Shown: positions 1 through 64,000 of the stretch, piece by piece
Layout of the letters: each line of letters starts with the position of its first letter
Numbering within the stretch: the first letter of the stretch is position 1
Origin: an uncultured Poribacteria bacterium
GTDB lineage: Bacteria > Poribacteria > WGA-4E > WGA-3G
Assembly (NCBI GenBank): GCA_958295855.1
Contig: OY282383.1
Location: 1,840,481-1,904,480, forward strand
Reading direction: 5' to 3'
Length of the DNA stretch: 64,000 nucleotides
Program-made: the position numbers and the translations under genes
Notes under the pieces: model-generated
The model's input: the letters and a program-made list of their open reading frames with translations, nothing else
Databases searched by the model: none
What the model was told of the DNA's origin: nothing

Positions 1-112
1 AACCTGCACCCTTCCGAGACCCGGGTGCAACCGCGTACTGGATTCCAAGTAGATTCGGTCCACTCAATTTTTGAGGATTGGGCTGCCATTTTTTCTCCCC
101 TGCGCTTTTCTA

Positions 113-1783
113 TTATTTCTTCATGAAACAATAGATGAAGATGATAAACCCACCGACAACTATAACGGCGTATACACCAATATAGACCGAAGGGTTGAGT
201 AGGTACGCCAAAAATTGGATGCCCACGAGGGAACCAATGGCAAGGTAACTTCCGAACGCCCAAAGCAGCTGGACAGGGTTGAACTTATTTTGGATCAAGT
301 CTTCGGAGAAGGGTAAGCCGGATGGGGGTTTTGGCAGCAAGGCAATGTAACAGAGCAGCATGATTAGCCCCGGTAAAACGTAAAGGAGCCCCAGCTTCCC
401 CCAAAGAATAGTGGCGACACAGAGCAACAGCAGTGTGTATGGCACGACAATGTATAGGAGCACAGTTGCCTGAACACCTCGCCATACATCACGCGGTGCC
501 GCAAGCGGTGCCAGTGTTAACATCCATGATGCTCTCCAATGTTCCGAATACTGGGCATGAAGTATGAAACTCGCAACAAACGTTGAACCGAGAAAGAAGA
601 ACATACCAGAGAATCCCGGGCTCAGTCCAATAGCGTAGGAAAGCATAAACGACTTCAGAGAAAACCAACCTTCGCCCCGAGCCAATAGAACCAAGTATAG
701 AACGGTACTCCCCAGTCCAGAGACAAAATGGTACAGTATGCGTTTATCGCGGCGCAGATAGGCTGCACCGAGGCAGAACCCGGCATGGGTAGCCCGGCTT
801 TGGAATAGTCTCGCCACTAGTGAGGTTTTCACTTGAAGTTGTGACGTTTTCCTTCCACCAGATTCCGCCAAGTACGAGAGATATACTGAGTACCCCTGCG
901 CGATACTCCGGAGCGGGAACATCACCAAAAGGAGCGTTGAAACAACCGCAAGCCCGGCTAAAACCAGATCTCTCACTATCTGGGGCCATTCTATTTGTCC
1001 CAGGGCTATGGATACTGCACCAGCAAACCAACTACTCGGAAACAGATAAAACCATTTCAGAATTGAGAAGAATTGATCCTTTGTAAAGTCTTTAGCGAGT
1101 GTCGGAAGGAGAATCCATATTACTGGGAAAAGAGCGGGAAACACAAACTGAGCATATTGCGCAATATTTCGGAGCCTTTTTTTCGTGTAGAGTTTTGTCA
1201 AATATCCTGCGAAGGTTGTCATCACGCCAATCGTGAACAAGCCTGACATAAAGACGACTGGCAGGTAAACGATTGGAAAAAGGAATGAATGCCCAGCACC
1301 GTCTCCTGGATGCGTCCAGATACCACTGAAGGCAGGTAATAGATTCAAACTCGCTAATAATGCAACAGCATAGGTGAGTACCTGGGTCAGTTTCACGAGA
1401 AAATAGGTACGCGAGGACACCGGCGTATGTGCCACGACAGGGTAATTTATCGGACTGAGAAGCACATCAAAGGATGGGAGACTCCAGAACCCTACCATCA
1501 GCATAGACATAGTTATGCCTAAAAGCGCGTAGGTAAATACATCTATGGAGAAAAGCAGGGGCATAATTGCTAACACGACACTCATGATAAAACCGAATGT
1601 GCAGTTCAAACCGAGTGACAGGTTGACAGCACGTTTTCCCTTAAGTGCTCGCTTCTCTACCAGTTTTTCTGTTTGTAAGAGATACCTGTAGTGGGTAGGG
1701 GAGCCGCCGAACATTTCTATGCTTGTCTTGAAAGCTTGGTGTAGTTTGCAAGCCAAAAACTTGCTGTTGAGAGCCTCAAGCAT
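113..1783 (-). CDS. ABC-2 type transporter permease
   Basis: A 556-residue protein with about a dozen hydrophobic segments and no ATPase motifs, so it is read as the membrane half of an ABC exporter. The start ATG overlaps the stop of the ATPase gene by 8 bases, and a GGAGGG ribosome site lies inside the end of that gene, which indicates translational coupling. An N-terminal soluble stretch of about 60 residues precedes the first membrane pair. At over 500 residues it is longer than a typical ABC-2 half-permease and may be two fused halves. The substrate cannot be told from sequence. Confidence 0.85.
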
Positions 1784-2555
1784 CCTGCGTTCCCTCCATC
1801 ACAATCCGAATGGCTTCCTCGGTTTTTTCATCAATCCCGGTTGTTTCTGTCAGTTGTGTGAAAATCTCATTGAGTGCTGTCTGATGGGTCAGCTGCCGTA
1901 GTTCCTCAACAGGTGCATCGGCGATAAGTTTTCCGTCGTTGATAATCATAATTCGGGGGCAGAGCGTCTCAGCGACTTCAAGAATGTGTGTACAGTACAG
2001 GATTGTTTTTCCCAACTCGGCGAAGCGTTGTAGCACCGTCTTCATGAGCGTAACCGTTGTCACATCCAGATTGGTAAATGGCTCATCTAAAAACAGGACA
2101 TCTGGGTTGTGCAACAGTGCAGACATGATGAGGCACTTCTGCCGCATGCCTTGTGAGAAACCGCTTATTCTCTGGTTTGCCTGCGATTCCATGTCGTACA
2201 ACTTCACGAGCTCTTTTATTTTCTGCGCAATGCGGCGTTCTTCCATATCATAGAGCCTGCCCATTAACTGGAGGTGTTCTACCAAGGTGAGGTGTTCATA
2301 GAGTTGTGCCTCCTCTGGCACGTATCCGATATGCCGCTTTAATTCAAGCAGTTCGGTTTTGGCATCGTAGCCCGCCACCGAGATTTCACCGGATGTCGGT
2401 TGAAGCAAACCGACGAGCATTTTAAGGGTTGTGCTTTTCCCAGCACCGTTCGGGCCGAGGTAACCGACAATTTCACCTTGTGACACTTCAAAACTAATGT
2501 TGTCAACTGCTGTAGCCTGTCCATATTTTTTGGTGAGATGTGAAACGTGAATCAT
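1776..2555 (-). CDS. ABC transporter ATP-binding protein
   Basis: A 259-residue ABC ATPase. Walker A is GPNGAGKS (residues 34-41), a variant signature SGFSQG is at 131-136, Walker B DVLFLDEP is at 152-158, and the H-loop histidine is near 190. The FSQGM signature is the form seen in many ABC-2 exporters of the CcmA/NatA group. It should energise the permease encoded immediately downstream. The gene starts 18 bases after the stop of the upstream amidohydrolase, so the three probably share a transcript. Confidence 0.95.
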   Translation of the reverse strand: MIHVSHLTKKYGQATAVDNISFEVSQGEIVGYLGPNGAGKSTTLKMLVGLLQPTSGEISVAGYDAKTELLELKRHIGYVPEEAQLYEHLTLVEHLQLMGRLYDMEERRIAQKIKELVKLYDMESQANQRISGFSQGMRQKCLIMSALLHNPDVLFLDEPFTNLDVTTVTLMKTVLQRFAELGKTILYCTHILEVAETLCPRIMIINDGKLIADAPVEELRQLTHQTALNEIFTQLTETTGIDEKTEEAIRIVMEGTQDA

Positions 2556-2573
2556 GTTTTTGGGATGTTCCTT

Positions 2574-3653
2574 TTAAAACCGATAGAAGGCACGCGCGTT
2601 TTCCGCCATGATTTTCCGTTTGAGCATCGGCGAGAGATTTTTTGGCAGCGCCTGATGCGGCGAATCAAAGTCCCAATGCGGATAGTCTGTTGCGAACATC
2701 AGTTTTTCATTCATGTCGAGCTGCGCCAGGAGCTGGTCAAAGTATTCCTGTTTGGGTGGTTCTTCCATCGGCTGTGTGGTAATCCAGAAGTGCTCCCGGA
2801 TATATTCTGAAGGCAGCCGTGTCAGCTCAGGCACCTCATCGCGTAGTTTTTTCCATGCGCGGTCGAGCCGCCACATGAGTGGCGGTAGCCAAGCAAAGCC
2901 GCCTTCAATTAAAACCACTTTGAGCGTCGGAAAGTGTTCAAAAACTCCTTCGCAAACGAGGCTGGTTACCTGTGTCTGAAACGCCTGCGTCATCCCTGCG
3001 TGGTCTTCGATGTAGTGTGAAGGTCTGCCGACAGCAGTAATCGGGCCTGCCCCAACGCCAGTGAAGTGGATGCCGATGGGGAGGTTATGCTGGGCTGCTG
3101 CTTCATACATCTTCCAGTACTTCCGTCTTCCTAAAGGTTCCATCGTGCGTGCAAGCAGCAATATTTGCACGAACCCCGGATGCTTCGCAAGTCGATGCAT
3201 CTCCGTGGTGGTGAATTCTGCGTCGTCGCACGCAACAATCATCGAGGCGCGGAGTCTCGGTTCTTTTTCAAGCCACTCTTCGATTTGCCAGTCGTTCACG
3301 GCACTTGCCCATGCCGCGGCGAACGCGAGATTGGGCATCTCACAGACCGGGGTTAAGCAGTTGAGGATACCGTATTCAATATTGAATGCGTCCAGCAACT
3401 GTTCGCGTAGAAAGTCGAGGTCTGAGCCAGGGCGGTGCCCTGAGGGTGTCCACGCATCGTATCGGGCACCGTAAGGGTGGCCGCGCGGAATGTATGCCCC
3501 GACGCGGTCGGTTGTGCCCACCATGCTGTGATGCTTGCGCCAACGTTGGGAGAGATAAGGGTATAACACTTTCTCGGAGGCGAGGGTGTTATGCACATCA
3601 CAGTCGATGACTGGTGGTTTCTGCTGTTGTTGGCGTGTTTCTGTTTTCGGCAT
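2574..3653 (-). CDS. Amidohydrolase family protein (amidohydrolase 2 type)
   Basis: A metal-dependent hydrolase of the amidohydrolase-2 (TIM-barrel) family. The N-terminal motif DCDVHN, a central GIHFTG histidine and the C-terminal ATDYPHWDFDSP aspartate are the expected metal and catalytic positions. The start at 3653 is chosen because GAGG lies about 10 bases upstream; a longer reading from 3701 adds residues without family similarity. It is paralogous to the protein at 6217-7314 along its whole length. Family members include decarboxylases and hydrolases, and the substrate is not evident. Confidence 0.9.
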   Translation of the reverse strand: MPKTETRQQQQKPPVIDCDVHNTLASEKVLYPYLSQRWRKHHSMVGTTDRVGAYIPRGHPYGARYDAWTPSGHRPGSDLDFLREQLLDAFNIEYGILNCLTPVCEMPNLAFAAAWASAVNDWQIEEWLEKEPRLRASMIVACDDAEFTTTEMHRLAKHPGFVQILLLARTMEPLGRRKYWKMYEAAAQHNLPIGIHFTGVGAGPITAVGRPSHYIEDHAGMTQAFQTQVTSLVCEGVFEHFPTLKVVLIEGGFAWLPPLMWRLDRAWKKLRDEVPELTRLPSEYIREHFWITTQPMEEPPKQEYFDQLLAQLDMNEKLMFATDYPHWDFDSPHQALPKNLSPMLKRKIMAENARAFYRF

Positions 3654-3712
3654 TTCTATGTCCTCGCAGGTAAGGAGATTCAGCATCTCTGACAATTTCA
3701 CGATTTATCAAC

Positions 3713-4780
3713 TCAATCTTTTCGGACTATTTCTACTGTCAGTGGCTCACCAAGATCTGAGGCAATTTCCTCAAGAATGGCTTTTTTCTTTTTTGTATGG
3801 CTATGCGTCGCTATGTAATATCGGCCGGACTGGCGTTGGCGGTATCTATCGTCCTCAGAGGTTGATATGAGAGGAATGATGTCTTTTTTGTTAAGACCTC
3901 TTACCCGCTCTATTCCTAGTTTTTCTATTGCTTCGACGAAGGTAGCTGCTGCAACGTTATGATTAATCCTTTCCCCATTGGGCATAGTAACAACAAGGCG
4001 TGTGGGCGATGCCCTCTGTTCCCCATTGGGCATAGGAACAAGGCGTGTGCGCGATGCACTCTGTGTTCTATTCCCACGGGGTTGTGTTGGCAGCCCAGGT
4101 GGATGCGACTCGGTTTTCCTTTCTAGACTTTTCAGAAAATCTAATACCTGCTCATCGGTGGGTTTATGCCCACACAGGCTGTCAGTTTTCTCTGCTACGA
4201 CATCTAGCAAAAATTCATCTGCCTCCTCTACTAATTTGCCCCACGCCTCTGGTAAACGTGCCTCAACCTGTCTCTGCCTGGAAAGGTTCCGATAATCCTC
4301 CTCGATTGCCCTAACCGCTTCACCCGTAGGTATTGACTCGTAGTTCAGGTATCTGTTAAGATGCTTAGCACTCTCCTCACTATCGTCTTGGCTCAGATCC
4401 AATTCGCGTACCTTGCGTTCTCTGTAATTCCCTTTTCCACTAGGATAGAAAAAACGCCATGTCTGACCGTCGGTAAGGATAGCGATTGGCACGCCTTCGT
4501 GAAAAGCATATTCAAAGAGTTGTCTCTCTGCCCCTTCAATTTTTCCGACCTGCTTCACCTCAATGAAGACGATAGGCTTTGATGGAGGATGACATAGAGC
4601 GAAGTCTACTCTCGTCGCCTCCACTCCGTATTCAGGAATGACTACCTGAGTGTCGTATTTCGGCCAAGCTAAGACCTCGAGCAGTCTAATCACGATGCCT
4701 TGAGAAACGGCTGCTTCATTTGGGTAGCGACCTTTTTCTAACTTTTCGCGTATGTCGTCAATGTGTGCCTTAAGTGTCAT
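3713..4780 (-). CDS. Orphan HsdR N-terminal-like nuclease domain protein
   Basis: A 355-residue protein whose first about 150 residues resemble the type I restriction R-subunit N-terminal nuclease domain. E24, D59 and E74-V-K76 (in FIEVKQV) fit the PD-(D/E)xK core, followed by a conserved Gln (Q87). No helicase domain follows and no hsdM or hsdS is adjacent. Residues about 230-275 hold a duplicated TRLV-PMPNGE element, also visible as a DNA repeat at 3975-4065, before a basic C-terminal domain of unknown role. The AAGGAG site is rather far (14 bases) from the ATG. It may be a solitary defence nuclease; this is inference. Confidence 0.7.
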   Translation of the reverse strand: MTLKAHIDDIREKLEKGRYPNEAAVSQGIVIRLLEVLAWPKYDTQVVIPEYGVEATRVDFALCHPPSKPIVFIEVKQVGKIEGAERQLFEYAFHEGVPIAILTDGQTWRFFYPSGKGNYRERKVRELDLSQDDSEESAKHLNRYLNYESIPTGEAVRAIEEDYRNLSRQRQVEARLPEAWGKLVEEADEFLLDVVAEKTDSLCGHKPTDEQVLDFLKSLERKTESHPPGLPTQPRGNRTQSASRTRLVPMPNGEQRASPTRLVVTMPNGERINHNVAAATFVEAIEKLGIERVRGLNKKDIIPLISTSEDDRYRQRQSGRYYIATHSHTKKKKAILEEIASDLGEPLTVEIVRKD

Positions 4781-4951
4781 TGCTTAATAAGTACTCCTTT
4801 TCAATTGCAATGAGAAAATTCAGTTGCGGCGTGGGTTTGCCGAAAACTGCCCACAAACTAATAATCCTAATTGCTTCATTATACAGAATTTTATCCATAA
4901 GTCAATACAAAAATGTTGAGGCTACATCCATCGGATGCACTTGTCATATTG

Positions 4952-5338
4952 TCACCATTCTCTGTTTATCCCGTAAGCATCAAAGGCCGCGTCTATACCA
5001 ATTATTGGAAGTTCTTCAACGAGTGCTTGAGCGATTATCAACCGGTCAAATGGATCTCGGTGGTGAAAAGGCAACGTGGTGAGTTTTATCAGGCTATCCA
5101 CTGTGATATCCAATATTTCAATACGATTGAAATGGAGTTGCTCTGGAAACAGTTTCTCAAACGGTTTGTCTAAAACGAGCTTCCCTAAATTCACCTTAAT
5201 TGCTATTTCCCAAAGGCTGGCGATGCTAAGGAACTTTTCGTTGCGTGGACTGTCGATTAACTGTCGTGCTTTGTCACTGAGTTTGTTGTCACCCTTGAGA
5301 AACCAAAGCAGCGTATGCGTATCCAGCAGATATTTCAT
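4952..5338 (-). CDS. vapC: PIN-domain toxin, VapC family
   Basis: A 128-residue PIN ribonuclease-type protein. The acidic residues expected for the metal site are visible: D6 in LLDTHTLLW, E44 in SLWEIAIK, D95/D98 in HRDPFDR and D116. In this family it acts as a toxin cleaving RNA and is neutralised by a cognate antitoxin. Its ATG overlaps the upstream stop codon (ATGA at 5335-5338), so its translation is coupled to the unusual upstream protein. No ordinary short VapB-type antitoxin gene lies beside it. Confidence 0.9.
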   Translation of the reverse strand: MKYLLDTHTLLWFLKGDNKLSDKARQLIDSPRNEKFLSIASLWEIAIKVNLGKLVLDKPFEKLFPEQLHFNRIEILDITVDSLIKLTTLPFHHRDPFDRLIIAQALVEELPIIGIDAAFDAYGINREW

Positions 5339-6087
5339 TCCATATACTCTTTGAAATCTGAGAGTTCATCGTCAAAATCTTCACTGATGTGAATAAGTCC
5401 TTTGGCACTTCCAAAACCCACCTTTAACCACGGCTCACGGAAAATGCTCTTCCACTCGTATTGATAGGTTGGCATCAACGTGTCCATTGATTCAGCATGA
5501 AACAGAAGGTGGTACTTCACATACGTCTCATCTAGCAATTTAATGCAATCATCTAGTTCCCCGAAGGTGGGTACAACTTCCGGCTCGCGCTTATCCCAGT
5601 GCGCAACCCGTTTATCAGCAAAGGCTTCATGTGTTTTTACTGCGGATTCCAGCCGCGCCCGATCCGCTTTTGCCACCTGTGGACAAACGTGCGCGCCACT
5701 CGCGTCCGCGTAGGGCGCGAAGTCATCCATCTTTATCACTTGACACAAGTCGGGCCCATTAGGGTAAGAACAGAGGGAATCGAAGTAGCTGCGGGATAAC
5801 TCTTCAGGGTTTTTAGCAATCTCATCAAGCAATCCGACAAAGGATATACTATCTTTATGCAATTTAATTTGCCGACGCAACCCTGCTAGCGCATGAGAAG
5901 AATAAGTCCTCGCAAGATAGCTATAGAAAGCACTCGGCTTTTGGATACGAGGATTTCCACGGATTATGTCTTGGACTTCCCGGAACATGTTTGCATCTTG
6001 AACAAGCCCCAGAATCTCGTCGTGAATCGTCTCCATCCATTTGAGCCACTTTTTCAGTTTTTGACTTTTCTCAAATTTCTGATTCAT
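5335..6087 (-). CDS. HEPN/AbiU2-like protein with antitoxin-like C-terminal tail
   Basis: A 250-residue, mostly helical protein. The start at 6087 is supported by AGGAGG 9 bases upstream; a longer frame to 6153 lacks support. Residues about 175-215 (around DKRVAHWDK and PTFGELDDCI) resemble HEPN_AbiU2 proteins, but the Arg expected ahead of the VAH motif is an Ala, so the nuclease site looks altered. The last about 30 residues, GFGSAKGLIHISEDFDDELS then DFKEYME, match the toxin-binding tail of DUF2281-type antitoxins that normally precede VapC genes. It is probably the antitoxin of the coupled PIN toxin, fused to a HEPN-like body. Function is inferred. Confidence 0.6.
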   Translation of the reverse strand: MNQKFEKSQKLKKWLKWMETIHDEILGLVQDANMFREVQDIIRGNPRIQKPSAFYSYLARTYSSHALAGLRRQIKLHKDSISFVGLLDEIAKNPEELSRSYFDSLCSYPNGPDLCQVIKMDDFAPYADASGAHVCPQVAKADRARLESAVKTHEAFADKRVAHWDKREPEVVPTFGELDDCIKLLDETYVKYHLLFHAESMDTLMPTYQYEWKSIFREPWLKVGFGSAKGLIHISEDFDDELSDFKEYME

Positions 6088-6216
6088 TGTGAAATGCCTC
6101 CTAAACGGCTTTTGGTTCGTAGAACTTACCCCGTTCTCCCCTTGAAAAGTCACATTCTGCTTTCATATTGTGTTTAATTTCTGTATTCTAACGCAATGAA
6201 CTCTCCAAAACTTCAC

Positions 6217-7314
6217 TTAAAGCCGATAAAATGCCCTCGCATTTTCGGACAAGATTTTGCGTGTTAGCGATTGAGGTAACTGCGTAGGGAAAGCCTCTTC
6301 GGGGGAATCAAAATGCCAGTGCGGATAGTCTGTTGAAAACATCAACAAGTCTTCCGAATCGAGCTGGCCGATAATCTGGAGCAGTTCTGCTGCAGTTGGC
6401 GGTGCATCGATCGGTTGAAGCGTCATACGCATGTGTTCGCGGATATAGGCTGATGGAGGGCGTTTCACCCAGGGTGTGAGTGAACGCAAGCCGCGCCACT
6501 CCTTATCAAACCGCCACATGAGCGACGGCATCCATGTAACCCCGGTTTCTATGAGTGCAACGCGTAAGTCAGGAAACTGGTCAAAAACGCCCTCTGATAC
6601 CAGACTGAGCACCTGCGCCTGAAATACCTGCGACATGCCTACGTATTCCTCTAAATACGTTGAGGGCCAGCCCACGGATGTCGGTGGAAGCCCCGGGGCA
6701 CCGCCGTAATGGATGCCGATTACGAGCTGATGGCGCACAGCCGCGGCATAGATGGGATGATACCGTCGATTGCCATAAGGGGCCTGTGAACGCGCGGGTA
6801 GCATTATCTGTACAAACCCCGGATGCGCTCCTAAACGTTCAATTTCCCGTGCAGCGAGTTCGGGGTTTTGGCTCGGTACAATCAAGGAGGCGCGTAGGCG
6901 CGGCTCCGGGCCAAGCCAATGCTCAATTTGCCAATCATTGACAGCCGAAGCGAGTGCTGCTGCCAAGTCTTCATTATGCACGCTTTGTACCCGAAACCCA
7001 CAGGTGAGTATGCCGTATTCAGTGCCCCAGAAATCGAGTGCATGCTGGCGTAGCAGTGCCAAATCCGATGCAGGGGGCCCTGCTGAGGGAGGCGTGCCCA
7101 AGTGTGTCAAGTCCGGTCGGCTTGAAGTCGGCACCCCATCTGGATAGTCATTCGCATCCGGGCCAGGGAAGCCAGACTCCTCGCAATAGTCGCACCAGTA
7201 ATCCGGCAGGTACGGGTAGAGCATCCGGAGTGAGGGTAACCGGTTGTGGAGGTCGCCGTCGATGACAGACAAGCCAGCCTGAACGAAGTTCGGTTTGGAA
7301 TTCTCTGTTCCCAT
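6217..7314 (-). CDS. Amidohydrolase family protein (amidohydrolase 2 type)
   Basis: A 365-residue paralogue of the 2574-3653 protein, sharing VIDGDLHN at the N-terminus, a central GIHYGG histidine and STDYPHWHFDSP near the C-terminus. A ribosome site AAGGAAAA precedes the ATG. The two paralogues lie in the same orientation with the nuclease and toxin genes between them, as if a tandem duplicate had been split by an insertion. The reaction is probably hydrolytic or decarboxylative at a divalent-metal site; the substrate is unknown. Confidence 0.9.
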   Translation of the reverse strand: MGTENSKPNFVQAGLSVIDGDLHNRLPSLRMLYPYLPDYWCDYCEESGFPGPDANDYPDGVPTSSRPDLTHLGTPPSAGPPASDLALLRQHALDFWGTEYGILTCGFRVQSVHNEDLAAALASAVNDWQIEHWLGPEPRLRASLIVPSQNPELAAREIERLGAHPGFVQIMLPARSQAPYGNRRYHPIYAAAVRHQLVIGIHYGGAPGLPPTSVGWPSTYLEEYVGMSQVFQAQVLSLVSEGVFDQFPDLRVALIETGVTWMPSLMWRFDKEWRGLRSLTPWVKRPPSAYIREHMRMTLQPIDAPPTAAELLQIIGQLDSEDLLMFSTDYPHWHFDSPEEAFPTQLPQSLTRKILSENARAFYRL

Positions 7315-7340
7315 GTCTTTTCCTTTTTATAGGTTAATTT

Positions 7341-8306
7341 TCACATTCCGCCGTATGTATGCCAAAACAGGACCGGGTCGCGTTCACACCCCCGCGCTTT
7401 CACGTAGTGGATTAACCCTGCTAACGTCTTACCAGTATACGTATTTTCAAGCACTATGCCCTCATGTTCCGCCATCATCACTACTGCTTGTCTGCCAGCC
7501 TCAGTCGGGATAGCATAACCCTTTCCGAAATCGCGATGCCAGAGTTCAACGGGACGAGGGTGTACGTGTCCAGCATCCGGTGCCCCGATGCGCCGTAGGA
7601 TACGCCGCACCATCCGTGACACTGCCCAAGAATTCGCGAGCAGCCAATCTGAGACGCGCACACCGACGACCTGACTTCGCAACCCCGCGAGCCGCACACC
7701 TACCGTCAAACCTGCCATAGTGCCACAAGTACCGACTGGAACAAAGATAAACCGCGGTTCTGGCAGGATGTCCGCTTCAATTTGCGATTTCAGTTCTAAG
7801 ACTGCCTTTACGTAGCCGACGGAACCGAGCGGTGAGGAACCGCCTGCTGCGATGAAATAGTGTTCAGTGCCGATGCCCAAAAAACCTTTCATACGTTCGT
7901 ACGCATAACGGGTAAGCATAGTGCTCATACGTTGAACTTCGTGAACCTGTGCCGCGTGCTCACAAATTGTGCGATAGTTCAATTCAGAATACTCGGTCGG
8001 CGGTTGTTTAAATAGCAGACACGCCACGCGAAATCCTGCTGCTTTTCCGTAAACCGCTGTTGCTCGAACGTGGTTAGAGCCTGTGGGACCTATTGTAAAA
8101 AGGGTGGGTAGGGGTGCGTCATCGTGCTTCGCCTCCGCGAACAGATACTCTAGTTTCCGCACCTTGTTGCCGCCGCCCAACGGCCCGCTTAGGTCGTCCC
8201 GTTTTATCCAGAGCGACGTGAAACCGAGGGCGCGCTCAAGGTTCAATAGGCGATGCACCGGGGTTGGGAAGCTTCCGAGTGAAAGGTGTGGGATTGCGTG
8301 AATCAT
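7341..8306 (-). CDS. PLP-dependent enzyme, ACC deaminase / D-cysteine desulfhydrase family
   Basis: A 321-residue fold-type II PLP enzyme. Lys48 in GGGNKVRKLEY is the expected Schiff-base lysine of the ACC deaminase/D-cysteine desulfhydrase family, preceded by WIKRDDLSGP, and a glycine-rich phosphate-binding segment VPVGTCGTMAG lies near residue 190. The length suits the family. The residues that separate ACC ring opening from D-cysteine desulfhydration cannot be judged here, so the general name is kept. It stands alone between the amidohydrolase and a small coiled-coil gene. Start by ORF; the ribosome site is weak. Confidence 0.85.
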   Translation of the reverse strand: MIHAIPHLSLGSFPTPVHRLLNLERALGFTSLWIKRDDLSGPLGGGNKVRKLEYLFAEAKHDDAPLPTLFTIGPTGSNHVRATAVYGKAAGFRVACLLFKQPPTEYSELNYRTICEHAAQVHEVQRMSTMLTRYAYERMKGFLGIGTEHYFIAAGGSSPLGSVGYVKAVLELKSQIEADILPEPRFIFVPVGTCGTMAGLTVGVRLAGLRSQVVGVRVSDWLLANSWAVSRMVRRILRRIGAPDAGHVHPRPVELWHRDFGKGYAIPTEAGRQAVVMMAEHEGIVLENTYTGKTLAGLIHYVKARGCERDPVLFWHTYGGM

Positions 8307-8356
8307 TCCAATGTTATAGCTCTTTCAAACGCTTCTGTACTTTTTCTTTGAACGTC

Positions 8357-8773
8357 TCATCCAATTCTAATTTTTATCAGCTTCTGCCACCATGATTTTG
8401 TAAAATAACCTAGCAGCGAAAGAAGAATTGTTATTATTCCTCCCTGAATCCATGCTAGATCGCCCCGCAAATCCTCTATCTTATCACTCATTCCATTCAA
8501 TCTTATCTTAGTCTGTTCATTTATTCCCTTTAACTCTGTTTTAAGTACCGCCATCTCTGTTTTTACTTCCGCAATTTTTGTGTTAACTTCCGAAAATTTT
8601 GTGTTAACTTCCGAAAATTTCGTGTCTACGTGCTCAAGCGTCCGTCTTTCTGCTTCGGCTATTTCTTTGATAATTGTTACAGATTCCGATTTCGACTGTG
8701 ATTGCCCTAACGTCGTAGAGGTAACAAAAAAGACAATGAGAATCCCGAATAGCACAACCCACCCATGTCGCAT
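8357..8773 (-). CDS. Small exported coiled-coil protein with C-terminal membrane segment
   Basis: A 138-residue protein of unrecognised family. It has an N-terminal hydrophobic signal or anchor (residues 5-23), a coiled-coil middle with a near-tandem heptad block KFSEVNT repeated then KIAEVKT, and a C-terminal membrane helix (about residues 112-128). AGGAG lies 8 bases before the ATG. The architecture suggests an envelope protein with a helical bundle in the periplasm. The 21-base repeat behind KFSEVNT (about 8580-8620) may vary in copy number between strains. Confidence 0.7.
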   Translation of the reverse strand: MRHGWVVLFGILIVFFVTSTTLGQSQSKSESVTIIKEIAEAERRTLEHVDTKFSEVNTKFSEVNTKIAEVKTEMAVLKTELKGINEQTKIRLNGMSDKIEDLRGDLAWIQGGIITILLSLLGYFTKSWWQKLIKIRIG

Positions 8774-8995
8774 TGTAATTCTCCTAGATTTCCCAGATTT
8801 TACCGTAAGGCGAAATTATTTTAGCATGTGAACAAAAAAATTACAAAGAAAAAACGCAGATTCTACAGGATTAGCGATAACGCTCTTTCATACGCATTGA
8901 GAGTGTGACGTGTATAGGAATCTATCGGCTTAGCTTTGCCTTCATGTTTTAATGCATTTTTTTATCTGCAACGGGCGAGCACTATGGCATCACCC

Positions 8996-10561
8996 CTACA
9001 TGATGCCGAGTTGAACAATCTGACGGGCCACGTGAGCTGCCAATGCGGCGATAGTCAACGTCGGCGGCACACCAATGGAACTCGGAAATAGGCTGGCATC
9101 AGCGACAAACAAACCCTTAACAGCATGTGCTTCCCCGGAAAGATTGACAACCGCGTTGTTGGGGTCTTCACCCATTCGGAGGGTGCCTTGCGGATGGCTT
9201 GAAGCCAACATGATGTCGTTTGGTACAATGCCGCGTCGACGGATACTCTCGAGGTGCGCCTCCGTTTTGATAACCACGTGTTGTGTGTAAGGCATCAGAA
9301 TTTCTGTAGCTCCCGCTGCGAAAAGCAGGCGTGCTGCGTTGATTGCCCCTTCAATCAATACCTTCTTATCTTCATGGCTCAGGCGGTATGTGATGCGCGG
9401 TGTACCCCGTCGATGAACGGACACGCGCCCTGCTGTCTTGTCGTGCAAGAGAACGAGGAGTGCCGCGATGTGACGGTAGTGCCCCATCAATTGACGATGG
9501 TTTTTGCCAAACCCTGGTAGACTTGCCGCGACTATCATCTGTGAACCGAAAGCTGGCATGAGGAGATACCCGCTATCCGGCGAGTGCTCCATGTCAAGAA
9601 ACTGCTCTATGTAGTAACTTTGCGGGATGCCGAGGTGTCCATCAATTATTTCGTTAAAAATTCCGCCGACAAAAATAGCAGGATGAAGGTGCAAATTTCT
9701 CCCGACGTGTGCATTTGCATTCGGAAGGCGGCTTTTTAACCAGAGTTGCGGGGAGTTAATCGCCCCGGCGGCTAAAACCACGGCTTTGCTTTGAACCGTC
9801 AGTTCGCTTGACTGCAAACGCGCACTGTTTAATATGGCTTTGGCCCCAATTGCACGTCCGTTTTCAACCAGCACAGCCTCTGCACTGCAATTGCTATAGA
9901 GGCGCGCACCTGCTGCGAGTGCCAGTGGAATGTACGTGACTGCCATGCTCTGTTTACCTATCCTCATCTTCCCTTTACTGTAGGACAGAGACTTCGTGCC
10001 CTGCGCCTGTTGCGGATGCAAATTAGATAGCTCTCCTTTGGAAGCAGGACAACCAAAAAGACATCCTGCACCGCACTCAGGACACGTCCCGCGATTGTGC
10101 CGTTGCACCAGCCCTCGCCATCCCATCGCCTCGCACCCGCGACGGATGACAGCGTTTAAGCGATTGACCTCTGCCTCCTGAATCTGCGTAACGCCCAAAG
10201 TTTGCTCCACGCGTGCTAATGCCGACGACAGAGCTGGAACACCCCACCTATCCAGCAAAGGTTGTGGCGGCCTGACTGCGTAACAGAGATTATGCACCGT
10301 TGAGCCGCCAACTCCCCTGCCTTGGGAGATAATAATCGTACCGTCGCGCGTCCTCCGTAAGCCGCTATCCCAGAAAAGCCGGCGCATCATGTCGGGTTCA
10401 TAGCTGCTAAACGTGCTCGGGTCGTGATGCTCCCCCGCCTCTAAAATAACCACCGATAGCCCAGCTTCAGCAAGTTCTTTGGCAATAACTGCGCCGCCTG
10501 CACCTGAACCGATAACGCATACATCTGCGGTTTCTGTATGGGAGGTTCTGTTTTTGTTCAC
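8996..10561 (-). CDS. GMC-type FAD-dependent oxidoreductase
   Basis: A large flavoprotein of the glucose-methanol-choline family. The FAD Rossmann motif GSGAGGAVIAKEL is near the N-terminus, and the C-terminal HPQGTLRMG histidine segment and LFVADASLFPSSIGVPP are characteristic. A Cys cluster (CPECGAGCLFGC) sits about residue 190, as in some cholesterol-oxidase or gluconate-dehydrogenase-like members. The ORF is open to 10597 but runs into a hairpin repeat, so a GTG at 10561 is preferred; both are tentative. It probably oxidises an alcohol; the substrate is unknown. Confidence 0.88.
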   Translation of the reverse strand: MNKNRTSHTETADVCVIGSGAGGAVIAKELAEAGLSVVILEAGEHHDPSTFSSYEPDMMRRLFWDSGLRRTRDGTIIISQGRGVGGSTVHNLCYAVRPPQPLLDRWGVPALSSALARVEQTLGVTQIQEAEVNRLNAVIRRGCEAMGWRGLVQRHNRGTCPECGAGCLFGCPASKGELSNLHPQQAQGTKSLSYSKGKMRIGKQSMAVTYIPLALAAGARLYSNCSAEAVLVENGRAIGAKAILNSARLQSSELTVQSKAVVLAAGAINSPQLWLKSRLPNANAHVGRNLHLHPAIFVGGIFNEIIDGHLGIPQSYYIEQFLDMEHSPDSGYLLMPAFGSQMIVAASLPGFGKNHRQLMGHYRHIAALLVLLHDKTAGRVSVHRRGTPRITYRLSHEDKKVLIEGAINAARLLFAAGATEILMPYTQHVVIKTEAHLESIRRRGIVPNDIMLASSHPQGTLRMGEDPNNAVVNLSGEAHAVKGLFVADASLFPSSIGVPPTLTIAALAAHVARQIVQLGIM

Positions 10562-10582
10562 AGTGTTTCTCGTTGCCACGGC

Positions 10583-10603
10583 GGGTAGGCACAACACCTA
10601 CCC
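10583..10603. repeat. Hairpin repeat GGGTAGG...CCTACCC
   Basis: A 7-base perfect inverted repeat with a 7-base loop, followed by CCTACAAA. Nearly the same unit occurs at 63621-63641. It sits at the 5' edge of the GMC oxidoreductase gene. Confidence 0.6.
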
Positions 10604-10783
10604 CTACAAATCAAATTAACCCGATTCGTATTGTTTTTTCGCTGAGAAAACAGAGAAAAGTCGTTTTCATTATTTCCCGAAACCGCCATGTTTAGTAATA
10701 GACCTGATTTTGTATTTATGATAGCATATTTACGCATGTCTATCAACCTAGCTTGGAATTTTAAAATCTAAAGGAGAAAGCTG

Positions 10784-11632
10784 ATGGAATTTGTTCAGTT
10801 GACAGAGGCACAACGCCAGGAATTTGGGGAGAATGGATACCTCGTCGTGCGCTCAGCAATTGATAGCGAGATGATTCGTCGCTTGACTGAAGCAGGCGAC
10901 CGGCTCATGGAATCATTTGAATACCACGGCTATTACGCCCATCGGCGGGACGGATTGGTGCAAGAGCCTGCGTTCGCCGCCCTGGTGACGCAGTCGAAGG
11001 CAGTGCCGTTAATCCTGCAACTGCTCGGGGCAAATATCCATATTACGAACACCGCGCTCATCTACAAACATCCGCAGGCACCCGAGAAACCCGACAACCG
11101 CAACTGGCATCGAGATGTCGGCGTGCATTTAGATGTCGGGCACCAAGGGTGTCCCCGCGTCGGGTTGAAGGTTGGGTATTGCTTAACCGATTTCAGCACG
11201 CCAAATTCCGGCGCGACGTGGTTTTTGCCGAAAAGCAACAGGTTGAAGGAACCGTTGCGCATCCCGGAAGGTGAAGCCGATCCGCTTGCGTATGACGAAC
11301 CGCTCCTCCAAGCAGGCGATGCGTTTCTGTTTGAAAGCCGTATCTACCATGCTGCAGGGTTGAACTTCACAGAGAATGTCTCTAAGGTAGTCATCTACGG
11401 GTACCATTATCGCTGGATTAAGCCTGACTATTATTTGCGATATTACAACGATATCCTGCAGCCCGACGCAACGCTAGTGGAAAATCTGGATGACCTGGGC
11501 AGGCAGTTTCTCGGTGCATCGACAGATACACAGGGTAGGCGAGACCCGAACGGTGTCCATTGGGCGGGTACAGAATGGGCAGCGGCACACAATCTGAACC
11601 TAGAGCAAGCACCGCAAGTTGTGACAGTTTAA
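10784..11632 (+). CDS. Phytanoyl-CoA dioxygenase family protein
   Basis: A 282-residue Fe(II)/2-oxoglutarate oxygenase of the PhyH family. The iron facial triad is visible as H109-x-D111 (NWHRDVG) and a distal H189 (ESRIYHAAG). AAAGGAGAAAG precedes the ATG. It is transcribed away from the GMC oxidoreductase, with a Gfo/Idh/MocA dehydrogenase 49 bases downstream in a likely two-gene operon. PhyH proteins hydroxylate diverse small molecules; the substrate is not deducible. Confidence 0.92.
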   Translation: MEFVQLTEAQRQEFGENGYLVVRSAIDSEMIRRLTEAGDRLMESFEYHGYYAHRRDGLVQEPAFAALVTQSKAVPLILQLLGANIHITNTALIYKHPQAPEKPDNRNWHRDVGVHLDVGHQGCPRVGLKVGYCLTDFSTPNSGATWFLPKSNRLKEPLRIPEGEADPLAYDEPLLQAGDAFLFESRIYHAAGLNFTENVSKVVIYGYHYRWIKPDYYLRYYNDILQPDATLVENLDDLGRQFLGASTDTQGRRDPNGVHWAGTEWAAAHNLNLEQAPQVVTV

Positions 11633-11681
11633 TGCCTAATAGGTGGTAACTTGCGTAGAATTTAATGAAAAAGGAGCAAAA

Positions 11682-12710
11682 ATGAAAGACGTTAACGTAG
11701 GTATTGTTGGTTGTGGTGGGATTGCAGGAGGCAAACACATCCCTGGTCATCAGCGTGTGAAAGGCGTTTCAATCATCGCTGCGTGTGACATTGATGCAGC
11801 CCGCGCCAAAGCCTTCGCCAAAAAACATAGCATTCTGCACGTTTTCACCGATTACGAGCAATTAGCCGCAATGGATGAACTGGATGCGGTGAGCGTTTGC
11901 ACACCGAATAACTTCCACGCGGGCCCGACTATCGCCGCGCTGAACGCAGGAAAACACGTTATCTGTGAAAAACCGATTGCTGGCAACGCAGTAGACGGAC
12001 AAGCAATGGTAGATGCACAAAAAGCGAGCGGCAAGGTGTTGCAAATCGGGTTACAATCCCGATTCCGCGCCGAATCGCGCACTTTGCGAAAACTCTACGA
12101 TGATGGATTTTTCGGGGATATCTACTATGCCCGTGCCATGGCGATGCGGCGGCGCGGTGTCCCTGCCTCGCCATCGTTTTTGAGCAAAGCTATCGCAGGC
12201 GGCGGCCCGCTGATTGATATCGGCGTGCATATCCTTGACGTGCTGCTCTGGATGATTGGGTGTCCGAAACCAGTTGAGGCATTCGGGATGACAGCGAAGA
12301 AATTTGGACACAGAACCGATGTCATCAACCCGTGGGGCAAATGGAATCCTGAAGAATTTGAGGTGGAAGATTTCGCGATGGGCACTATTCGGTTTGAAGG
12401 GGGTTTGACGGTGACCTTGGAAACAGCGTGGGCATCGCATATTGAGAATATCGGGGGTACCTTCTTCATGGGCGATGTAGCCGGGGCCACCTACGAACCT
12501 CTTCAGATTTACCTGGATAAGAAGGATGAGATGGTAAATTACACGCCGAAACTTCTCACAGGGTTACCCAGTGAATTTGAATCGTTCCACACGGCTGTTC
12601 GGGAGGGCTTACCTTCTCCTGTACCGGCAGAAGAGGTGCTGAACGTGGCAAAAATCTTCGATGCACTCTACGAATCCGCGCGGATAGGCCGCTCTGTGCC
12701 GATTGCATAA
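11682..12710 (+). CDS. Gfo/Idh/MocA family oxidoreductase
   Basis: An NAD(P)-dependent sugar or polyol dehydrogenase-like protein. The Rossmann motif VGIVGCGGIAGGKHIPG opens the protein, and CEKPIAGN near residue 100 is the conserved EKP segment; the C-terminal half has the usual alpha/beta substrate domain. The start at 11682 is chosen because AAGGAG lies 6 bases upstream, while a longer frame from 11643 lacks one. Co-directional with the PhyH gene before it. Confidence 0.92.
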   Translation: MKDVNVGIVGCGGIAGGKHIPGHQRVKGVSIIAACDIDAARAKAFAKKHSILHVFTDYEQLAAMDELDAVSVCTPNNFHAGPTIAALNAGKHVICEKPIAGNAVDGQAMVDAQKASGKVLQIGLQSRFRAESRTLRKLYDDGFFGDIYYARAMAMRRRGVPASPSFLSKAIAGGGPLIDIGVHILDVLLWMIGCPKPVEAFGMTAKKFGHRTDVINPWGKWNPEEFEVEDFAMGTIRFEGGLTVTLETAWASHIENIGGTFFMGDVAGATYEPLQIYLDKKDEMVNYTPKLLTGLPSEFESFHTAVREGLPSPVPAEEVLNVAKIFDALYESARIGRSVPIA

Positions 12711-12822
12711 GGCTGCCTTGTAAAAGTGGATATAGACTAAAAGTGTCATTGTTCGTAGTGGTGCAATGAATTGCGCGAATCAGCGGGGGATTGGCATATC
12801 CGCCCGCTGCATCTACCCCATG

Positions 12823-13221
12823 CTATTCCTTTTCATAGGTTGCTCGCACAACCGTTTTAATGCCGCCGCGGATGTTAAAGTCACCCACAACTTCCGCCTT
12901 CCGCGGGTGGCACGCTTCAACAAAGTCCTCAAGTACCTTGTTCACGACGTGTTCATGAAAAATACCGACATTCCGATAAAAAAGGAAATACTCCTTTAAC
13001 GATTTGAGTTCAACACAGTGCCGGTCTGGCACGTAAGTCATGCAGAGCGTTCCGAAATCCGGCAACCCTGTTTTGGGACAGACAGCAGTAAACTCAAGGT
13101 TGGTAATCTCAATTGTGTAATTTTGGTGGCTATACTGATTTTCCCACGTCTCGATCGCCGGTGTTTGTAGGTGACGGATGTGGTTCTGTAAATTGTCGTA
13201 GTTCTGGCTTTGATCGCTCAT
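12823..13221 (-). CDS. queF: NADPH-dependent 7-cyano-7-deazaguanine reductase (preQ1 synthase)
   Basis: A 132-residue unimodular QueF, which reduces preQ0 to preQ1 in queuosine synthesis. The EFTAVCPKTGLPDFG segment contains the nucleophilic Cys, followed by ELKSLK (the family ELKS motif) and FHEHVVN with the conserved His-Glu. The length fits the short class. It stands alone between plus-strand genes. Three tandem hairpins lie directly upstream; no preQ1 riboswitch was recognised there. Confidence 0.95.
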   Translation of the reverse strand: MSDQSQNYDNLQNHIRHLQTPAIETWENQYSHQNYTIEITNLEFTAVCPKTGLPDFGTLCMTYVPDRHCVELKSLKEYFLFYRNVGIFHEHVVNKVLEDFVEACHPRKAEVVGDFNIRGGIKTVVRATYEKE

Positions 13222-13234
13222 TCAATGGCTCCGC

Positions 13235-13348
13235 AGTTGTATTTGCCCCTGCTTTGCAGGGGTATTACCCTTAGTTGTATTTGCCCCTGCTTTGCAGGGG
13301 TATTACCCTTAGTTGTATTTGCCCCTGCTTTGCAGGGGTATTACCCTT
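13235..13348. repeat. Triple tandem 38-base hairpin repeat
   Basis: Three identical 38-base units (13235-13272, 13273-13310, 13311-13348). Each contains CCCCTGC-TTT-GCAGGGG, a perfect 7-base stem with a 3-base loop, flanked by GTATTT and GTATTACCC. Related single copies occur at 18472, 21594, 27615, 27767 and 36496. The array lies in the upstream region of queF. Confidence 0.95.
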
Positions 13349-13569
13349 AATCGTTTTGGTCTTTTCGCCATTATACCCTAAACTGGGTGAAAAATGCAAC
13401 AAAATCGTAGGCTTTCAAGCATATTTTTGTTCTCGGAGGTTTAACACCACCACAGTATCTGTCTTGACAATGCACGTTACATCTGCTAACATTATGCACA
13501 CGGCACCAAAGTAGGTATAGACACCTGCTACTACAGAATTTTCGCAATTTTGATGAAAGAGGTAACCTC
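13349..13569. other. Intergenic region upstream of second PhyH gene
   Basis: About 220 bases between divergent genes. It contains a short inverted element (CACC/GGTG around TTTTTCGCC and GGGTGAAAAA near 13365-13395) and AT-rich sequence, but no convincing promoter hexamers and no ORF with a ribosome site. Confidence 0.4.
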
Positions 13570-14385
13570 ATGAAACTGACAGAACACCAGGTTAATTTTT
13601 TCAACACCTTTGGCTATCTGGCGATACCGGGTATGTTTTCACCAAGCGAGACAGGGTGGATTACTAAAGAGTTTGAAATCTCGATTCAGGAATTTGGGGG
13701 TGGCAAAGCGCATGACGGCACGCGCCGCACAATGTTCGGCGGTCCGATTGAGCACCGTCCCCGGCTCTGTGCTTTGCTTGATGATGAACGATTGAAGGGA
13801 CTTATCGGTGGCGTGCTCGGTGAGGATTTCAACTACGCTGGGGGTGACGGAAACTATTACACTGGGGATACGGGCTGGCACCCTGATGGCAGCTGGGGAC
13901 GGCTTTTCGCGTGTAAAGTTGCATTCTATCTTGACCCGTTGACGCGCGATACCGGGTGTTTGAGAATAATTCCGGGCAGTCAAAACCCCGCACACTTCGT
14001 GCGCGCCCAAAAGATTGACCCGAATCAATCACAGGAATTGTTTGGTATCCCGCCGCGGGATTTCCCAACCAGCGTCACATTGGAAAGTAACCCTGGCGAT
14101 GTGGTGATTTTCAATCATGATACCTATCACGCCGCGTTTGGCGGGGGCACGCGTCGACGTATGTTCACCATGAATTGCACCCAACATTGCAAAACTGAAC
14201 CCGATTTAGAGACGTTGCATCAATATCTAAGCGTCCACTCGGCTGGCGGTTATAAAATTGAGACTGGCGCGGGCATGTTTTTCCCAACCATGGTGGACAC
14301 TGCCGACGAAACCCGGTGGATTCACCTCCAGCAATGCAGTGACATTCATGACGAATTATTTCCGCAGTACGCCCGGCGTTCCTAG
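13570..14385 (+). CDS. Phytanoyl-CoA dioxygenase family protein
   Basis: A 271-residue Fe(II)/2-oxoglutarate oxygenase. The metal ligands are H104-x-D106 in TGWHPDGSWG and H187 in NHDTYHAAFGG, followed by the conserved Arg stretch RRRMFTMN that would bind 2-oxoglutarate. An AGAGGTAA segment precedes the ATG. It is only distantly similar to the copies at 10784 and 52169, so these are probably separate specificities. It stands alone, directly before the repeat-rich defence region. Confidence 0.92.
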   Translation: MKLTEHQVNFFNTFGYLAIPGMFSPSETGWITKEFEISIQEFGGGKAHDGTRRTMFGGPIEHRPRLCALLDDERLKGLIGGVLGEDFNYAGGDGNYYTGDTGWHPDGSWGRLFACKVAFYLDPLTRDTGCLRIIPGSQNPAHFVRAQKIDPNQSQELFGIPPRDFPTSVTLESNPGDVVIFNHDTYHAAFGGGTRRRMFTMNCTQHCKTEPDLETLHQYLSVHSAGGYKIETGAGMFFPTMVDTADETRWIHLQQCSDIHDELFPQYARRS

Positions 14386-14406
14386 CAAAAATTGTGCTCG
14401 CGATGT

Positions 14407-14656
14407 TTCTACTGTCTGAATCGCGGATTATCACGGATTACGCAGATAACGCGGATTTTTGAGTGCTTGCAACTGAGGAAATTTCTCTGAGTTCTGCTGC
14501 AGTGATTTTTCACATCCCTTCTTTGATAGTGCGGATTTCTTCGGGAGTGAGTGGGTGTATTTGTCTGAATGCACGGATTATCACGGATGACGCGGAAAAA
14601 CGCGGATTGAAAATCCGTGCAATCTGATAAATCCGCGTAAATCCGCGATTCAGAAA
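14407..14656. repeat. Dispersed ATCCGCG repeat block
   Basis: A block of imperfect palindromes of the type CTGAATCGCGGATTATCACG and AAATCCGCGTAAATCCGCGATTCAG. The minus strand also carries a decayed coding end reading RQIHPLTPEEIRTIKEGM then stop (about 14517-14577). Similar blocks occur at 16253-16335, 16495-16693, 18384-18465, 18690-18862 and about 51976-52012. Confidence 0.85.
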
Positions 14657-14678
14657 GTTTCCCTCTCCACTGCTATGC

Positions 14679-16199
14679 CTACGGGGGAGTGAGCATTGCA
14701 GCGATGTCTTCTGGGAGCTCAACGCCATGTTTCTGCTCAAAATCTGCAATACTTGCATAAGAGTCGTGAAATAAAGCAATGATATCCTCCTCCATGTTTC
14801 CAACTGTAGTCAGGTCCGATTTGGCTTTTTCCCATTCTTGCACGGCTAATAGTGCGAAGAAGCGATTGCTGTAGAACAGAATTCTATCCGATTTGAGCCG
14901 TATAGCTTGGTTACAGTCTTCAATGGCGCGCTGGAATTCGCCTCTTTTGTAGTAAGCGACACCCCTATTGTAATAGGCCTCGGCAAAATCTTGATTGAGT
15001 TGTATCGCTTGGTTAAAGTCTTCAAAGGCGCTGTCAATCTCATCTTTTTTTCCGTAAACGACACCCCTATTGTAATAGGCCTCGGCAAAATTTGGATTGA
15101 GTTGTATCGCTTGGTTATAGTCTTCAATGGCGCTGTCAATCTCATCTTTTTTTCCGTAAACGACACCCCTGTTGTTATAGGCACCGGCAAAATCTTGATT
15201 GAGTTGTATCGCTTGGTTATAGTCTTCAAAGGCGCTGTCAAAATTGTCTTTTGCAAAGTAAGCGTAACCCCGATTGTAATAGGCCTCGGCAGAATTTGGA
15301 TTGAGTTGTATCGCTTGGTTATAGTCTTCAATGGCGCTGTCAATCCTATCTATTGTCTCGTAAGCGACACCCCTGTTGTAATGAGCCATGAAGACAATGG
15401 AGGTATCCTCTGGCTTCAACCGTATGACTTCGGTGTAGTACTCAATAGCATCATCCAGGTTACCGTTCTGGTGCGCTTCAAGACCGCGTTGCAGATAATC
15501 TTGGGCATCGGGTTCAATGTATGGTTTATCGTGGGCATGTAGACGAGCGAACCCATCAAAATCTGGATAAATATTGGCTTCGGTGATACCTGATATTTTA
15601 TCGAGAGATGTTCGGATGTCTCGCTTGCTATCTTTTCGGATGACACATTCAGCATCTGCATCAATTGGGTCGCCGCTAAATACAAAGATGGATTGTTGGG
15701 CGATAATGCGGTTGTTCTGAAGTTTGGGTTGCCATTGATATCGTGGATATCGCCCATTTTCGGGCTTGAAAAAATGCTCAATATCCTCTTTTACCAATTC
15801 GGGATTAACTGTTTTAAAGCGGGCTGGATCATCGCGTCGGACAGCGAAGACTTTGCCGTTTGCTTCCCGCTTGCAGGCGAACCAGAGCGCGACCAGGGCA
15901 CTACGCGTAAAGTCTATCAAGCAGGTGGCAGCACCGAAGTGCTGGAGTTCTGCGAGTAGTTCTAGATCGGAAAGTTGTTGGCCGTCTCTTTGATCGTGTC
16001 CCAAACTTCGTGCCTTTTCTATCAGATCCTTATTGATTTTGAGTAGTTTACTCGGATTATTTCTGTCGGTTTCTGGTAGGCGGCGGTAGGCGGATGCCTC
16101 TATTTTGTAACATTTCGTGGAAACACCACGAAACAGGTACTGTCCATCGCTAAATTGTGCTGCCCATTCTATAAACTCGCTTAGGGTTGTGACAGGCAT
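14679..16199 (-). CDS. FRG domain protein with tetratricopeptide repeats
   Basis: A 506-residue two-part protein. The first about 150 residues are an FRG domain (the FRG motif is in QYLFRGVS, with conserved LLELQHFGAAT-like and CLIDFT segments). Residues about 230-470 are six or seven TPR units of 34 residues with the pattern AYYNRGVVY..A(I/F)EDYNQAIQLNP, encoded by 102-base DNA repeats. The start at 16199 has GGAGAG about 9 bases upstream. FRG domains are frequent in phage-defence loci, and the next genes upstream form a Pycsar-like pair. The antisense strand is also open across the TPR DNA, an artefact of the repeat. Confidence 0.85.
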   Translation of the reverse strand: MPVTTLSEFIEWAAQFSDGQYLFRGVSTKCYKIEASAYRRLPETDRNNPSKLLKINKDLIEKARSLGHDQRDGQQLSDLELLAELQHFGAATCLIDFTRSALVALWFACKREANGKVFAVRRDDPARFKTVNPELVKEDIEHFFKPENGRYPRYQWQPKLQNNRIIAQQSIFVFSGDPIDADAECVIRKDSKRDIRTSLDKISGITEANIYPDFDGFARLHAHDKPYIEPDAQDYLQRGLEAHQNGNLDDAIEYYTEVIRLKPEDTSIVFMAHYNRGVAYETIDRIDSAIEDYNQAIQLNPNSAEAYYNRGYAYFAKDNFDSAFEDYNQAIQLNQDFAGAYNNRGVVYGKKDEIDSAIEDYNQAIQLNPNFAEAYYNRGVVYGKKDEIDSAFEDFNQAIQLNQDFAEAYYNRGVAYYKRGEFQRAIEDCNQAIRLKSDRILFYSNRFFALLAVQEWEKAKSDLTTVGNMEEDIIALFHDSYASIADFEQKHGVELPEDIAAMLTPP

Positions 16200-16252
16200 A
16201 ATGCTCTCCTTTTCCACAATGCTAATTTTTCCCAGATGAAGTTAGACAGTTG

Positions 16253-16336
16253 TTTGAATCACGGATGACGCAGAAAAACGCGGCGTGAAAATCCGTGAAA
16301 TCTGATAAATCCGCGTAAATCCGCGATTCAGACAAT
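16253..16336. repeat. ATCCGCG dispersed repeat copy
   Basis: Contains the AAATCCGCGTAAATCCGCGATTCAG-type end in the same orientation as the 14.6 kb copy. It directly follows the stop codon of the minus-strand remnant at 16337. Confidence 0.8.
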
Positions 16337-16441
16337 TTATCCCTCCGCCGCCCCCACAATGGCAATTTCTTCAGAGGTTAAGTCATATAAGAAGTATACC
16401 AGAGGATGCGTTTTATTTTCAACGGAAAACAAACTTGGCAT
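16337..16441 (-). pseudogene. Remnant: C-terminal end of a restriction/methylase-like protein
   Basis: A 34-codon open frame whose end reads HPLVYFLYDLTSEEIAIVGA before the stop at 16337. The pattern LVYxLYxLTxEEIxIVE is the usual C-terminus of Eco57I-type restriction-modification proteins. Nothing upstream continues it, so it is read as a leftover 3' end rather than a gene. A second remnant of the same kind is at 18538-18624. Confidence 0.45.
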
Positions 16442-16494
16442 GGGGGTGTGCATCTGGGGCCCGGAGGCGTTTATATGCTCAGGATTTCGCTACT

Positions 16495-16693
16495 GTCTGA
16501 ATCGCGGATTATCACAGATTACGCAGAGGACGCGGATTTTTGAGTTCTTGCCAACTGCGGAAATTTCTCTGAGTTCTGCCGCAGTGTTTTTTTAGATGCC
16601 TTCTTTGATAGTTCTGAATCACGGATGACGCGGAAAACGCGGCGTGAAAATCCGTGAAATCTGATAAATCCGCGTAAATCCGCGATTCAGACC
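16495..16693. repeat. ATCCGCG dispersed repeat block
   Basis: A near copy of the 14407-14656 block, in the same orientation, including the internal TCTGAGTTCTGC segment. It lies immediately 3' of the cyclase gene. With the copy at 16253 it fills the 530-base interval between the cyclase and the FRG gene. Confidence 0.85.
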
Positions 16694-16732
16694 GTTTCCC
16701 AATCGCTCCAATTGGGCAATGATGAAACTTAC

Positions 16733-17425
16733 TTATACTCGCCACCGCCAAGCCGATCGATAAATTCTCATGCCCTTCATACCGTTCCATGTAGCCGCTT
16801 CCCACATAGATTTTCCATCAGAATACTTAGCGGATTTATTCAATTTGTTGTACACCGCTTCAGTCAGTCGTGAGGGGTAATCGGGTGAAAGTGAACACAA
16901 TTTCGCTGCGTAGTTCGCTGCACGTCCAACCCAGACCAGATCGTTCGATCCCCGTATTCCAGTGCGTGCCACAAATAACTCGCTGGTGTCAATACCCACA
17001 ACCTGTTTGACACTGTAGTTCTTTGCGGGATAATACTTTTTTACGAGAGGATTTATGATCTCGGTAACTGTGTAGTTTATTTTTAATGCTGAACGGGCAG
17101 CACAATCATCTTTTTCATCCCCAATATACACAGCCATGATGCGATCGCCGTCGTAAGAAGTGATGACACCACCCTCAGACCGTATAACCTTAGCGGCGCA
17201 GCTGAGGTATGCTTTATAGATTTCAGCAGCGAATTCGGGTTCATAGTTATCCACAAGGTTTGTGGAATCATCAAGGTCTGCATAGAGTACCGTTCCATCT
17301 AACTCCACAGCATCATTACCTAACCCTAAATCTTCGGATTCTGGAACTTTCCTGCCTTCCCGGGTTGACCACTGCTCCTTGAATATTTCCTCAACCGCTT
17401 TGGAATAATCCTCAACTAAACTCAT
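16733..17425 (-). CDS. Class III nucleotide cyclase, probable Pycsar cyclase (PycC-like)
   Basis: A 230-residue stand-alone class III cyclase domain. D50 in LYADLDDST and D94 in YDGDRIMAVY are at the two metal-binding Asp positions, and VGRAANYAAKL (residues 166-176) corresponds to the conserved Asn helix. AGGAGG lies 9 bases before the ATG. It starts 24 bases after a gene for a cyclic-nucleotide-binding TIR-like protein, the arrangement of Pycsar anti-phage systems, where the cyclase makes cCMP or cUMP on infection. An ordinary adenylate cyclase is the alternative, but the neighbour favours Pycsar. Confidence 0.8.
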   Translation of the reverse strand: MSLVEDYSKAVEEIFKEQWSTREGRKVPESEDLGLGNDAVELDGTVLYADLDDSTNLVDNYEPEFAAEIYKAYLSCAAKVIRSEGGVITSYDGDRIMAVYIGDEKDDCAARSALKINYTVTEIINPLVKKYYPAKNYSVKQVVGIDTSELFVARTGIRGSNDLVWVGRAANYAAKLCSLSPDYPSRLTEAVYNKLNKSAKYSDGKSMWEAATWNGMKGMRIYRSAWRWRV

Positions 17426-17449
17426 TGGAATAATCCTCCTTATGTGAAA

Positions 17450-18364
17450 TTATTTGACACCAACCCTGTTAATGATATGCCGAAGCTGATTGCAAACTGG
17501 ACCTAGTAAAGCAGGTAGATCGTTGGAATCACCTGACTTATACTTCAGGGAAGTAAGACCGAGCAAGTCCGTAGGAATCTTGATGTCACCCTCGCGAGGG
17601 ATAATCATAAAGGTTCGCTCATGTGACAATGCTCCCATAAATAGCCCTAACTCAAAGATTACATTATCACGAGGTGCATCAGATTTTTCGTCACGGCTTA
17701 TCACTTCGTCGTCCGGTCCTAGCACCAACGCTGCAAAGTCAGCTTCTTGAACCTGTTTTTCAAGGTCGATTATTGGAAATTTCGAAGCACCGAAGACGCT
17801 GTCTGTCCATAATCGTACAAGAATGTCCTCGTGCTCTAAATTAGATTGAATCGTTTGGGCAATAGGAAGAGATTCCTTTGAAGAACCTACAAACAAAACA
17901 GGACGTGGGTTTTTAGAGGCCACCAACCTATTCCTTTGCCGCAACCTCCCGGCAAGTTCCCCCGCAATTAGTTGCCAGATTCTTGGATATTTATCTGCTA
18001 ATCGACGGAGAGGAGCCTCAGAGATTTTCGCAACAACTGTTTGTTCAATAGCGACAACCGACGCAGAACGCTTAGCGGACGGATCAACTAATACCATTTC
18101 ACCCACATGTTGTCCGGAATTCCTGATTGCCACTTCACGCCCATTAACAACGATAGAAAGCCGGCCCGCGAGAATGAAATAGATGTCATCGTCTGCCTCA
18201 TCCTGAACGATTAGTTCATCCCCGGACTCAAACTGAAGAATTTTAGTTTGACCCGCCAGTTCTGTAGATAAATTTTCGTCGCCTTGAATAATAGTCTGTT
18301 TGCGTAACGCTGAAATAAGTCGATCGCGACCTTCCGTTCCACAAAATCTGCTAATCATTTCCAT
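17450..18364 (-). CDS. Cyclic-nucleotide-binding TIR-like effector (PycTIR-like)
   Basis: A 304-residue protein with two domains. Residues about 30-145 are a CRP-type cyclic nucleotide-binding fold; the phosphate-binding cassette is HVGEMVLVDPSAKRSASV (residues 86-103). Residues about 154-295 are a TIR-like domain of the predicted nucleotide-binding (CAP12-like) type, opening with RPVLFVGSS, and E238 in DNVIFELGLFMGAL is the likely catalytic Glu. In Pycsar, such effectors are switched on by cyclic pyrimidine nucleotides and destroy NAD. Cytoplasmic and co-transcribed with the cyclase. The start has only a weak ribosome site. Confidence 0.82.
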   Translation of the reverse strand: MEMISRFCGTEGRDRLISALRKQTIIQGDENLSTELAGQTKILQFESGDELIVQDEADDDIYFILAGRLSIVVNGREVAIRNSGQHVGEMVLVDPSAKRSASVVAIEQTVVAKISEAPLRRLADKYPRIWQLIAGELAGRLRQRNRLVASKNPRPVLFVGSSKESLPIAQTIQSNLEHEDILVRLWTDSVFGASKFPIIDLEKQVQEADFAALVLGPDDEVISRDEKSDAPRDNVIFELGLFMGALSHERTFMIIPREGDIKIPTDLLGLTSLKYKSGDSNDLPALLGPVCNQLRHIINRVGVK

Positions 18365-18383
18365 CTCTTGTCAACTTCCAATT

Positions 18384-18465
18384 GGATTTTCACGGATTGC
18401 ACAGATTGCGCGGCTCCCAAAAATCCGTGAAATCTGATAAATCCGCGTCACTCCGCGATTTGCGG
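18384..18465. repeat. ATCCGCG dispersed repeat copy
   Basis: A shorter copy (AAATCCGTGAAATCTGATAA core, then CCGCG) directly upstream of the effector gene, so the cyclase-effector pair is bracketed by family members. Confidence 0.75.
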
Positions 18466-18471
18466 CATAAG

Positions 18472-18503
18472 GGTATCAACCCCTGCTTGCAGGGGCAAAT
18501 ACC
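18472..18503. repeat. Hairpin repeat, CCCCTGC/GCAGGGG family
   Basis: Outer stem GGTAT/ATACC and inner stem CCCCTGC/GCAGGGG with a 2-base loop. It belongs to the family of 13235, 27615 and 36496. Confidence 0.85.
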
Positions 18504-18537
18504 ACCCTCGCCCAAATGCGACGTGCATTCAGACAAT

Positions 18538-18624
18538 TTATTCCGCCGCGTCCTCCACAATGCGAATCTCCTCTGATGTTAAATCATAGCATGTATGTGC
18601 CTGTTTGTCAACCTCATTTTCAAG
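18538..18624 (-). pseudogene. Remnant: C-terminal end of a restriction/methylase-like protein
   Basis: A frame of 28 codons (plus stop) ending DLTSEEIRIVEDAAE then stop, preceded by VDKQAHTCY, which matches the (D)RQ-x2-LYxLTxEEIxIVE end of Eco57I-type proteins. It is closed upstream by an in-frame stop, so only the 3' end survives. Confidence 0.45.
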
Positions 18625-18689
18625 TTATTGTTCATTATACCTATGTTATCCTTTCATTTCTGTGACTGTCTGAATGATGTCGCATTTGC

Positions 18690-18862
18690 GGCGAATACAC
18701 CCACTCACTCCCGAAAAAATCCGCACTATCAAAGAAAGTATCTAAAAAATCACTCCGGCAGAACTCAGAGAGATTTCCGCAGTTGCAAGCACTCAAAAAT
18801 CCGCGTCCTCCGCGTAATCTGTGATAATCCGCGATTCAGACAAATACACCCACTCACTCCCG
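18690..18862. repeat. ATCCGCG dispersed repeat block, inverted
   Basis: The same family as at 14407, but in opposite orientation. It carries two copies of ATACACCCACTCACTCCCGA. The plus strand shows the decayed coding end IHPLTPEKIRTIKESI then stop. With the 14.4 kb block it forms an inverted pair around the FRG-cyclase-effector module. Confidence 0.8.
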
Positions 18863-18934
18863 AGCCTATAAAAGGAGACATAAGGATAGAATTACAGTTG
18901 ACAACCGAATACCTCCGCCCTTATGGATTTTTTG

Positions 18935-18963
18935 TTGCAATCTTTGCTGTTTTGTGGTATCCT
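18935..18963 (+). promoter_or_regulatory. Candidate sigma-70 promoter
   Basis: TTGCAA (18935-18940), a 17-base spacer and TATCCT (18958-18963), upstream of the SppA-type gene. Chosen by eye from hexamer match and spacing only. Confidence 0.4.
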
Positions 18964-19115
18964 AATACTACACGTTTTAAACTTGTAACAGGTCTTTTGT
19001 GTGGCTTAACATCGAAAGTGTATTTATGGTTTTACGTTTCTCTCTCAAAATGGTTCGCCAGAATGTTAAACGTTCTGCTATTGGTGATACAAATTTGACA
19101 AACGGTCAACTGCGG

Positions 19116-21554
19116 ATGCGTGTAGCGTGCATTTGGAAGAATATTATCTTGGTTGCATTCATCTTCGGGGTTAGTGTGCCTTTTGCTGTAGCCTCTCCGC
19201 CAAAGGCGCGCACCTACTTACCCTCAAGCTCCATTGCCGTGAGTGACGATGCCTTGGCCACTTTTTTCAATCCAGCCGGACTCGGCACAGGGCGTGCCTT
19301 AAATCTGTACTATCTCCGAACATACCAGAGCAATTGGGCTGGCGATGACGCTTTTTTTCTCGCTGTGCCAAACGCCGGATTCGGGGTCGAATTTGCCACT
19401 ACCGATATGGACACTGACTTTACACGTTATACGTTCTCCAGTGGACAACACTTGGGAAGTTCACTCTACTGGGGCTCAAGTTACAGTTGGATTAATTCGG
19501 ACGAGAAAGCCTACGACAAATTCGGCTCATTATCCCTCGGATTTATGTACCGTCGTCGCTACCTTTCAATTGGTGCAATGGCGCGAGAGCTCAATCGGCC
19601 CAAATTGCTTGGCGAAAAGTTAGGCCGTACCTACGATGTGGGCATAGCCCTTCGTCCTGGCACATGGCGGGCAACGCTCTCTGTTGACATGCAGAAAACG
19701 CAAGGTGTAGAAGGCGTGGAACTCCGCTATGCACTGGCACTGCAGCCAATCCGAGAACTCATGCTGCGCGGCACGATAAACAGCAATCAGAGTTTTGATA
19801 TCCGTTTCGGTATCAACATTGGAAATTGGGGATTCGGCACAGATAACTCCTTTGACAAAAACTTGAACTCGCAGGCCGGTGTAGGCTACTTCCAATTCTC
19901 CAACGCACCCAAAACGAAACCGATTCCGCGCCGCCGCATGTTTCTTGATGTACCCATGGGCTATCTGGCACAGCTCCTGCGAATTGCAAAATGGGATGAG
20001 GATGTTGCTGGCGTGCTCATCCGAATCGACGGGAGCGGGTACGGCATGGGGCGGCTCCAAGAAATGTCAGATGCCATTCTTGATTTTAGGGAATCGGGAC
20101 GCTTCGCTATATGCTACCTCTCTAACTGCTCCACCGGTGACTACATTGTCGCTGCCGCGTGCGACGCTGTGCTGATGCACCCCGCCGCAGAAATGCGGCT
20201 CATCGGTTTGCGCGCAGAGCGTTCCTTCTACAAAGGTGCATTAGACATGCTCGGTGTTAGAGCCGACTTGGAGCATATCGGGGAATATAAGTCTGCATCG
20301 GAGGCGTTCACGCGGCGCAATATGTCCGAAGCGCACCGTGAAATCCAGAACGTTATCATGGACGACCTCTACGAACAGTTGGTAACCGCCATTGCAACAG
20401 GGCGCGGGTGGACTCAAGAATCTGTCAAAAATCTGATTGACCGGGGGCCGTTCACTGCACGAGCGGCACGCTCTGCCGAACTCGTTGACAGGCTCGTCTA
20501 TGAAGATGAACTGCCGGAGATTGTAGCCGAACTCACCGATGCCGCTACCGACCTGGTGCCCCTCAGCGAATACGCCAGAAGCGGGCTTTACGTACAAGAT
20601 TGGCAGGTTCGCCAACCAAAGATTGCGATTATTGAGGCAAAAGGGTTGATGCTGACAGGCAGTAGTTTTATAGATGCGTTTATGGGCACACAAGTGATGG
20701 GCGCGGATACTATCGCACGCGCGGTTCAGCAGGTGCGGGAAGATGAGTCCATAAAAGCTGTCGTGTTGCGAATTGACAGCGGCGGTGGGCTCGTCGTCGC
20801 AGCGGACATAATATGGCATGAACTCACGCGACTCACCCAAGTCAAACCGCTTGTTGTTTCAATGGGCGATGTGGCAGCATCGGGCGGTTATTACATTGCT
20901 GCGCCTGCAGATGTTATCGTCGCCGAACCCGGGACGATTACAGGCTCCATCGGCGTTATCGGCGGCAAGTATAGTTTCAAAGGGCTTTACGAAAATCTGG
21001 GCATCCAAAAAGAAATTATCAAACGGGGCAAGCATGCAGATTTTTATACAGATTACGGCGACTATCCACCCTCAGAGCAGGCAATCGTACAAAAACAAAT
21101 TGCGGAAATTTATGACGATTTCATTACCAAAGTTGCTATCGGAAGAGCCGAGTTGACGAAAGAGAAAGTGGACAGCCTCGGGCAGGGACGCATCTGGACA
21201 GGGAGACAAGCACACGAGAACGGGCTTGTTGATAAATTGGGCGGCTTAAGCCTCGCACTCGCAATAGCGCAAGAACGAGCAGGATTGGAAAAGAAAGTGG
21301 TTGAGGTAGTCCGACTCCCCAAACAAACGTGGCTATCCCAGTTATTAAGCAATTTCCAGCCGCTACTCAGCACTGGCACAGGTATATCATCGGCGGTGCC
21401 CCAACCTGTTACGCAATTTGAGCTGGGATTAGCGCAAATTGGCAGTCGCTTTACATTAGCCGGCCGCTTAAGTGCTACCTCCAGGCTGCTAAACATTATC
21501 AGAAAGCACAGGCTTTTTCTCCTCATGCGCTATCATGTGGAGGTAGGCAATTAA
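19116..21554 (+). CDS. Outer-membrane-barrel-like domain fused to signal peptide peptidase SppA (S49)
   Basis: About 812 residues. A signal peptide (hydrophobic NIILVAFIFGVSVPF, cleaved after AVA) leads a domain of about 280 residues resembling UPF0164/PorV-like barrels (SSIAVSDDALATFFNPAGLG). A double-domain S49 protease follows, with general-base lysine K392 in EYKSASEAF and nucleophile S589 in VAASGGYY, followed by GTITGSIGV. SppA proteins digest membrane-embedded signal peptides, but a fused N-terminal barrel is unusual. The frame is open to a GTG at 18999; the start at 19116 is preferred because it gives a normal signal peptide, though no clear ribosome site marks it. Confidence 0.85.
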   Translation: MRVACIWKNIILVAFIFGVSVPFAVASPPKARTYLPSSSIAVSDDALATFFNPAGLGTGRALNLYYLRTYQSNWAGDDAFFLAVPNAGFGVEFATTDMDTDFTRYTFSSGQHLGSSLYWGSSYSWINSDEKAYDKFGSLSLGFMYRRRYLSIGAMARELNRPKLLGEKLGRTYDVGIALRPGTWRATLSVDMQKTQGVEGVELRYALALQPIRELMLRGTINSNQSFDIRFGINIGNWGFGTDNSFDKNLNSQAGVGYFQFSNAPKTKPIPRRRMFLDVPMGYLAQLLRIAKWDEDVAGVLIRIDGSGYGMGRLQEMSDAILDFRESGRFAICYLSNCSTGDYIVAAACDAVLMHPAAEMRLIGLRAERSFYKGALDMLGVRADLEHIGEYKSASEAFTRRNMSEAHREIQNVIMDDLYEQLVTAIATGRGWTQESVKNLIDRGPFTARAARSAELVDRLVYEDELPEIVAELTDAATDLVPLSEYARSGLYVQDWQVRQPKIAIIEAKGLMLTGSSFIDAFMGTQVMGADTIARAVQQVREDESIKAVVLRIDSGGGLVVAADIIWHELTRLTQVKPLVVSMGDVAASGGYYIAAPADVIVAEPGTITGSIGVIGGKYSFKGLYENLGIQKEIIKRGKHADFYTDYGDYPPSEQAIVQKQIAEIYDDFITKVAIGRAELTKEKVDSLGQGRIWTGRQAHENGLVDKLGGLSLALAIAQERAGLEKKVVEVVRLPKQTWLSQLLSNFQPLLSTGTGISSAVPQPVTQFELGLAQIGSRFTLAGRLSATSRLLNIIRKHRLFLLMRYHVEVGN

Positions 21555-21593
21555 AGAGCATCAATTCAGTTTCTGCTCCGCTTTTTCCCAATT

Positions 21594-21624
21594 GTATATT
21601 ACCCCGCTTTGCGGGGAAGTATAC
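21594..21624. repeat. Hairpin repeat, ACCCCGC/GCGGGG variant
   Basis: Outer arms GTAT/ATAC and an inner stem CCCCGC-TTT-GCGGGG. A variant of the CCCCTGC family, lying between the SppA-type and pcm genes. Confidence 0.8.
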
Positions 21625-21708
21625 CTGTGTCAAAAGCGGGTTTGCGATGAGTGACAGAGCGTATTCCTCATGAATTGCGTTTTTAAAAAAGAAAGAGGAG
21701 CATGTGTA

Positions 21709-22350
21709 ATGCCCTTTCCCAAAAACTATTCAAAACTGCGCCGGGAAATGGTGCAAAACCAGATCGAAAAGCGGGGCATTGATAATCCGCAGGTGCTTGC
21801 TGTTATGCGCAAGGTGCAGCGCCACCTCTTTGTAAAACCGGAATCCCTTGCTGTAGCCTATCGGGATGGCCCACTCCTAATTGATTGTGAGCAAACAATT
21901 TCACAACCCTATATCGTAGCATTGATGACAGACTTATTGGCACTCACACCGGTTTCAAAAGTACTTGAGATTGGAACGGGATGCGGCTATCAAACCGCTG
22001 TGTTAGCAGAGTTGGCGGCAGAGGTATATTCCGTTGAGATCTTGCCGGCCCTCGCCAAAAGTGCGAAAGCACGGTTAGAGGCACTCAACTATCGGAACAT
22101 CCATCTCAAAGAAGGAAACGGGTATTACGGTTGGCAAGAATGTGCCCCTTACGATGCAGTACTTGTGACTGCAGCACCCAAGAACATACCAGAGCAACTC
22201 ATTCACCAGCTCGTTGAAGGCGGAAGAATGGTTATTCCGGTTGGCGATGCGGCCCAAAACCTTCTTTTAATTCGGAAGGTAGCGGGCAAAGCGGAAACCA
22301 CCGAGGTGACGGGTGTCAGTTTTGTGCCGATGACAGGGGTACCGAGATAA
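21709..22350 (+). CDS. pcm: Protein-L-isoaspartate O-methyltransferase
   Basis: A 213-residue SAM-dependent methyltransferase that repairs isoaspartyl residues. Motif I VLEIGTGCGYQTAVLAE is the AdoMet-binding loop, and MVQNQIEKRGI near the start, QTISQPYIVA and GGRMVIPVG are hallmark segments. The start at 21709 is preferred to 21670 because AGAGGAG lies 8 bases upstream and the protein then begins at the family's usual position. Confidence 0.95.
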   Translation: MPFPKNYSKLRREMVQNQIEKRGIDNPQVLAVMRKVQRHLFVKPESLAVAYRDGPLLIDCEQTISQPYIVALMTDLLALTPVSKVLEIGTGCGYQTAVLAELAAEVYSVEILPALAKSAKARLEALNYRNIHLKEGNGYYGWQECAPYDAVLVTAAPKNIPEQLIHQLVEGGRMVIPVGDAAQNLLLIRKVAGKAETTEVTGVSFVPMTGVPR

Positions 22351-22390
22351 AACTCTCAGAACAAGAAACGAGGCTAAGGAAAACAATATA

Positions 22391-23356
22391 ATGCAATTGA
22401 AACACACATGTCATGTACTTCTGCTCCTGGGGCTACTTTTTCCCGCTACCACTGTCGCACGCTTTAATGACATCGGGGTAGGGGCGCGGCCCCTCGGACT
22501 CGGCGGGGCGTTTGTCGCACTCGCCGATGATAGCAATGCCCCTAACTACAACGCCGCCGGCTTAGGCTACATAGATGCAATTCAGGCGGGGGCCACTTAT
22601 GCACAGCGATTTAACGGACTCATTACCTATAACGCTATTGGTGGCGTTATACCGCTTGGCGGTGCTGGGGTTATCGGCGCAAATATTGGCATCTTGGCAG
22701 AAGATTCGGAAATTTATCGGGAACAGACGCTGCGGTTGGCTTATGGCAACGCTGTTCTCAAGCAAATTGCTATCGGAGCCACCCTGAAACTCTTCAGCAC
22801 TTCCTTCGATGAAGCGAATGAATTCGTTAGCGAGAATCCCTATTTCACGCAGACTTCTGCTTCAGCCGTTTCGTTTGATGTAGGCGTGATTGCCAAGCCT
22901 GCAACCGGACTGAGCCTCGGCGTTTCCGCGGAGAATTTACTTCCTGCAAACATGAGCATCTCCGAATTGCACACAGATTCGGTGCCTCGGCACATCCGTG
23001 CTGGTGTTGCATACAGGCTGGAATCTATTGCTGAGATGAGCGCGCAGGGCGAGGTAGTGAGCAACTTGTTGAAATCCAGTTTAGTCATTGTGGAGGTCGC
23101 GAACCGCAGTAGTGAGATGCATGTACGCGCCGGGGCAGAACTCTGGCTGAATAAAGCCATCGCTGTACGTGGCGGGTATGGCGTCGCTTCTAACAGAACG
23201 GGCGGAAGTGGCACCGCAACAACCCTAACCCTCGGCGGAAGTGCGCGAATCCCGGTGGGCAGTGCTGCCTTTCAACTTGATTATGGATTCCAAATGCTTA
23301 CGGGTGATTTTCAAGATAATACGACACAGCGGGCTTCAGTCAACCTGCTGTTTTAA
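22391..23356 (+). CDS. PorV/UPF0164-like outer membrane beta-barrel protein
   Basis: A 321-residue exported protein with a signal peptide (about residues 1-22) and the family opening GARPLGLGGAFVALADDSNA then NYNAAGLG, followed by alternating strands of an outer-membrane barrel and an aromatic C-terminal residue (NLLF). Relatives include the PorV/PorQ proteins, which in Bacteroidota act in type IX secretion. The next gene encodes a secreted protein with a FlgD/T9SS-like C-terminal domain, which makes a secretion role plausible but unproven. Confidence 0.8.
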   Translation: MQLKHTCHVLLLLGLLFPATTVARFNDIGVGARPLGLGGAFVALADDSNAPNYNAAGLGYIDAIQAGATYAQRFNGLITYNAIGGVIPLGGAGVIGANIGILAEDSEIYREQTLRLAYGNAVLKQIAIGATLKLFSTSFDEANEFVSENPYFTQTSASAVSFDVGVIAKPATGLSLGVSAENLLPANMSISELHTDSVPRHIRAGVAYRLESIAEMSAQGEVVSNLLKSSLVIVEVANRSSEMHVRAGAELWLNKAIAVRGGYGVASNRTGGSGTATTLTLGGSARIPVGSAAFQLDYGFQMLTGDFQDNTTQRASVNLLF

Positions 23357-23373
23357 AACATAAGCGGAAACTG

Positions 23374-23393
23374 GGCGGAGAAAGGGCTCCGCC
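23374..23393. repeat. Hairpin GGCGGAG/CTCCGCC before a start codon
   Basis: A 7-base perfect stem followed by TTTACAAG. Similar GC-stem hairpins followed by CCTTACAA or CTACA lie ahead of genes at 28982, 26194 and 49320, and in variant form at 10583. Confidence 0.6.
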
Positions 23394-23416
23394 TTTACAA
23401 GCCAAAAGGAAGTGTT

Positions 23417-24799
23417 ATGAAAAAGATAGTGTTCGCTTGGATGCTTATCGGTAGTCTGCTCGTCTCCAGCAACAGTTATAGCGCGGTTACCTCTGTTGGG
23501 GAGATTAACGTCGTCGGCCAAACCAAAGGGGTTGTTCCTGCCAGTTCAACGGTGCCGCTGCTCGTCACGCTTGTCGTCGACCGGTCGTTGGCAGAGCCGG
23601 GAGAAGAAATTAAAACTATTGAAATTGTGATGCCGCCCGGATTTCTAACGCAATCGTCCAACTTCAAAGGCATATCACGGGACGGCACCAAAATCGCAGC
23701 CAGCGTCTCCACCGGTGGAGGCAACGTACTGCGCGTGGTACTCGCAGATGTCATCGTCGATTTCCAGAACTCGATTTATGAAATCACATTTGACTGTCGA
23801 ACACCGGAGAGCGTCATACGGGAGGCAGTGTTCAGAGCGCGCCTACGAAACCTGCAAGACGGGCCCATCGGCGAATTTATCCGCTCAGGGCAGGCAGATG
23901 GAAAAATTAACAACGACGACTTTACCTTACAGGTAATTCCGAATGTACCGCCTGATGCCGTTACAGGCTTTACCGCCGAACCCGACAGCACCGGTGAAAA
24001 CGATGTCACCCTCCGCTGGCAAAAATCCGAAGACCCGGATGTCAACGGTTATCTCATCTATAGGGATAAGGAGCTTCCCATTCGTATTGAAAATCGTTCA
24101 TCGACCACGTTTCGTGATGTCAACGTACTTCCGGGGAACCATACGTATAAGATAACTGCTTACAAAACGCTTTTTTTGCAATCGGAACTTTCCGCTACAC
24201 AAACGGTGGACGTATTACCGGACACTGCCGCGCCACAACCACCGCCGATGCTAGACATTGTTACCTCAAGCGATGGTGTTGAAATTTTGTGGAAGCCAAG
24301 CGTCAGTCGTGACGTAACAACATACCGAATTTTGTTCGGTTCATCGGCAAACGCGCTTGAACTACTACCCAATGGCGAGATACACGAGAAAAAAACGGAA
24401 TATAAATTTGTTGATACCCGCCCTTTGTCTGTAGGCAGTTTTACTTATGCTATTGTCGCGATTGACGAGGCAGATAACGTCTCAGCACCAATACAAAAAA
24501 GACTCCGCATATTTGATGAACCTTATCCGAATCCGTTTACGCCCCTCTCGCTGGATGCCGATTTCAACACCGTTATCTTCCCCGCCCGCGCGATTGAAGA
24601 TGTTGAGGGCGAGTTCAGCGTGCTTCTCTTTAACCTGAATGGGATGCTCGTGAAGACCTTAACGGCACAATTCGGCGAAACGGAACTAAAGTGGGATGGG
24701 AAAAATGAGGAAGGCGAATTCGTTGAAAGCGGCGTGTACGTCTATCAACTCCAAGTCGGAGAGAGTTTTAAAACGGGCACTTTAATCCTTGCTAAGTAG
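23417..24799 (+). CDS. Secreted fibronectin-type protein with FlgD/T9SS-like C-terminal domain
   Basis: A 460-residue protein with a signal peptide (about 1-23), an N-terminal beta domain, two fibronectin type III-like domains (about 180-270 and 275-375, each with a W/Y core and DxNGYxIYRD or TYRILFGSS strands), and a C-terminal Ig-like module of about 80 residues (NPFTP ... GMLVKTL ... WDGKNEEGEFVESGVYVY). That last module is typical of FlgD-Ig or type IX sorting domains. It is probably cell-surface or extracellular. The neighbouring PorV-like barrel may assist its export. Confidence 0.7.
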   Translation: MKKIVFAWMLIGSLLVSSNSYSAVTSVGEINVVGQTKGVVPASSTVPLLVTLVVDRSLAEPGEEIKTIEIVMPPGFLTQSSNFKGISRDGTKIAASVSTGGGNVLRVVLADVIVDFQNSIYEITFDCRTPESVIREAVFRARLRNLQDGPIGEFIRSGQADGKINNDDFTLQVIPNVPPDAVTGFTAEPDSTGENDVTLRWQKSEDPDVNGYLIYRDKELPIRIENRSSTTFRDVNVLPGNHTYKITAYKTLFLQSELSATQTVDVLPDTAAPQPPPMLDIVTSSDGVEILWKPSVSRDVTTYRILFGSSANALELLPNGEIHEKKTEYKFVDTRPLSVGSFTYAIVAIDEADNVSAPIQKRLRIFDEPYPNPFTPLSLDADFNTVIFPARAIEDVEGEFSVLLFNLNGMLVKTLTAQFGETELKWDGKNEEGEFVESGVYVYQLQVGESFKTGTLILAK

Positions 24800-25104
24800 G
24801 TTAAGCGATAGAAAAACATTCCTGTCTTGCTTTTCGTTTCGCTGTAGAAAAAATTTATTGCTTTAATTTTGAATTCAAGGTTATACTAGAAAAACGGCTT
24901 CTGTCGGAGCAATGTGCATTGCAGGTAGGTGCCCGACTCTGATGCAATAGGTTAATGTAGGAAATAAAAAGGTTGTTCACTTTTCGTTCGCAACTTCGTT
25001 TGATTTAGGTTCCTAACATTCAAGGCACACTGTCGGCACGGGATGCACAATGAATTGTGCTACGACGAACCCACTTAAATTAGGATAAAGGGGAAACTAT
25101 AAAG
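24800..25104. other. Intergenic region, 305 bases
   Basis: No gene was found. It contains one copy of the GTTGTTCACTTTTCGTTC palindromic repeat (about 24971-24996), whose relatives lie at 26262, 27648, 27800 and, diverged, 43475. A GCACAATGAATTGTGC palindrome lies near 25046, like those near 12762 and 26310. Confidence 0.5.
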
Positions 25105-26163
25105 ATGAACAGATTAAAGTTATACGCACCTCGGTTCGGGCAAAGCAGTTTAAAGCTAACTTCGCATTTAGCGATTCTCATAGCAGTGATGCTCGCTTGT
25201 TCCGTTGTAATTTCTTTACCGACTGCGGAAGGGTGGACTATCTTACAAGAACGCGACCCGGAGGTTCGGGATTATATGTCTATCGCTTTCACAAGCAAGA
25301 CTGTTGGCTGGGTAGTCGGTGCCGCATCGTTTGAAGATTTTGAAAATCCCGGCTTCATCGGACATACCATGAATGGTGGTAAAACGTGGCAAAAATCGGA
25401 AATCAAAATTGCAGCCGATTTAGTCGAAGTCTACTTCTTGGATGAGAAACACGGCTGGGCAGTCGGTGCGGACGGCACAATTGCCGCTACGACTAACGGC
25501 AGAGACTGGGAACTCCAAACGAGCAAAGTTGGCAATAGGCTTAAGAGCATCTACTTCGTTAATAAAGAGGTTGGGTACGCCGCAGGAGAGAGTGATACTA
25601 TCCTCTCTACGAAAAATAGCGGCCGCTCATGGAAAGTGCTTCAAGGTGGACAACTCGGTGCTGTTGGCGATAGCGATGCAAATATGTACAATGCTATTCA
25701 GTTCCTTGACGAATCTACGGGCTGGGTTGCCGGCGTGCGCGTCATCCCCAGCAAAAAAGGGCAAAGTGCGTTGATTCAGAAGACTATGGATGAGGGGCAG
25801 AGTTGGGTTACCCAGGAGACCGGGAAAGAGGACATTCTTGAAGACATCTTCTTTCTTGATGCCTCAACCGGTTGGGCAGTCGGTGAAAACGGGGTAATTC
25901 TTCACACCAGTAACGGGGGCGAAACCTGGAAAGAGCAGTTCAGCGGTACACAAGAAACACTACGAAGTGTCGGGTTTGCAGATGAGAAGAACGGTTGGGC
26001 TGTAGGCGGTGATTTTGGAGTCGGTGCCATTCTAAACACCAATGATGGTGGTAAAACGTGGGAACTTGAAGATTCCAGGGAAAAAATAGTCAAAGTTTTT
26101 GTGCTTGATGGACAAAATGTGTGGGTAGCGAGTTCCACAGGAGCCATCATGCAAGCAAAATAA
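25105..26163 (+). CDS. Exported Ycf48-like beta-propeller protein
   Basis: A 352-residue protein with an N-terminal signal sequence and six or seven repeats of the type GWAVGxxGxIxxTxNGGxTW (for example GWAVGENGVILHTSNGGETW), the Ycf48/BNR propeller signature. In phototrophs, Ycf48 assists photosystem II assembly, but such proteins are common in non-phototrophs with unknown roles. GGGGAAA precedes the ATG. No linked gene suggests its partner. Confidence 0.82.
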   Translation: MNRLKLYAPRFGQSSLKLTSHLAILIAVMLACSVVISLPTAEGWTILQERDPEVRDYMSIAFTSKTVGWVVGAASFEDFENPGFIGHTMNGGKTWQKSEIKIAADLVEVYFLDEKHGWAVGADGTIAATTNGRDWELQTSKVGNRLKSIYFVNKEVGYAAGESDTILSTKNSGRSWKVLQGGQLGAVGDSDANMYNAIQFLDESTGWVAGVRVIPSKKGQSALIQKTMDEGQSWVTQETGKEDILEDIFFLDASTGWAVGENGVILHTSNGGETWKEQFSGTQETLRSVGFADEKNGWAVGGDFGVGAILNTNDGGKTWELEDSREKIVKVFVLDGQNVWVASSTGAIMQAK

Positions 26164-26365
26164 AGCGCGGGCATAAGGGGAACGGAAGACGCACGGAGAC
26201 AGCACTCCGCCCTTACAATCCCCTAAATTTGCATCTTGATGAATACAATGTAAGAAGGAAAAAAGTTGTTCACTTTTCGTTCACAACTTGGTTGGAGCGC
26301 GAGGATGCAAGATGAATTGCGCTACTACAAACCAGTCGACACTTTATCAAAGAGGAGGTACAATC

Positions 26366-27544
26366 TTGGAAAGTGCCATATTTGCTGAGCGAATGAGTCG
26401 CTTGGGAACAGAATCGGCATTTGAGGTCCTCGCCAAGGCAAAAGCTTTAGAAGCGCAGGGCAGAGATATTGTTCACCTAGAAATCGGCCAACCAGATTTT
26501 CCAACACCGGCGAACATTTGTGAAGCCGCATTCAAGGCGATGAAGGATGGACATACCGGCTACTGCCCATCTGCAGGCGTACATGAGTTCCGCGAAGTCG
26601 TCGCACAGCATATCACTGAGACCCGGGGCGTTACCATACATCCGGATGAGGTAACCGTAACACCCGGCGCAAAGCCGATTATCTTCTTCACTATTTTGGC
26701 GTTAATTGATGAAGGCGATGAGGTAATTTATCCCGAACCTGGTTTCCCTATTTACGAATCGGTTATTGACTTCATCGGCGGAAAAGCCGTACCGCTTCGG
26801 CTTCGCGAAGAGGTAGATTTCCGGTTCCGGATTGCAGATCTTGAGGCTGCCATCTCTGAACGGACTAAACTGTTAATTCTCAATTCACCACAGAATCCGA
26901 CAGGCGGCACGCTAACCGCTGCAGATCTTGAAGCAATTGCCGAACTCGCACTGAAACACAATTTTTATGTGCTTACAGATGAAGTGTATTCACGCATCCT
27001 CTACGAAGGCACCCATCAGAGCATTCTCAGCTTTCCCGGCATGAAAGAACAGACAATCCTGATCGAAGGGCATTCTAAAACCTACGCCATGACAGGATGG
27101 CGGTTGGGCTACGGCATCGCACCCCAGGCAATCGCAGACAAGATTACCCAATTGACGATTAACTCCAATTCTTGCACTGCAACCTTCACGCAAATCGCCG
27201 GAATAGAAGCACTCACGGGACCGCAAACCTTTGTTACACAGATGGTCGCGGAGTTCCAAAAACGGCGAGATGCGATTGTGGATGGGCTAAATGCTATTGA
27301 TGGCATCAGTTGTATCAAGCCCCTCGGCTCATTCTATGTTTTTCCAAACGTTGAGCAGTTGCCGATTTCGTGCGAAGCACTTGCTGATTATTTGATGGAT
27401 GAAGCAGGGGTTGCGCTATTGCCAGGTACGTCTTTCGGTAAATATGGCGATGGCTACCTCAGGCTTTCGTATGCCAATTCGTTAGAAAATATCCAGGAAG
27501 CGTTGCGCCGAATGGAAACCGCACTTGCGAACCTTGTTGCTTAA
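26366..27544 (+). CDS. Class I/II PLP-dependent aminotransferase
   Basis: About 392 residues. EIGQPDFPTP near the start, NSPQNPTGG in the middle, and the PLP-lysine motif SKTYAMTGWRLGYG mark the aspartate/alanine aminotransferase family. A TTG at 26366 is chosen because AGAGGAGG lies 7 bases upstream. An open frame back to 26288 has no such site, and the first ATG (26393) would cut into the conserved N-terminus. It probably transaminates an amino acid; specificity is unclear. Homoserine kinase lies downstream beyond a repeat region. Confidence 0.9.
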   Translation: MESAIFAERMSRLGTESAFEVLAKAKALEAQGRDIVHLEIGQPDFPTPANICEAAFKAMKDGHTGYCPSAGVHEFREVVAQHITETRGVTIHPDEVTVTPGAKPIIFFTILALIDEGDEVIYPEPGFPIYESVIDFIGGKAVPLRLREEVDFRFRIADLEAAISERTKLLILNSPQNPTGGTLTAADLEAIAELALKHNFYVLTDEVYSRILYEGTHQSILSFPGMKEQTILIEGHSKTYAMTGWRLGYGIAPQAIADKITQLTINSNSCTATFTQIAGIEALTGPQTFVTQMVAEFQKRRDAIVDGLNAIDGISCIKPLGSFYVFPNVEQLPISCEALADYLMDEAGVALLPGTSFGKYGDGYLRLSYANSLENIQEALRRMETALANLVA

Positions 27545-28022
27545 TCGCGACTTAGACTTGAATCAGAAACCTCCGACGAGAGCTACAGTGCATTGTTAGA
27601 GCTGTCTTGCCAATGGTATTTGCCCCTGCTTTGCAGGGGTTTCATACCAAGTTGTGAACGAAAAGTGAACAACTTTTTTATTTCTTACATTTGCTGATTA
27701 CTCCGCAAGGAAAGACGAAAAACTCCGACGAGAGTTACAGTGCATTGTTAGACCTGTCTTGCCAATGGTATTTGCCCCTGCTTTGCAGGGGTTTCATACC
27801 AAGTTGTGAACGAAAAGTGAACAACTTTTTTATTTCTTACATTTGCTGATTACTCCGCAAGGAAAGACGAAAAACTCCGAATCGCGACTTAGACTTGAAT
27901 CAGAAACCTCCGACGAGATCTACAGTGTATTGTTAGACCTGTCTTGCATTCTGATTACTCCGCAAGGAAAGACGAAAAACTCCGCAAGGAAAGACGAAAA
28001 ACTCCGCAAGGAAAGACGAAAA
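27545..28022. repeat. Tandem 152-base repeats and 22-base microrepeat
   Basis: Two copies of a 152-base unit begin at 27571 and 27723, followed by a partial third from 27908. Each full copy carries a CCCCTGC/GCAGGGG hairpin (27615-27648, 27767-27800) and an AAGTTGT/ACAACTT inverted repeat. The segment TCGCGACTTAGACTTGAATC occurs at both 27546 and 27881. The stretch 27957-28022 is three exact copies of a 22-base unit (ACTCCGCAAGGAAAGACG core). The array ends just before homoserine kinase. Confidence 0.95.
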
Positions 28023-28045
28023 ACTCCTTAAAGGAAATTTGTTGT

Positions 28046-28960
28046 ATGCCTCGTAAAATTATCGCGCGTATTCCTGCCAGCACAACCAATCTGGGCCCCG
28101 GGTTCGATGTGCTAGGGCTTGCCCTTCAACTCTATAGCACGATTACGTTAGAAACCACAGCAACCGGTACGGAAGTCGTTGTTAGTGGGGTGGACGCGGA
28201 TAAGATGCCAAGTACGCCCGAACACATAGCGTTTCAAGCAGTAGAGCTTATTTTCAAACGGAGTGGGGTGAAACGCCCTAAAGGCTTCAAATTGAGCATA
28301 GCGAATGGCATCCCAGCAATTCGTGGGTTGGGCGGCAGTGGAACGGCCGTCCTTGGCGGGTTGCTAACGGCGAATGTGTTGTGCGGTACCCCCTTCTCTG
28401 ATGCAGAGCTCCTCAACTTTGCTACAGCGTTGGAGGGGCACCCGGATAACGTCGCTGCTTCCTTGTTGGGGGGGCTCGTTGTCTCAGCACAAGAGGATGC
28501 ACAGGTGCATACCGTTCGGTTGGAGTGCCCCGATGCACTTCACATTGTACTCGCCATCCCGGATTTCCCGCTATCCACGGAACAAGCGCGGCAGGTATTA
28601 CCCAAATCGGTCGGTTTTGAAGATGCAATCTACAATACGAGTCGAAGCACCCTGCTCATTGCCAGCATCGCCACCGGACAATTTGAGATGTTACCGATAG
28701 CCATGAAGGATAGGTTGCATCAACCTTACCGCACCTCGCTGATTCCGGGGTTTGATGATGTGGCTGAAGCGGCTACTGCTGCGGGGGCTATCAGTGTTGC
28801 GTTGAGCGGCGCGGGCCCCACCGTCGCAGCCTATTGTTTGGGATATATTGAACAGGTTGCTAATCAGATGCGAACTGCCTTCAACAAGCATCAGATTGCG
28901 TGTGATACGAAGATTCTGAAACCGGATGCTGAGGGCGCGAACGTGTTCATTTCAGCCTAA
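28046..28960 (+). CDS. thrB: Homoserine kinase
   Basis: A 304-residue GHMP kinase that phosphorylates homoserine for threonine synthesis. ARIPASTTNLGPGFDVLG at the start and the ATP-binding loop PAIRGLGGSGTAVLGG (GLGSSAA type) near residue 90 identify it, with the C-terminal ALSGAGPTV motif. The start at 28046 has AAAGGAAA upstream. A longer frame reaching into the 22-base microrepeat is not credible. Confidence 0.93.
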   Translation: MPRKIIARIPASTTNLGPGFDVLGLALQLYSTITLETTATGTEVVVSGVDADKMPSTPEHIAFQAVELIFKRSGVKRPKGFKLSIANGIPAIRGLGGSGTAVLGGLLTANVLCGTPFSDAELLNFATALEGHPDNVAASLLGGLVVSAQEDAQVHTVRLECPDALHIVLAIPDFPLSTEQARQVLPKSVGFEDAIYNTSRSTLLIASIATGQFEMLPIAMKDRLHQPYRTSLIPGFDDVAEAATAAGAISVALSGAGPTVAAYCLGYIEQVANQMRTAFNKHQIACDTKILKPDAEGANVFISA

Positions 28961-28981
28961 CAGGAGTTTTGAGGAGGCAAG

Positions 28982-29007
28982 GGGCGAGCACGACAGAAAC
29001 CTCGCCC
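28982..29007. repeat. Hairpin GGGCGAG/CTCGCCC before a start codon
   Basis: A 7-base perfect stem with a 12-base loop, followed by TTACAATG. Same type as 23374, located just ahead of the P-type ATPase-like gene. Confidence 0.6.
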
Positions 29008-29025
29008 TTACAATGACGCAGGCAG

Positions 29026-31884
29026 GTGATGATGTCAAATTTTCATGCGGAGAGCATTGCATCAATATTAAATCGATTCAACACCAACATGGAACAGGGG
29101 TTGAGCGCAGAGGCTTTGCAGCAAGCAAAAGCGCGATACGGCGAGAATACGTTTGAATCGGAAGAAAGAACATCTCCATTCAAGATGTTTTTGAAACATT
29201 TGCTCACTTGGCGAATCCTTGTGCTCGCGTTGGCAACAGCGATTTTAACCGCTTCTTTTATCAGCAGTGACAGGAGCTTTCCCCTATACTCAGCCGGGGT
29301 TTTCGCAGTTGTTCTAGTTTTCCATATCTGTTGGGCATACCTATCCGCGTACCTCATTCGCCGCCGCGAGGACAGGATTCGTGACAATTTGGTGCTTAAC
29401 CTTCAAGTTATCCGGCAAGGGAAGTTTGAAAAATGCACGCCTGCGGACATTGTGCCGGGAGATTTGCTCTCTCTCAATGCAGGCGATTACATTCCTGCAG
29501 ATGCCAGAATCATTGAAGCGGATGGACTTATGCTCGACGAATCCGCGCTGTTTGGTACTGAAGGCCCAGTACCGAAAACCCGCGAGGATATTCCAGATGG
29601 CTCCGTACCCCCTCAAAATCAGAAAAACATGGCATTTGGCGGGACTTACGTGGTAGCAGGATATGGGTTGGCAGTTGTTGTTCAGACAGGGAAACAGCTT
29701 GAAATGTGGAGGCAACGCCGAACTGTGCGTCCTGTGCTAAGTGAGTCTACCTCTGCAGAAAAAGAAATAACGTCCTTACATAACGTTGTAAAAGTGACAG
29801 GGGTAGTCCTAGCTGCGATAGTTGTTGCTATAGCGTGGTGGTTTGAGTATCAGGATAACTTAACCGATTGGCATGCGCTGGTACATCTTGGTGTGCTATT
29901 TATCGTTGCTGCCGCACCGCAAAATGCTGCAGCACTTCTCCGATTGTCCTTTGCTCAACATGCCCAAAAGCTGCTGGAAAAAGGAGTCGTGCTACGGAAC
30001 TCACATAGCATTGAGAAATTAAGCCGCATCAACGCTTTTTGTGCGAATGAAAACGGCCTCTCTACCACGCGCTCCCTCGCTATTTCTAATCTATTTGTAG
30101 ATGAACAATTGGTGGATGGGACAGCTTGGAAGGAGTGGTTGAGCTCCCTGGAAGCACTAACACCTGAAGAGAGAAAGGAAGCTGTTAATGCAATTCCTCC
30201 CGGAGGGAAAATCCCACAAGGTGCTGCGAGGTTAATATACACTGCTGGCCTCGGAACCTCTGGCGAACAATATCAGGATCGAAATGAGGCAGTGTTTGCG
30301 CCGCAGCGACTTATCCAAGAAGACATGGAAAAGTTGGGGTACCAACTTGATGAATTAAGAACTAAACTCCCCCTTGTCAATGAATACCCTTGGACACTTA
30401 ACTTCGGGTACCAAATGCAGGTGTTTGAGTTAGCCCCTGGCGATTATCTGAATATCATCTTTGGGGATGCCCAGATGGTGCTTGACACTTGCGCGTTTAC
30501 CTCCACCAATGGCCAAGTAACGCCCCTGCAAGAAGAGCGGTACGAAATGTACTGTGAAGTTATCGACTATCTGCGGAGTACGAAAGCCGAGGTCTATGGG
30601 GTTGCCTTTTACTCCTCAGATGTTATTCTGAAACCGCAGGAGATGGAAGACGATCACATCTTTTTAGGGTTTATCAGTTTTTCTCCCAGCAATAACGAAG
30701 AAATAAAGGCACTTGTGAAAACAAGCCTCGATTCCGGGCTGAAAATTGTCCTCCTCACAGAAAATGATGAACAACGGACAGTTGATTTTGCAAAAGATCT
30801 TGGCCTTATCCACACGCAGAAGGCAGTTGCGTCACGAGAAAAACTGGAGGCCCTCACCCGCGAGAATTTTGATGCGGAGACCGCGAAATGGTCTGTCTAT
30901 TCCCAACCAACCTGGGAACAACGTCGGAATATCGTACTGAGTTTGCGGCACCAGGGCCATTCTGTCGGCTTCTTGGGCGAAGGTGTCTCCGACCGGCGCG
31001 CGATGGCCGTTGCCAATGTTGCCCTTGCAAACATCGATTATGCATCACACGTCGTGCAGGCCGCTGCCCACGGTTTGATTCACAAGGGGGGCTTCCGGGC
31101 GGTAAAAGAGGGGCTGCTGCATGCACGCGAAACTTATCATAACGCCGCCGGTTTCCTACGGTGGGGTATCTCCTGCACCCTCTCCCTGCTTCTCACGCTT
31201 ACCTTTGGCACGGTGCTGCACTATGCATATAAACTACCTATGCCGTTGACGTTGACGCAGGTAGTTTGGGTGCAATTTCTTGTAAGCTTGCTACCCTCGC
31301 TCGGCGCAGGAGCAGATAGGATATTTGCTGATGAAAAGCACCACCGGCCAACTCTGTTTTCAACTGCACGATTCCTGTCTAAAACATCGGAGTTGGACAT
31401 TATATGCCGGGCAGTGACTATCAGCTTGATGACACTCATCCCGTTCTTTTTTATGCTGTGGCGTTCATCCGCTTTGTCCACTACAGTCGGCGTTTCAGAA
31501 TTACTAAGCGATATAATTTCTACAGCAAATTTGGCTACAGCAAATTCGGCCTCATCAGGGTGGGGAGCAAATGCATCAGATATCGCGGTCGCGCGAACGG
31601 CTGCTTGCACCACGCTCATCTTTACCCAGCTAGCTGCCTGTTGGCAGGCTTTGCGCTACCCGTGGGAATCGCTCTTTCAAAGAATGTTCGCGAACTACCG
31701 GTTACTCGTTATCTTTTCAATCGTTATTGGGCTCCACCTGATTGCACTCTACGTTGAACCTATCAACGCATTTTTGGGCATGGCACACCTCAAATGGGAA
31801 TGGCAATGGACGCTCCTGTTTAGTTTCGCTTTGTTCCTGTTGCCCCTAAATCTGGCGATAAATTCGCGCTCAGACGCTGACTAA
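29026..31884 (+). CDS. P-type ATPase homologue lacking catalytic motifs (pseudoenzyme)
   Basis: A 952-residue protein with full P2-type architecture: a cation-ATPase N domain (residues 4-60), paired membrane helices, an actuator domain with PADARII (157-163) and DESAL (171-175), a P/N region and a six-helix C-terminal part. Each functional motif is altered. DKTGTLT is NENGLST (341-347), so the phosphorylated Asp is Asn341. The TGES position reads FGTE, PEGLP reads PQNAA (298-302), the TGD motif reads TEND (578-581), and GDGxND reads GEGVSD (651-656). The frame is intact, so it is probably a maintained pseudoenzyme in the inner membrane, perhaps a sensor or scaffold. Role unknown. Confidence 0.85.
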   Translation: MMMSNFHAESIASILNRFNTNMEQGLSAEALQQAKARYGENTFESEERTSPFKMFLKHLLTWRILVLALATAILTASFISSDRSFPLYSAGVFAVVLVFHICWAYLSAYLIRRREDRIRDNLVLNLQVIRQGKFEKCTPADIVPGDLLSLNAGDYIPADARIIEADGLMLDESALFGTEGPVPKTREDIPDGSVPPQNQKNMAFGGTYVVAGYGLAVVVQTGKQLEMWRQRRTVRPVLSESTSAEKEITSLHNVVKVTGVVLAAIVVAIAWWFEYQDNLTDWHALVHLGVLFIVAAAPQNAAALLRLSFAQHAQKLLEKGVVLRNSHSIEKLSRINAFCANENGLSTTRSLAISNLFVDEQLVDGTAWKEWLSSLEALTPEERKEAVNAIPPGGKIPQGAARLIYTAGLGTSGEQYQDRNEAVFAPQRLIQEDMEKLGYQLDELRTKLPLVNEYPWTLNFGYQMQVFELAPGDYLNIIFGDAQMVLDTCAFTSTNGQVTPLQEERYEMYCEVIDYLRSTKAEVYGVAFYSSDVILKPQEMEDDHIFLGFISFSPSNNEEIKALVKTSLDSGLKIVLLTENDEQRTVDFAKDLGLIHTQKAVASREKLEALTRENFDAETAKWSVYSQPTWEQRRNIVLSLRHQGHSVGFLGEGVSDRRAMAVANVALANIDYASHVVQAAAHGLIHKGGFRAVKEGLLHARETYHNAAGFLRWGISCTLSLLLTLTFGTVLHYAYKLPMPLTLTQVVWVQFLVSLLPSLGAGADRIFADEKHHRPTLFSTARFLSKTSELDIICRAVTISLMTLIPFFFMLWRSSALSTTVGVSELLSDIISTANLATANSASSGWGANASDIAVARTAACTTLIFTQLAACWQALRYPWESLFQRMFANYRLLVIFSIVIGLHLIALYVEPINAFLGMAHLKWEWQWTLLFSFALFLLPLNLAINSRSDAD

Positions 31885-31917
31885 ATCTGTGAGGAGAATT
31901 TAGGAAGCAAGTTGCAT

Positions 31918-31942
31918 CGGGCAGGCACTGTGGTACTGCCCG
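31918..31942. terminator. Hairpin between convergent genes
   Basis: CGGGCAG (31918-31924) pairs with CTGCCCG (31936-31942) across an 11-base loop, between the convergent P-type ATPase-like and DUF6785-like genes. There is no T-run on either side, so termination is only suggested by position. Confidence 0.35.
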
Positions 31943-31974
31943 TACCATCTCGAGGGTGTCGCCGCCCTCCCACA

Positions 31975-33966
31975 CTAAACCCAGAATCCGTAGGTAGGAA
32001 TTCCCGCGATAATTCCGAGGAGAGTCCACAGGCTCCCCACTATAAACTCACCCAAGATCAGCCCTAAAAAGAAAGGTGCTATCTTGCGATGCCTCACTAC
32101 GCCGCCATACTTGAGAATGAGCCACTTAATCAACCAACTCATGAAAAGGCAACTCCACGTAACGTTCATTCCCCAACTCGTAGAGATAGCAAACCCAGCC
32201 GGGTGAAATGGCCACCACACAAACCGCATCCGAAATAGCATCAGCACCGTGGTCAGCAGAAAACCGAGCCCCATGAACCCACTCTCCGGAATGAGCGTGT
32301 CTTCCGGGGCTTGCAACCATCCCGCGAGGCGTCGGTAGGGTTCGATGCCGAAAGCACTTAAAGAGGGCCAATAAGCACGAACCTCCATACCCAAGCGGTA
32401 TCCCCTGTCAATTAATGCCCAAAACCCTGCCAATGAACCTAAAACGGTGGCAAGTGTTAAGGCGAAGATAATTCGATGCATCGACATGTTCGTCCGCTCC
32501 ACAATTTTAAAGCCTTCCAACTGATGCGGCATCGGATGACTCCGATGTGCCCGGTTGATGAACCAAAACATGGAGAACATAACGAGGTTCTCTCTTCCCA
32601 AGCGGCGTGTCCCAACCGTTCGGCTCAGGATTTCGTCGGGCCCGGAATAGTGTAAGTCATGTACAGGTGTGCCTAACTCCGCTCGCATCCGGGTAATGGC
32701 GATGGAAATCATATAGTAGATAACGAAAAATAGGAACATTACCCACAGTTCTGCCCCGCCGTAGTAGCAAAAAAGCACAAGGAACGCCATGACTCCGATG
32801 AGGCAAAGCACAGCAGCGCGATAGGACATCGGTTCATCCAACGCCTTGTCCCCAGGGGACACGCCTACAGAAGTGTCACGCCGCGTATCCATGCCCAGCA
32901 CTGTTTTGGCAACATGCAACAGATGCTTACGACTTGCCCAAATTCCCAAAATGCACAGCGCAAGGTACCCACCGGACGCTTGCTCATTCATATACGGAAA
33001 GCGGGGCAGGCTCCGCAGCCCCATAGCGGCTCCGACAACCCGCATGAATCGCCAATACCAGAAGAAAAACCAACACGAAAACGAAAGATCGAGGGGGATA
33101 AAGAAACCGAGTCCTATCGCAAACGGATAGAGTGCAAACGGTATTCTGCCCATCGCGTTCCAGGGACTCTCCGTAAAAATCTGGAAACTCCGTACCCGCG
33201 TCCGCAATTCAGGTAAAACAGGATACAGAAAGTTCACACCATTCCATAGGGCGAGCGCGCCAGCAATACCAAAGCCAAGCCACATGAGTTTGTTCTGAAA
33301 AAGGCGGTTCGGTTGCGTTTCTGTCAACTGGAGTGGTAGTTGAATGATTGGGTAGCTCAGTTTTTCATGTTCAATCCACTGTTTTCGGACAATTATATTG
33401 ATGCAAAGCATGCCGAAAATCAATACACTAATGAAAGCTGTCCACCAGAGCACGGGTGGTGCCCACCCAAGCAAGGTGTGAGTCGTATAGAGCGGCAAAT
33501 CACCCTCATAATAGCCTTGTAAAAGCTTACTATCGCTAATCGTGAGCCACTCTGGGAGGAAGGGGACAAACAACTGTTGCCACTCGTTTTCTGGGGTTGC
33601 AAAGCGGAAGGCATGCCCTAACATCGGCACTAAAATTTCAAGCATGTCGTGTCCAGTAATGCCCGAAGCGATAGAAAGCATCAGGTAAACGATAACCAAC
33701 TCACTCTGTACCAACGCTAGGCGCGGTAGGAAACGCCGCAGGAGTTGATTCGCACCAATCACAACGAACAGACTGAAAATCACATTGAAAAACAGCGAAA
33801 TTGTCACCGGGTGGCCCGAATACCGAATAACTTCCATTTCAATAACCCAGTAGCAGTTAATCGGAATCAGGATAATGGCAATCAGGATAGATTTAAGCGT
33901 GACACCGTGGGAAGGCACGCGCACAGTGCTGGGAGAGAATGCTAACGAAGGTGAAGTTTGTTCCAT
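31975..33966 (-). CDS. Large polytopic membrane protein, DUF6785/DUF6784-like
   Basis: A 663-residue protein with about 14 hydrophobic segments. The arrangement (an N-terminal cytoplasmic tail, long membrane pairs, and a conserved AELGTPVHDLHYSGPD loop near residue 440) recalls the DUF6785-type proteins abundant in Poribacteria-like and Planctomycetes genomes, distantly like oligopeptide transporters. Recognition is from memory of the family, not a search. It is monocistronic. The transport substrate is unknown. Confidence 0.65.
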   Translation of the reverse strand: MEQTSPSLAFSPSTVRVPSHGVTLKSILIAIILIPINCYWVIEMEVIRYSGHPVTISLFFNVIFSLFVVIGANQLLRRFLPRLALVQSELVIVYLMLSIASGITGHDMLEILVPMLGHAFRFATPENEWQQLFVPFLPEWLTISDSKLLQGYYEGDLPLYTTHTLLGWAPPVLWWTAFISVLIFGMLCINIIVRKQWIEHEKLSYPIIQLPLQLTETQPNRLFQNKLMWLGFGIAGALALWNGVNFLYPVLPELRTRVRSFQIFTESPWNAMGRIPFALYPFAIGLGFFIPLDLSFSCWFFFWYWRFMRVVGAAMGLRSLPRFPYMNEQASGGYLALCILGIWASRKHLLHVAKTVLGMDTRRDTSVGVSPGDKALDEPMSYRAAVLCLIGVMAFLVLFCYYGGAELWVMFLFFVIYYMISIAITRMRAELGTPVHDLHYSGPDEILSRTVGTRRLGRENLVMFSMFWFINRAHRSHPMPHQLEGFKIVERTNMSMHRIIFALTLATVLGSLAGFWALIDRGYRLGMEVRAYWPSLSAFGIEPYRRLAGWLQAPEDTLIPESGFMGLGFLLTTVLMLFRMRFVWWPFHPAGFAISTSWGMNVTWSCLFMSWLIKWLILKYGGVVRHRKIAPFFLGLILGEFIVGSLWTLLGIIAGIPTYGFWV

Positions 33967-34051
33967 GCCGTATATAACTCAATTTCACAAGTGGAATATT
34001 TTCTGATAAGTTTATCACAACTTGCATAACGTGTCAATTCTTATTAGGATT

Positions 34052-34110
34052 AGATAGGACTATTTCGTTTTCGGTTTTCCGCGACTTATTCCCTCGAAGC
34101 GACAGAAAAC
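34052..34110. repeat. Dispersed CTATTTCGTTTTCGG repeat
   Basis: CTATTTCGTTTTCGGTTTTC at 34052 is the exact reverse complement of a 20-base stretch near 61830-61850, and both lie beside a GACAGAAAACCG element. CGGTTTTC pairs with GAAAACCG to give a loose hairpin. Confidence 0.65.
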
Positions 34111-34254
34111 CGACACAGACGCGGCGGTTGTAAAAGGGGCCCGAGTGTTTTGAGAAACGTTTTGTTTGTGAGTCTGCAGGAAGGCCTTTATGAGAAAAAA
34201 GAGAAGTACCCCTGCAATCAAATAGCCCAGGTGCCGCCGGATTTTGGTTAGCAA
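34060..34254 (-). CDS. Possible small membrane protein
   Basis: A 64-codon frame starting at TTG with one hydrophobic segment (GYLIAGVLLFFLIKAFL). GGAGGA lies about 12 bases upstream. Its C-terminal third runs into the dispersed repeat at 34052-34110, which argues against a real end. Kept at low confidence. Confidence 0.2.
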   Translation of the reverse strand: MLTKIRRHLGYLIAGVLLFFLIKAFLQTHKQNVSQNTRAPFTTAASVSVFCRFEGISRGKPKTK

Positions 34255-34309
34255 GGAGGTTATTCCTCCGGCGGTGGGATTCGATAAATCCAGACATGCT
34301 CAATACCGT

Positions 34310-34723
34310 CTATATCTTATTCTTTTCGGCAAACTTCTTTCGGAGCCCCCGGATGTCCAATCTATCTTGTGAAACGCCCCAGATAATTCCGAGAGCCGGA
34401 CATACCCAGAAGAAACCTATCCATCCAATCCGGGCAACAACAATAACTCTTTCTGACAGAACCTCGTCGTCGGCACCATAGTTTTCAAGTTCCTGTGCGA
34501 TGCTATAGAACTCAAGTGGATCGCCGTCCATACGTTCAACCATATAGTAACCTGCGAGATCGCCGAGATTGTCCGTAGTCATGTAAAAGATAAATGGGAC
34601 AGCGATAAACCATAGACTCCCCGCTACAACGCCCAATAAAACCCTACCAAACAAAATTACCAAAAACACAAAAATGGATTTGAACTGCTGCAAGGATAAA
34701 ACGCGTAAAAATCTAACAAACAT
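34310..34723 (-). CDS. Uncharacterised membrane protein
   Basis: A 137-residue protein with two hydrophobic regions near the N-terminus (about 17-50) and one near residues 98-115, and a charged C-terminal tail. AAAGGAAA lies before the ATG, and it starts 19 bases after the stop of the larger gene upstream, so it is probably in the same transcript. No family was recognised. Confidence 0.6.
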   Translation of the reverse strand: MFVRFLRVLSLQQFKSIFVFLVILFGRVLLGVVAGSLWFIAVPFIFYMTTDNLGDLAGYYMVERMDGDPLEFYSIAQELENYGADDEVLSERVIVVARIGWIGFFWVCPALGIIWGVSQDRLDIRGLRKKFAEKNKI

Positions 34724-34742
34724 TTTTTTCCTTTATATTCTC

Positions 34743-35510
34743 CTAATATTCTTCCATAGGAGAGATATTCAGAAATTGATACGGGTCAAAACCCGCATCA
34801 TCAAACTCAATGACTTTAAAGTTTGGGGGGATCTTCCCAGTCCTGATGTCGTCACGGGTGGGGCCTTCGCCAGCATCTAGCATACTCGAAACGTAACGAT
34901 GAATGCTTCCATCTGGCAACTCGTATTCTCGCCAACGCACATAGACAACGTTGTCGTAGTGCGGATAGATCTTTCCATTACGGGTACTTCCGCCGACAAT
35001 TTCCCGGTCGCCTTGCTGCCATAATTTGACGAGAACTCGATCTATGAGTTCAATATTTTTTCGGGCTTCCGAGGGAAAATCGGCTATCAAGGACGGCTCC
35101 CGCCCCCAAATGGGTTCACCGAAATAATCCGCAGGCACTTCTGGATAGGGACCAAAGCCAAAGGGTGAGACCGGCACCTCGGTGGTTTCTTCTGCACCTG
35201 TCTCGTCAGGTAAGAACGCATCCAGAGAAGTAAATGCATCCGTTTCGTCAGACATGGTTTGCGTGTCATCGGTTTCAAGAGGCGTAGATGTTTGTCCAAG
35301 TGCCTCGGTGCCTGTCGGAGCCGCTGCATCCTGTGCAGTGCGTGTCTCTTTCTTGATTTCTCGCTGTTGCAGAAACTGCTGCGTTCTCGCCTCGTCTGCT
35401 TTGATACCGCGTTCAACATGCCAACTATAGAGCAGGCTACCTACAACGATGAAAATGCAGAAGAGGCTCCCTGCGAGTACACCTTTATTTGAGAGGATGT
35501 CACGGAACAT
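34743..35510 (-). CDS. Membrane-anchored protein of the PFGFGPYPEVP family
   Basis: 255 residues: a single membrane anchor (about residues 12-30), an acidic, Thr/Glu-rich linker of about 90 residues, and a C-terminal domain opening with SPFGFGPYPEVPADY. The start at 35510 (AAGGAGAG upstream) is preferred to 35597. Its first about 45 residues and their DNA are almost identical to the gene at 44667-45422, while the C-terminal domains diverge. The domain after the linker probably lies outside the inner membrane. Function unknown; it is one of several paralogues in 34-45 kb. Confidence 0.7.
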   Translation of the reverse strand: MFRDILSNKGVLAGSLFCIFIVVGSLLYSWHVERGIKADEARTQQFLQQREIKKETRTAQDAAAPTGTEALGQTSTPLETDDTQTMSDETDAFTSLDAFLPDETGAEETTEVPVSPFGFGPYPEVPADYFGEPIWGREPSLIADFPSEARKNIELIDRVLVKLWQQGDREIVGGSTRNGKIYPHYDNVVYVRWREYELPDGSIHRYVSSMLDAGEGPTRDDIRTGKIPPNFKVIEFDDAGFDPYQFLNISPMEEY

Positions 35511-35741
35511 AGTGTTTCTCTCCTTTTGGGCACCGCCGTCGTGTTTCGGTGCGATTGTGGGAGGGGAATCATTATCCGCTCTGTGGGACTTATACATATC
35601 TGATCAAACCTTGTCAAATCTAACAGGTTCTCCCATCAGTTGCCACACTTCCTCATTCAACACTCACTGCCTACCAGCGTAGGGCTTACACGAGCTCCAG
35701 AGGCGTTTGACGTCTCCCGCGAGCTACGGGCGACATGCTTG

Positions 35742-36473
35742 TTATGACGGACACAGGTTGATTGCTGCGTTGACGTCGCGATCGCACGTGAAACCACACT
35801 CACCGCAGTGGTAGGTACGTTCAGAGAGGTCAAGTTCCGTCTTTTTGTGTCCACAACTACTACACGTCTTACTGCTGGCAAAGAACATGGCAGCTTCCGT
35901 GATGGGGATACCCCGCCGTTCTGCTTTATACTTTATCATCGTCAAAAAGCGGTATAGAGATGCATCGGCTATATGCTTTGCAAGTTTCTTGTTCTTTAGC
36001 ATACCGCTGACGTTCAACGTCTCAATACCAATAGCCGAAGCTTTCCGAACGATGGACGTGCTTGCTTTATGATGACTATCTAATCTGATGCAGGAGACTC
36101 TGTAGTGAATGCTGGCAAGCCGTTTACGGGCCTTATGCCAGTTACTTGAGAACCTTGTCTTCCGTGACAGCATTCGCCCGGCACGCCTTAACTTCTTTAG
36201 GTAGCGTTTCAATGGGCGTGGGTTCTCATATTTAGTCCCATCGGATAGCGTTGCCAGTGTATTGATACCCACGTCAACGCCTACAGGCAGACGGGCGTCT
36301 ATTAACGGCATCTGAACCATCGGATTACCTTCATCAGTGCGAACCAGAATAGACACGAACCATTTATCATCTTTACGGGAGACGACGACTCTGCCGATAT
36401 CGCCATGCCATCGCAACTCCTCCGTCATCCGCACCCATCCGATGACAGGCAGCTTGACGCGCTTCCGTTCCAC
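35742..36473 (-). pseudogene. tnpB: tnpB C-terminal part (RuvC and zinc ribbon), separated by insertion
   Basis: The 3' part of an IS200/IS605-family TnpB, an RNA-guided nuclease. RuvC residues are present: Asp in VGVDVGINTLA, Glu in IGIETLNVSGM and Asp in TCDRDVNAAIN, with the zinc ribbon CSSCGHKK...YHCGECG. It is in the same frame as the N-terminal part at 36528-36875 but is separated by a 45-base hairpin element carrying three in-frame stops, so no full protein can be made. No tnpA is adjacent. A separate internal start here is possible but not supported. Confidence 0.88.
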
Positions 36474-36485
36474 GCGAACAGAGTT

Positions 36486-36530
36486 CTTGCCTAATGGTAT
36501 TTACCCTGCTTTGCAGGGCTAATACCTTTA
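36486..36530. mobile_element. 45-base hairpin element inserted in tnpB
   Basis: The segment holds GGTAT...ATACC (36496-36526) around a CCCTGC/GCAGGG hairpin. Its flank CTTGCCTAATGG matches CTTGCCAATGG beside the copies at 27606 and 27758, so the unit is about 45 bases. The element is a multiple of three and sits between the in-frame halves of tnpB, which indicates insertion into a coding region. Confidence 0.75.
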
Positions 36531-36875
36531 CTCCGCTTGGTAACTATGCTTACCGCTTCGGTTCTTCGGCTTAGGAAAACTGTTCTGACCGCTCCGCCAT
36601 CGTCTCACTGCATCACTAAAATGATGAATGGCATTCTTGCTGGCATTCTGGGACATCTCATCGCACCAAGGGAATATGTCACGTTTACGGGCATTGAATT
36701 CCTTTTTGATGTCATAAAGAGTCTTCCAGTTACCATCGTCTAATCCGCTTTTAAACGAAGACAGCGCGGCATTGTAGGCAACACGTGCGTAACCACAGTG
36801 CTGAGCCATTGCCGTCGCCTGCTTGTTATTCGGAATGAGTTGAATCTTCTGTGATCGGAGTGACATGGTTTTCAC
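36528..36875 (-). pseudogene. tnpB: tnpB N-terminal part
   Basis: The 5' part of TnpB: the N-terminal segment (QKIQLIPNNKQATAMAQHCG, then ARVAYNAAL) and the KPKNRSG region before the RuvC domain. It ends at a TAA created by the hairpin element. The reading frame resumes at NSVRVERKRVKLP in the downstream part without a frame change. Confidence 0.85.
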
Positions 36876-37117
36876 GTATCACGTCTCTTATCCCCTAGCA
36901 AGTGGGAGGGGAGCCCATGACCGAGAGGTAATGCTTGCTATGCTCCCCAACGTGATACCATCATTATACCACACACACTACAGATTGTCAAATCTTTTTG
37001 TGGATTTGCAGAAGTCAAATCAAATCTTACCTGCTAGTTCTAAGCAGATTAGATTTTACCACATTTGTATAAATTTGATGTGATTTTACGCCACTGCAAC
37101 TTACCCCGCGGAGACTG
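36876..37117. other. Upstream flank of the tnpB remnant
   Basis: About 240 bases. GTATCACGT (36886-36894) and its inverted complement ACGTGATAC (36950-36958) enclose the segment next to the tnpB start, and a CTTATCCCCTAGCAAG stretch lies between; this could be the left transposon end. No other feature was seen. Confidence 0.35.
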
Positions 37118-37261
37118 TCAGAGCTCGCGTATAAACTTTTCCAATGTATTCAGCAGGTCGTACTTGTTCCAAAACCACTGGAACAACAACAGAAATAGGA
37201 AAAAGCCTAGCGCAAGTGCAATACGAATCAGCAAAGGGGGTTTTTTAGAGGATGTTCCCAT
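37118..37261 (-). CDS. 47-residue single-pass membrane protein
   Basis: A short gene shown by a strong ribosome site, GGGAGGTGA about 10 bases before ATG 37261. The product has a basic N-terminus, one hydrophobic helix (about residues 11-31, ending LLLFQWFW) and a charged C-terminus. A longer frame to 37324 lacks a ribosome site. It lies in the minus-strand membrane-protein group. No family recognised. Confidence 0.6.
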   Translation of the reverse strand: MGTSSKKPPLLIRIALALGFFLFLLLFQWFWNKYDLLNTLEKFIREL

Positions 37262-37397
37262 TGAATCAGTCACCTCCCTAATGATATACAGTGTCGATAG
37301 TCCAACTTCCTGAGCCCGAATCACTCAGTGTTAGTGATGCACCCTTACTCCATGAGCCGCCCCATGTCCCCTGGAGAACGCTCGGGAGGCGTTCGCC

Positions 37398-38861
37398 TTA
37401 CTTTTCTGACTCCGGACGTTTCTGAATGAGGCGTTCAACGTGTGTGGCTATCTCCGGGTCTGATTCCTTGAGGCGCCGGAGCCCTTCTTCGGGCCCGTAT
37501 TGATTTAACGTAGCCCGCGCGCGGTTAAAACGCTCTGGTGAAAAACGTTGCCGAAGGGCTTTTTCAAAATCTTCTTCGGCGGGCAATTCGGGTAGAATCT
37601 GTTTCTCGAGTTCCGCCTGAATGTCGGCATCGCTTTTTGTGAGGTGTTCCAACACTTTCTCGGTTTCTTGGCGCGCCTGTTTGAACTGTTTTTGCACGTC
37701 TCGTGCGGCATCCGGTGGTGCCTTGGGAATATTTCGCGTGTCAGGAAGTGGTACTGTCTCGGTGAAAGTATCCATATAAAAATCGGCGGCCTCTTGTTGG
37801 CTGAAGTCTCTGTTCCCCCTTTCTTCATCGGACAACTCATTGATGGCGTTGAGCATCTCCTCGCGTGTGATGACCGGGGGCGGCCCCGTAAGGATATTTC
37901 CGTCCTCACCGATATAGACGACCTCGTAATGCTCTGGGGGGATGCCTTTGAATAAGAGTTTAAACTCTTGAAGTTCCGTGAGGGAACCGCCATAAAACGT
38001 TGCCCCGGTGCCCTTTTTCTTCACGTAGATTCGGTTGGATTTCGTCGGGTGGAAGATCTTCTGATTTTTGCCAACAAAAATACCACCCGTGCTTTCGGGA
38101 TCTGCCTTCATCGCTCCACGAACGAGTTGGTTTTCCCAAAGTTTTCGCTCAATATAGGCATTTTTATAGGTTTCCCAGTCATCGGTGGGTGGAATGCCGA
38201 AGTTCCCCGAAGCCCATGCAGCCGGCTCGTTTTCGAGGCGCGTCAAGTCATGTCGGGGGAACTGGTACCGAACGAAATCGCCATAGTCTTCAATAGCAAT
38301 TCCTCTATCGAGGAGCATCTGTATCCATTCGGCTTGGGGGTATTTTTCAGCGGTTTCCGGGGTTTCCAATACCCGGTTATATTGCTCTGCGAATTCTGCG
38401 AGAATCGCCTCGGTGGTTTGGAGCCCTTCATACCTTGGGAGCGGCAAGGTTTTCACTTTATGTGTAAGAGTGAGCTCTGGGGGCGTGTCAGACTCTTTCT
38501 TGAAATTTGGCAATTCCGAGCGAAGGTGTGCGCGTAAATCGCTCCTTATCATCTCAAGCGTCATTTCGTCAGGCGGTTGATCACTGGGATATTTTCTCTT
38601 GGATTCCTTGAGAAATCCCTGGATGCCTGCTTCGACCTGTTCTTCGATCCATATCTCCCAGGGGTCTTCGGATTCCATCTCTTTCTTCGAGGGAAGGTGC
38701 GTCTTTTTTCCAGCACTGAAACGTTCCGTTGTTTGTGTGCTCTGTTGACGCAGCCTGCTCCAGTTATTTTTCGCCAATGGTGTCGTACGGAAGATATAGA
38801 TCCCTGCGAAGATGAAGAGCGCGATGATTGGTATGAGTATCAATCGTTTTCTATTTTTCAT
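37398..38861 (-). CDS. Large membrane-anchored uncharacterised protein
   Basis: 487 residues: an N-terminal anchor (about 6-24) followed by a long hydrophilic, Glu/Lys/Pro-rich region with helical stretches and an EEGLRRLKESDPEIATHVER end. AGGAGA lies 9 bases before the ATG. Topology suggests most of the protein is periplasmic. It groups by position and architecture with the other anchored proteins at 34-45 kb, but shares no clear motif with them. Function unknown. Confidence 0.65.
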   Translation of the reverse strand: MKNRKRLILIPIIALFIFAGIYIFRTTPLAKNNWSRLRQQSTQTTERFSAGKKTHLPSKKEMESEDPWEIWIEEQVEAGIQGFLKESKRKYPSDQPPDEMTLEMIRSDLRAHLRSELPNFKKESDTPPELTLTHKVKTLPLPRYEGLQTTEAILAEFAEQYNRVLETPETAEKYPQAEWIQMLLDRGIAIEDYGDFVRYQFPRHDLTRLENEPAAWASGNFGIPPTDDWETYKNAYIERKLWENQLVRGAMKADPESTGGIFVGKNQKIFHPTKSNRIYVKKKGTGATFYGGSLTELQEFKLLFKGIPPEHYEVVYIGEDGNILTGPPPVITREEMLNAINELSDEERGNRDFSQQEAADFYMDTFTETVPLPDTRNIPKAPPDAARDVQKQFKQARQETEKVLEHLTKSDADIQAELEKQILPELPAEEDFEKALRQRFSPERFNRARATLNQYGPEEGLRRLKESDPEIATHVERLIQKRPESEK

Positions 38862-39030
38862 GAGGGTTCTCCTGTGTGAGAGACGCGGCGAGAGGGGAAC
38901 CCCTCACCGGGTCGTGAAAAGGGCTTTAATACTCTGTCGTAAGCGTCGTAGATACCTGCGAAAGACGCGCTTGCGGAGGCCCACTTGGGGGCTCCGGGGA
39001 ACCACTTGCCTTCAGAAACACCGTCAGATT

Positions 39031-39267
39031 CTACGGAATTATAGTTACGCCCCAATGTGGAACTGGTACTGCCGCTACTAGAATGAGAGGAAATCTCAGA
39101 ATAGCCTTGTGCAATATAAGCCCATATACTGCCTGAGTCCCTTGAAGCATCGCCGCGACCCGCTCCCAATGTGCCTCAGCGTGCCGGGTGTGTCTGTCAG
39201 TGCTAAGCGCCGCGGTAGCCGCAATGGATACGGGGTTGTCTTCTTCAACAGAACGTGTGTCTTTCAT
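39031..39267 (-). pseudogene. Deleted copy of the KDTR/VEEDNPVS element
   Basis: A 78-codon frame that starts inside an ATGA overlap with the upstream gene's stop. Residues 7-44 (VEEDNPVSIAATAALSTD and HAEAHWERVAAM) repeat the element at 39966-40410, but the segment between KDTR and VEEDN is missing, as in an internal deletion, and the downstream part shifts frame. Best read as a decayed duplicate; a coupled small gene cannot be excluded. Confidence 0.35.
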
Positions 39268-39965
39268 TGAAAATCCCTCGGTGGAGTATATCCGGCCTCG
39301 GCAAGCATATCTAAATACATCTGCCATCCCTTCTCTATAGCCACTGGATCTGCTTCTTTCGGGAGTTGGCTCCGAAACTGTGTCCGCGTTTGTTCCAAGA
39401 AAGTGACTTGTTGTTCTATTGAAAGAGAATTGAGGTGATTTGCAAGCGGGATCCCAGCCTGATGGAGTGATGCTTTGCCGTCTTCTATAACGGAATACGC
39501 TTCTTCTAAGAGGGCATCCGTTTCAGCGAGGCGTTTTTGAAGTGCGGCTCGTCGTTCAGCCTGTTCCGCTTGTTCCGCCTTCGCTTTTTCAGCGTCTTCA
39601 CTATTTTTTGATTTTTCCGATGCATCCGTCGCTTCATCTCCACGGTCGGGGAACCTGGATTCAGAGACAATCGCTGACTCGCTTTCAGATGAATCCCGTA
39701 TCTTATCTGATTCCATGGGGGCGGATGCCGGGTCCGAAACCACATTGTCGGCATCTTCGACTTTCGTTGTTTCTTTTATCGCAGGTTTCGCGGACTGTGG
39801 TGTAGTCTTATAGACTTTCACTGGCTCCGCACGGAATGCTTTATCTCTTTGATGTTCATAGATTCTCCGACATACAGAGAATGTTATCATGACACCAAGA
39901 ATGCAAAGAAAAATCTTTAAGCCTTTTGTTGTTGGAGGCTTTTTCCGATTTTCGTCCTTTTTCAT
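39264..39965 (-). CDS. Membrane-anchored protein with acidic coiled-coil region
   Basis: A 233-residue product: the N-terminus is positively charged, followed by a hydrophobic anchor (GLKIFLCILGVMITFSV), an acidic Ser/Glu/Ala-rich linker with KAKAEQAEQAERRAALQKRL coiled coil, and a C-terminal domain ending WQMYLDMLAEAGYTPP. That end is shared with the gene at 40455-41114. The start at 39965 is set by AAGGAG 8 bases upstream; the frame is open further back, but that is the decayed element. Function unknown. Confidence 0.6.
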   Translation of the reverse strand: MKKDENRKKPPTTKGLKIFLCILGVMITFSVCRRIYEHQRDKAFRAEPVKVYKTTPQSAKPAIKETTKVEDADNVVSDPASAPMESDKIRDSSESESAIVSESRFPDRGDEATDASEKSKNSEDAEKAKAEQAEQAERRAALQKRLAETDALLEEAYSVIEDGKASLHQAGIPLANHLNSLSIEQQVTFLEQTRTQFRSQLPKEADPVAIEKGWQMYLDMLAEAGYTPPRDFQ

Positions 39966-40410
39966 CTTCAAACTCCTTTGATGCTTAACCGATTTTACCG
40001 TTTTGCCGGTGAACTTCGCTATCTCTTCGTGTTTGAAATGATTGAACTCCTCATAATAGCGGAATGCCATAACCTGTTGATCTTCTTCGGGAAGCAACCG
40101 CATCAAGCGTTTTATCGCCGCGACCCGCTCCCAATGTGCCTCAGCTTGCCGGGTGTGCTTGTCAGTGCTAAGCACCGCGGTAGCCGCAATGGATACGGGG
40201 TTGTCCTCTTCAACAGGCAGTTGGTCAATAGCCCCAGCTATCTCTATCCGAGTGGCGACTTCGACCGTTATTTCGCCGGTATTGATGGCGGCCTGAATGT
40301 ACGGGGCGGCGGCATCGGAAGCGTGTCTGTAGCGTAACTGGCGAAGATGGCAATGATACTGCCGAGTGCAAGTGTGGCGATGCTGTATAAGAAACGTGTG
40401 TCTTTCACGG
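39966..40410 (-). pseudogene. Frameshifted mosaic with signal-like start and sigma-region-4-like end
   Basis: A GTG at 40410 with AGAGGAG upstream opens KDTRFLYSIATLALGSIIAI, a signal-like segment. A frame change near 40330 is needed to continue into AINTGEITVEV, VEEDNPVSIAATAVL and LPEEDQQVMAFRYYEEF, then HEEIAKFTGKTVKSVKHQR, which resembles the helix-turn-helix of ECF sigma region 4. As it stands, no single product results. It may be a decayed sigma/anti-sigma pair or a recombination mosaic. Confidence 0.4.
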
Positions 40411-40454
40411 TAAACTCCTCTTTTCAGGTTATTTTGGCGCATCCCCGTGAGACA

Positions 40455-41114
40455 TTACTCAACCCCCGGGGGGAGTGTATACCCATGCTTAACAAGCATA
40501 TCTCGCATCATCTGCCAACCCCCTTCATAACTCTCAGGCGGAAGAGCTTTGAGAATCAGAATGTTAGGTAGCGCGTTTTTGGCACGCAAAATGTAGGCAG
40601 TCTGTTCTTCAAGGGGGAGTGATTCGAGATGGCTAATCATCTCTGGCATTCTCTGATTGAGAATTTGCATCACTGCTGCAGTTTTTGCATCAATCTTGGC
40701 ATGACGGGCATCACGTGTTTCTACGAGACGACGTGATTCTTCGATTAACCATTGTGTATCGGGATGAAGTGCTTCTTCTGTAGCTGCCGGTGCGGTTTGG
40801 ACATCCGGATTATCTTTGGTGGAGTCTTCGCTGGCATCGTCCGTTGATTCTTTAAAAGTGTCGTTCATGGATACCTCAGAAGTGTCGTCCGTCGATGCCG
40901 CGCGGGGCGCGTCCGTTGGCGTGTGTTCATCTGTCGTTGCCTCGGTAGTCTGTGGGGTTACCGTTGATTTTTCGGGGGCAATGGGTGTCGTTGCCTTATA
41001 GATTTTCTTCGGTGCCGCCTTTAGCATTTTTTGTGCCGGGCGATGATGTCCGAAATACCAGAGTGCCCCAAGGCATACGAAAAGAAAAACGGGAAGTATA
41101 ATCCGTTTTTTCAT
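40455..41114 (-). CDS. Membrane-anchored protein with acidic linker
   Basis: 219 residues: an N-terminal anchor (IILPVFLFVCLGALWYF), a Thr/Asp/Glu-rich linker with short near repeats (DTSEVSMNDTFKESTDDASE) and a helical C-terminal domain ending WQMMRDMLVKHGYTLPPG, homologous to the end of the 39264-39965 product. The start at 41114 has GGAG about 10 bases upstream; the open frame back to 41255 is not supported. It probably faces the periplasm. Function unknown. Confidence 0.6.
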   Translation of the reverse strand: MKKRIILPVFLFVCLGALWYFGHHRPAQKMLKAAPKKIYKATTPIAPEKSTVTPQTTEATTDEHTPTDAPRAASTDDTSEVSMNDTFKESTDDASEDSTKDNPDVQTAPAATEEALHPDTQWLIEESRRLVETRDARHAKIDAKTAAVMQILNQRMPEMISHLESLPLEEQTAYILRAKNALPNILILKALPPESYEGGWQMMRDMLVKHGYTLPPGVE

Positions 41115-41247
41115 GGGTGGTTCTCCTTGTGTTTCATAAAAGGTTGTGTCCGGTTGTGAGGTTCCTATCTCGGCTATGACTCTCGTTATTAGGCAGGAGA
41201 ATTGATAACCGAGAAAGGAATCCGATTGTCCGGTTGTTTCTTTTCTA

Positions 41248-41358
41248 TTAGCCACAACTGCCAGAGTCAGGGTTTTGGCAGCTTCTTAACGCTTCTATAG
41301 CGGCATCGTCAGCTGCCTTAGCCTCATTTACAGCCCACTAGGCAGCACCTACGGCCAT
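41248..41358 (-). pseudogene. Short remnant with in-frame amber codon
   Basis: A frame reading MAVGAA, then TAG (41338-41340), then WAVNEAKAADDAAIEALRSC and a stop at 41248. The Ala/Asp-rich helix resembles a small secreted coiled coil. No ribosome site was found. Kept as a possible decayed gene. Confidence 0.2.
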
Positions 41359-41395
41359 TGTAGCAAGAAATATGTCATCTGAAGGTAAGGCTATG

Positions 41396-41902
41396 TCACG
41401 GTTTCGGTTTGGCAGCGGCCGGTCTGTGGCGGGGATAGATTATGCTTTCTGGACAATAAATCTTATCTGCCATACATTTTTTATAAGGCTCTTCACAAAT
41501 GAGGCACTCCGCTATGCCATGTGCTTTGACTTCCCTACGGTTAGGGTTAAGAGGACAGTCAAAATAGTGATCATCACAAGACCGACATTTAACTTTGTGT
41601 GGATGCAGGTAGTATGGGCACTTATAGACTAAGTCGTCGCAGGTCAGACACGAGTAGAGGTGTCTGCCGCTTTTTCCAAATCCCAACTGCCGATCGCAGT
41701 TCGGACAGAGACCTGTGTGGATTGCCCACAAAGCCCCGGGGATTGCAATCATTAAACCGATACAGATCTCTGCTATCACTCTCCTCGCCTTTTTGTTTCG
41801 AGGCACATTTTTTATTCTTTGGCCTAACAAAAAGAATTGTTGGAGCCATGTTTGGGGAAGAAGGATGACAAAGTCCTTGAGTGTCTGTGGCTGCGTTTTC
41901 AT
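41396..41902 (-). CDS. Membrane protein with multiple CxxC zinc-ribbon-like motifs
   Basis: A 168-residue protein. After an amphipathic N-terminus and one membrane helix (IGLMIAIPGALWAIHTG), it carries four CxxC pairs (CPNC, CLTC, CRSC, CLIC) plus further Cys (KCPYY, FDCPL, KKCMA, YCPES), a pattern suited to two or more zinc sites. AAGGAG lies 8 bases before the ATG. The neighbours are membrane-anchored proteins of unknown role. Not assigned to a family. Confidence 0.65.
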   Translation of the reverse strand: MKTQPQTLKDFVILLPQTWLQQFFLLGQRIKNVPRNKKARRVIAEICIGLMIAIPGALWAIHTGLCPNCDRQLGFGKSGRHLYSCLTCDDLVYKCPYYLHPHKVKCRSCDDHYFDCPLNPNRREVKAHGIAECLICEEPYKKCMADKIYCPESIIYPRHRPAAAKPKP

Positions 41903-41967
41903 GTGTTTCTCCTTATTTGAAGGGATAAGGGGGAAACCATAAAGAGAATCCCCTCACCGGATGTTGT

Positions 41968-42117
41968 TTAAACGGCGCAGGGTGTTATTAGCCCCTCCCT
42001 ACCCAAAGATTCAGCGAGTTCTTCATGAGAGGCACGATGCAACAGATACCGGCGCATCATGAGTGCCTCCGCATGGGTTGGATGCCTATAAGGGTTGTGT
42101 CTGCGAGAATTATTCAC
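41968..42117 (-). CDS. 49-codon HTH-like small gene coupled to the TolB-like gene
   Basis: Found by eye. A GTG start at 42117 overlaps the stop of the upstream gene (GTGA), and AAGGAG lies 7 bases before it, inside the last codons of that gene. The product reads HPTHAEALMMRRYLL then HRASHEELAESLGREG, close to the second half of a sigma-region-4 or similar helix-turn-helix (compare HEEIAKFTGK at 40 kb). The coupled start and good ribosome site support expression; the function is a guess. Confidence 0.5.
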   Translation of the reverse strand: MNNSRRHNPYRHPTHAEALMMRRYLLHRASHEELAESLGREGLITPCAV

Positions 42118-43160
42118 CGATGCTCCTTATAGGCATGCTTTCTCTTTCCCCACTGCGTTGGCAACTTCCCGTGTGGTGAAACCGACAACGCCCCTTCTAT
42201 CCAGTCCGGCCACCCTTCGTCACTCGCATCGCGTGTCAAACGTCTGAGGCTCCGTGTCTGAAGCTCATAGCGATAGAGGTTGTAATTCGGGTCGGGTTTA
42301 TCCATTAGCTTCAGTGAGAAAAGAATCGCACGGTCATTCTCCATCCAACTCGCACCCGCCCCCAACCAATTGTTGCCGAGTCTGTCATTAACGTCGGTAA
42401 TTCCCTTTTTCCGACTCCCGAGCCTCAGCACAATAATCTTCTCGAGATCTCCCTTGTCAAGCCACTGGACTTCAGCAAATAGGATACGTTGTCCATCCAT
42501 AGACCAGCGCGGAAAATACCTCAAAGTGCGCGGGCCATTAAGCGGCGGATCGGGGAGGGCAGGGCGTTGGTGCTGCCCATCCGCATCCATCACGTAGATG
42601 GTTTTCGGGGCGATTCCGTTTTTGATTCGGATGAACCGCTCAAATGTTATCTGTGTGCCATCGGGCGACCAGTCGGGAGCAGCGGAAGGTGCATCCGCGC
42701 CACCACCTGTTAACTGTGTGACGGCGAGAGTTGTCACGTCTATGACATGCACCTCAGCCTCTCCACTTCGGGTACTCGTAAAGGCGATGTGTTGTCCATC
42801 AGGGGCCCAGGACGGATCTGTGTCGGGCACGTTGTTGTGGGTGAGGCGTTGCGGGTGCGTTCCGTCTGCGTTCATGATGAACAGTTCAGACGAGGTTTGT
42901 ATCTTCTCCTTGTCCATGTATCGGGTAAAAGCGATTGTCGTGCCATCCGGCGACCAGCGGGGGTAACGGTATGTCTCCAGCGTGCTGTGTGTGAGCCTGC
43001 GTCTGCGTGAGCCATCATCGTTCATGACGAAAATATCGCCATCCACACAAAACACGATTTTCGCATCAATAGGCAAGAAAGCACCCGCGAGCCAGAGTAG
43101 ACAGCCGGCGCAGAAAAATGTGATTGCTTGTTTCTTCAAGGCATTGTTTTTATGGTTCAT
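42114..43160 (-). CDS. Exported TolB-like WD40/PD40 beta-propeller protein
   Basis: A 348-residue exported protein with an N-terminal hydrophobic signal and repeated PD40 units of the form (P)xWSPDGTxIAFxxxxxxxxxIYVMxADG (for example PRWSPDGTTIAF, PSWAPDGQHIAF, PDWSPDGTQITF). The start at 43160 is fixed by GGAGGAG about 9 bases upstream. It resembles the TolB propeller, but no Tol-Pal genes are nearby and the N-terminal TolB domain is absent. It may be a periplasmic binding or scaffold protein. Confidence 0.82.
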   Translation of the reverse strand: MNHKNNALKKQAITFFCAGCLLWLAGAFLPIDAKIVFCVDGDIFVMNDDGSRRRRLTHSTLETYRYPRWSPDGTTIAFTRYMDKEKIQTSSELFIMNADGTHPQRLTHNNVPDTDPSWAPDGQHIAFTSTRSGEAEVHVIDVTTLAVTQLTGGGADAPSAAPDWSPDGTQITFERFIRIKNGIAPKTIYVMDADGQHQRPALPDPPLNGPRTLRYFPRWSMDGQRILFAEVQWLDKGDLEKIIVLRLGSRKKGITDVNDRLGNNWLGAGASWMENDRAILFSLKLMDKPDPNYNLYRYELQTRSLRRLTRDASDEGWPDWIEGALSVSPHGKLPTQWGKRKHAYKEHR

Positions 43161-43570
43161 CTGTTGACTCCTCCTGAACGGCATATTCTTTTTCAGGAAA
43201 CCAGCGACGACATGTCATGAAATGTCGTCGCCGAAGCAAACCCAAAGCAGCAAATAAACTGCCCGAAGGGGGCGGGGGAAGGGAACCAGTGAATCACCAT
43301 CGGCAGTTGTATTCAATGCAATGGATTTTTCCAAACCCATCGAGCCTCAAAGAAGGTAGCGATGAAGTTATGGTGCGCTTTAACGACAATTCAACACGCA
43401 TTGAAAATGCGTGCCTAGGCCTCCGAAATGTTTCACTGGTGTCAGCAAATCCCTATTTTTGGCACAGCTTGCAAGCCAAGTTGTGCGCGAAAAGCAAACA
43501 ACTTTTTGGCGAAGCTTGCAAGCCAAAACTTGCTAGACAAACCCATTTCTTACATGACTTGCTATTCAAA
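43161..43570. other. Intergenic region with hairpin and degenerate repeat
   Basis: GCGACGACAT (43204-43213) pairs with ATGTCGTCGC (43222-43231), a perfect 10-base stem upstream of the TolB-like gene. Near 43468-43520, two GCTTGCAAGCC copies flank a diverged member of the GTTGTTCACTTTTCG repeat. No gene found. Confidence 0.5.
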
Positions 43571-44182
43571 TTATCTCGCTTCATGTGAAGACGTTCTCCA
43601 TTTCTTCAGATGTGAAGACGTTCTCCATTTCTTCAGGAATTCCTTCGGTTGTTCTGATTTCAGGAAGTGAATCGCAGGAATTCCTGAAGAATCCATGTTT
43701 AAAGCCTGTATACCCGGCGGGAAGTGCCCCTGTGTGATTTGCGCCCTCTGTTCTCTTGTGAATTTCATCCGCCGCGGATAATAGAGATGACTCACATATC
43801 TATGTTCCGTTCCATCTGGCCTCACCTCCTCGTGCCAACGCACATAGAGCGTGTTGTCATAGAAGGGGTAGACTTTGCCGCAATCGTAAAATCCTTCTTC
43901 AAAGCCGCGTTCACCTTGTTCCCATAACCCGATAAGAACCCGATCAATAATTTCTAGGTTTCTTTTTTCATGATGTCCTAGCTTCTTGTAGTGCTTGTGT
44001 TTCCAGACAGGAACAAAACGACTATTCTCAGGAGCCTCTGGATAAGGTCCAAACCCATAAGGTGAGTTTTTGGAGTGGACGTGCCAGCAATAGAGGAGGT
44101 ATCCTGCAACAACGAGGAGGCAGACACCAAGGACACCGAGGACACTTGACCGTAACCGAATTGTGACGTACTTCTTGGACAT
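43571..44182 (-). CDS. Membrane-anchored protein of the GFGPYPE family
   Basis: 203 residues: a short cytoplasmic N-terminus, one membrane helix (VLGVCLLVVAGYLLYCW) and a domain beginning SPYGFGPYPEAPENS, shared with the products at 34743 and 44667. Later segments (LIGLWEQGERG, VRWHEEVRPDG, HRYVS) parallel VKLWQQGDRE, VRWREYELPDG and HRYVS in the 34743 gene. The last 18 codons include a duplicated 27-base unit (LKKWRTSSH twice). GGAGG is upstream. Function unknown. Confidence 0.68.
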   Translation of the reverse strand: MSKKYVTIRLRSSVLGVLGVCLLVVAGYLLYCWHVHSKNSPYGFGPYPEAPENSRFVPVWKHKHYKKLGHHEKRNLEIIDRVLIGLWEQGERGFEEGFYDCGKVYPFYDNTLYVRWHEEVRPDGTEHRYVSHLYYPRRMKFTREQRAQITQGHFPPGIQALNMDSSGIPAIHFLKSEQPKEFLKKWRTSSHLKKWRTSSHEAR

Positions 44183-44248
44183 TGTTGTTCATCCTCCGTT
44201 TACCTATTATGTTATCAGATCTTCAAAGCCGCTTCAAGCATAAAAATG

Positions 44249-44656
44249 TCAACCATTTTTTGATAAATACACTGCTAAGCACAACGATGCCCCATGTGTA
44301 TCAAGCAGGTGTGTCGCCCGTATAGACCATTTAGTTTCTTTACGGCGGGCAGTCGTCACCGCTTGTACGTTTATGGAATATTCCCCTTCATGATGAAACC
44401 CCCAATCAGCATGCACTTTAGCGTACGCTCTATATTTTACGCCGTAGCGATACCAGATGCGTTCATCTGGGTAGTCCACGTCAATCTGAACATACGCTGC
44501 GGTTTCTAAAGTGCCTTCTGAATCTTCCGACCTACGAGCCCCAAATTTCTCACGCTGTGAAAAGGAATCGTCATGGTCCTTGTCGCGGTTGTAAGCCTAT
44601 ATGGATGGCCCTCCAAGTAGCGCGAGCAGTAGGACATAAGACAGTATACGTTTCAT
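44249..44656 (-). pseudogene. Exported protein gene with in-frame amber after the signal peptide
   Basis: ATG 44656 has AGGAGG 6-7 bases upstream and starts a clear signal sequence (KRILSYVLLLALLGG). Codon 20 is TAG (44597-44599), after which the same frame runs on for 115 codons (NRDKDHDDSFSQ ... DYPDERIWYRYGVKYRAY) to the stop at 44249. One point mutation (for example TGG to TAG) would restore a 135-residue exported protein. A functional shorter protein restarting near 44479 is less likely, because it would lack export. Confidence 0.55.
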
Positions 44657-44666
44657 GTTTTTCCTC

Positions 44667-45422
44667 CTAAGGTAGATTTAAGAATGTGTAGGGGTCGATA
44701 CCCGCCTCTTCGTAAGAAACAATTTTAATGTCTGATGGAATGTCAGCCTCGGTAAAATCGTCTCCCCTCGCTTCTATGATGCTTTCCAGACGCTCGCAAG
44801 CCTCTGCATCGCCTGCGGTTTCCGATACATATCTTTCGCCTGCCTCCTCATCCCATCTGATGTAGACTGTGTCATCAATCGTTGGGTATACCAAGCCGTC
44901 TTCCATTATGGCCCCGAGGGCATTTATCCCTTGAGAGATGAGTTTTATCTGAACGCGTACCATTAATTCGTGGTCCGCGGATTTCCGAGGCCATATATCG
45001 GCAGGCCATCCTTCTGGCACTTCTGGATACGCCCCGAAGCCAAACGGAGAGACAGGCACCTCGGCGGTTTCTTCCTCGGCGGAAACCATACCGTCCGGTA
45101 AGAACGCATCCGCCAGGTCAACACTCTCCGCGTTGTCTGCCGGTAATGCATCCGTGCCCTCGGACATCGCTTGCGTGTCCTCGTTTTCAACGGGCGTTTC
45201 CATGGAATCGAGTGTCTGAGTGTCTATCAACTCCCTAGTATCCTGGACTGGGTGATTCTCTTTCTCAGTTTCTATTTCTTGTAGAAACTGCTGCGTTTTC
45301 GCCTCGTCTGCTTTGATACCGCGTTCAACATGCCAACTATAGAGCAGGTTGCCTACAACGATGAGAATGCAGAAGAGGCTCCCTGCGAGTACACCTTTAT
45401 TTGCGAGGATGTCACGGAACAT
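44667..45422 (-). CDS. Membrane-anchored protein of the PFGFGPYPEVP family, head of cluster
   Basis: 251 residues with the anchor VLAGSLFCILIVVGNLLYSW, a long acidic linker, and a C-terminal domain starting SPFGFGAYPEVPEGW, with VYIRWDEEAGERYVSE matching the paralogues. The first about 45 codons are almost identical in DNA to 35510-35376. AAGGAG lies about 10 bases upstream. It is the first gene downstream of the sigma-54 promoter at 45807-45822, so it should be expressed when the adjacent activator is active. Function unknown. Confidence 0.7.
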   Translation of the reverse strand: MFRDILANKGVLAGSLFCILIVVGNLLYSWHVERGIKADEAKTQQFLQEIETEKENHPVQDTRELIDTQTLDSMETPVENEDTQAMSEGTDALPADNAESVDLADAFLPDGMVSAEEETAEVPVSPFGFGAYPEVPEGWPADIWPRKSADHELMVRVQIKLISQGINALGAIMEDGLVYPTIDDTVYIRWDEEAGERYVSETAGDAEACERLESIIEARGDDFTEADIPSDIKIVSYEEAGIDPYTFLNLP

Positions 45423-45806
45423 GGTGTCTCTCTCCTTCAGTTATGACTCCCTTGTAGGGAATCGGTTTGTGTAAACGGAAAATTCGCCAGGCGCGCTGTA
45501 CAAAATTCGCACGGGAACTGACTGTTCAAACGGAACGGTCCGCTTTATAGCAAATGCTATAAAGGCTGGACGATTTTCAGCAAGGCAGGCGTTATGCAGT
45601 CTTTGCTGATGAGAGCGAGTTCAGTCCCTGGCCCCGCTTCCTTGCGTGTGACGCTTTCTGACGTGCTTGCCAGTCGCCGCCTTTTGCCCCTTTGAAAGTG
45701 ACGTTGAGTGAAAGGCGCTCTGCCTACTGTACTCCGAAGAACGCTCGGACATGCATCGTAAAACGCCGCTGCATGAATGCGCCGCTTCCGTTTCACTTGA
45801 CGTAAG
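45423..45806 (-). other. Leader of about 370 bases downstream of the sigma-54 promoter
   Basis: Unusually long for an untranslated leader. It holds a perfect 22-base palindrome (CTTTATAGCA-AA-TGCTATAAAG, 45543-45564) and a CGGA/TCCG stem beside it. The only sizeable frame (45557-45811) starts at a TTG inside the -12 element and has no ribosome site, so it is not called. A structured regulatory leader is possible. Confidence 0.4.
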
Positions 45807-45822
45807 TGCAATTATCGTGCCA
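45807..45822 (-). promoter_or_regulatory. Consensus sigma-54 (-24/-12) promoter
   Basis: Read on the minus strand, TGGCACGATAATTGCA fits the TGGCACG-N4-TTGCA consensus exactly, preceded by CAT. It directs transcription toward the membrane-protein genes below 45422 and lies just downstream of the gene for a sigma-54 activator. Confidence 0.85.
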
Positions 45823-45863
45823 ATGTAAGAAATCCCACTGTTATAGGATAGAGGCATTTTCCA

Positions 45864-45928
45864 ACTATGCAATAAATTGCGCAGTAGGCAAAAATTTGCA
45901 TAGTTAACTCTGCAAATTTTTGCATAGT
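45864..45928. promoter_or_regulatory. Three overlapping 22-base palindromes, candidate activator binding sites
   Basis: Sites at 45864-45885 (ACTATGCAA-N4-TTGCGCAGT), 45883-45904 (AGTAGGCAA-N4-TTGCATAGT) and 45907-45928 (ACTCTGCAA-N4-TTGCATAGT). They match 7, 7 and 8 of 9 arm pairs. They lie about 50-95 bases upstream of the -24 element, where enhancer sites for sigma-54 activators normally sit. Confidence 0.7.
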
Positions 45929-45990
45929 GGGACGCGGGGCAGTGCCTGTTCGTTGGGCATTCACAGATAAAACCCAGAAGGGAGCCCCAG

Positions 45991-47268
45991 TCACCGTTCG
46001 CGCTTACCAGCATGCTCATGGCTTTTCAATTTGTTGTGAAGGGTCCGAATTTTGATGCCCAAATCGTTCGCGGCCTGAGTGCGATTGCCATCTGTCCGCA
46101 CCAAAGCATCCGCAATGCATGCCTTCTCTACTGCCTTTATCGTTTCATTCAACGTTGTGCTGAGGGGAAAGTTCACAATGTATGCTTCATGGAGGCTCGG
46201 TGTTTCTTTAGAGAGGGTTCCCACTTGGTGCGCTGGAGTGCCTTGAAATTGTGCAGGTAAGTGCTTCGGTAAGATGACATCTCCTTTGGCACGGACGATG
46301 GCGTATATCATGGTGTGTTCCAATTCGCGAATATTCCCGGGCCAGGCGTAGGCCTGGAATATCGCGAGGACTTCTGGACTGAGGCTGCCTACCTCATACC
46401 CTTGGAGTGGGCTCTTTGTCGCTAAGAAGTGTTCCGCCAACGTCAAGATGTCCTCCCGTCGCTCCCGCAACGATGGCACGTGGAGAGTTAGCACGTTTAA
46501 TCGCTGGTAGAGGTCGTGGCGGAACCGTCCCTTTTCTACCTCTTCTTCCAAATTGCGATTGGTGGCCGCCACAATTCGGATATCCAGCCGGATGCGTTTT
46601 GTCCCACCGAGGTGTCTAATCTCTCTTTCCTGAAGCACTCGTAATAACTTCGCTTGCAGGCGAAGCGACAGCTCCCCGATTTCATCAAAGAACAGCGTGC
46701 CGCCGTCTGCCTCTTCAATCAGACCGATGTGTCGCGTATCTGCGCCGGTAAACGCGCCCTTCTCATGTCCGAACAGTTCATTCTCTATCAGGCTTTCTGC
46801 GGCGGCTGCACAGTCAATGACACTCACCTCTTTTTTCGGGTGGTGGTTTCCGTTTTGGTGCAAGGCATGGACTACCAGCTCTTTGCCGGTTCCTGTCTCA
46901 CCTGAAATAAGCACGGATGCAGGAGACTGTGCAAAATCCTCAATGTCGCGCAGCATCTTAAAAACTAGTTGACTGTTTCCGATGATGCTGTCATAATTCC
47001 CCTGCAAAGCATCTCTCTCGCGAGTGCCCTTGGCATGAGACACCGTTGGGGCACTGTTCCGCTGCTGCCCGGGGCTCTGAACTTCCACGACTGTCGCATC
47101 CGGTACTGCGTCCGTAATCCGGTGAAACGCCTCACCGCCCTTGGGCTCAGTAGAGATGCCGTAACCGTTCTGTTCAAGAAGGGTACGGATATTCTCTGCA
47201 TCAGACGCATCCCTGATAATAAAAATGTGGTGTGAGGCGCGGCAAATATCTTCTCGTTGATTCGTCAT
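45991..47268 (-). CDS. Sigma-54 dependent transcriptional activator with degenerate receiver domain
   Basis: 425 residues in three parts. Residues about 12-70 look like a response-regulator receiver, but the phosphorylated Asp position is E62 (VVEVQSPG for the usual LLD-x-x-MPG). The AAA+ domain has Walker A GETGTGKE (123-130), the sigma-54 contact loop GAFTGA (171-176) and Walker B TLFFDE (191-196). A Fis-type helix-turn-helix (NRTQAANDLGIKIRTLHNKL) ends the protein. A constitutive or differently triggered NtrC-like activator is inferred. Its stop lies next to candidate binding sites and a consensus sigma-54 promoter. Confidence 0.93.
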   Translation of the reverse strand: MTNQREDICRASHHIFIIRDASDAENIRTLLEQNGYGISTEPKGGEAFHRITDAVPDATVVEVQSPGQQRNSAPTVSHAKGTRERDALQGNYDSIIGNSQLVFKMLRDIEDFAQSPASVLISGETGTGKELVVHALHQNGNHHPKKEVSVIDCAAAAESLIENELFGHEKGAFTGADTRHIGLIEEADGGTLFFDEIGELSLRLQAKLLRVLQEREIRHLGGTKRIRLDIRIVAATNRNLEEEVEKGRFRHDLYQRLNVLTLHVPSLRERREDILTLAEHFLATKSPLQGYEVGSLSPEVLAIFQAYAWPGNIRELEHTMIYAIVRAKGDVILPKHLPAQFQGTPAHQVGTLSKETPSLHEAYIVNFPLSTTLNETIKAVEKACIADALVRTDGNRTQAANDLGIKIRTLHNKLKSHEHAGKRER

Positions 47269-47488
47269 TCATTGTCCCCTCTTTTTAAATTATAAGAATC
47301 TCCCATCGTGTTCGGCACACGAGCGGATTATTTCCGACGCATTCGTCACAAAGAGACAGCATACCACATTTTCAAAATATGTCAAGAAAAAGCGGCACCT
47401 CCTAGGGCATTTCGTTATCGAGGCTACAGGACAACTGAATGTCTCTGCCTGATTTACTTTTCTACTTTTCTTAATCATCTTTCCGTGT

Positions 47489-47494
47489 TATAAT
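47489..47494 (+). promoter_or_regulatory. Candidate -10 element upstream of uppS
   Basis: TATAAT at 47489-47494, 39 bases before the uppS start, with no good -35 at 17-18 bases. It lies between the divergent activator and uppS genes. Confidence 0.3.
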
Positions 47495-47532
47495 AAGAAT
47501 AATGAATTGCCACGACAGTTCAGGATGGAATT

Positions 47533-48336
47533 ATGAATCCGTTGAAATACCTTAAAAACCGAATCGAGAGACTGTTTTACAAGGCGTACCAGAGGCGTTT
47601 GGAAGGCGAAGCAAATACGTGGAAAATTCCACGCCATATCGGTGTCATCCTCGATGGGAACCGCCGTTATGCCAAAGCGAGCGGCTTTGATAGTGTTATT
47701 AAAGGGCACTACGAAGGCGCGGATAAGCTAGAGGAGGTGCTCCATTGGTGTGACGAACTGGGTGTTGAAATCTTCTCAATCTGGATTTTCTCACTGGATA
47801 ACTTCAAACGCGCAGCGGATGAAGTGGAAGGCATCTTGGGATTAATTGAACGGAGGATGCGGGAACTCGTCACTATCGAAGGGCTCCATACCAACCAGAT
47901 TAAGGTTCGCGCAATGGGGCAAATAGAACTCCTACCGCTTAGCCTTCAAGAAGCAATTCGGAACGCTGAAGAAGCGACACAACATTATGATAAGTTTATC
48001 CTAAATGTTGCTGTTGCTTATGGCGGCAGGGAGGAAATTGTTGAAGCGTTTCGCAGACACTTAAAAACAGAAAGTAAAACGGGAAAAGAGGTTCACCAAA
48101 TTGCAGAGGAACTCACTGTGGATAAAATTACACCCTACTTGTACACCTCTAACCTCCCAGATCCTGAGTTAATTATTCGTACCAGTGGTGAGGTACGGCT
48201 ATCCGGATTTTTATTGTGGCAGAGTGTTTACTCGGAGTTCTATTTTTGTGATACGTATTGGCCCTCTTTTCGGAAGATAGACTTCCTGCGCGCCTTGCGC
48301 GCCTATAGCCAACGCAAACGGCGCTTTGGAGAGTAA
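47533..48336 (+). CDS. uppS: Isoprenyl transferase (undecaprenyl diphosphate synthase)
   Basis: A 267-residue cis-prenyltransferase that makes the C55 lipid carrier for cell-wall and polysaccharide synthesis. The diphosphate loop HIGVILDGNRRYAK carries the catalytic Asp, and the C-terminal substrate segments PELIIRTSGEVRLSGFLLWQ and SEFYF are typical. Length suits the family; the variant GNRRYA replaces the common GNGRWA. Probably essential. A sugar isomerase-like gene follows 45 bases later. Confidence 0.92.
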   Translation: MNPLKYLKNRIERLFYKAYQRRLEGEANTWKIPRHIGVILDGNRRYAKASGFDSVIKGHYEGADKLEEVLHWCDELGVEIFSIWIFSLDNFKRAADEVEGILGLIERRMRELVTIEGLHTNQIKVRAMGQIELLPLSLQEAIRNAEEATQHYDKFILNVAVAYGGREEIVEAFRRHLKTESKTGKEVHQIAEELTVDKITPYLYTSNLPDPELIIRTSGEVRLSGFLLWQSVYSEFYFCDTYWPSFRKIDFLRALRAYSQRKRRFGE

Positions 48337-48381
48337 GTCATTGAACGGTGGCGCAGCCCCGCCCTTGAAAGGAGCGAACAC

Positions 48382-49152
48382 ATGCGATTTGGGATTTGTA
48401 CCGGTTTAGAAAATGTCAATCGGCTCGCAGAAGTTGGATATGACTACATTGAATTAGGGGTGCGCCCCGCGCTGATGCCTGAAGCGGACGATGCCGAATT
48501 TCAGAAGATGCAGGAGCAGGTGGCGAAAGCACCCTTGAAGCCGGAGGCATACTCAGGGTTTATCCCCGGGGATCTGCGCGTCGTAGGCGACACGGTGAAT
48601 TTTCCACGCCTGTCTCGCTATGTAGAGACGGCATGTCGCAGAGGCAGTGAGATTGGCGGCGAGGTTATCGTCTATGGGAGTAGCGGCTCCCGTAGTATAA
48701 CGGAAGGCTATTCGCGCGAACGCGCAGTGGCGCAGATTTCCGAATTCCTTGATATGGCCGCCGACCACGCCGAAGCACATGACATCACTATTGTTATTGA
48801 ACCGATTTGCTGGAAAGAGGGGAACATCCTCCGCACCGTTGCCGATGGACTCGCGATGGCAAAACGGGTTAACCGCAAAGGCATTAAGGTATTGGCCGAC
48901 CTTTACCACGTCTGGCAGGAAAATGAACCAATGCAAAACATTGTTAATGCTGCTGAATGGTTAGCACATGTCCATATTGCGGAGCCGGTCAAACGCTCCT
49001 ACCCCGGAAATGACGATTTTGATTTCACAGATTTCTTCACTGCACTCCAAAAAGCGGGCTATGACGGCCGCGTTTCCTGTGAGTGCAAGTTTGACAACTT
49101 TGACGCAGACGTTGAGACTGCACTGAAAACGATGCAGGCGCATCTCCAATAA
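48382..49152 (+). CDS. Sugar phosphate isomerase/epimerase family TIM barrel
   Basis: A 256-residue xylose-isomerase-like TIM barrel of the AP_endonuc_2 superfamily. Segments such as GYDYIELGV near the start, ITIVIEPICWKE and VLADLYHVWQE carry the acidic and histidine residues expected for the metal site, with HVHIAEP and SCECKFD in the second half. It probably isomerises or epimerises a sugar; the substrate is unknown. GAAAGGAGCGAA precedes the ATG. Confidence 0.85.
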   Translation: MRFGICTGLENVNRLAEVGYDYIELGVRPALMPEADDAEFQKMQEQVAKAPLKPEAYSGFIPGDLRVVGDTVNFPRLSRYVETACRRGSEIGGEVIVYGSSGSRSITEGYSRERAVAQISEFLDMAADHAEAHDITIVIEPICWKEGNILRTVADGLAMAKRVNRKGIKVLADLYHVWQENEPMQNIVNAAEWLAHVHIAEPVKRSYPGNDDFDFTDFFTALQKAGYDGRVSCECKFDNFDADVETALKTMQAHLQ

Positions 49153-49391
49153 CAATTTGTAGGGGCGGTTTCTAACCGCGCACCTGTCTAATCCTATTTT
49201 GTACGCGCGGTTTCACGAAGACTCAGAATTTAATAGGGGCATGTAGGTGTTCATTGTCTGAATCAGGATTTACAGGATTAGAGGATTTATAGCATTATAG
49301 CCGCTCTGACAGAAAAAAGGCGGGCGCATACTGCGGAAACCTCGCCGCTACAGCAAGCCCATGAAAGCGTTCGCCTGCACAAAACCGGGAG
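49153..49391. other. Intergenic repeats between isomerase-like gene and rsgA
   Basis: Contains GCGGTT-TCT-AACCGC (49166-49180), a CTGAATCAGGATTTACAGGA element near 49258, and a GGCGGGC...CCTCGCC-type hairpin ending GCTACAGC at 49320-49353. No gene found. Confidence 0.5.
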
Positions 49392-50348
49392 GTGGAAATC
49401 ATCCTTAAAAGCAAACAGGGACGAGTTATCCGCGCACGAACAGGCTTTTATGACGTTCAGCACGGCGAACTTATCCTGCGATGCACACTCCGTGGCACCC
49501 TCAAACGAAAACGACGCTCCGACACCGGACGCAGGCTGTACGCCGACCCGGTCGCCGTTGGGGATGGGGTTATCTTCACACAACTCGATGCGGAGGAGGG
49601 GGTAATAGAGGATATTCTTCCGCGCCAGACGAAGTTCTCGCGGCAATACGCCGGCAAACACGGCGACATTGAGCAGGTTATCGTCGCCAATGCGCATCAA
49701 ATTGTAGCCGTTGTCTCCACGCTTATGCCACCCCTTAACTTTCGGACTTTGGATAGGTTTCTCATTTTGGCAGAGGCGGGCGATATGGCGGCAGTGATAT
49801 GCCTAAATAAGATGGATTTAGTGGATGTTGCCCAACAGCCGGAACTCACCTCAACTTTTGCCAACTATGAGAGACTGGGCTACCCTGTCCTCTATACCAG
49901 TATCAACGCGCCCGATAGTCTGGTAGCATTTCAGGATGCCCTTAAGGATAAATTTAGCGTCATTGTGGGTGCGTCCGGTGTGGGAAAATCCAGTCTGCTG
50001 AATGCAATCCAACCGAATTTAGGATTACGAACCGGTGAAGTCGGCATGAGAACCCAGAAGGGCCGTCACACAACAACGCTGGTTGAACTGTTCACGTTAG
50101 GCATGGGCGGCGAAGTTGCGGATACGCCTGGCATCCGCGAGGTAGGCTTGTGGGGTGTGGACACGGAGAATTTAGAACACTATTTTCCAGAGATGGAGCC
50201 CCACCTTGGGACTTGCAAATACAACGATTGCGCCCATGTCACGGAACCCGATTGTGCTATCCAGGAGGCGGTTGAAGCGGGTGAGATACATCCAGAACGC
50301 TATCGGAGTTATGTTGTGTTACGAACAGGGGATACCGCGGAAATTTAG
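49392..50348 (+). CDS. rsgA: Ribosome small subunit-dependent GTPase A
   Basis: A 318-residue circularly permuted GTPase of 30S assembly. The permuted order is visible: G4 CLNKMDLVD (about 137-145), then G1 GASGVGKSSLLNAI, then the KGRHTTT switch and G3 DTPGIREVGLWG, followed by the zinc segment CKYNDCAHVTEPDC. An N-terminal OB fold begins GRVIRARTGFYDV. The GTG at 49392 is taken as the start, although the GGGAG preceding it is closer than usual; no alternative start fits the family length. Confidence 0.92.
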   Translation: MEIILKSKQGRVIRARTGFYDVQHGELILRCTLRGTLKRKRRSDTGRRLYADPVAVGDGVIFTQLDAEEGVIEDILPRQTKFSRQYAGKHGDIEQVIVANAHQIVAVVSTLMPPLNFRTLDRFLILAEAGDMAAVICLNKMDLVDVAQQPELTSTFANYERLGYPVLYTSINAPDSLVAFQDALKDKFSVIVGASGVGKSSLLNAIQPNLGLRTGEVGMRTQKGRHTTTLVELFTLGMGGEVADTPGIREVGLWGVDTENLEHYFPEMEPHLGTCKYNDCAHVTEPDCAIQEAVEAGEIHPERYRSYVVLRTGDTAEI

Positions 50349-50503
50349 CGACCAGGGTGTGGGTTACTGTGTTGTGGCCTTGAGCTCCACATCGAGGGAT
50401 TTCCGTAGAATCCTATAGCATCTGTGCTCATTTACGGAGAATTGTGATATGAATATTTACAACCACAGGAGAACTGAATGACGTTATTTCCTGGGGAAAA
50501 TGG

Positions 50504-50533
50504 TTGACACAAATTGAGATTGGAATATATAAT
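50504..50533 (+). promoter_or_regulatory. Strong sigma-70 promoter before coiled-coil gene
   Basis: TTGACA (50504-50509), an 18-base spacer and TATAAT (50528-50533) in locally AT-rich DNA, 34 bases before the start of the coiled-coil gene. Confidence 0.75.
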
Positions 50534-50566
50534 ATTTATACTAATTATTAATGGGAGGTTTTAGCC

Positions 50567-51310
50567 ATGAATAGCAATGAATTGGTTCTCCAAAAACTGG
50601 AGGAGATGGAGGCTCGGCAGCAGGAGCGCTATGCCGCAACGGAGGCGCGACTCGCAGAGATGGAGGCTCGGCAACAGGAGCGCGATGCCGCCCGCGATGC
50701 CGCAACAGAGGCGCGACTCGCAGAGATGGAGGTTCGGCAGCAAGAGCGCGATGCCGCCCGCGATGCCGCAACGGAGGCGCGACTCGTAGAGATGGAAGTT
50801 CGGCAACAGGAGCGCGATGCCGCCGTGGAAATTCGTCTTACAAACCTAGAGGATGCTGTGAAGGAAATCCTAAAAGATGGAGCAGACCAGCGGCTGAATC
50901 AGGTAAAATTAGAGGGCGCTATACAGACATTGGACACCAAAGTGGGAGGCAAAGACGATATTACAGATATGATGTCTAACGCCGTACGAGATCAACTCGA
51001 TAAACTCAAGCAAAAATTAGAGGAGATTGTCGAGGAGAGATGGTGGGCACCTCGAGTAACAAAACTTGAGACGTTTGCCGAAAAATTAGATGTTACCCCC
51101 GATTTATTACGCGAGTTTACACAGACAATTGAATATCGCGAAGAGGCAGAGAAAATTATACGGGTACAAGAACAATACCCCGAAGAATTTCAGGCATGGG
51201 TATCGTCAGTAAAATCGCCTGTGGATCAGATAGAACGTAGATTGTTTCTTAGTCGCGATAAAGTGTGTGAAATCTTAACTGATATGAAAGTAGAGTATCA
51301 GAATTCGTAA
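50567..51310 (+). CDS. Coiled-coil repeat protein
   Basis: A 247-residue soluble protein. Residues about 10-90 are four near-identical blocks of about 22 residues (ATEARLAEMEARQQERDAAR), encoded by a 66-base DNA repeat, which should form a long coiled coil. The remainder is mixed helical with an HTH-like end (FLSRDKVCEILTDM). GGGAGG precedes the ATG. Repeat number is likely variable. The gene is AT-richer toward its end and has a strong promoter, unlike its neighbours, which hints at acquisition. Function unknown. Confidence 0.7.
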   Translation: MNSNELVLQKLEEMEARQQERYAATEARLAEMEARQQERDAARDAATEARLAEMEVRQQERDAARDAATEARLVEMEVRQQERDAAVEIRLTNLEDAVKEILKDGADQRLNQVKLEGAIQTLDTKVGGKDDITDMMSNAVRDQLDKLKQKLEEIVEERWWAPRVTKLETFAEKLDVTPDLLREFTQTIEYREEAEKIIRVQEQYPEEFQAWVSSVKSPVDQIERRLFLSRDKVCEILTDMKVEYQNS

Positions 51311-51375
51311 CGTACAATATACATTGGCGGCGACGGGGTTGAGTCCACGCCGCCAATATCTATACAGAGGATCAG

Positions 51376-51777
51376 ATGACTAATAATTTAGTGTACGCCA
51401 AAATAATGAGAGAGTTACCAGCGTCAATCGCTAACTACCGTTTTTATCCAGGTATCTCTTGGGGCAGTCTTATTGCAAAGATTGACTCACAAGCAATAGA
51501 GTGTAATACGTCTGGGAAACAAATTATCTCCGACATACGAAAATCGGAAAATTATCAGTTAGAAGTTATAGAGATTATTGTAGATAACTATGACAGTCTG
51601 GAAACGCTGGATTTCAAAGTGGAAAGTAAGTTTGAGGCGTTAGATACGAAACTTGATACGCTTATCGTCAGCATGCACGAGCGAAATGTTGACAAAAACG
51701 AGCGATGGAAAATGGGTGGTATCATCGCTTCTTGCTGTATTGCTGTTGCTTCTTTTATTTTCTCCATTGTTAAATGA
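51376..51777 (+). CDS. Small protein with C-terminal membrane anchor
   Basis: 133 residues. It has a soluble N-terminal domain, a helical region (DSLETLDFKVESKFEAL, then DTKLDTLIVSMHE) and one C-terminal membrane helix (GIIASCCIAVASFIFSIV). It lies 65 bases after the coiled-coil gene in the same orientation and shares its AT-richer composition, so the two may form a unit. No family recognised. Confidence 0.55.
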   Translation: MTNNLVYAKIMRELPASIANYRFYPGISWGSLIAKIDSQAIECNTSGKQIISDIRKSENYQLEVIEIIVDNYDSLETLDFKVESKFEALDTKLDTLIVSMHERNVDKNERWKMGGIIASCCIAVASFIFSIVK

Positions 51778-52168
51778 TTCGCGCCACAGCTGCGCGAAAC
51801 CTCAATTGCTTGACCGCCAATCCGAATTTGTGCTACAATTCGGGATAATATTGGAAAAATCGATTTTTTTTGAGAAAAATTGACAAAATTGCAATTTTTT
51901 CGTATAATTAATTTATCCCCGCCCAAATTACCGCCACAAACAAGACATCTGCTTGGAAAAGTATATTGTTAATTGTCTGAATCGCGCATCACCCGGATTG
52001 CACAGATTTTCGCGGAGAAACAGATACGGGTATAGCGGGCACAAAATCTCTCATAACGCACCAATTGACTGTACGGGCGGGCCGCTTTACCTGTCCAGGT
52101 TTGTATCTGTGATAAACTGGCGAGGTACGGGGCCCGCTCCCTATGGATAATGAAAAAATAATAAGCGT
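51778..52168. other. Intergenic region with an orphan promoter and repeat
   Basis: 390 bases between the anchored protein and a convergent PhyH gene. It holds a consensus promoter (listed separately), a shortened ATCCGCG-type repeat at about 51976-52012, and CTGTACGGGCGGGCCGCTTT near 52069. The 65-codon frame at 51953 runs through the repeat and is not called. Confidence 0.5.
51880..51908 (+). promoter_or_regulatory. Perfect consensus sigma-70 promoter with no downstream gene
   Basis: TTGACA (51880-51885), a 17-base spacer and TATAAT (51903-51908): all twelve positions match consensus. The nearest plus-strand gene is over 1.2 kb away. A transcript from here would cross the repeat and run antisense into the 3' end of the PhyH gene. 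Confidence 0.7.
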
Positions 52169-53050
52169 TTATTCTGCCCGATGCCCTGCGTAGCCTTTCG
52201 GGTTGTCAAAAGCATCTACCCACATATCGCACCACGCCGCGTGCTCTGTCAAAACAGTGTCAGGGTATTTCGGGCTTCGCACGATAAAGTCCGGGTGCGC
52301 CGTGCGCCCGGTGTGATGCCCGGTTGTCTGATAGCGCAAATCCAGAGACCAGCGGCACCGGTCGGAGGTGTTCGGTTCCGAACGATGGGGCGTGAAACGG
52401 CTCAATAGGATGACATCGCCCCGGTAACATTCCAGCATCATTGGTTCGACATCCGGCATCAGTTCCGGCACAATCATGGTGCCGCCCTCTTTCTGATGCC
52501 GTAAATAGCCCTTCTCTTCGGTGATGCCGGGCAATGCCTGAAGGCATCCCATTTCCACTGTGCTATCGCCTAACGGAAGCCAACATGTCACGATAGCGGA
52601 ACCTTCCGCTTCCGGCATCATGACTCCCGCATCCTGATGCCACGGCACGCCGCCTGCCCAACTGGCGTTTCCGTCTACAACCGGTGGCTTCGCACGTAAA
52701 TGCTGAATCGGGTTGCAGGTAATCTCCGAGCCAACAATTCCTTCGATAACATCTAAAAGGTTATCATTTCGCAGGAACTCGAAGATGGCCTTGCCGCGGT
52801 AGTGCATAATATCCAACCCACTAGCCATGTCGCCGCTCTGTGCTAGTAGTTTTGCAAACCGCCGATCGAAGGGTTCATCTTCATACAGGTTTTCAAGCTT
52901 ATCTTCCTGTTTGAGTGCAAGGGCACGCTCCGAAATCCAGTCTGAAATTTCATCAATTACAGGCCGGAGGTCAGCGTCAGTCAACGCGTTTTTGACTAAC
53001 AGGACACCTTGTGTCCGAAAAGTTTCACCCTGCTGTTGCGTGAGTCTCAT
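52169..53050 (-). CDS. Phytanoyl-CoA dioxygenase family protein
   Basis: A 293-residue Fe(II)/2-oxoglutarate oxygenase with H138-x-D140 in PWHQDAGVM and a distal H222 in LSRFTPHRSEPN; the following Arg in CRWSLDLRYQ would hold 2-oxoglutarate. The start at 53050 is chosen by family position. The frame extends to 53128, but that part overlaps a TTGCAAGCTTCGCC-type repeat. It diverges from an MDR dehydrogenase gene, and together with the sulfatase-fold gene this looks like a small catabolic locus. Confidence 0.9.
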   Translation of the reverse strand: MRLTQQQGETFRTQGVLLVKNALTDADLRPVIDEISDWISERALALKQEDKLENLYEDEPFDRRFAKLLAQSGDMASGLDIMHYRGKAIFEFLRNDNLLDVIEGIVGSEITCNPIQHLRAKPPVVDGNASWAGGVPWHQDAGVMMPEAEGSAIVTCWLPLGDSTVEMGCLQALPGITEEKGYLRHQKEGGTMIVPELMPDVEPMMLECYRGDVILLSRFTPHRSEPNTSDRCRWSLDLRYQTTGHHTGRTAHPDFIVRSPKYPDTVLTEHAAWCDMWVDAFDNPKGYAGHRAE

Positions 53051-53157
53051 ATCTTTCAATATTGGCTTGCAAGCTTCGCCAAATCTCTCCTTATTCCGAT
53101 CGCTATTTTTTAGCAAATATAATACCATAATCTGAAAAATTTAACAAGGAGCATGTC

Positions 53158-54168
53158 ATGCAAGGCAAACGGATTATCATGCCAGCGAAACGTTCGGTAA
53201 CGCTGGAGGATTTTGAACTCGACGAAACCCTCGCACCGAACCAGATTTTGTTGAAAACACATTACAGCCTGATTAGTCCTGGCACCGAAGGAGCAGGGTA
53301 TACCGGTTTGGAAAGCGGTACACGCTTCCCACACGGCTCAGGTTACACCGCTATCGGGGAGGTGCTCAAAGCCGGTGAGAACGTAACGAAGTGTGCCGTA
53401 GGCGACTTCGCCTTCTGCTATAGCCCACACACTTCTATTGCTAAAACCGAGGCGGTGCTTCTGGCGTTCAAACCCCCTTTAGATATAGACGAGAAACTGG
53501 TTCCATTTGTCCGAATGGCAACGGTGGCGATGACTTCGGTGCGCGTTGCATCCGCGGAGTTTGGTGACACCGTGGCTATTATCGGCTTGGGGCTGGTAGG
53601 CAACTCTGCATCGCAGCTTTTCAGCTTGGCAGGTATGAAAGTCATCGGCATTGAACGAGTGCCAAAACGTCTGGAAATCGCCCGGCGGTGCGGCATCCAG
53701 CATCTGATTAATCCTGATGAAGAAGATGTACACGCACGCGTCAGTGCTTTGACGAACGGTGAAAAGGCGGAAGTCACCGTTGAAGCCATCGGTGCCCCGC
53801 GGCTTGTTGAAACGGCGTATCAATTGACTCGTACCAAGGGAGAAGTTATCCTGCTTGGTTCCCCGCGCGGTGAGTTTATCACCAATGCAACGACAATTCT
53901 GAACTACAGTCATAGCATAGGCTTGGGCGCGATTACCCTCCGCAGTGCACATGAGTGGCTCTACCCCACGATGCACACTGGGGAATCGAAGCACTCGCTT
54001 GAACGGAACTCTCGCTTAGTTTACGAGCTCATCAGTGAAGGCAAGTTCAAGGTTGAGGAATTGCTGACGCACGTGATTAACCCTGAAGATGCACAATCTG
54101 CCTATGATGGGCTGACGGATCGAAAAGATGAGTACTTGGGCGTAATTATGGACTGGACGCAGGTATGA
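53158..54168 (+). CDS. Medium-chain (zinc-type) alcohol dehydrogenase-like oxidoreductase
   Basis: A 336-residue MDR-superfamily enzyme with a GroES-like N-terminal domain (SLISPGTEGAG, then GYTAIGEVLKAGENVTKCAVGD) and a Rossmann domain (VAIIGLGLVGNSASQL) near residue 140. The usual catalytic-zinc Cys and the structural four-Cys lobe are not evident, so it may be zinc-independent, as in related sugar-acid dehydrogenases. ACAAGGAGC precedes the ATG. Substrate unknown. Confidence 0.87.
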   Translation: MQGKRIIMPAKRSVTLEDFELDETLAPNQILLKTHYSLISPGTEGAGYTGLESGTRFPHGSGYTAIGEVLKAGENVTKCAVGDFAFCYSPHTSIAKTEAVLLAFKPPLDIDEKLVPFVRMATVAMTSVRVASAEFGDTVAIIGLGLVGNSASQLFSLAGMKVIGIERVPKRLEIARRCGIQHLINPDEEDVHARVSALTNGEKAEVTVEAIGAPRLVETAYQLTRTKGEVILLGSPRGEFITNATTILNYSHSIGLGAITLRSAHEWLYPTMHTGESKHSLERNSRLVYELISEGKFKVEELLTHVINPEDAQSAYDGLTDRKDEYLGVIMDWTQV

Positions 54169-54187
54169 GGAACGCGGTTGCCTACAG

Positions 54188-55546
54188 TCAGTCTGGCCAC
54201 CGATTCTGAAATGCTGTTACCATTGCCGCTGGTGCGCCGTGCTGCGCTAAGAAGTCCAAAAATGCTTGGTAGAGCCGACGTGCTTCCACTGTATCCGATT
54301 CAAACCGATTGTGCATCTGCCCCGGGTCGGTGGGCAGATGGAACAACTTGTTTGGTTGCCCTTGATTTTCAAGGAGCAGTGCCCAGGTACCATCCGTGAT
54401 ATTTCCGTGGGGGCTTCCGCCATCAGGGCTCCAGCCGCCGACCCAGGCACCGTGCGTAATCGCATACTCTCGCCCTGTGTCGGTATCGTCCATGATAGCA
54501 GGTAGCAGGCTGTTCCCTTCCACTTGCGCGCCGCGTTCCGCACCGAACACATCAATAACGGTTGCAGGGATGTCAATGATACTGGTAAGCGCGTCCGTGT
54601 GGCGAGGGGTAGCATCAGGATGATAAATCAGCAGCGGAATGTGGATAATCTCTTCATACATGCTAAGATTCTTGGCGAGCAGCTCGTGTTCTCCCAATAG
54701 AAAACCGTGGTCTGCCATGAAAATTACCATTGTGTTTTCCATCAAGCCCATATAGTCAATTTTCCGCAAAAGTTGCCCAATCCAATTATCTACGAGAGAC
54801 GCTTCGGCGCGGTAGAGCGCGTTGAGGCGTTTCGTCTCGCGAGCATTCATCGGATTGGGGCCATAAGGCGGATAAATCGGTTCTGGGCCGTCGTAATCGC
54901 TTGAATCGAATCGCTGTAGGTACCATTGCGGCGCGTCCCACGGTTCGTGCGGATCGAAGGTGTCTACCATCAGATAGAAGTTTTCATGCTGATAGTTCCG
55001 TTCGAGCCAATCGCATGCTGTTTGCACAGTTTGTGCGACGAAGGTATCCCCTTCGGTTTGCCGAAACGCGGTGTTTCTGATGTGGTTGCCGAGGCCGAGG
55101 GGTAATCTGTTCGGATGCGTGCGGGTATATTCGCGATACCGCAAGGCATCCTGCGATTCATAATCGTACGGGTGTGTTTCCAAGCAATCGCCTTCTTGTC
55201 CGCGAATCCACTGCCATCCGGTGAACCCCCGATTGTAAAAAAAGCCGTTGTTAATATGATGCGGCGTGTCGGCAATCATCATGCTGACAACGTCCGCCTT
55301 CGTTAATGCATTCGCAATGACAGGGATGTTTCGCTTGAGAGGCTCCCAGCCCCGCCGGCAAATGCCCACCTGCCCCGTCACCAGCTCGCCTCGGATCGGC
55401 ACGGTGGGATAACTACAGACATACGCTTTGTCGAAAACGACACATTTTTCCGCGAAAGCGTTCAGGGACGGGCTGTATCCCTTTCCACCATAAATTGCGA
55501 GGTTATCTCGTCGAAACGTATCTGAAATAATATGGATAATGTTCAT
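54188..55546 (-). CDS. Sulfatase/alkaline phosphatase superfamily protein with Thr at the nucleophile position
   Basis: A 452-residue protein of the sulfatase fold: an N-terminal IIHIISDTFRRDNL with metal Asp9, DTFDPHEPWDAP in the middle and MADHGFLLGEHELLAK with the conserved DHG. The motif CxPxR, whose Cys becomes formylglycine, here reads T48-V-P50-I-R52 (in YPTVPIRGELVTG). Without Cys or Ser it cannot be an ordinary formylglycine sulfatase. It may be a phosphoesterase-like member or a variant hydrolase. No signal peptide seen. It converges on the MDR gene. Confidence 0.82.
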   Translation of the reverse strand: MNIIHIISDTFRRDNLAIYGGKGYSPSLNAFAEKCVVFDKAYVCSYPTVPIRGELVTGQVGICRRGWEPLKRNIPVIANALTKADVVSMMIADTPHHINNGFFYNRGFTGWQWIRGQEGDCLETHPYDYESQDALRYREYTRTHPNRLPLGLGNHIRNTAFRQTEGDTFVAQTVQTACDWLERNYQHENFYLMVDTFDPHEPWDAPQWYLQRFDSSDYDGPEPIYPPYGPNPMNARETKRLNALYRAEASLVDNWIGQLLRKIDYMGLMENTMVIFMADHGFLLGEHELLAKNLSMYEEIIHIPLLIYHPDATPRHTDALTSIIDIPATVIDVFGAERGAQVEGNSLLPAIMDDTDTGREYAITHGAWVGGWSPDGGSPHGNITDGTWALLLENQGQPNKLFHLPTDPGQMHNRFESDTVEARRLYQAFLDFLAQHGAPAAMVTAFQNRWPD

Positions 55547-55579
55547 ACTGGTTACTCCGATGGAAATCTTTTTATTGGA

Positions 55580-56980
55580 TTATACCGTATTTTCGGTTTC
55601 CTGTGGTGCAATTTCCTTTTCACGGGCAGCCATTTGCACGACAGCAGGCAATAACCCGTAAATGCCCCAAAACGGCACGCCAAGGGCATCGCCGTTCAAG
55701 AGGTTGTTCACCGTGAAATGCACCATCAACGAAATTTCAGATGCCATGAGGCCAATGACGATGGCACGGTAAAAGCTGTCATCAATCGTTTTGAGGGCGC
55801 GAAAGCCGTAGCGTAAGAACGCACAGTTGAGCCAGAGCCACGCACCTAACCCCACACTTCCCAATTCAGCCATAACCTGGAGGTATTCGCTGTGAGCACC
55901 GAGTTGAAACTGTGCCGTGTAGGTACCCACAAGTGCCACATCCTCCTCGTAAAGCATCGCGAACGCCCCATAGCCTTGCCCCAAAATAGGGCTTCCAAGG
56001 AACATCGTAACCGCTTGCCTCCAGCGGAGAAGGCGTGCCTGATTTGAAGCGTAACTGATATCCACTGTTGATGAAATTCGTTCCACGACGATGCTGTAAA
56101 CACCCGGTAGATTCAAACATACCAATAACATCAGGCAGGCAGCACCTATAAACAAGAGTTTTTTGTGAGTAACACCTCTGCCCAGTTGTATCAACATGAA
56201 GCCCACCGCCACGATGACAGAAAGCCACACCCCGCGCGAAAAACACATAATGAGCCCGAGCCCGAAGCAGGCGAACCACCCCATCCACAGCACCCGGTCG
56301 TAGGAACTATTATCAAATAGCATCCGGCTGAGGCAGATAAGAAAAAAGATTGCTGTGAAAGCACCATAAACTGAGTAGTTGGTAAATGGGGCACTCCGAT
56401 ACGCGCTCGTCCACTGCCACTCATCTATATGGTAGATGAGGACAATAACCGTCCAGATGATGGCGACAGCGGCGGAGGGGAAGGTAGCAATAAAGAGCCG
56501 TTTCAGGGTATGCCTGTTCTGGATGACAGCATACACGATAAAACTGAACATCATGTACACCGTGGCACGGGCTGCCCCCTTGAGCGTGCCAAACAGCTCG
56601 GGTGTATTCACTGCAGAGACGAATGTGACGAGGATGTAGAAACCGAGCGGTACAAAAAACGGAAAGGTGTTTTCCGCCCGCCGCTTACCAATTGCGCGCC
56701 CCACGATTTTTTTTAAGCAGTAAACGGCGGCGAGCATGCCTAACAGTGGTTCCGTTGGCGTTTGAATCTCAAGGAGGCCGGGGATGATGTAACGAAAGGA
56801 GAACGGGAACGCAACGAACAGAACGTAGACGGCAAGTTCCATGCCGAGAAAGACAAAGGCCCCGGTTGCAATCAACAGACTGAAGAGCGGGAGCGGGGTA
56901 CCCGAGTAGCGGCCGATAATGCCGCCGAACACGAGACAGAGGACAAACGGAAGGATTCGCTTGCTATGCTTTAAGAACAT
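55580..56980 (-). CDS. O-antigen ligase/polymerase-like membrane protein
   Basis: About 466 residues with around eleven membrane helices and a large loop, in the pattern of the WaaL/Wzy (Wzy_C) family. The segment LRWRQAVTMFLGSPILGQGY followed by HSEYLQVMAELG resembles the catalytic periplasmic loop of O-antigen ligases (the GxG and HxxxL elements). The frame is open to a TTG at 57034, but ATG 56980 is preferred. It probably joins polysaccharide to a lipid carrier in the inner membrane. No glycosyltransferases are adjacent. Confidence 0.8.
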   Translation of the reverse strand: MFLKHSKRILPFVLCLVFGGIIGRYSGTPLPLFSLLIATGAFVFLGMELAVYVLFVAFPFSFRYIIPGLLEIQTPTEPLLGMLAAVYCLKKIVGRAIGKRRAENTFPFFVPLGFYILVTFVSAVNTPELFGTLKGAARATVYMMFSFIVYAVIQNRHTLKRLFIATFPSAAVAIIWTVIVLIYHIDEWQWTSAYRSAPFTNYSVYGAFTAIFFLICLSRMLFDNSSYDRVLWMGWFACFGLGLIMCFSRGVWLSVIVAVGFMLIQLGRGVTHKKLLFIGAACLMLLVCLNLPGVYSIVVERISSTVDISYASNQARLLRWRQAVTMFLGSPILGQGYGAFAMLYEEDVALVGTYTAQFQLGAHSEYLQVMAELGSVGLGAWLWLNCAFLRYGFRALKTIDDSFYRAIVIGLMASEISLMVHFTVNNLLNGDALGVPFWGIYGLLPAVVQMAAREKEIAPQETENTV

Positions 56981-57240
56981 CCGTGGAATGGTTATCGGCT
57001 TTTTAACGTTCCTTGCGGAGAATTTAGGAAACAAGACAGGGAAACTTGTATCGGGGAATCAGTCCCCCGCCCACAAATCTCAGCAGAGGTTTGTGACACA
57101 ATGCTTTATGCGTTTCCCTTTGCTTCATAGTTTTGGTGTTCCTTGTGGCGAATCGAACGATTCGTCGTTAGGTGATTGGAAATTGGTGATGAGCCGTTGG
57201 GACAGAGACAACCAGCATCAACAGAAAGTACAGCGCGGAA

Positions 57241-58335
57241 CTACCGCGTAACTTTTAGGGAACCCCAGGTTGTCGTCAGCGACCCTGCAGGATGGACAGG
57301 TAACGTCAGCGGATGTTTGAGCAACAACGCGATCAGGCGGTCGAGTTTGGCCTCGCGAGCTAGGGCGAGGGCACTGCGGCCACGCTCATCCCGCAGAAAC
57401 GGCTTGATGTCCTTTCGTGCGAGCAGACGCGCCACGACCCCTTTCTGCTCATACATGACTGCATAGTGCAGGGCAGTAAATCCTCCCTCATCCTGCGTGT
57501 TGACATCAAGCTGCGGATCTTCATCGAGCATCACCATTACATACTTGTAGTCGATGTGGTTCCACGAACGCCTGTGCTTGACCTCAAAGATAAACGGATA
57601 TTTCGGTATACAACCGCGCGGCGATTCCTCGAACACGTAATCGGGAAAGAAGCAGTCTTCGAGCGGTAACCCCTCGTGAAAACGCTTGTAGAGCCACAGG
57701 ATGCCCTTTCTGTCGTCTTCGCTGATTCCTAGTCCACACATCATAGATGGTGGTTGGGTGCCCACGGTTTGCTTTAAGCCACCAGTGCTAACAAATATAT
57801 CGTGAAGGTAGGTATCGCCTAATCCGAACGCATGCCCCAGTTCATGGGTTAAGGTAGAAACTAGTGGAGGAGTAATCCTAGTGCCTCTTCGCATGTAGAT
57901 ATCAGGTGGGCTTGCCTGACCCACCGACGTAGTCGAACGGCCTTGTCGGCATTCAAACGTTATCCGCGTATCCACTGCCTTCCGTCCTGCGGGGTCGCTA
58001 AACCGGTCGCCGTTGAAGTCAGGTTGTAGCTGATAACGAAAGTCATCGGTGATCGGACGGGCTGGCTGCATCTCCCGCAAAGGCTGTAGCCAGGTCCGTA
58101 GTGCCGTGGTAATCGCTTCCTCCAGCTGCTTGCCGTTCTGCCGCTCCTCAGGGGGACACTCAGCACTATAACGGTACCCGATTGTCCAGTGCCTCTTGTC
58201 GATTTTACGAATGAGCAGATTGAATTGTACGCTGTCGGTCTGTTCAAGTGCTATGAATCCCCGCGCTGCGGGGGCAATGCCGAGTAACAGGTATCCTACC
58301 AGCGTGAGGCCAAAGATAAGGCATATTTTTTTCAT
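57241..58335 (-). CDS. Exported metzincin-type zinc protease with ankyrin repeats (copy 1)
   Basis: A 364-residue exported protein: a signal peptide (about 1-25), a catalytic domain with H164-E165-x2-H168-x2-G171-x2-D174 (HELGHAFGLGD, a metzincin zinc motif with Asp as third ligand) and two C-terminal ankyrin-like repeats (EGGFTALHYAVMYEQ, then DERGRSALALAREAK). Its start is that of the paralogue beside it, by homology (KKICLIF). It should cleave proteins outside the inner membrane; ankyrins fused to such a protease are unusual. Confidence 0.82.
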   Translation of the reverse strand: MKKICLIFGLTLVGYLLLGIAPAARGFIALEQTDSVQFNLLIRKIDKRHWTIGYRYSAECPPEERQNGKQLEEAITTALRTWLQPLREMQPARPITDDFRYQLQPDFNGDRFSDPAGRKAVDTRITFECRQGRSTTSVGQASPPDIYMRRGTRITPPLVSTLTHELGHAFGLGDTYLHDIFVSTGGLKQTVGTQPPSMMCGLGISEDDRKGILWLYKRFHEGLPLEDCFFPDYVFEESPRGCIPKYPFIFEVKHRRSWNHIDYKYVMVMLDEDPQLDVNTQDEGGFTALHYAVMYEQKGVVARLLARKDIKPFLRDERGRSALALAREAKLDRLIALLLKHPLTLPVHPAGSLTTTWGSLKVTR

Positions 58336-58360
58336 CGGTATAAACTTGCTTTGCTTGAAT

Positions 58361-59479
58361 TCAACGTCGTTTAAGGGAACCCCAGGTTGTCGTCAGCGAC
58401 CCTGCAGGATGGACAGGTAACGTCAGCGGATGTTTGAGCAACAACACGATCAGGCGACGGAGATTGGCCTCGCGCGCTAGGGCGAGGGCACTGCGGCCAC
58501 GCTTATCCCGCAGAAATGGCTTGATGTTCTTTCGTGCGAGCAGACGCTCCACGACCCCTTCCCGCTCATACATGACTGCATAGTGCAGGGCAGTAAATCC
58601 TTCCTCATCCTGCGCGTTGACATCAAGCTGCGGATCTTCATCGAGCATCCACATTACAAACTGGTAGGTGATGTGGTTCCACGAACGCGTGTGCTTGACC
58701 TCAAAGATAAACGGATGTTTCGGTATACAACCACGCGGCGATTCCTCAAACACATAGTCAGGGAAAAAACAGTCTTCAAGGTCGAGATTCTCATATAAAT
58801 GCTTATAGAGCCACAAAATGCCGTTCTTGTCATCTTCACGTATTTCGGGGGGCTCACTGCTAAGAGCAGCCATAACAGACATCGGTTGTGTGCCTACAGT
58901 TAGATCTGAACCACCCGTACTGGCAAGACGGCCCTTGTACGCACGAACGTAGGTATCAGCTAACCCGAATGCATGTCCCAGTTCATGGCTTACGGCACCA
59001 ACTAGTGGAGGAGTAATCCTAGTTCCTTCTCGGATGAAGATATCTGGTGGTGTGCCGCCACCTACCAGTGCAACCGAACGGCTTTGCCGGCATTCAAATG
59101 TTATCCGCGTATCAACTGCAATCAATCCTGCGAAGTTATCAGGATTATCTCCGTTAAAGTCCGGCTGCAGCACGTAACGAAAGTCATCGGTAATCGGACG
59201 GGCTGGATGCAGTTCCCGCAAAGGTTGTAGCCATGCTCGTAGAGATGCGGTGATCGCTTCCTCTAGTGCCTTGCCGTTTTGCCTGTCTTCAGGCAGACAC
59301 TCCGCACCATAACGGTAGCCGATTGTCCACTGCTCCTTATCGATTCTGTGGATGAGCAGCACATTGAATTGTACGCCTTCAAAGTGCACAAATGCTATGA
59401 ATCCCCGTGCTGCGGGGGCGATGCCGAGTAACAGGTATCCTACCAGCGTGATGCTAAAGATAAGGCATATTTTTTTCAT
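58361..59479 (-). CDS. Exported metzincin-type zinc protease with ankyrin repeats (copy 2)
   Basis: A 372-residue tandem paralogue of the preceding copy. The signal peptide, HELGHAFGLAD zinc motif and ankyrin-like end (EEGFTALHYAVMYER) are conserved, and the last part is near-identical in DNA, whereas the middle has diverged (several insertions and substitutions). The start at 59479, with AGAAGG about 11 bases upstream, matches copy 1; the frame further to 59590 is not supported. The gap to copy 1 is 25 bases. Confidence 0.82.
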   Translation of the reverse strand: MKKICLIFSITLVGYLLLGIAPAARGFIAFVHFEGVQFNVLLIHRIDKEQWTIGYRYGAECLPEDRQNGKALEEAITASLRAWLQPLRELHPARPITDDFRYVLQPDFNGDNPDNFAGLIAVDTRITFECRQSRSVALVGGGTPPDIFIREGTRITPPLVGAVSHELGHAFGLADTYVRAYKGRLASTGGSDLTVGTQPMSVMAALSSEPPEIREDDKNGILWLYKHLYENLDLEDCFFPDYVFEESPRGCIPKHPFIFEVKHTRSWNHITYQFVMWMLDEDPQLDVNAQDEEGFTALHYAVMYEREGVVERLLARKNIKPFLRDKRGRSALALAREANLRRLIVLLLKHPLTLPVHPAGSLTTTWGSLKRR

Positions 59480-59684
59480 CGGTATAAACCTTCTTTGCTT
59501 GGATTCAACGTCGTTTAAGGTATCCATAATTTTCTTCCTTGTGGCCGGACTTTGGAAGCCCGATAGATGGCTAAGGCATGCCTTAGCCATCTTGAAAGCT
59601 TCTGAAAACAGGGTGTACTCTTTTCAACTGTACCCACTGCTGTAAGGGCAGATTCCTGTCTCTGCCCGTGAGTATGACTGACAC

Positions 59685-60371
59685 CTAAAACCGCATTTTG
59701 ACACCTACCCCGAGCGCAGTGCCATCTAAAATCACATCGAGCGGCAAGGCACCGGTTGTCTCCACCGTTTTAAGTATGCGTTTCAACTCAAGGTTAAGTG
59801 AAAGGTTATTGTCCCACTCAAGCAGTTCAGCACCGATGAGAACGTACCCGGTCGTGCCGGAAGAACTGTCATCAAGTACAATGCCCTGCTGTTCAACAAC
59901 ATCAACCGCACTCCCACTGAAGCGTGCGCCCAAAAAACCGATACCACCGCCGAAATAAATCGGCAGAAATTCGGATAGAAGCACAGGACGATAGATGAAC
60001 TGATACGACATAGGCACGAGGGTAGTAGAGAGTGTTGCTGATATCGGGGACGGAATGTCAAGTTCCATCTGCCAATAGCCGATTTCTAAGCGAGAATCTA
60101 GCTCAGCCGTGTGTTCAAACACAACAGAGAACATTGGCAATAGCGCGCTCGGAATTTCGGATACCCCGACGCTCTGGAGAATCTCAGTTAAACTGCCTAA
60201 CGCCGGTTTGTAGGAAAACAGGAAAAACTGCAGCGATGGTGTGCCGATGTACTCTCTTAAAAGCGTTTGTAAGACAGGCGTCGGCCGTAACGGAGGGGCA
60301 TCGGCAGACTCCGCGAGGGTCAGAGAAGGCATCAGAAGCATGAGAAAGAAGATGGCTAATATAAGACGCAT
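59685..60371 (-). CDS. Outer membrane beta-barrel protein
   Basis: About 228 residues with a signal peptide (LILAIFFLMLLMPSLTLAES) and alternating strands ending in the aromatic GVGVKMRF, the usual form of a small outer-membrane barrel; YQFIYRPVLLSEFLPIYFGG recalls the OmpW or opacity-type families. The ATG at 60371 (third codon of the open frame) is preferred. No specific function. It lies beside the OmpA lipoprotein gene. Confidence 0.65.
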   Translation of the reverse strand: MRLILAIFFLMLLMPSLTLAESADAPPLRPTPVLQTLLREYIGTPSLQFFLFSYKPALGSLTEILQSVGVSEIPSALLPMFSVVFEHTAELDSRLEIGYWQMELDIPSPISATLSTTLVPMSYQFIYRPVLLSEFLPIYFGGGIGFLGARFSGSAVDVVEQQGIVLDDSSSGTTGYVLIGAELLEWDNNLSLNLELKRILKTVETTGALPLDVILDGTALGVGVKMRF

Positions 60372-60380
60372 ACGATACAA

Positions 60381-60636
60381 CTATATACATTACGCCCTAA
60401 GAAGGCTAAGGATGCGAGGGAAACCTCGATTAAAAACAGCGCGGAACTTTCTTTCCACACTACGGGCAACCCTCGGGATGGGAATGAACAGGAACCATTT
60501 TCCTCGCGTCACGGCATGTTCGGTAGTTCCAATGAGAGACAGATTTTTTGTAGATTCCGGAGACAGATGGTACTGTCCCCGGTCTACACAAACAAAATCT
60601 GCCTTTGTAGGAAAGCGAAAAAGTTTACGAGTTACA
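60381..60636. other. Intergenic region, 256 bases
   Basis: No gene and no strong hairpin. AGACAGATTTTTTGTAG and AACAAAATCTGCCTTTGTAG occur near 60537 and 60591; no promoter hexamers were found. Confidence 0.4.
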
Positions 60637-61512
60637 TTACATCATTGAGCCAGGTGGATACAGAATGACTTCTACCCGGCGATTCATCGCTCTGCCAGCG
60701 GAAGTGTTCTGCGGTGCAACAGGGTTGGTGTGTGCCTTACCAATTGCATCAATTCTGCTGGCATCAATTCCCTTTGCTTTCAGGTACTTGGCTGCTGAAT
60801 TGGCACGTGCTTGGGAGAGATCCCAATTGCTGCGATACCCACCGCGCAACACCGGCATGCCATCTGCATGCCCAACAATCATGATTTTGGCATCCGAATT
60901 CGACATAACCTGTTCGACGATACCATCAAGCATCTCTTGTGCGTTGCTGGAGAGTGCAGTCTGCCCGCTCGCGAAATTAACGGTAACCAGCAGTGTTGGC
61001 TTCGCTGCAACTTCCACTTCAACCTCGGCCAGCTTTTCTTCAACTGCCATTATATGAGACGCGAGCTTCATTATCTTATCGTCCTGCGCCATGTTCGCTT
61101 TTTCAATACCCATGAGTTGTTCGCCGATTTTCGCGTGTGTCGCTTTGGCAGAAGCCATCGATTCTTCGGCATGCATATCCATAGCCTTCGTCAGGTCCGC
61201 ACGCAGTTTCGCTTCCTGCTCCTTGACGTTCTGCATGATGGCGGTACTAGTGTCGGCATCCGCTCCCTGCGAAGTAGCAATTGCTTCATCCCTCGCTTCA
61301 GAGATGGCTTCCATCAGGTCTTTGTTCTGTTGCTCGACCTTGCCGTCCAACATTGTAATTTTGTTTGACATGTCAGCGTTGACTTCATTGGTGTTCGCGA
61401 CATGTTCATTCTTCCACATTTCAAACTCTTCCTGGTTCAACGTGCCACAGCCACTGACAACAAGCGCGGCTCCCAAAAGAGCTATAATCGTGAAAGTGAT
61501 TCTACTTTTCAT
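60637..61512 (-). CDS. OmpA-family lipoprotein
   Basis: A 291-residue lipoprotein: a signal peptide with a lipobox ending VSGC (Cys22), a periplasmic coiled-coil of about 130 residues, and a C-terminal OmpA peptidoglycan-binding domain (VTVNFASGQTALSSNAQEML, NWDLSQARANSAAKYL, GRAMNRRVEVIL). It should link the outer membrane to the cell wall, as Pal does. AGGAGGAA precedes the ATG. No tolB is adjacent, although a TolB-like propeller occurs at 42 kb. Confidence 0.92.
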   Translation of the reverse strand: MKSRITFTIIALLGAALVVSGCGTLNQEEFEMWKNEHVANTNEVNADMSNKITMLDGKVEQQNKDLMEAISEARDEAIATSQGADADTSTAIMQNVKEQEAKLRADLTKAMDMHAEESMASAKATHAKIGEQLMGIEKANMAQDDKIMKLASHIMAVEEKLAEVEVEVAAKPTLLVTVNFASGQTALSSNAQEMLDGIVEQVMSNSDAKIMIVGHADGMPVLRGGYRSNWDLSQARANSAAKYLKAKGIDASRIDAIGKAHTNPVAPQNTSAGRAMNRRVEVILYPPGSMM

Positions 61513-61978
61513 GGATTCCTCCTAAAAAATTAAGTTTTCAGTTCGCATGTAATAATATACCATAAGCTGCTCGGAATTCTTCGTAAATCCCGTCCTGAGC
61601 GTGTGTACGCAAGCGGGAAGATAGCTTCCCGCGCGGAGGCACCAGCTCAATGCCCGAAACCGCATCGCCAAAAACGTGTGTTTCCCACAGGCGATTTTGA
61701 TATATTATACTATTTTTTTCTAGAAAAAGTCAAACTTTTTTTCGCAGCGTTGAAAACCCTTCCTATAGGGCATTTAGTTTGCCCGTAGGTGGGTGCTCCG
61801 CCTCCCGACGTATTCCGTAGAAACGACAGAAAACCGAAAACGAAATAGCCCTACCCTTCCTACAAGAGCTCCTGTTTTTTAAACGTACTTGATTTTTCAC
61901 GTGAGATACGGTACAATTGAATACTTACGTGGTGAATAAAAAAGCATTTCATCACAAACGAGGACGGTTACAGACACA
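61513..61978. other. Intergenic region upstream of M48 protease gene
   Basis: A 466-base divergent gap. GCGGGAAG-ATAG-CTTCCCGC (61613-61632) is a perfect 8-base hairpin, and a copy of the CTATTTCG/CGAAATAG repeat lies about 61830-61850. A promoter is listed separately. No gene found. Confidence 0.5.
61889..61917 (+). promoter_or_regulatory. Candidate sigma-70 promoter for the M48 protease gene
   Basis: TTGATT (61889-61894), a 17-base spacer and TACAAT (61912-61917), 62 bases before the ATG. Ten of twelve hexamer positions match consensus. Confidence 0.55.
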
Positions 61979-63379
61979 ATGGGCCAAATCAGTATCATTT
62001 TAATCGCCGGGTTGCTCTTTCTTTTCTCCTTTGAACCGCCGGAAACAAGCATAGAAATCAGTGGCGCGCAGGTAGTTCTCTGGACGTTTGTGCTCACTGG
62101 GGTGCCCGCGCTGCTCGCGTATTTCGTAACCGCGTATGCAAGCCGAGCCTTTCCCGCGCACGAACAGGAAAATCTCTCCAAACGCTATACTTTCAAACGC
62201 TTCATGATTGTTTTTGAAGTCTTGAGTTTAGGGACATATCTGTGCAACCTATATCTGCTGAACTTGCCCGGATTCATTGATAAACAGTTCGCTTTCTTTC
62301 CGATGGCAAATTTGCGCCAGATTGTCTCTTTGCTCCCCCTTCTCATCGGATTAATCTGTATCCGTTTCACCTTCCAATGCTTAATTATCCAAGGAGACGC
62401 GGATGAGATACACAGTCGCTCTACAGCTGCACAACCTTTCTTAACGAAGAAACATCGGGAGATGCTCAGCCTTCAGTTGAAGTTTTTGATCTTCCCCTTG
62501 ATTCCGATGTTTGGTTATCTCATTACAGTGGACTTAATCTACTGGCTTCCCTACTCCGCGAAGTTGTTTATCGTTGAACACCCTTACGTTTTGATTGCGC
62601 TGATTCTTCCGGTGCTTGCATTCGCCTATCTGTTTGCACCGTTGCTCATGCAATTTTTGTGGAAAACAAAACCCCTTGCCGAAGACTCCGTGCTGAAGCA
62701 GAAACTTGAACGCTTGACAAAACAGAGCGGGGTCAAATATAGAGAGATTGTGGTGTGGCAAACCGGCACCCTCTTAATAGCAAATGCTGCTGTCGCGGGT
62801 ACACTCCCGTGGAACCGCAAAATCTTTTTGACAGACGCACTCCTGCGCTATTTCACAGATGAACAGATTGAGACGATTGTTGCCCACGAACTTGGACATA
62901 TCCACTATAGACATATTCCCACGTACATGCTCTTTTCACTCATCTATTTGTTAAGTTACCCACTTTTTTACGTGCTTATTGAGAAACCCCTCGGGCCTCT
63001 TCTCGCAGAATTACCGCTCCTGTTAACATTATGTTCGCTGCTGTTTTTTATCGTCTATTTTGTGCTACTCTTTCGGTACTTGTCCAGACGTTGCGAACAT
63101 CAAGCAGACTTGTATGCGGTTGAACTCACGGAAAATCCGGAAGCATTCAAAACAGCGTTGACGAATCTTGCCGTTCTCAATGCGTTGCCAAAATCGATCC
63201 GGCGTTTTTTTGAAATTTTCAACACGCACCCCTCCATTCATCGGCGAATCGAATTCGTTAACCAGTGGATAGCGAAGAGTTCCGCAATTCAACGCTATAA
63301 AAATTATCTGCTTGAAGTCAAAATTTTGATTGCTTTATTCCCGATATTTTGTATTCTTGCGGTGCTGCTGCTTGGCTAG
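61979..63379 (+). CDS. M48-family zinc metalloprotease, membrane-bound
   Basis: 466 residues with several membrane segments and the zinc motif H303-E304-L-G-H307 in IVAHELGHIHYRH, as in HtpX/Ste24-like (M48) peptidases. A large region before the motif contains NAAVAGTLPWNRKIFLTD, the family's typical substrate-domain strand. A Glu/Asp-rich later segment (CEHQADLYAVELTEN) supplies the third ligand. The ribosome site is weak (GAGGA, about 14 bases). Likely a quality-control protease of membrane proteins. Confidence 0.9.
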   Translation: MGQISIILIAGLLFLFSFEPPETSIEISGAQVVLWTFVLTGVPALLAYFVTAYASRAFPAHEQENLSKRYTFKRFMIVFEVLSLGTYLCNLYLLNLPGFIDKQFAFFPMANLRQIVSLLPLLIGLICIRFTFQCLIIQGDADEIHSRSTAAQPFLTKKHREMLSLQLKFLIFPLIPMFGYLITVDLIYWLPYSAKLFIVEHPYVLIALILPVLAFAYLFAPLLMQFLWKTKPLAEDSVLKQKLERLTKQSGVKYREIVVWQTGTLLIANAAVAGTLPWNRKIFLTDALLRYFTDEQIETIVAHELGHIHYRHIPTYMLFSLIYLLSYPLFYVLIEKPLGPLLAELPLLLTLCSLLFFIVYFVLLFRYLSRRCEHQADLYAVELTENPEAFKTALTNLAVLNALPKSIRRFFEIFNTHPSIHRRIEFVNQWIAKSSAIQRYKNYLLEVKILIALFPIFCILAVLLLG

Positions 63380-63660
63380 AGCGCAATGATGGATATAGGT
63401 GCTGCCATATCCGGCTGGCAGGGGAGTCTGTCTGACGATGCCGTCTTTATTCCCATGGCACTCACCACCGCATCGCCCTGGAAGGACAATATCCTTATCC
63501 TCGAGCAAAAATAGCACCACACTTGCAAGTCGGTTCACGCCTCCTTGGCTGCGCAATAGTACACTCGTGACAGGCTGCTTTAAAGAGAACACCAGCAAAT
63601 TGCGCGCCACATAGGGATGAGGGTAGGCACAAGGCCTACCCCTACATTGGAAGCCTGAGG
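63380..63660. other. Intergenic region at the end of the window
   Basis: Holds the GGGTAGG/CCTACCC hairpin at 63621-63641, matching 10583. Minus-strand and plus-strand frames of 70-91 codons occur, but none has a ribosome site or a recognisable product. Confidence 0.4.
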
Positions 63661-64000
63661 CTACGCGTCCTCTTCAATTGCCGACTGTAGTTTTTCCACC
63701 AAACGTTGCAATGGTAGCTGATATGATTCTTGAAGTTGTTGCTTCTCATCATCATGTGATTCTTGAAGCTGTCGTTTTTCATCAACATAAGATTCTTGAA
63801 GTCGTTGTTTCTCATGAGTATGCGACTCTTGCAGCTGTTGCTTTTCATGCTCATGTGATTCCTGCAGTCGTCGTTTCTCATCTGCAATGTGGAAAGCGAC
63901 GAGCAACGGAATCCTTCGCTCGTCATAACCTTTTTGGCTATAGGAGTCGACTAACTCTTTGATGGACTTCACCAGGTCGTTGATGTCCTGTGTAGTCAAG
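63661..64000 (-). CDS. Partial coiled-coil protein with 11-residue repeats
   Basis: The frame is open at the window edge, so the 5' end is outside. The visible 112 residues contain an N-terminal helical part, then five 11-residue units of the type (D/H)EKRQLQESH, giving a hendecad coiled coil, and a C-terminal LVEKLQSAIEEDA. A 33-base DNA repeat encodes the units. No function recognised. Confidence 0.6.
   Translation of the reverse strand, partial: LTTQDINDLVKSIKELVDSYSQKGYDERRIPLLVAFHIADEKRRLQESHEHEKQQLQESHTHEKQRLQESYVDEKRQLQESHDDEKQQLQESYQLPLQRLVEKLQSAIEEDA

Follow-up and report, generated by a model that had tools for sequence, protein, structure and literature searches.

The question raised by this locus is whether a P-type ATPase gene with broken catalytic motifs encodes a protein that is still maintained, and what such a protein might do. 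The gene lies at positions 29026-31884 on the plus strand of the window, a 64,000-nucleotide stretch of DNA from a Poribacteria genome of 5.53 Mb, and is annotated here as a full-length pseudo P2A-type P-type ATPase (pseudo-pump). The frame of 952 codons given in a preliminary description is present and open, counted from a GTG at 29026; translation probably begins at the ATG at 29032 instead, as judged from the 'MSxWY' start of the relatives. The motif readings of that description were also right: TGES is replaced by FGTE (aa 176-179, 29551-29562) with Thr178 at the position of the catalytic Glu, the PEGLP of TM4 by PQNAA (aa 298-302, 29917-29931), DKTGTLT by NENGLST (aa 341-347, 30046-30066), TGDN by TEND (aa 578-581, 30757-30768) and GDGxND by GEGVSD (aa 651-656, 30976-30993). 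The KGA of the ATP site in the N domain reads FGD (30460-30468), with F479 at the position of Lys515 (SERCA numbering is used for reference positions). All six motifs (DKTGTLT, TGES, TGD, KGA, GDGxND and PEGL) are broken, and the claim that every one was lost holds in this sense; it does not hold as a total loss, since some motif residues are kept, such as the last Asp of GDGxND and the kink Pro298 of TM4, which is followed by Q299 in place of Glu309. A basic residue, R633 (30922-30924), occupies the position of SERCA K684. The cation site is changed as well: in the TM5 segment RWGISCTLSL (31159-31188), in which W713 is conserved in the family, T718 and L721 stand at the positions of N768 and E771, and in the TM6 segment WVQFLVSLLP (31267-31296) Q750 and S754 stand at those of N796 and D800, so that no acidic residue remains in TM6.

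The Pfam models Cation_ATPase_N, E1-E2_ATPase and Cation_ATPase_C matched the window protein above cut-off and in this order, the actuator (A) domain (about aa 127-235, 29404-29730) scoring 97.5 bits with PF00122. The HAD hydrolase and nucleotide-binding models of Pfam gave no match above cut-off, and Pfam showed no further domain within the 952 aa, including no guanylate cyclase fusion. The NCBIfam model 'HAD-IC family P-type ATPase' was barely passed (66.2 bits against a cut-off of 62.3), and the scores with the specific pump models of NCBIfam were far under every cut-off. No RNA element was found around the gene with Rfam.

A first contig search gave 20 full-length homologues of 57-66% identity, all from Poribacteria. 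A profile (A1) was then built from 25 diverse members and run against 85 Poribacteria genomes, a sample from one phylum consisting mostly of metagenome-assembled genomes. A full-length open copy was present in 78 of them and a partial or split copy in five (G048, G055, G056, G058 and G062); with this profile no copy was found in G027, which is 81% complete, or in G060, a genome with an intact pump of the P2 type. Across families, identity to the window protein falls from 67% to about 20%, and the frames measure about 900-980 codons almost everywhere (the one in G049, at the end of a contig, has 873). In G058 (64% complete) the pseudo-pump consists of two overlapping frames (locus L083, 4702-7558), reflecting a frameshift or an assembly error. 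Among the 25 diverse members, PF00122 matched all, PF00690 matched 24, PF00689 matched 23 and the Pfam HAD hydrolase model 12. A search with PF00122 in 28 genomes of the window's class gave two to three P-type ATPases in each (just one in G051), one of which was the pseudo-pump; the subset of the others that was read consisted of P1B-type metal pumps of the CPC kind, or in one case SPC, with nothing broken in their motifs. G060 and G061, both outside this class, have intact P2-type pumps.

To follow the losses through the family, 76 distinct full-length pseudo-pumps were aligned with 26 intact P2A pumps. The TGES Glu (E183) was kept in one of the 76, the Lys (K352) and Thr (T353) of DKTGT in one and four, the Gly (G626) and Asp (D627) of TGD in none and eight, the Asn (N706) of GDGxND in ten and TM4 E309 in eight; the KGA Lys (K515), the first Asp of GDGxND (D703) and the cation ligands N768, E771 and D800 were kept in no sequence at all. 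The phosphorylated Asp of DKTGT (D351) was Asp in 29 sequences and Asn in 42, the clade of the window protein having Asn. Intact P2A pumps have 155 conserved positions; loss affected 11 of the 16 with a functional role and 37 of the 139 others (Fisher p = 0.0012, the K684 position lying outside this set), and structural Gly and Pro as well as A-domain residues were retained. By entropy, variation within the family is lowest in the A domain; most structural residues conserved there in intact pumps are retained, with R130, G145, D146, D159, R161 and K184 as family invariants. The number of acidic residues per sequence in TM5 and TM6 was 1.04 and 0.96 in intact pumps versus 0.01 and 0.04 in pseudo-pumps; the loss of the ligands N768, E771 and D800 is an addition to the preliminary description. 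The breakage is not due to chance, as that description had argued, since 76 distinct homologues share it at these sites and keep open full-length frames. It had also proposed that the replacing residues would themselves be conserved, which applies to K352 (Glu in 67 of 76), K515 (Phe in 65), G626 (Glu or Asp in 74) and N768 (Thr in 59), but not to the inside of GDGxND, where the replacements vary freely (entropy 2.0-3.5 bits). The sole member with Glu at the TGES position is L076 (G053), a placement which depends on the alignment, and the sole member with Lys in DKTGT is L096 (G061); both residues are possibly traces of the path of loss.

With the TGES Glu, the DKTGT Lys and Thr, the KGA Lys, the TGD Gly-Asp, the GDGxND Asp and Asn and the cation ligands lost, pumping is not expected. 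From the established biochemistry of P-type ATPases, ATP-driven cation transport is very unlikely without D703, K352, K515, E183 and the carboxylates of TM5 and TM6. Some motif residues persist: the DKTGT Gly in 74 of 76 sequences, the last Asp of GDGxND (D707) in 75, and a basic residue at the K684 position also in 75 (Arg in 58, Lys in 17). D707, the basic residue and, in 29 sequences, D351 leave partial chemistry conceivable, and a cryptic active pump could be imagined that is autophosphorylated on another residue or runs slowly on D707, K/R684 and D351; the P domain is moreover the domain with the lowest omega (see below). Such a pump is nevertheless very improbable given the near-complete loss of D703, K352, K515, G626 and E183, the Asn at D351 in most members, the window protein included, the missing cation carboxylates and the Pfam HAD hydrolase match in just about half of the diverse members. 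Judged from its residues the family is very probably non-catalytic.

Selection was assessed by pairwise maximum-likelihood codon estimates on 22 close pairs with dS of 0.08-0.32. Omega was 0.105-0.279 in these pairs, which are non-independent, and omega = 1 was rejected in every one of them with likelihood-ratio values of at least 53. In a similar pair set the pseudo-pump had an omega of 0.161, similar to its neighbours: 0.055 for the aminotransferase, 0.062 for DUF6785, 0.122 for thrB, 0.155 for the Ycf48-like gene and 0.167 for the gene with the T9SS tail. The selection is strongly purifying and far below the dN/dS of 1 named in the preliminary description as the mark of relaxation; neither relaxed selection nor an intact orthologue, the two findings it had set against its own reading, was encountered. 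Pooled by domain, with approximate borders, omega was 0.093 for the P domain, 0.128 for A, 0.171 for M, 0.182 for N and 0.342 for the N-terminus. No single result is more telling than the strong constraint on a P domain without its chemistry. The broken motifs and the free drift inside GDGxND are what a decaying pseudogene or an assembly error would give. This explanation is hardly credible, as 78 genomes, which by their record titles come from several independent assembly projects, have open frames of some 900-980 codons, omega is low, and the spacing from TGD to GDG hardly varies, at 73 residues in all but one of the 14 members listed and 72 in that one. For the family as a whole, dN/dS, conservation and the independent assemblies rule out a pseudogene or a sequencing error.

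The structure of the window protein was predicted with AlphaFold2 from an alignment of 25 sequences (pLDDT 83.5, pTM 0.75), and Foldseek matched the model in the PDB to Na,K-ATPase in the E1.Mg2+ state (TM-score 0.73/0.71) and to SERCA E1.Mg2+ (0.71/0.69). The model of L096, the deepest-branching member and from another class (pLDDT 80.3, pTM 0.76), was matched to SERCA E1-sarcolipin (0.82/0.79). The whole P-type fold appears to be present, closest to pumps in the E1 state, a preference that may stem from the predictor itself. One match was to a pump that palytoxin had turned into an open cation channel, which fits the possibility that the protein is a passive transporter or channel, an uncoupled or scramblase-like route that lets neutral or zwitterionic solutes or lipids pass through the uncharged TM4-6 pocket. 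The transmembrane domain is under purifying selection, the TM4 kink Pro is kept in 73 of 76 sequences, and pocket residues are replaced consistently by Thr, Gln and Leu, as if re-tuned (N796 by Gln in 58, D800 by Thr in 53). Packing could explain the consistent replacements equally well, no newly conserved lining of charged or aromatic residues has been shown, and a channel would not account for the P and A domains being under the strongest constraint; we consider a passive route unlikely. Since constraint remains strongest on those domains which are mobile in a functioning pump, a regulator acting by shape change or surface contacts, or a scaffold, is favoured with modest confidence over a passive pore.

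In a site-heterogeneous tree, 17 pseudo-pump representatives, L096 among them, were separated from 16 intact pumps by a branch supported at 100/99; a quick LG+G4 tree did not fix the position of L096. In the trees the family grouped, as a sister or from within, with the P2A set and not with P1B or P3B. Independent repeated losses were rejected on the single clade of the site-heterogeneous tree, and a local loss in one genome on the family-wide occurrence of the losses. The simplest reading is a single loss at or near the base of Poribacteria. No pseudo-pump was found outside the phylum in about 640 genome searches (two overlapping samples, mostly outside the phylum), a score-thresholded search that more divergent pseudo-pumps below the thresholds would escape. 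The best outside scores were 629 bits with profile A1 and 661 bits with profile A2, full-length members reaching 876 bits or more with A1, and about 70 distinct outside loci that were read all had intact motifs. One seemingly broken match, L190, proved to be an ORF on the wrong strand, the true frame being intact.

The pseudo-pump gene forms a run on the same strand with the genes of a Ycf48-like BNR beta-propeller protein (25105-26163), a PLP-dependent (aspartate-type) aminotransferase (26288-27544) and, directly upstream, a ThrB-like homoserine kinase (27944-28960). The thrB gene directly preceded the pseudo-pump in 36 of the 45 homologous loci whose flank could be read, among them loci of distant families with pseudo-pumps sharing about 20-30% identity with that of the window, a pattern which suggests shared transcription. 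The exceptions were genus g8, L080, L082, L084 and L096. One could suppose from this arrangement that the protein moonlights as a membrane subunit or anchor for the propeller, the aminotransferase or the homoserine kinase, and in L082, where thrB is missing, the Ycf48-like gene still adjoins the pseudo-pump. The link is not obligatory: in genus g8 (L068-L073) the pseudo-pump gene has moved out of this run, its neighbours there being ribosomal-L27-like and RNase-G-like genes, and the surroundings of L084 and L096 contain no thrB. The gene order with biosynthetic enzymes may reflect shared transcription alone, and a part in such an assembly seems to us a rather poor prospect.

Several other features of the window were recorded. 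Upstream of the operon, a PorV-like outer-membrane protein adjoins a protein with a weak match to a T9SS sorting tail (22391-24799, plus strand), in a gene order conserved in relatives. Convergent with the pseudo-pump is a DUF6785/DUF6784 membrane protein (31975-33966, minus strand), highly conserved in relatives as its omega indicates. A 512-aa ORF (14679-16217, minus strand) has an FRG domain at its N-terminus and, after it, a long TPR array. A TnpB-like RNA-guided nuclease (35742-36473, minus strand) lacks its N-terminal third, the IS200 TnpB model matching from position 122, and is a probable remnant. ORFs of 251-487 aa at 34743-35597, 37398-38861, 40455-41255 and 44667-45422 have no Pfam match.

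Taken by its sequence, the family is a pseudoenzyme: it is homologous to an enzyme, its catalytic residues are missing and it is kept by selection. The reading as a pseudoenzyme put forward in the preliminary description is borne out by the family-wide losses, the purifying selection and, at some sites, the conserved replacements. With the sites for burning fuel and for binding ions both broken, its job is most likely one other than pumping. We propose, with a probability of roughly 0.58, that it is an ancient P2A pseudo-pump of single origin, kept as a non-pumping membrane protein with a regulatory or scaffolding role. If the protein is non-catalytic, such a role is rather probable; its regulatory form is our guess, made by analogy and by elimination. 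A single early loss in Poribacteria would have removed from a P2A-type cation pump both the chemistry of autophosphorylation and the carboxylates that bind cations. The ten-helix bundle, the actuator domain and the P/N headpiece would still fold, probably resting in an E1-like shape, and the phosphoenzyme cycle could not run. A ligand or partner could bind, perhaps in the uncharged TM4-6 pocket or on the headpiece, and binding might be relayed by contacts of the A and P domains to other proteins, possibly encoded by the neighbouring genes. The more specific version, a stand-alone pseudoenzyme family arising once near the base of the phylum, persisting where the genomes of the class that were read show no working P2-type pump and acting as a membrane receptor or regulator that uses the conformational machinery of the pump without ATP hydrolysis, is given by us slightly less than an even chance. 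Such a deeply conserved dead pump would be a natural experiment on the use of the P-type ATPase fold without phosphorylation, and on which residues are structural and which catalytic. It is also a warning about the automatic annotation of such proteins as P-type ATPases: since the window protein passes the NCBIfam HAD-IC cut-off, such genomes would be listed as having a cation pump that is probably absent from them.

Among kinases and phosphatases, pseudoenzymes are a familiar phenomenon. For 'P-type ATPase' combined with 'pseudoenzyme', no paper was found in the open-access full-text literature. Compared with prokaryotic P2A ATPases (Ca2+ pumps of the LMCA1 type, with the fold of SERCA and SPCA1), the pseudo-pump has the same length, domain order and predicted fold, the same A-domain invariants and TM4 kink Pro and an adjoining position in the tree, but it is without the TGES Glu, the Lys and Thr of DKT(G)T, the KGA Lys, the TGD Gly-Asp, the first Asp and the Asn of GDGxND and the cation ligands E771, D800 and N768. 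Sensing together with transport has been proposed for P-type ATPases in the P1B 'transceptor' idea (PMC10654040); there, unlike in the pseudo-pump, extra metal-binding termini on active pumps are used. A precedent for a P-type module in signalling is given by Plasmodium GC-alpha and Toxoplasma GC, in which a P4-ATPase module acts upstream of cGMP synthesis; the DKTGT Asp is present in these proteins, and the need for ATPase activity has been shown with a point mutant (PMC7858053, PMC6592433), whereas in the pseudo-pump the site is broken. In Plasmodium GC-beta the P4-ATPase domain has degenerated, most signature residues being not identifiable (PMC6592433). That protein is of the eukaryotic P4 type and fused to a guanylate cyclase, and the poribacterial one is P2A-derived, unfused and stands alone, but both have a P-type ATPase module that is without its signature residues and yet has been kept.
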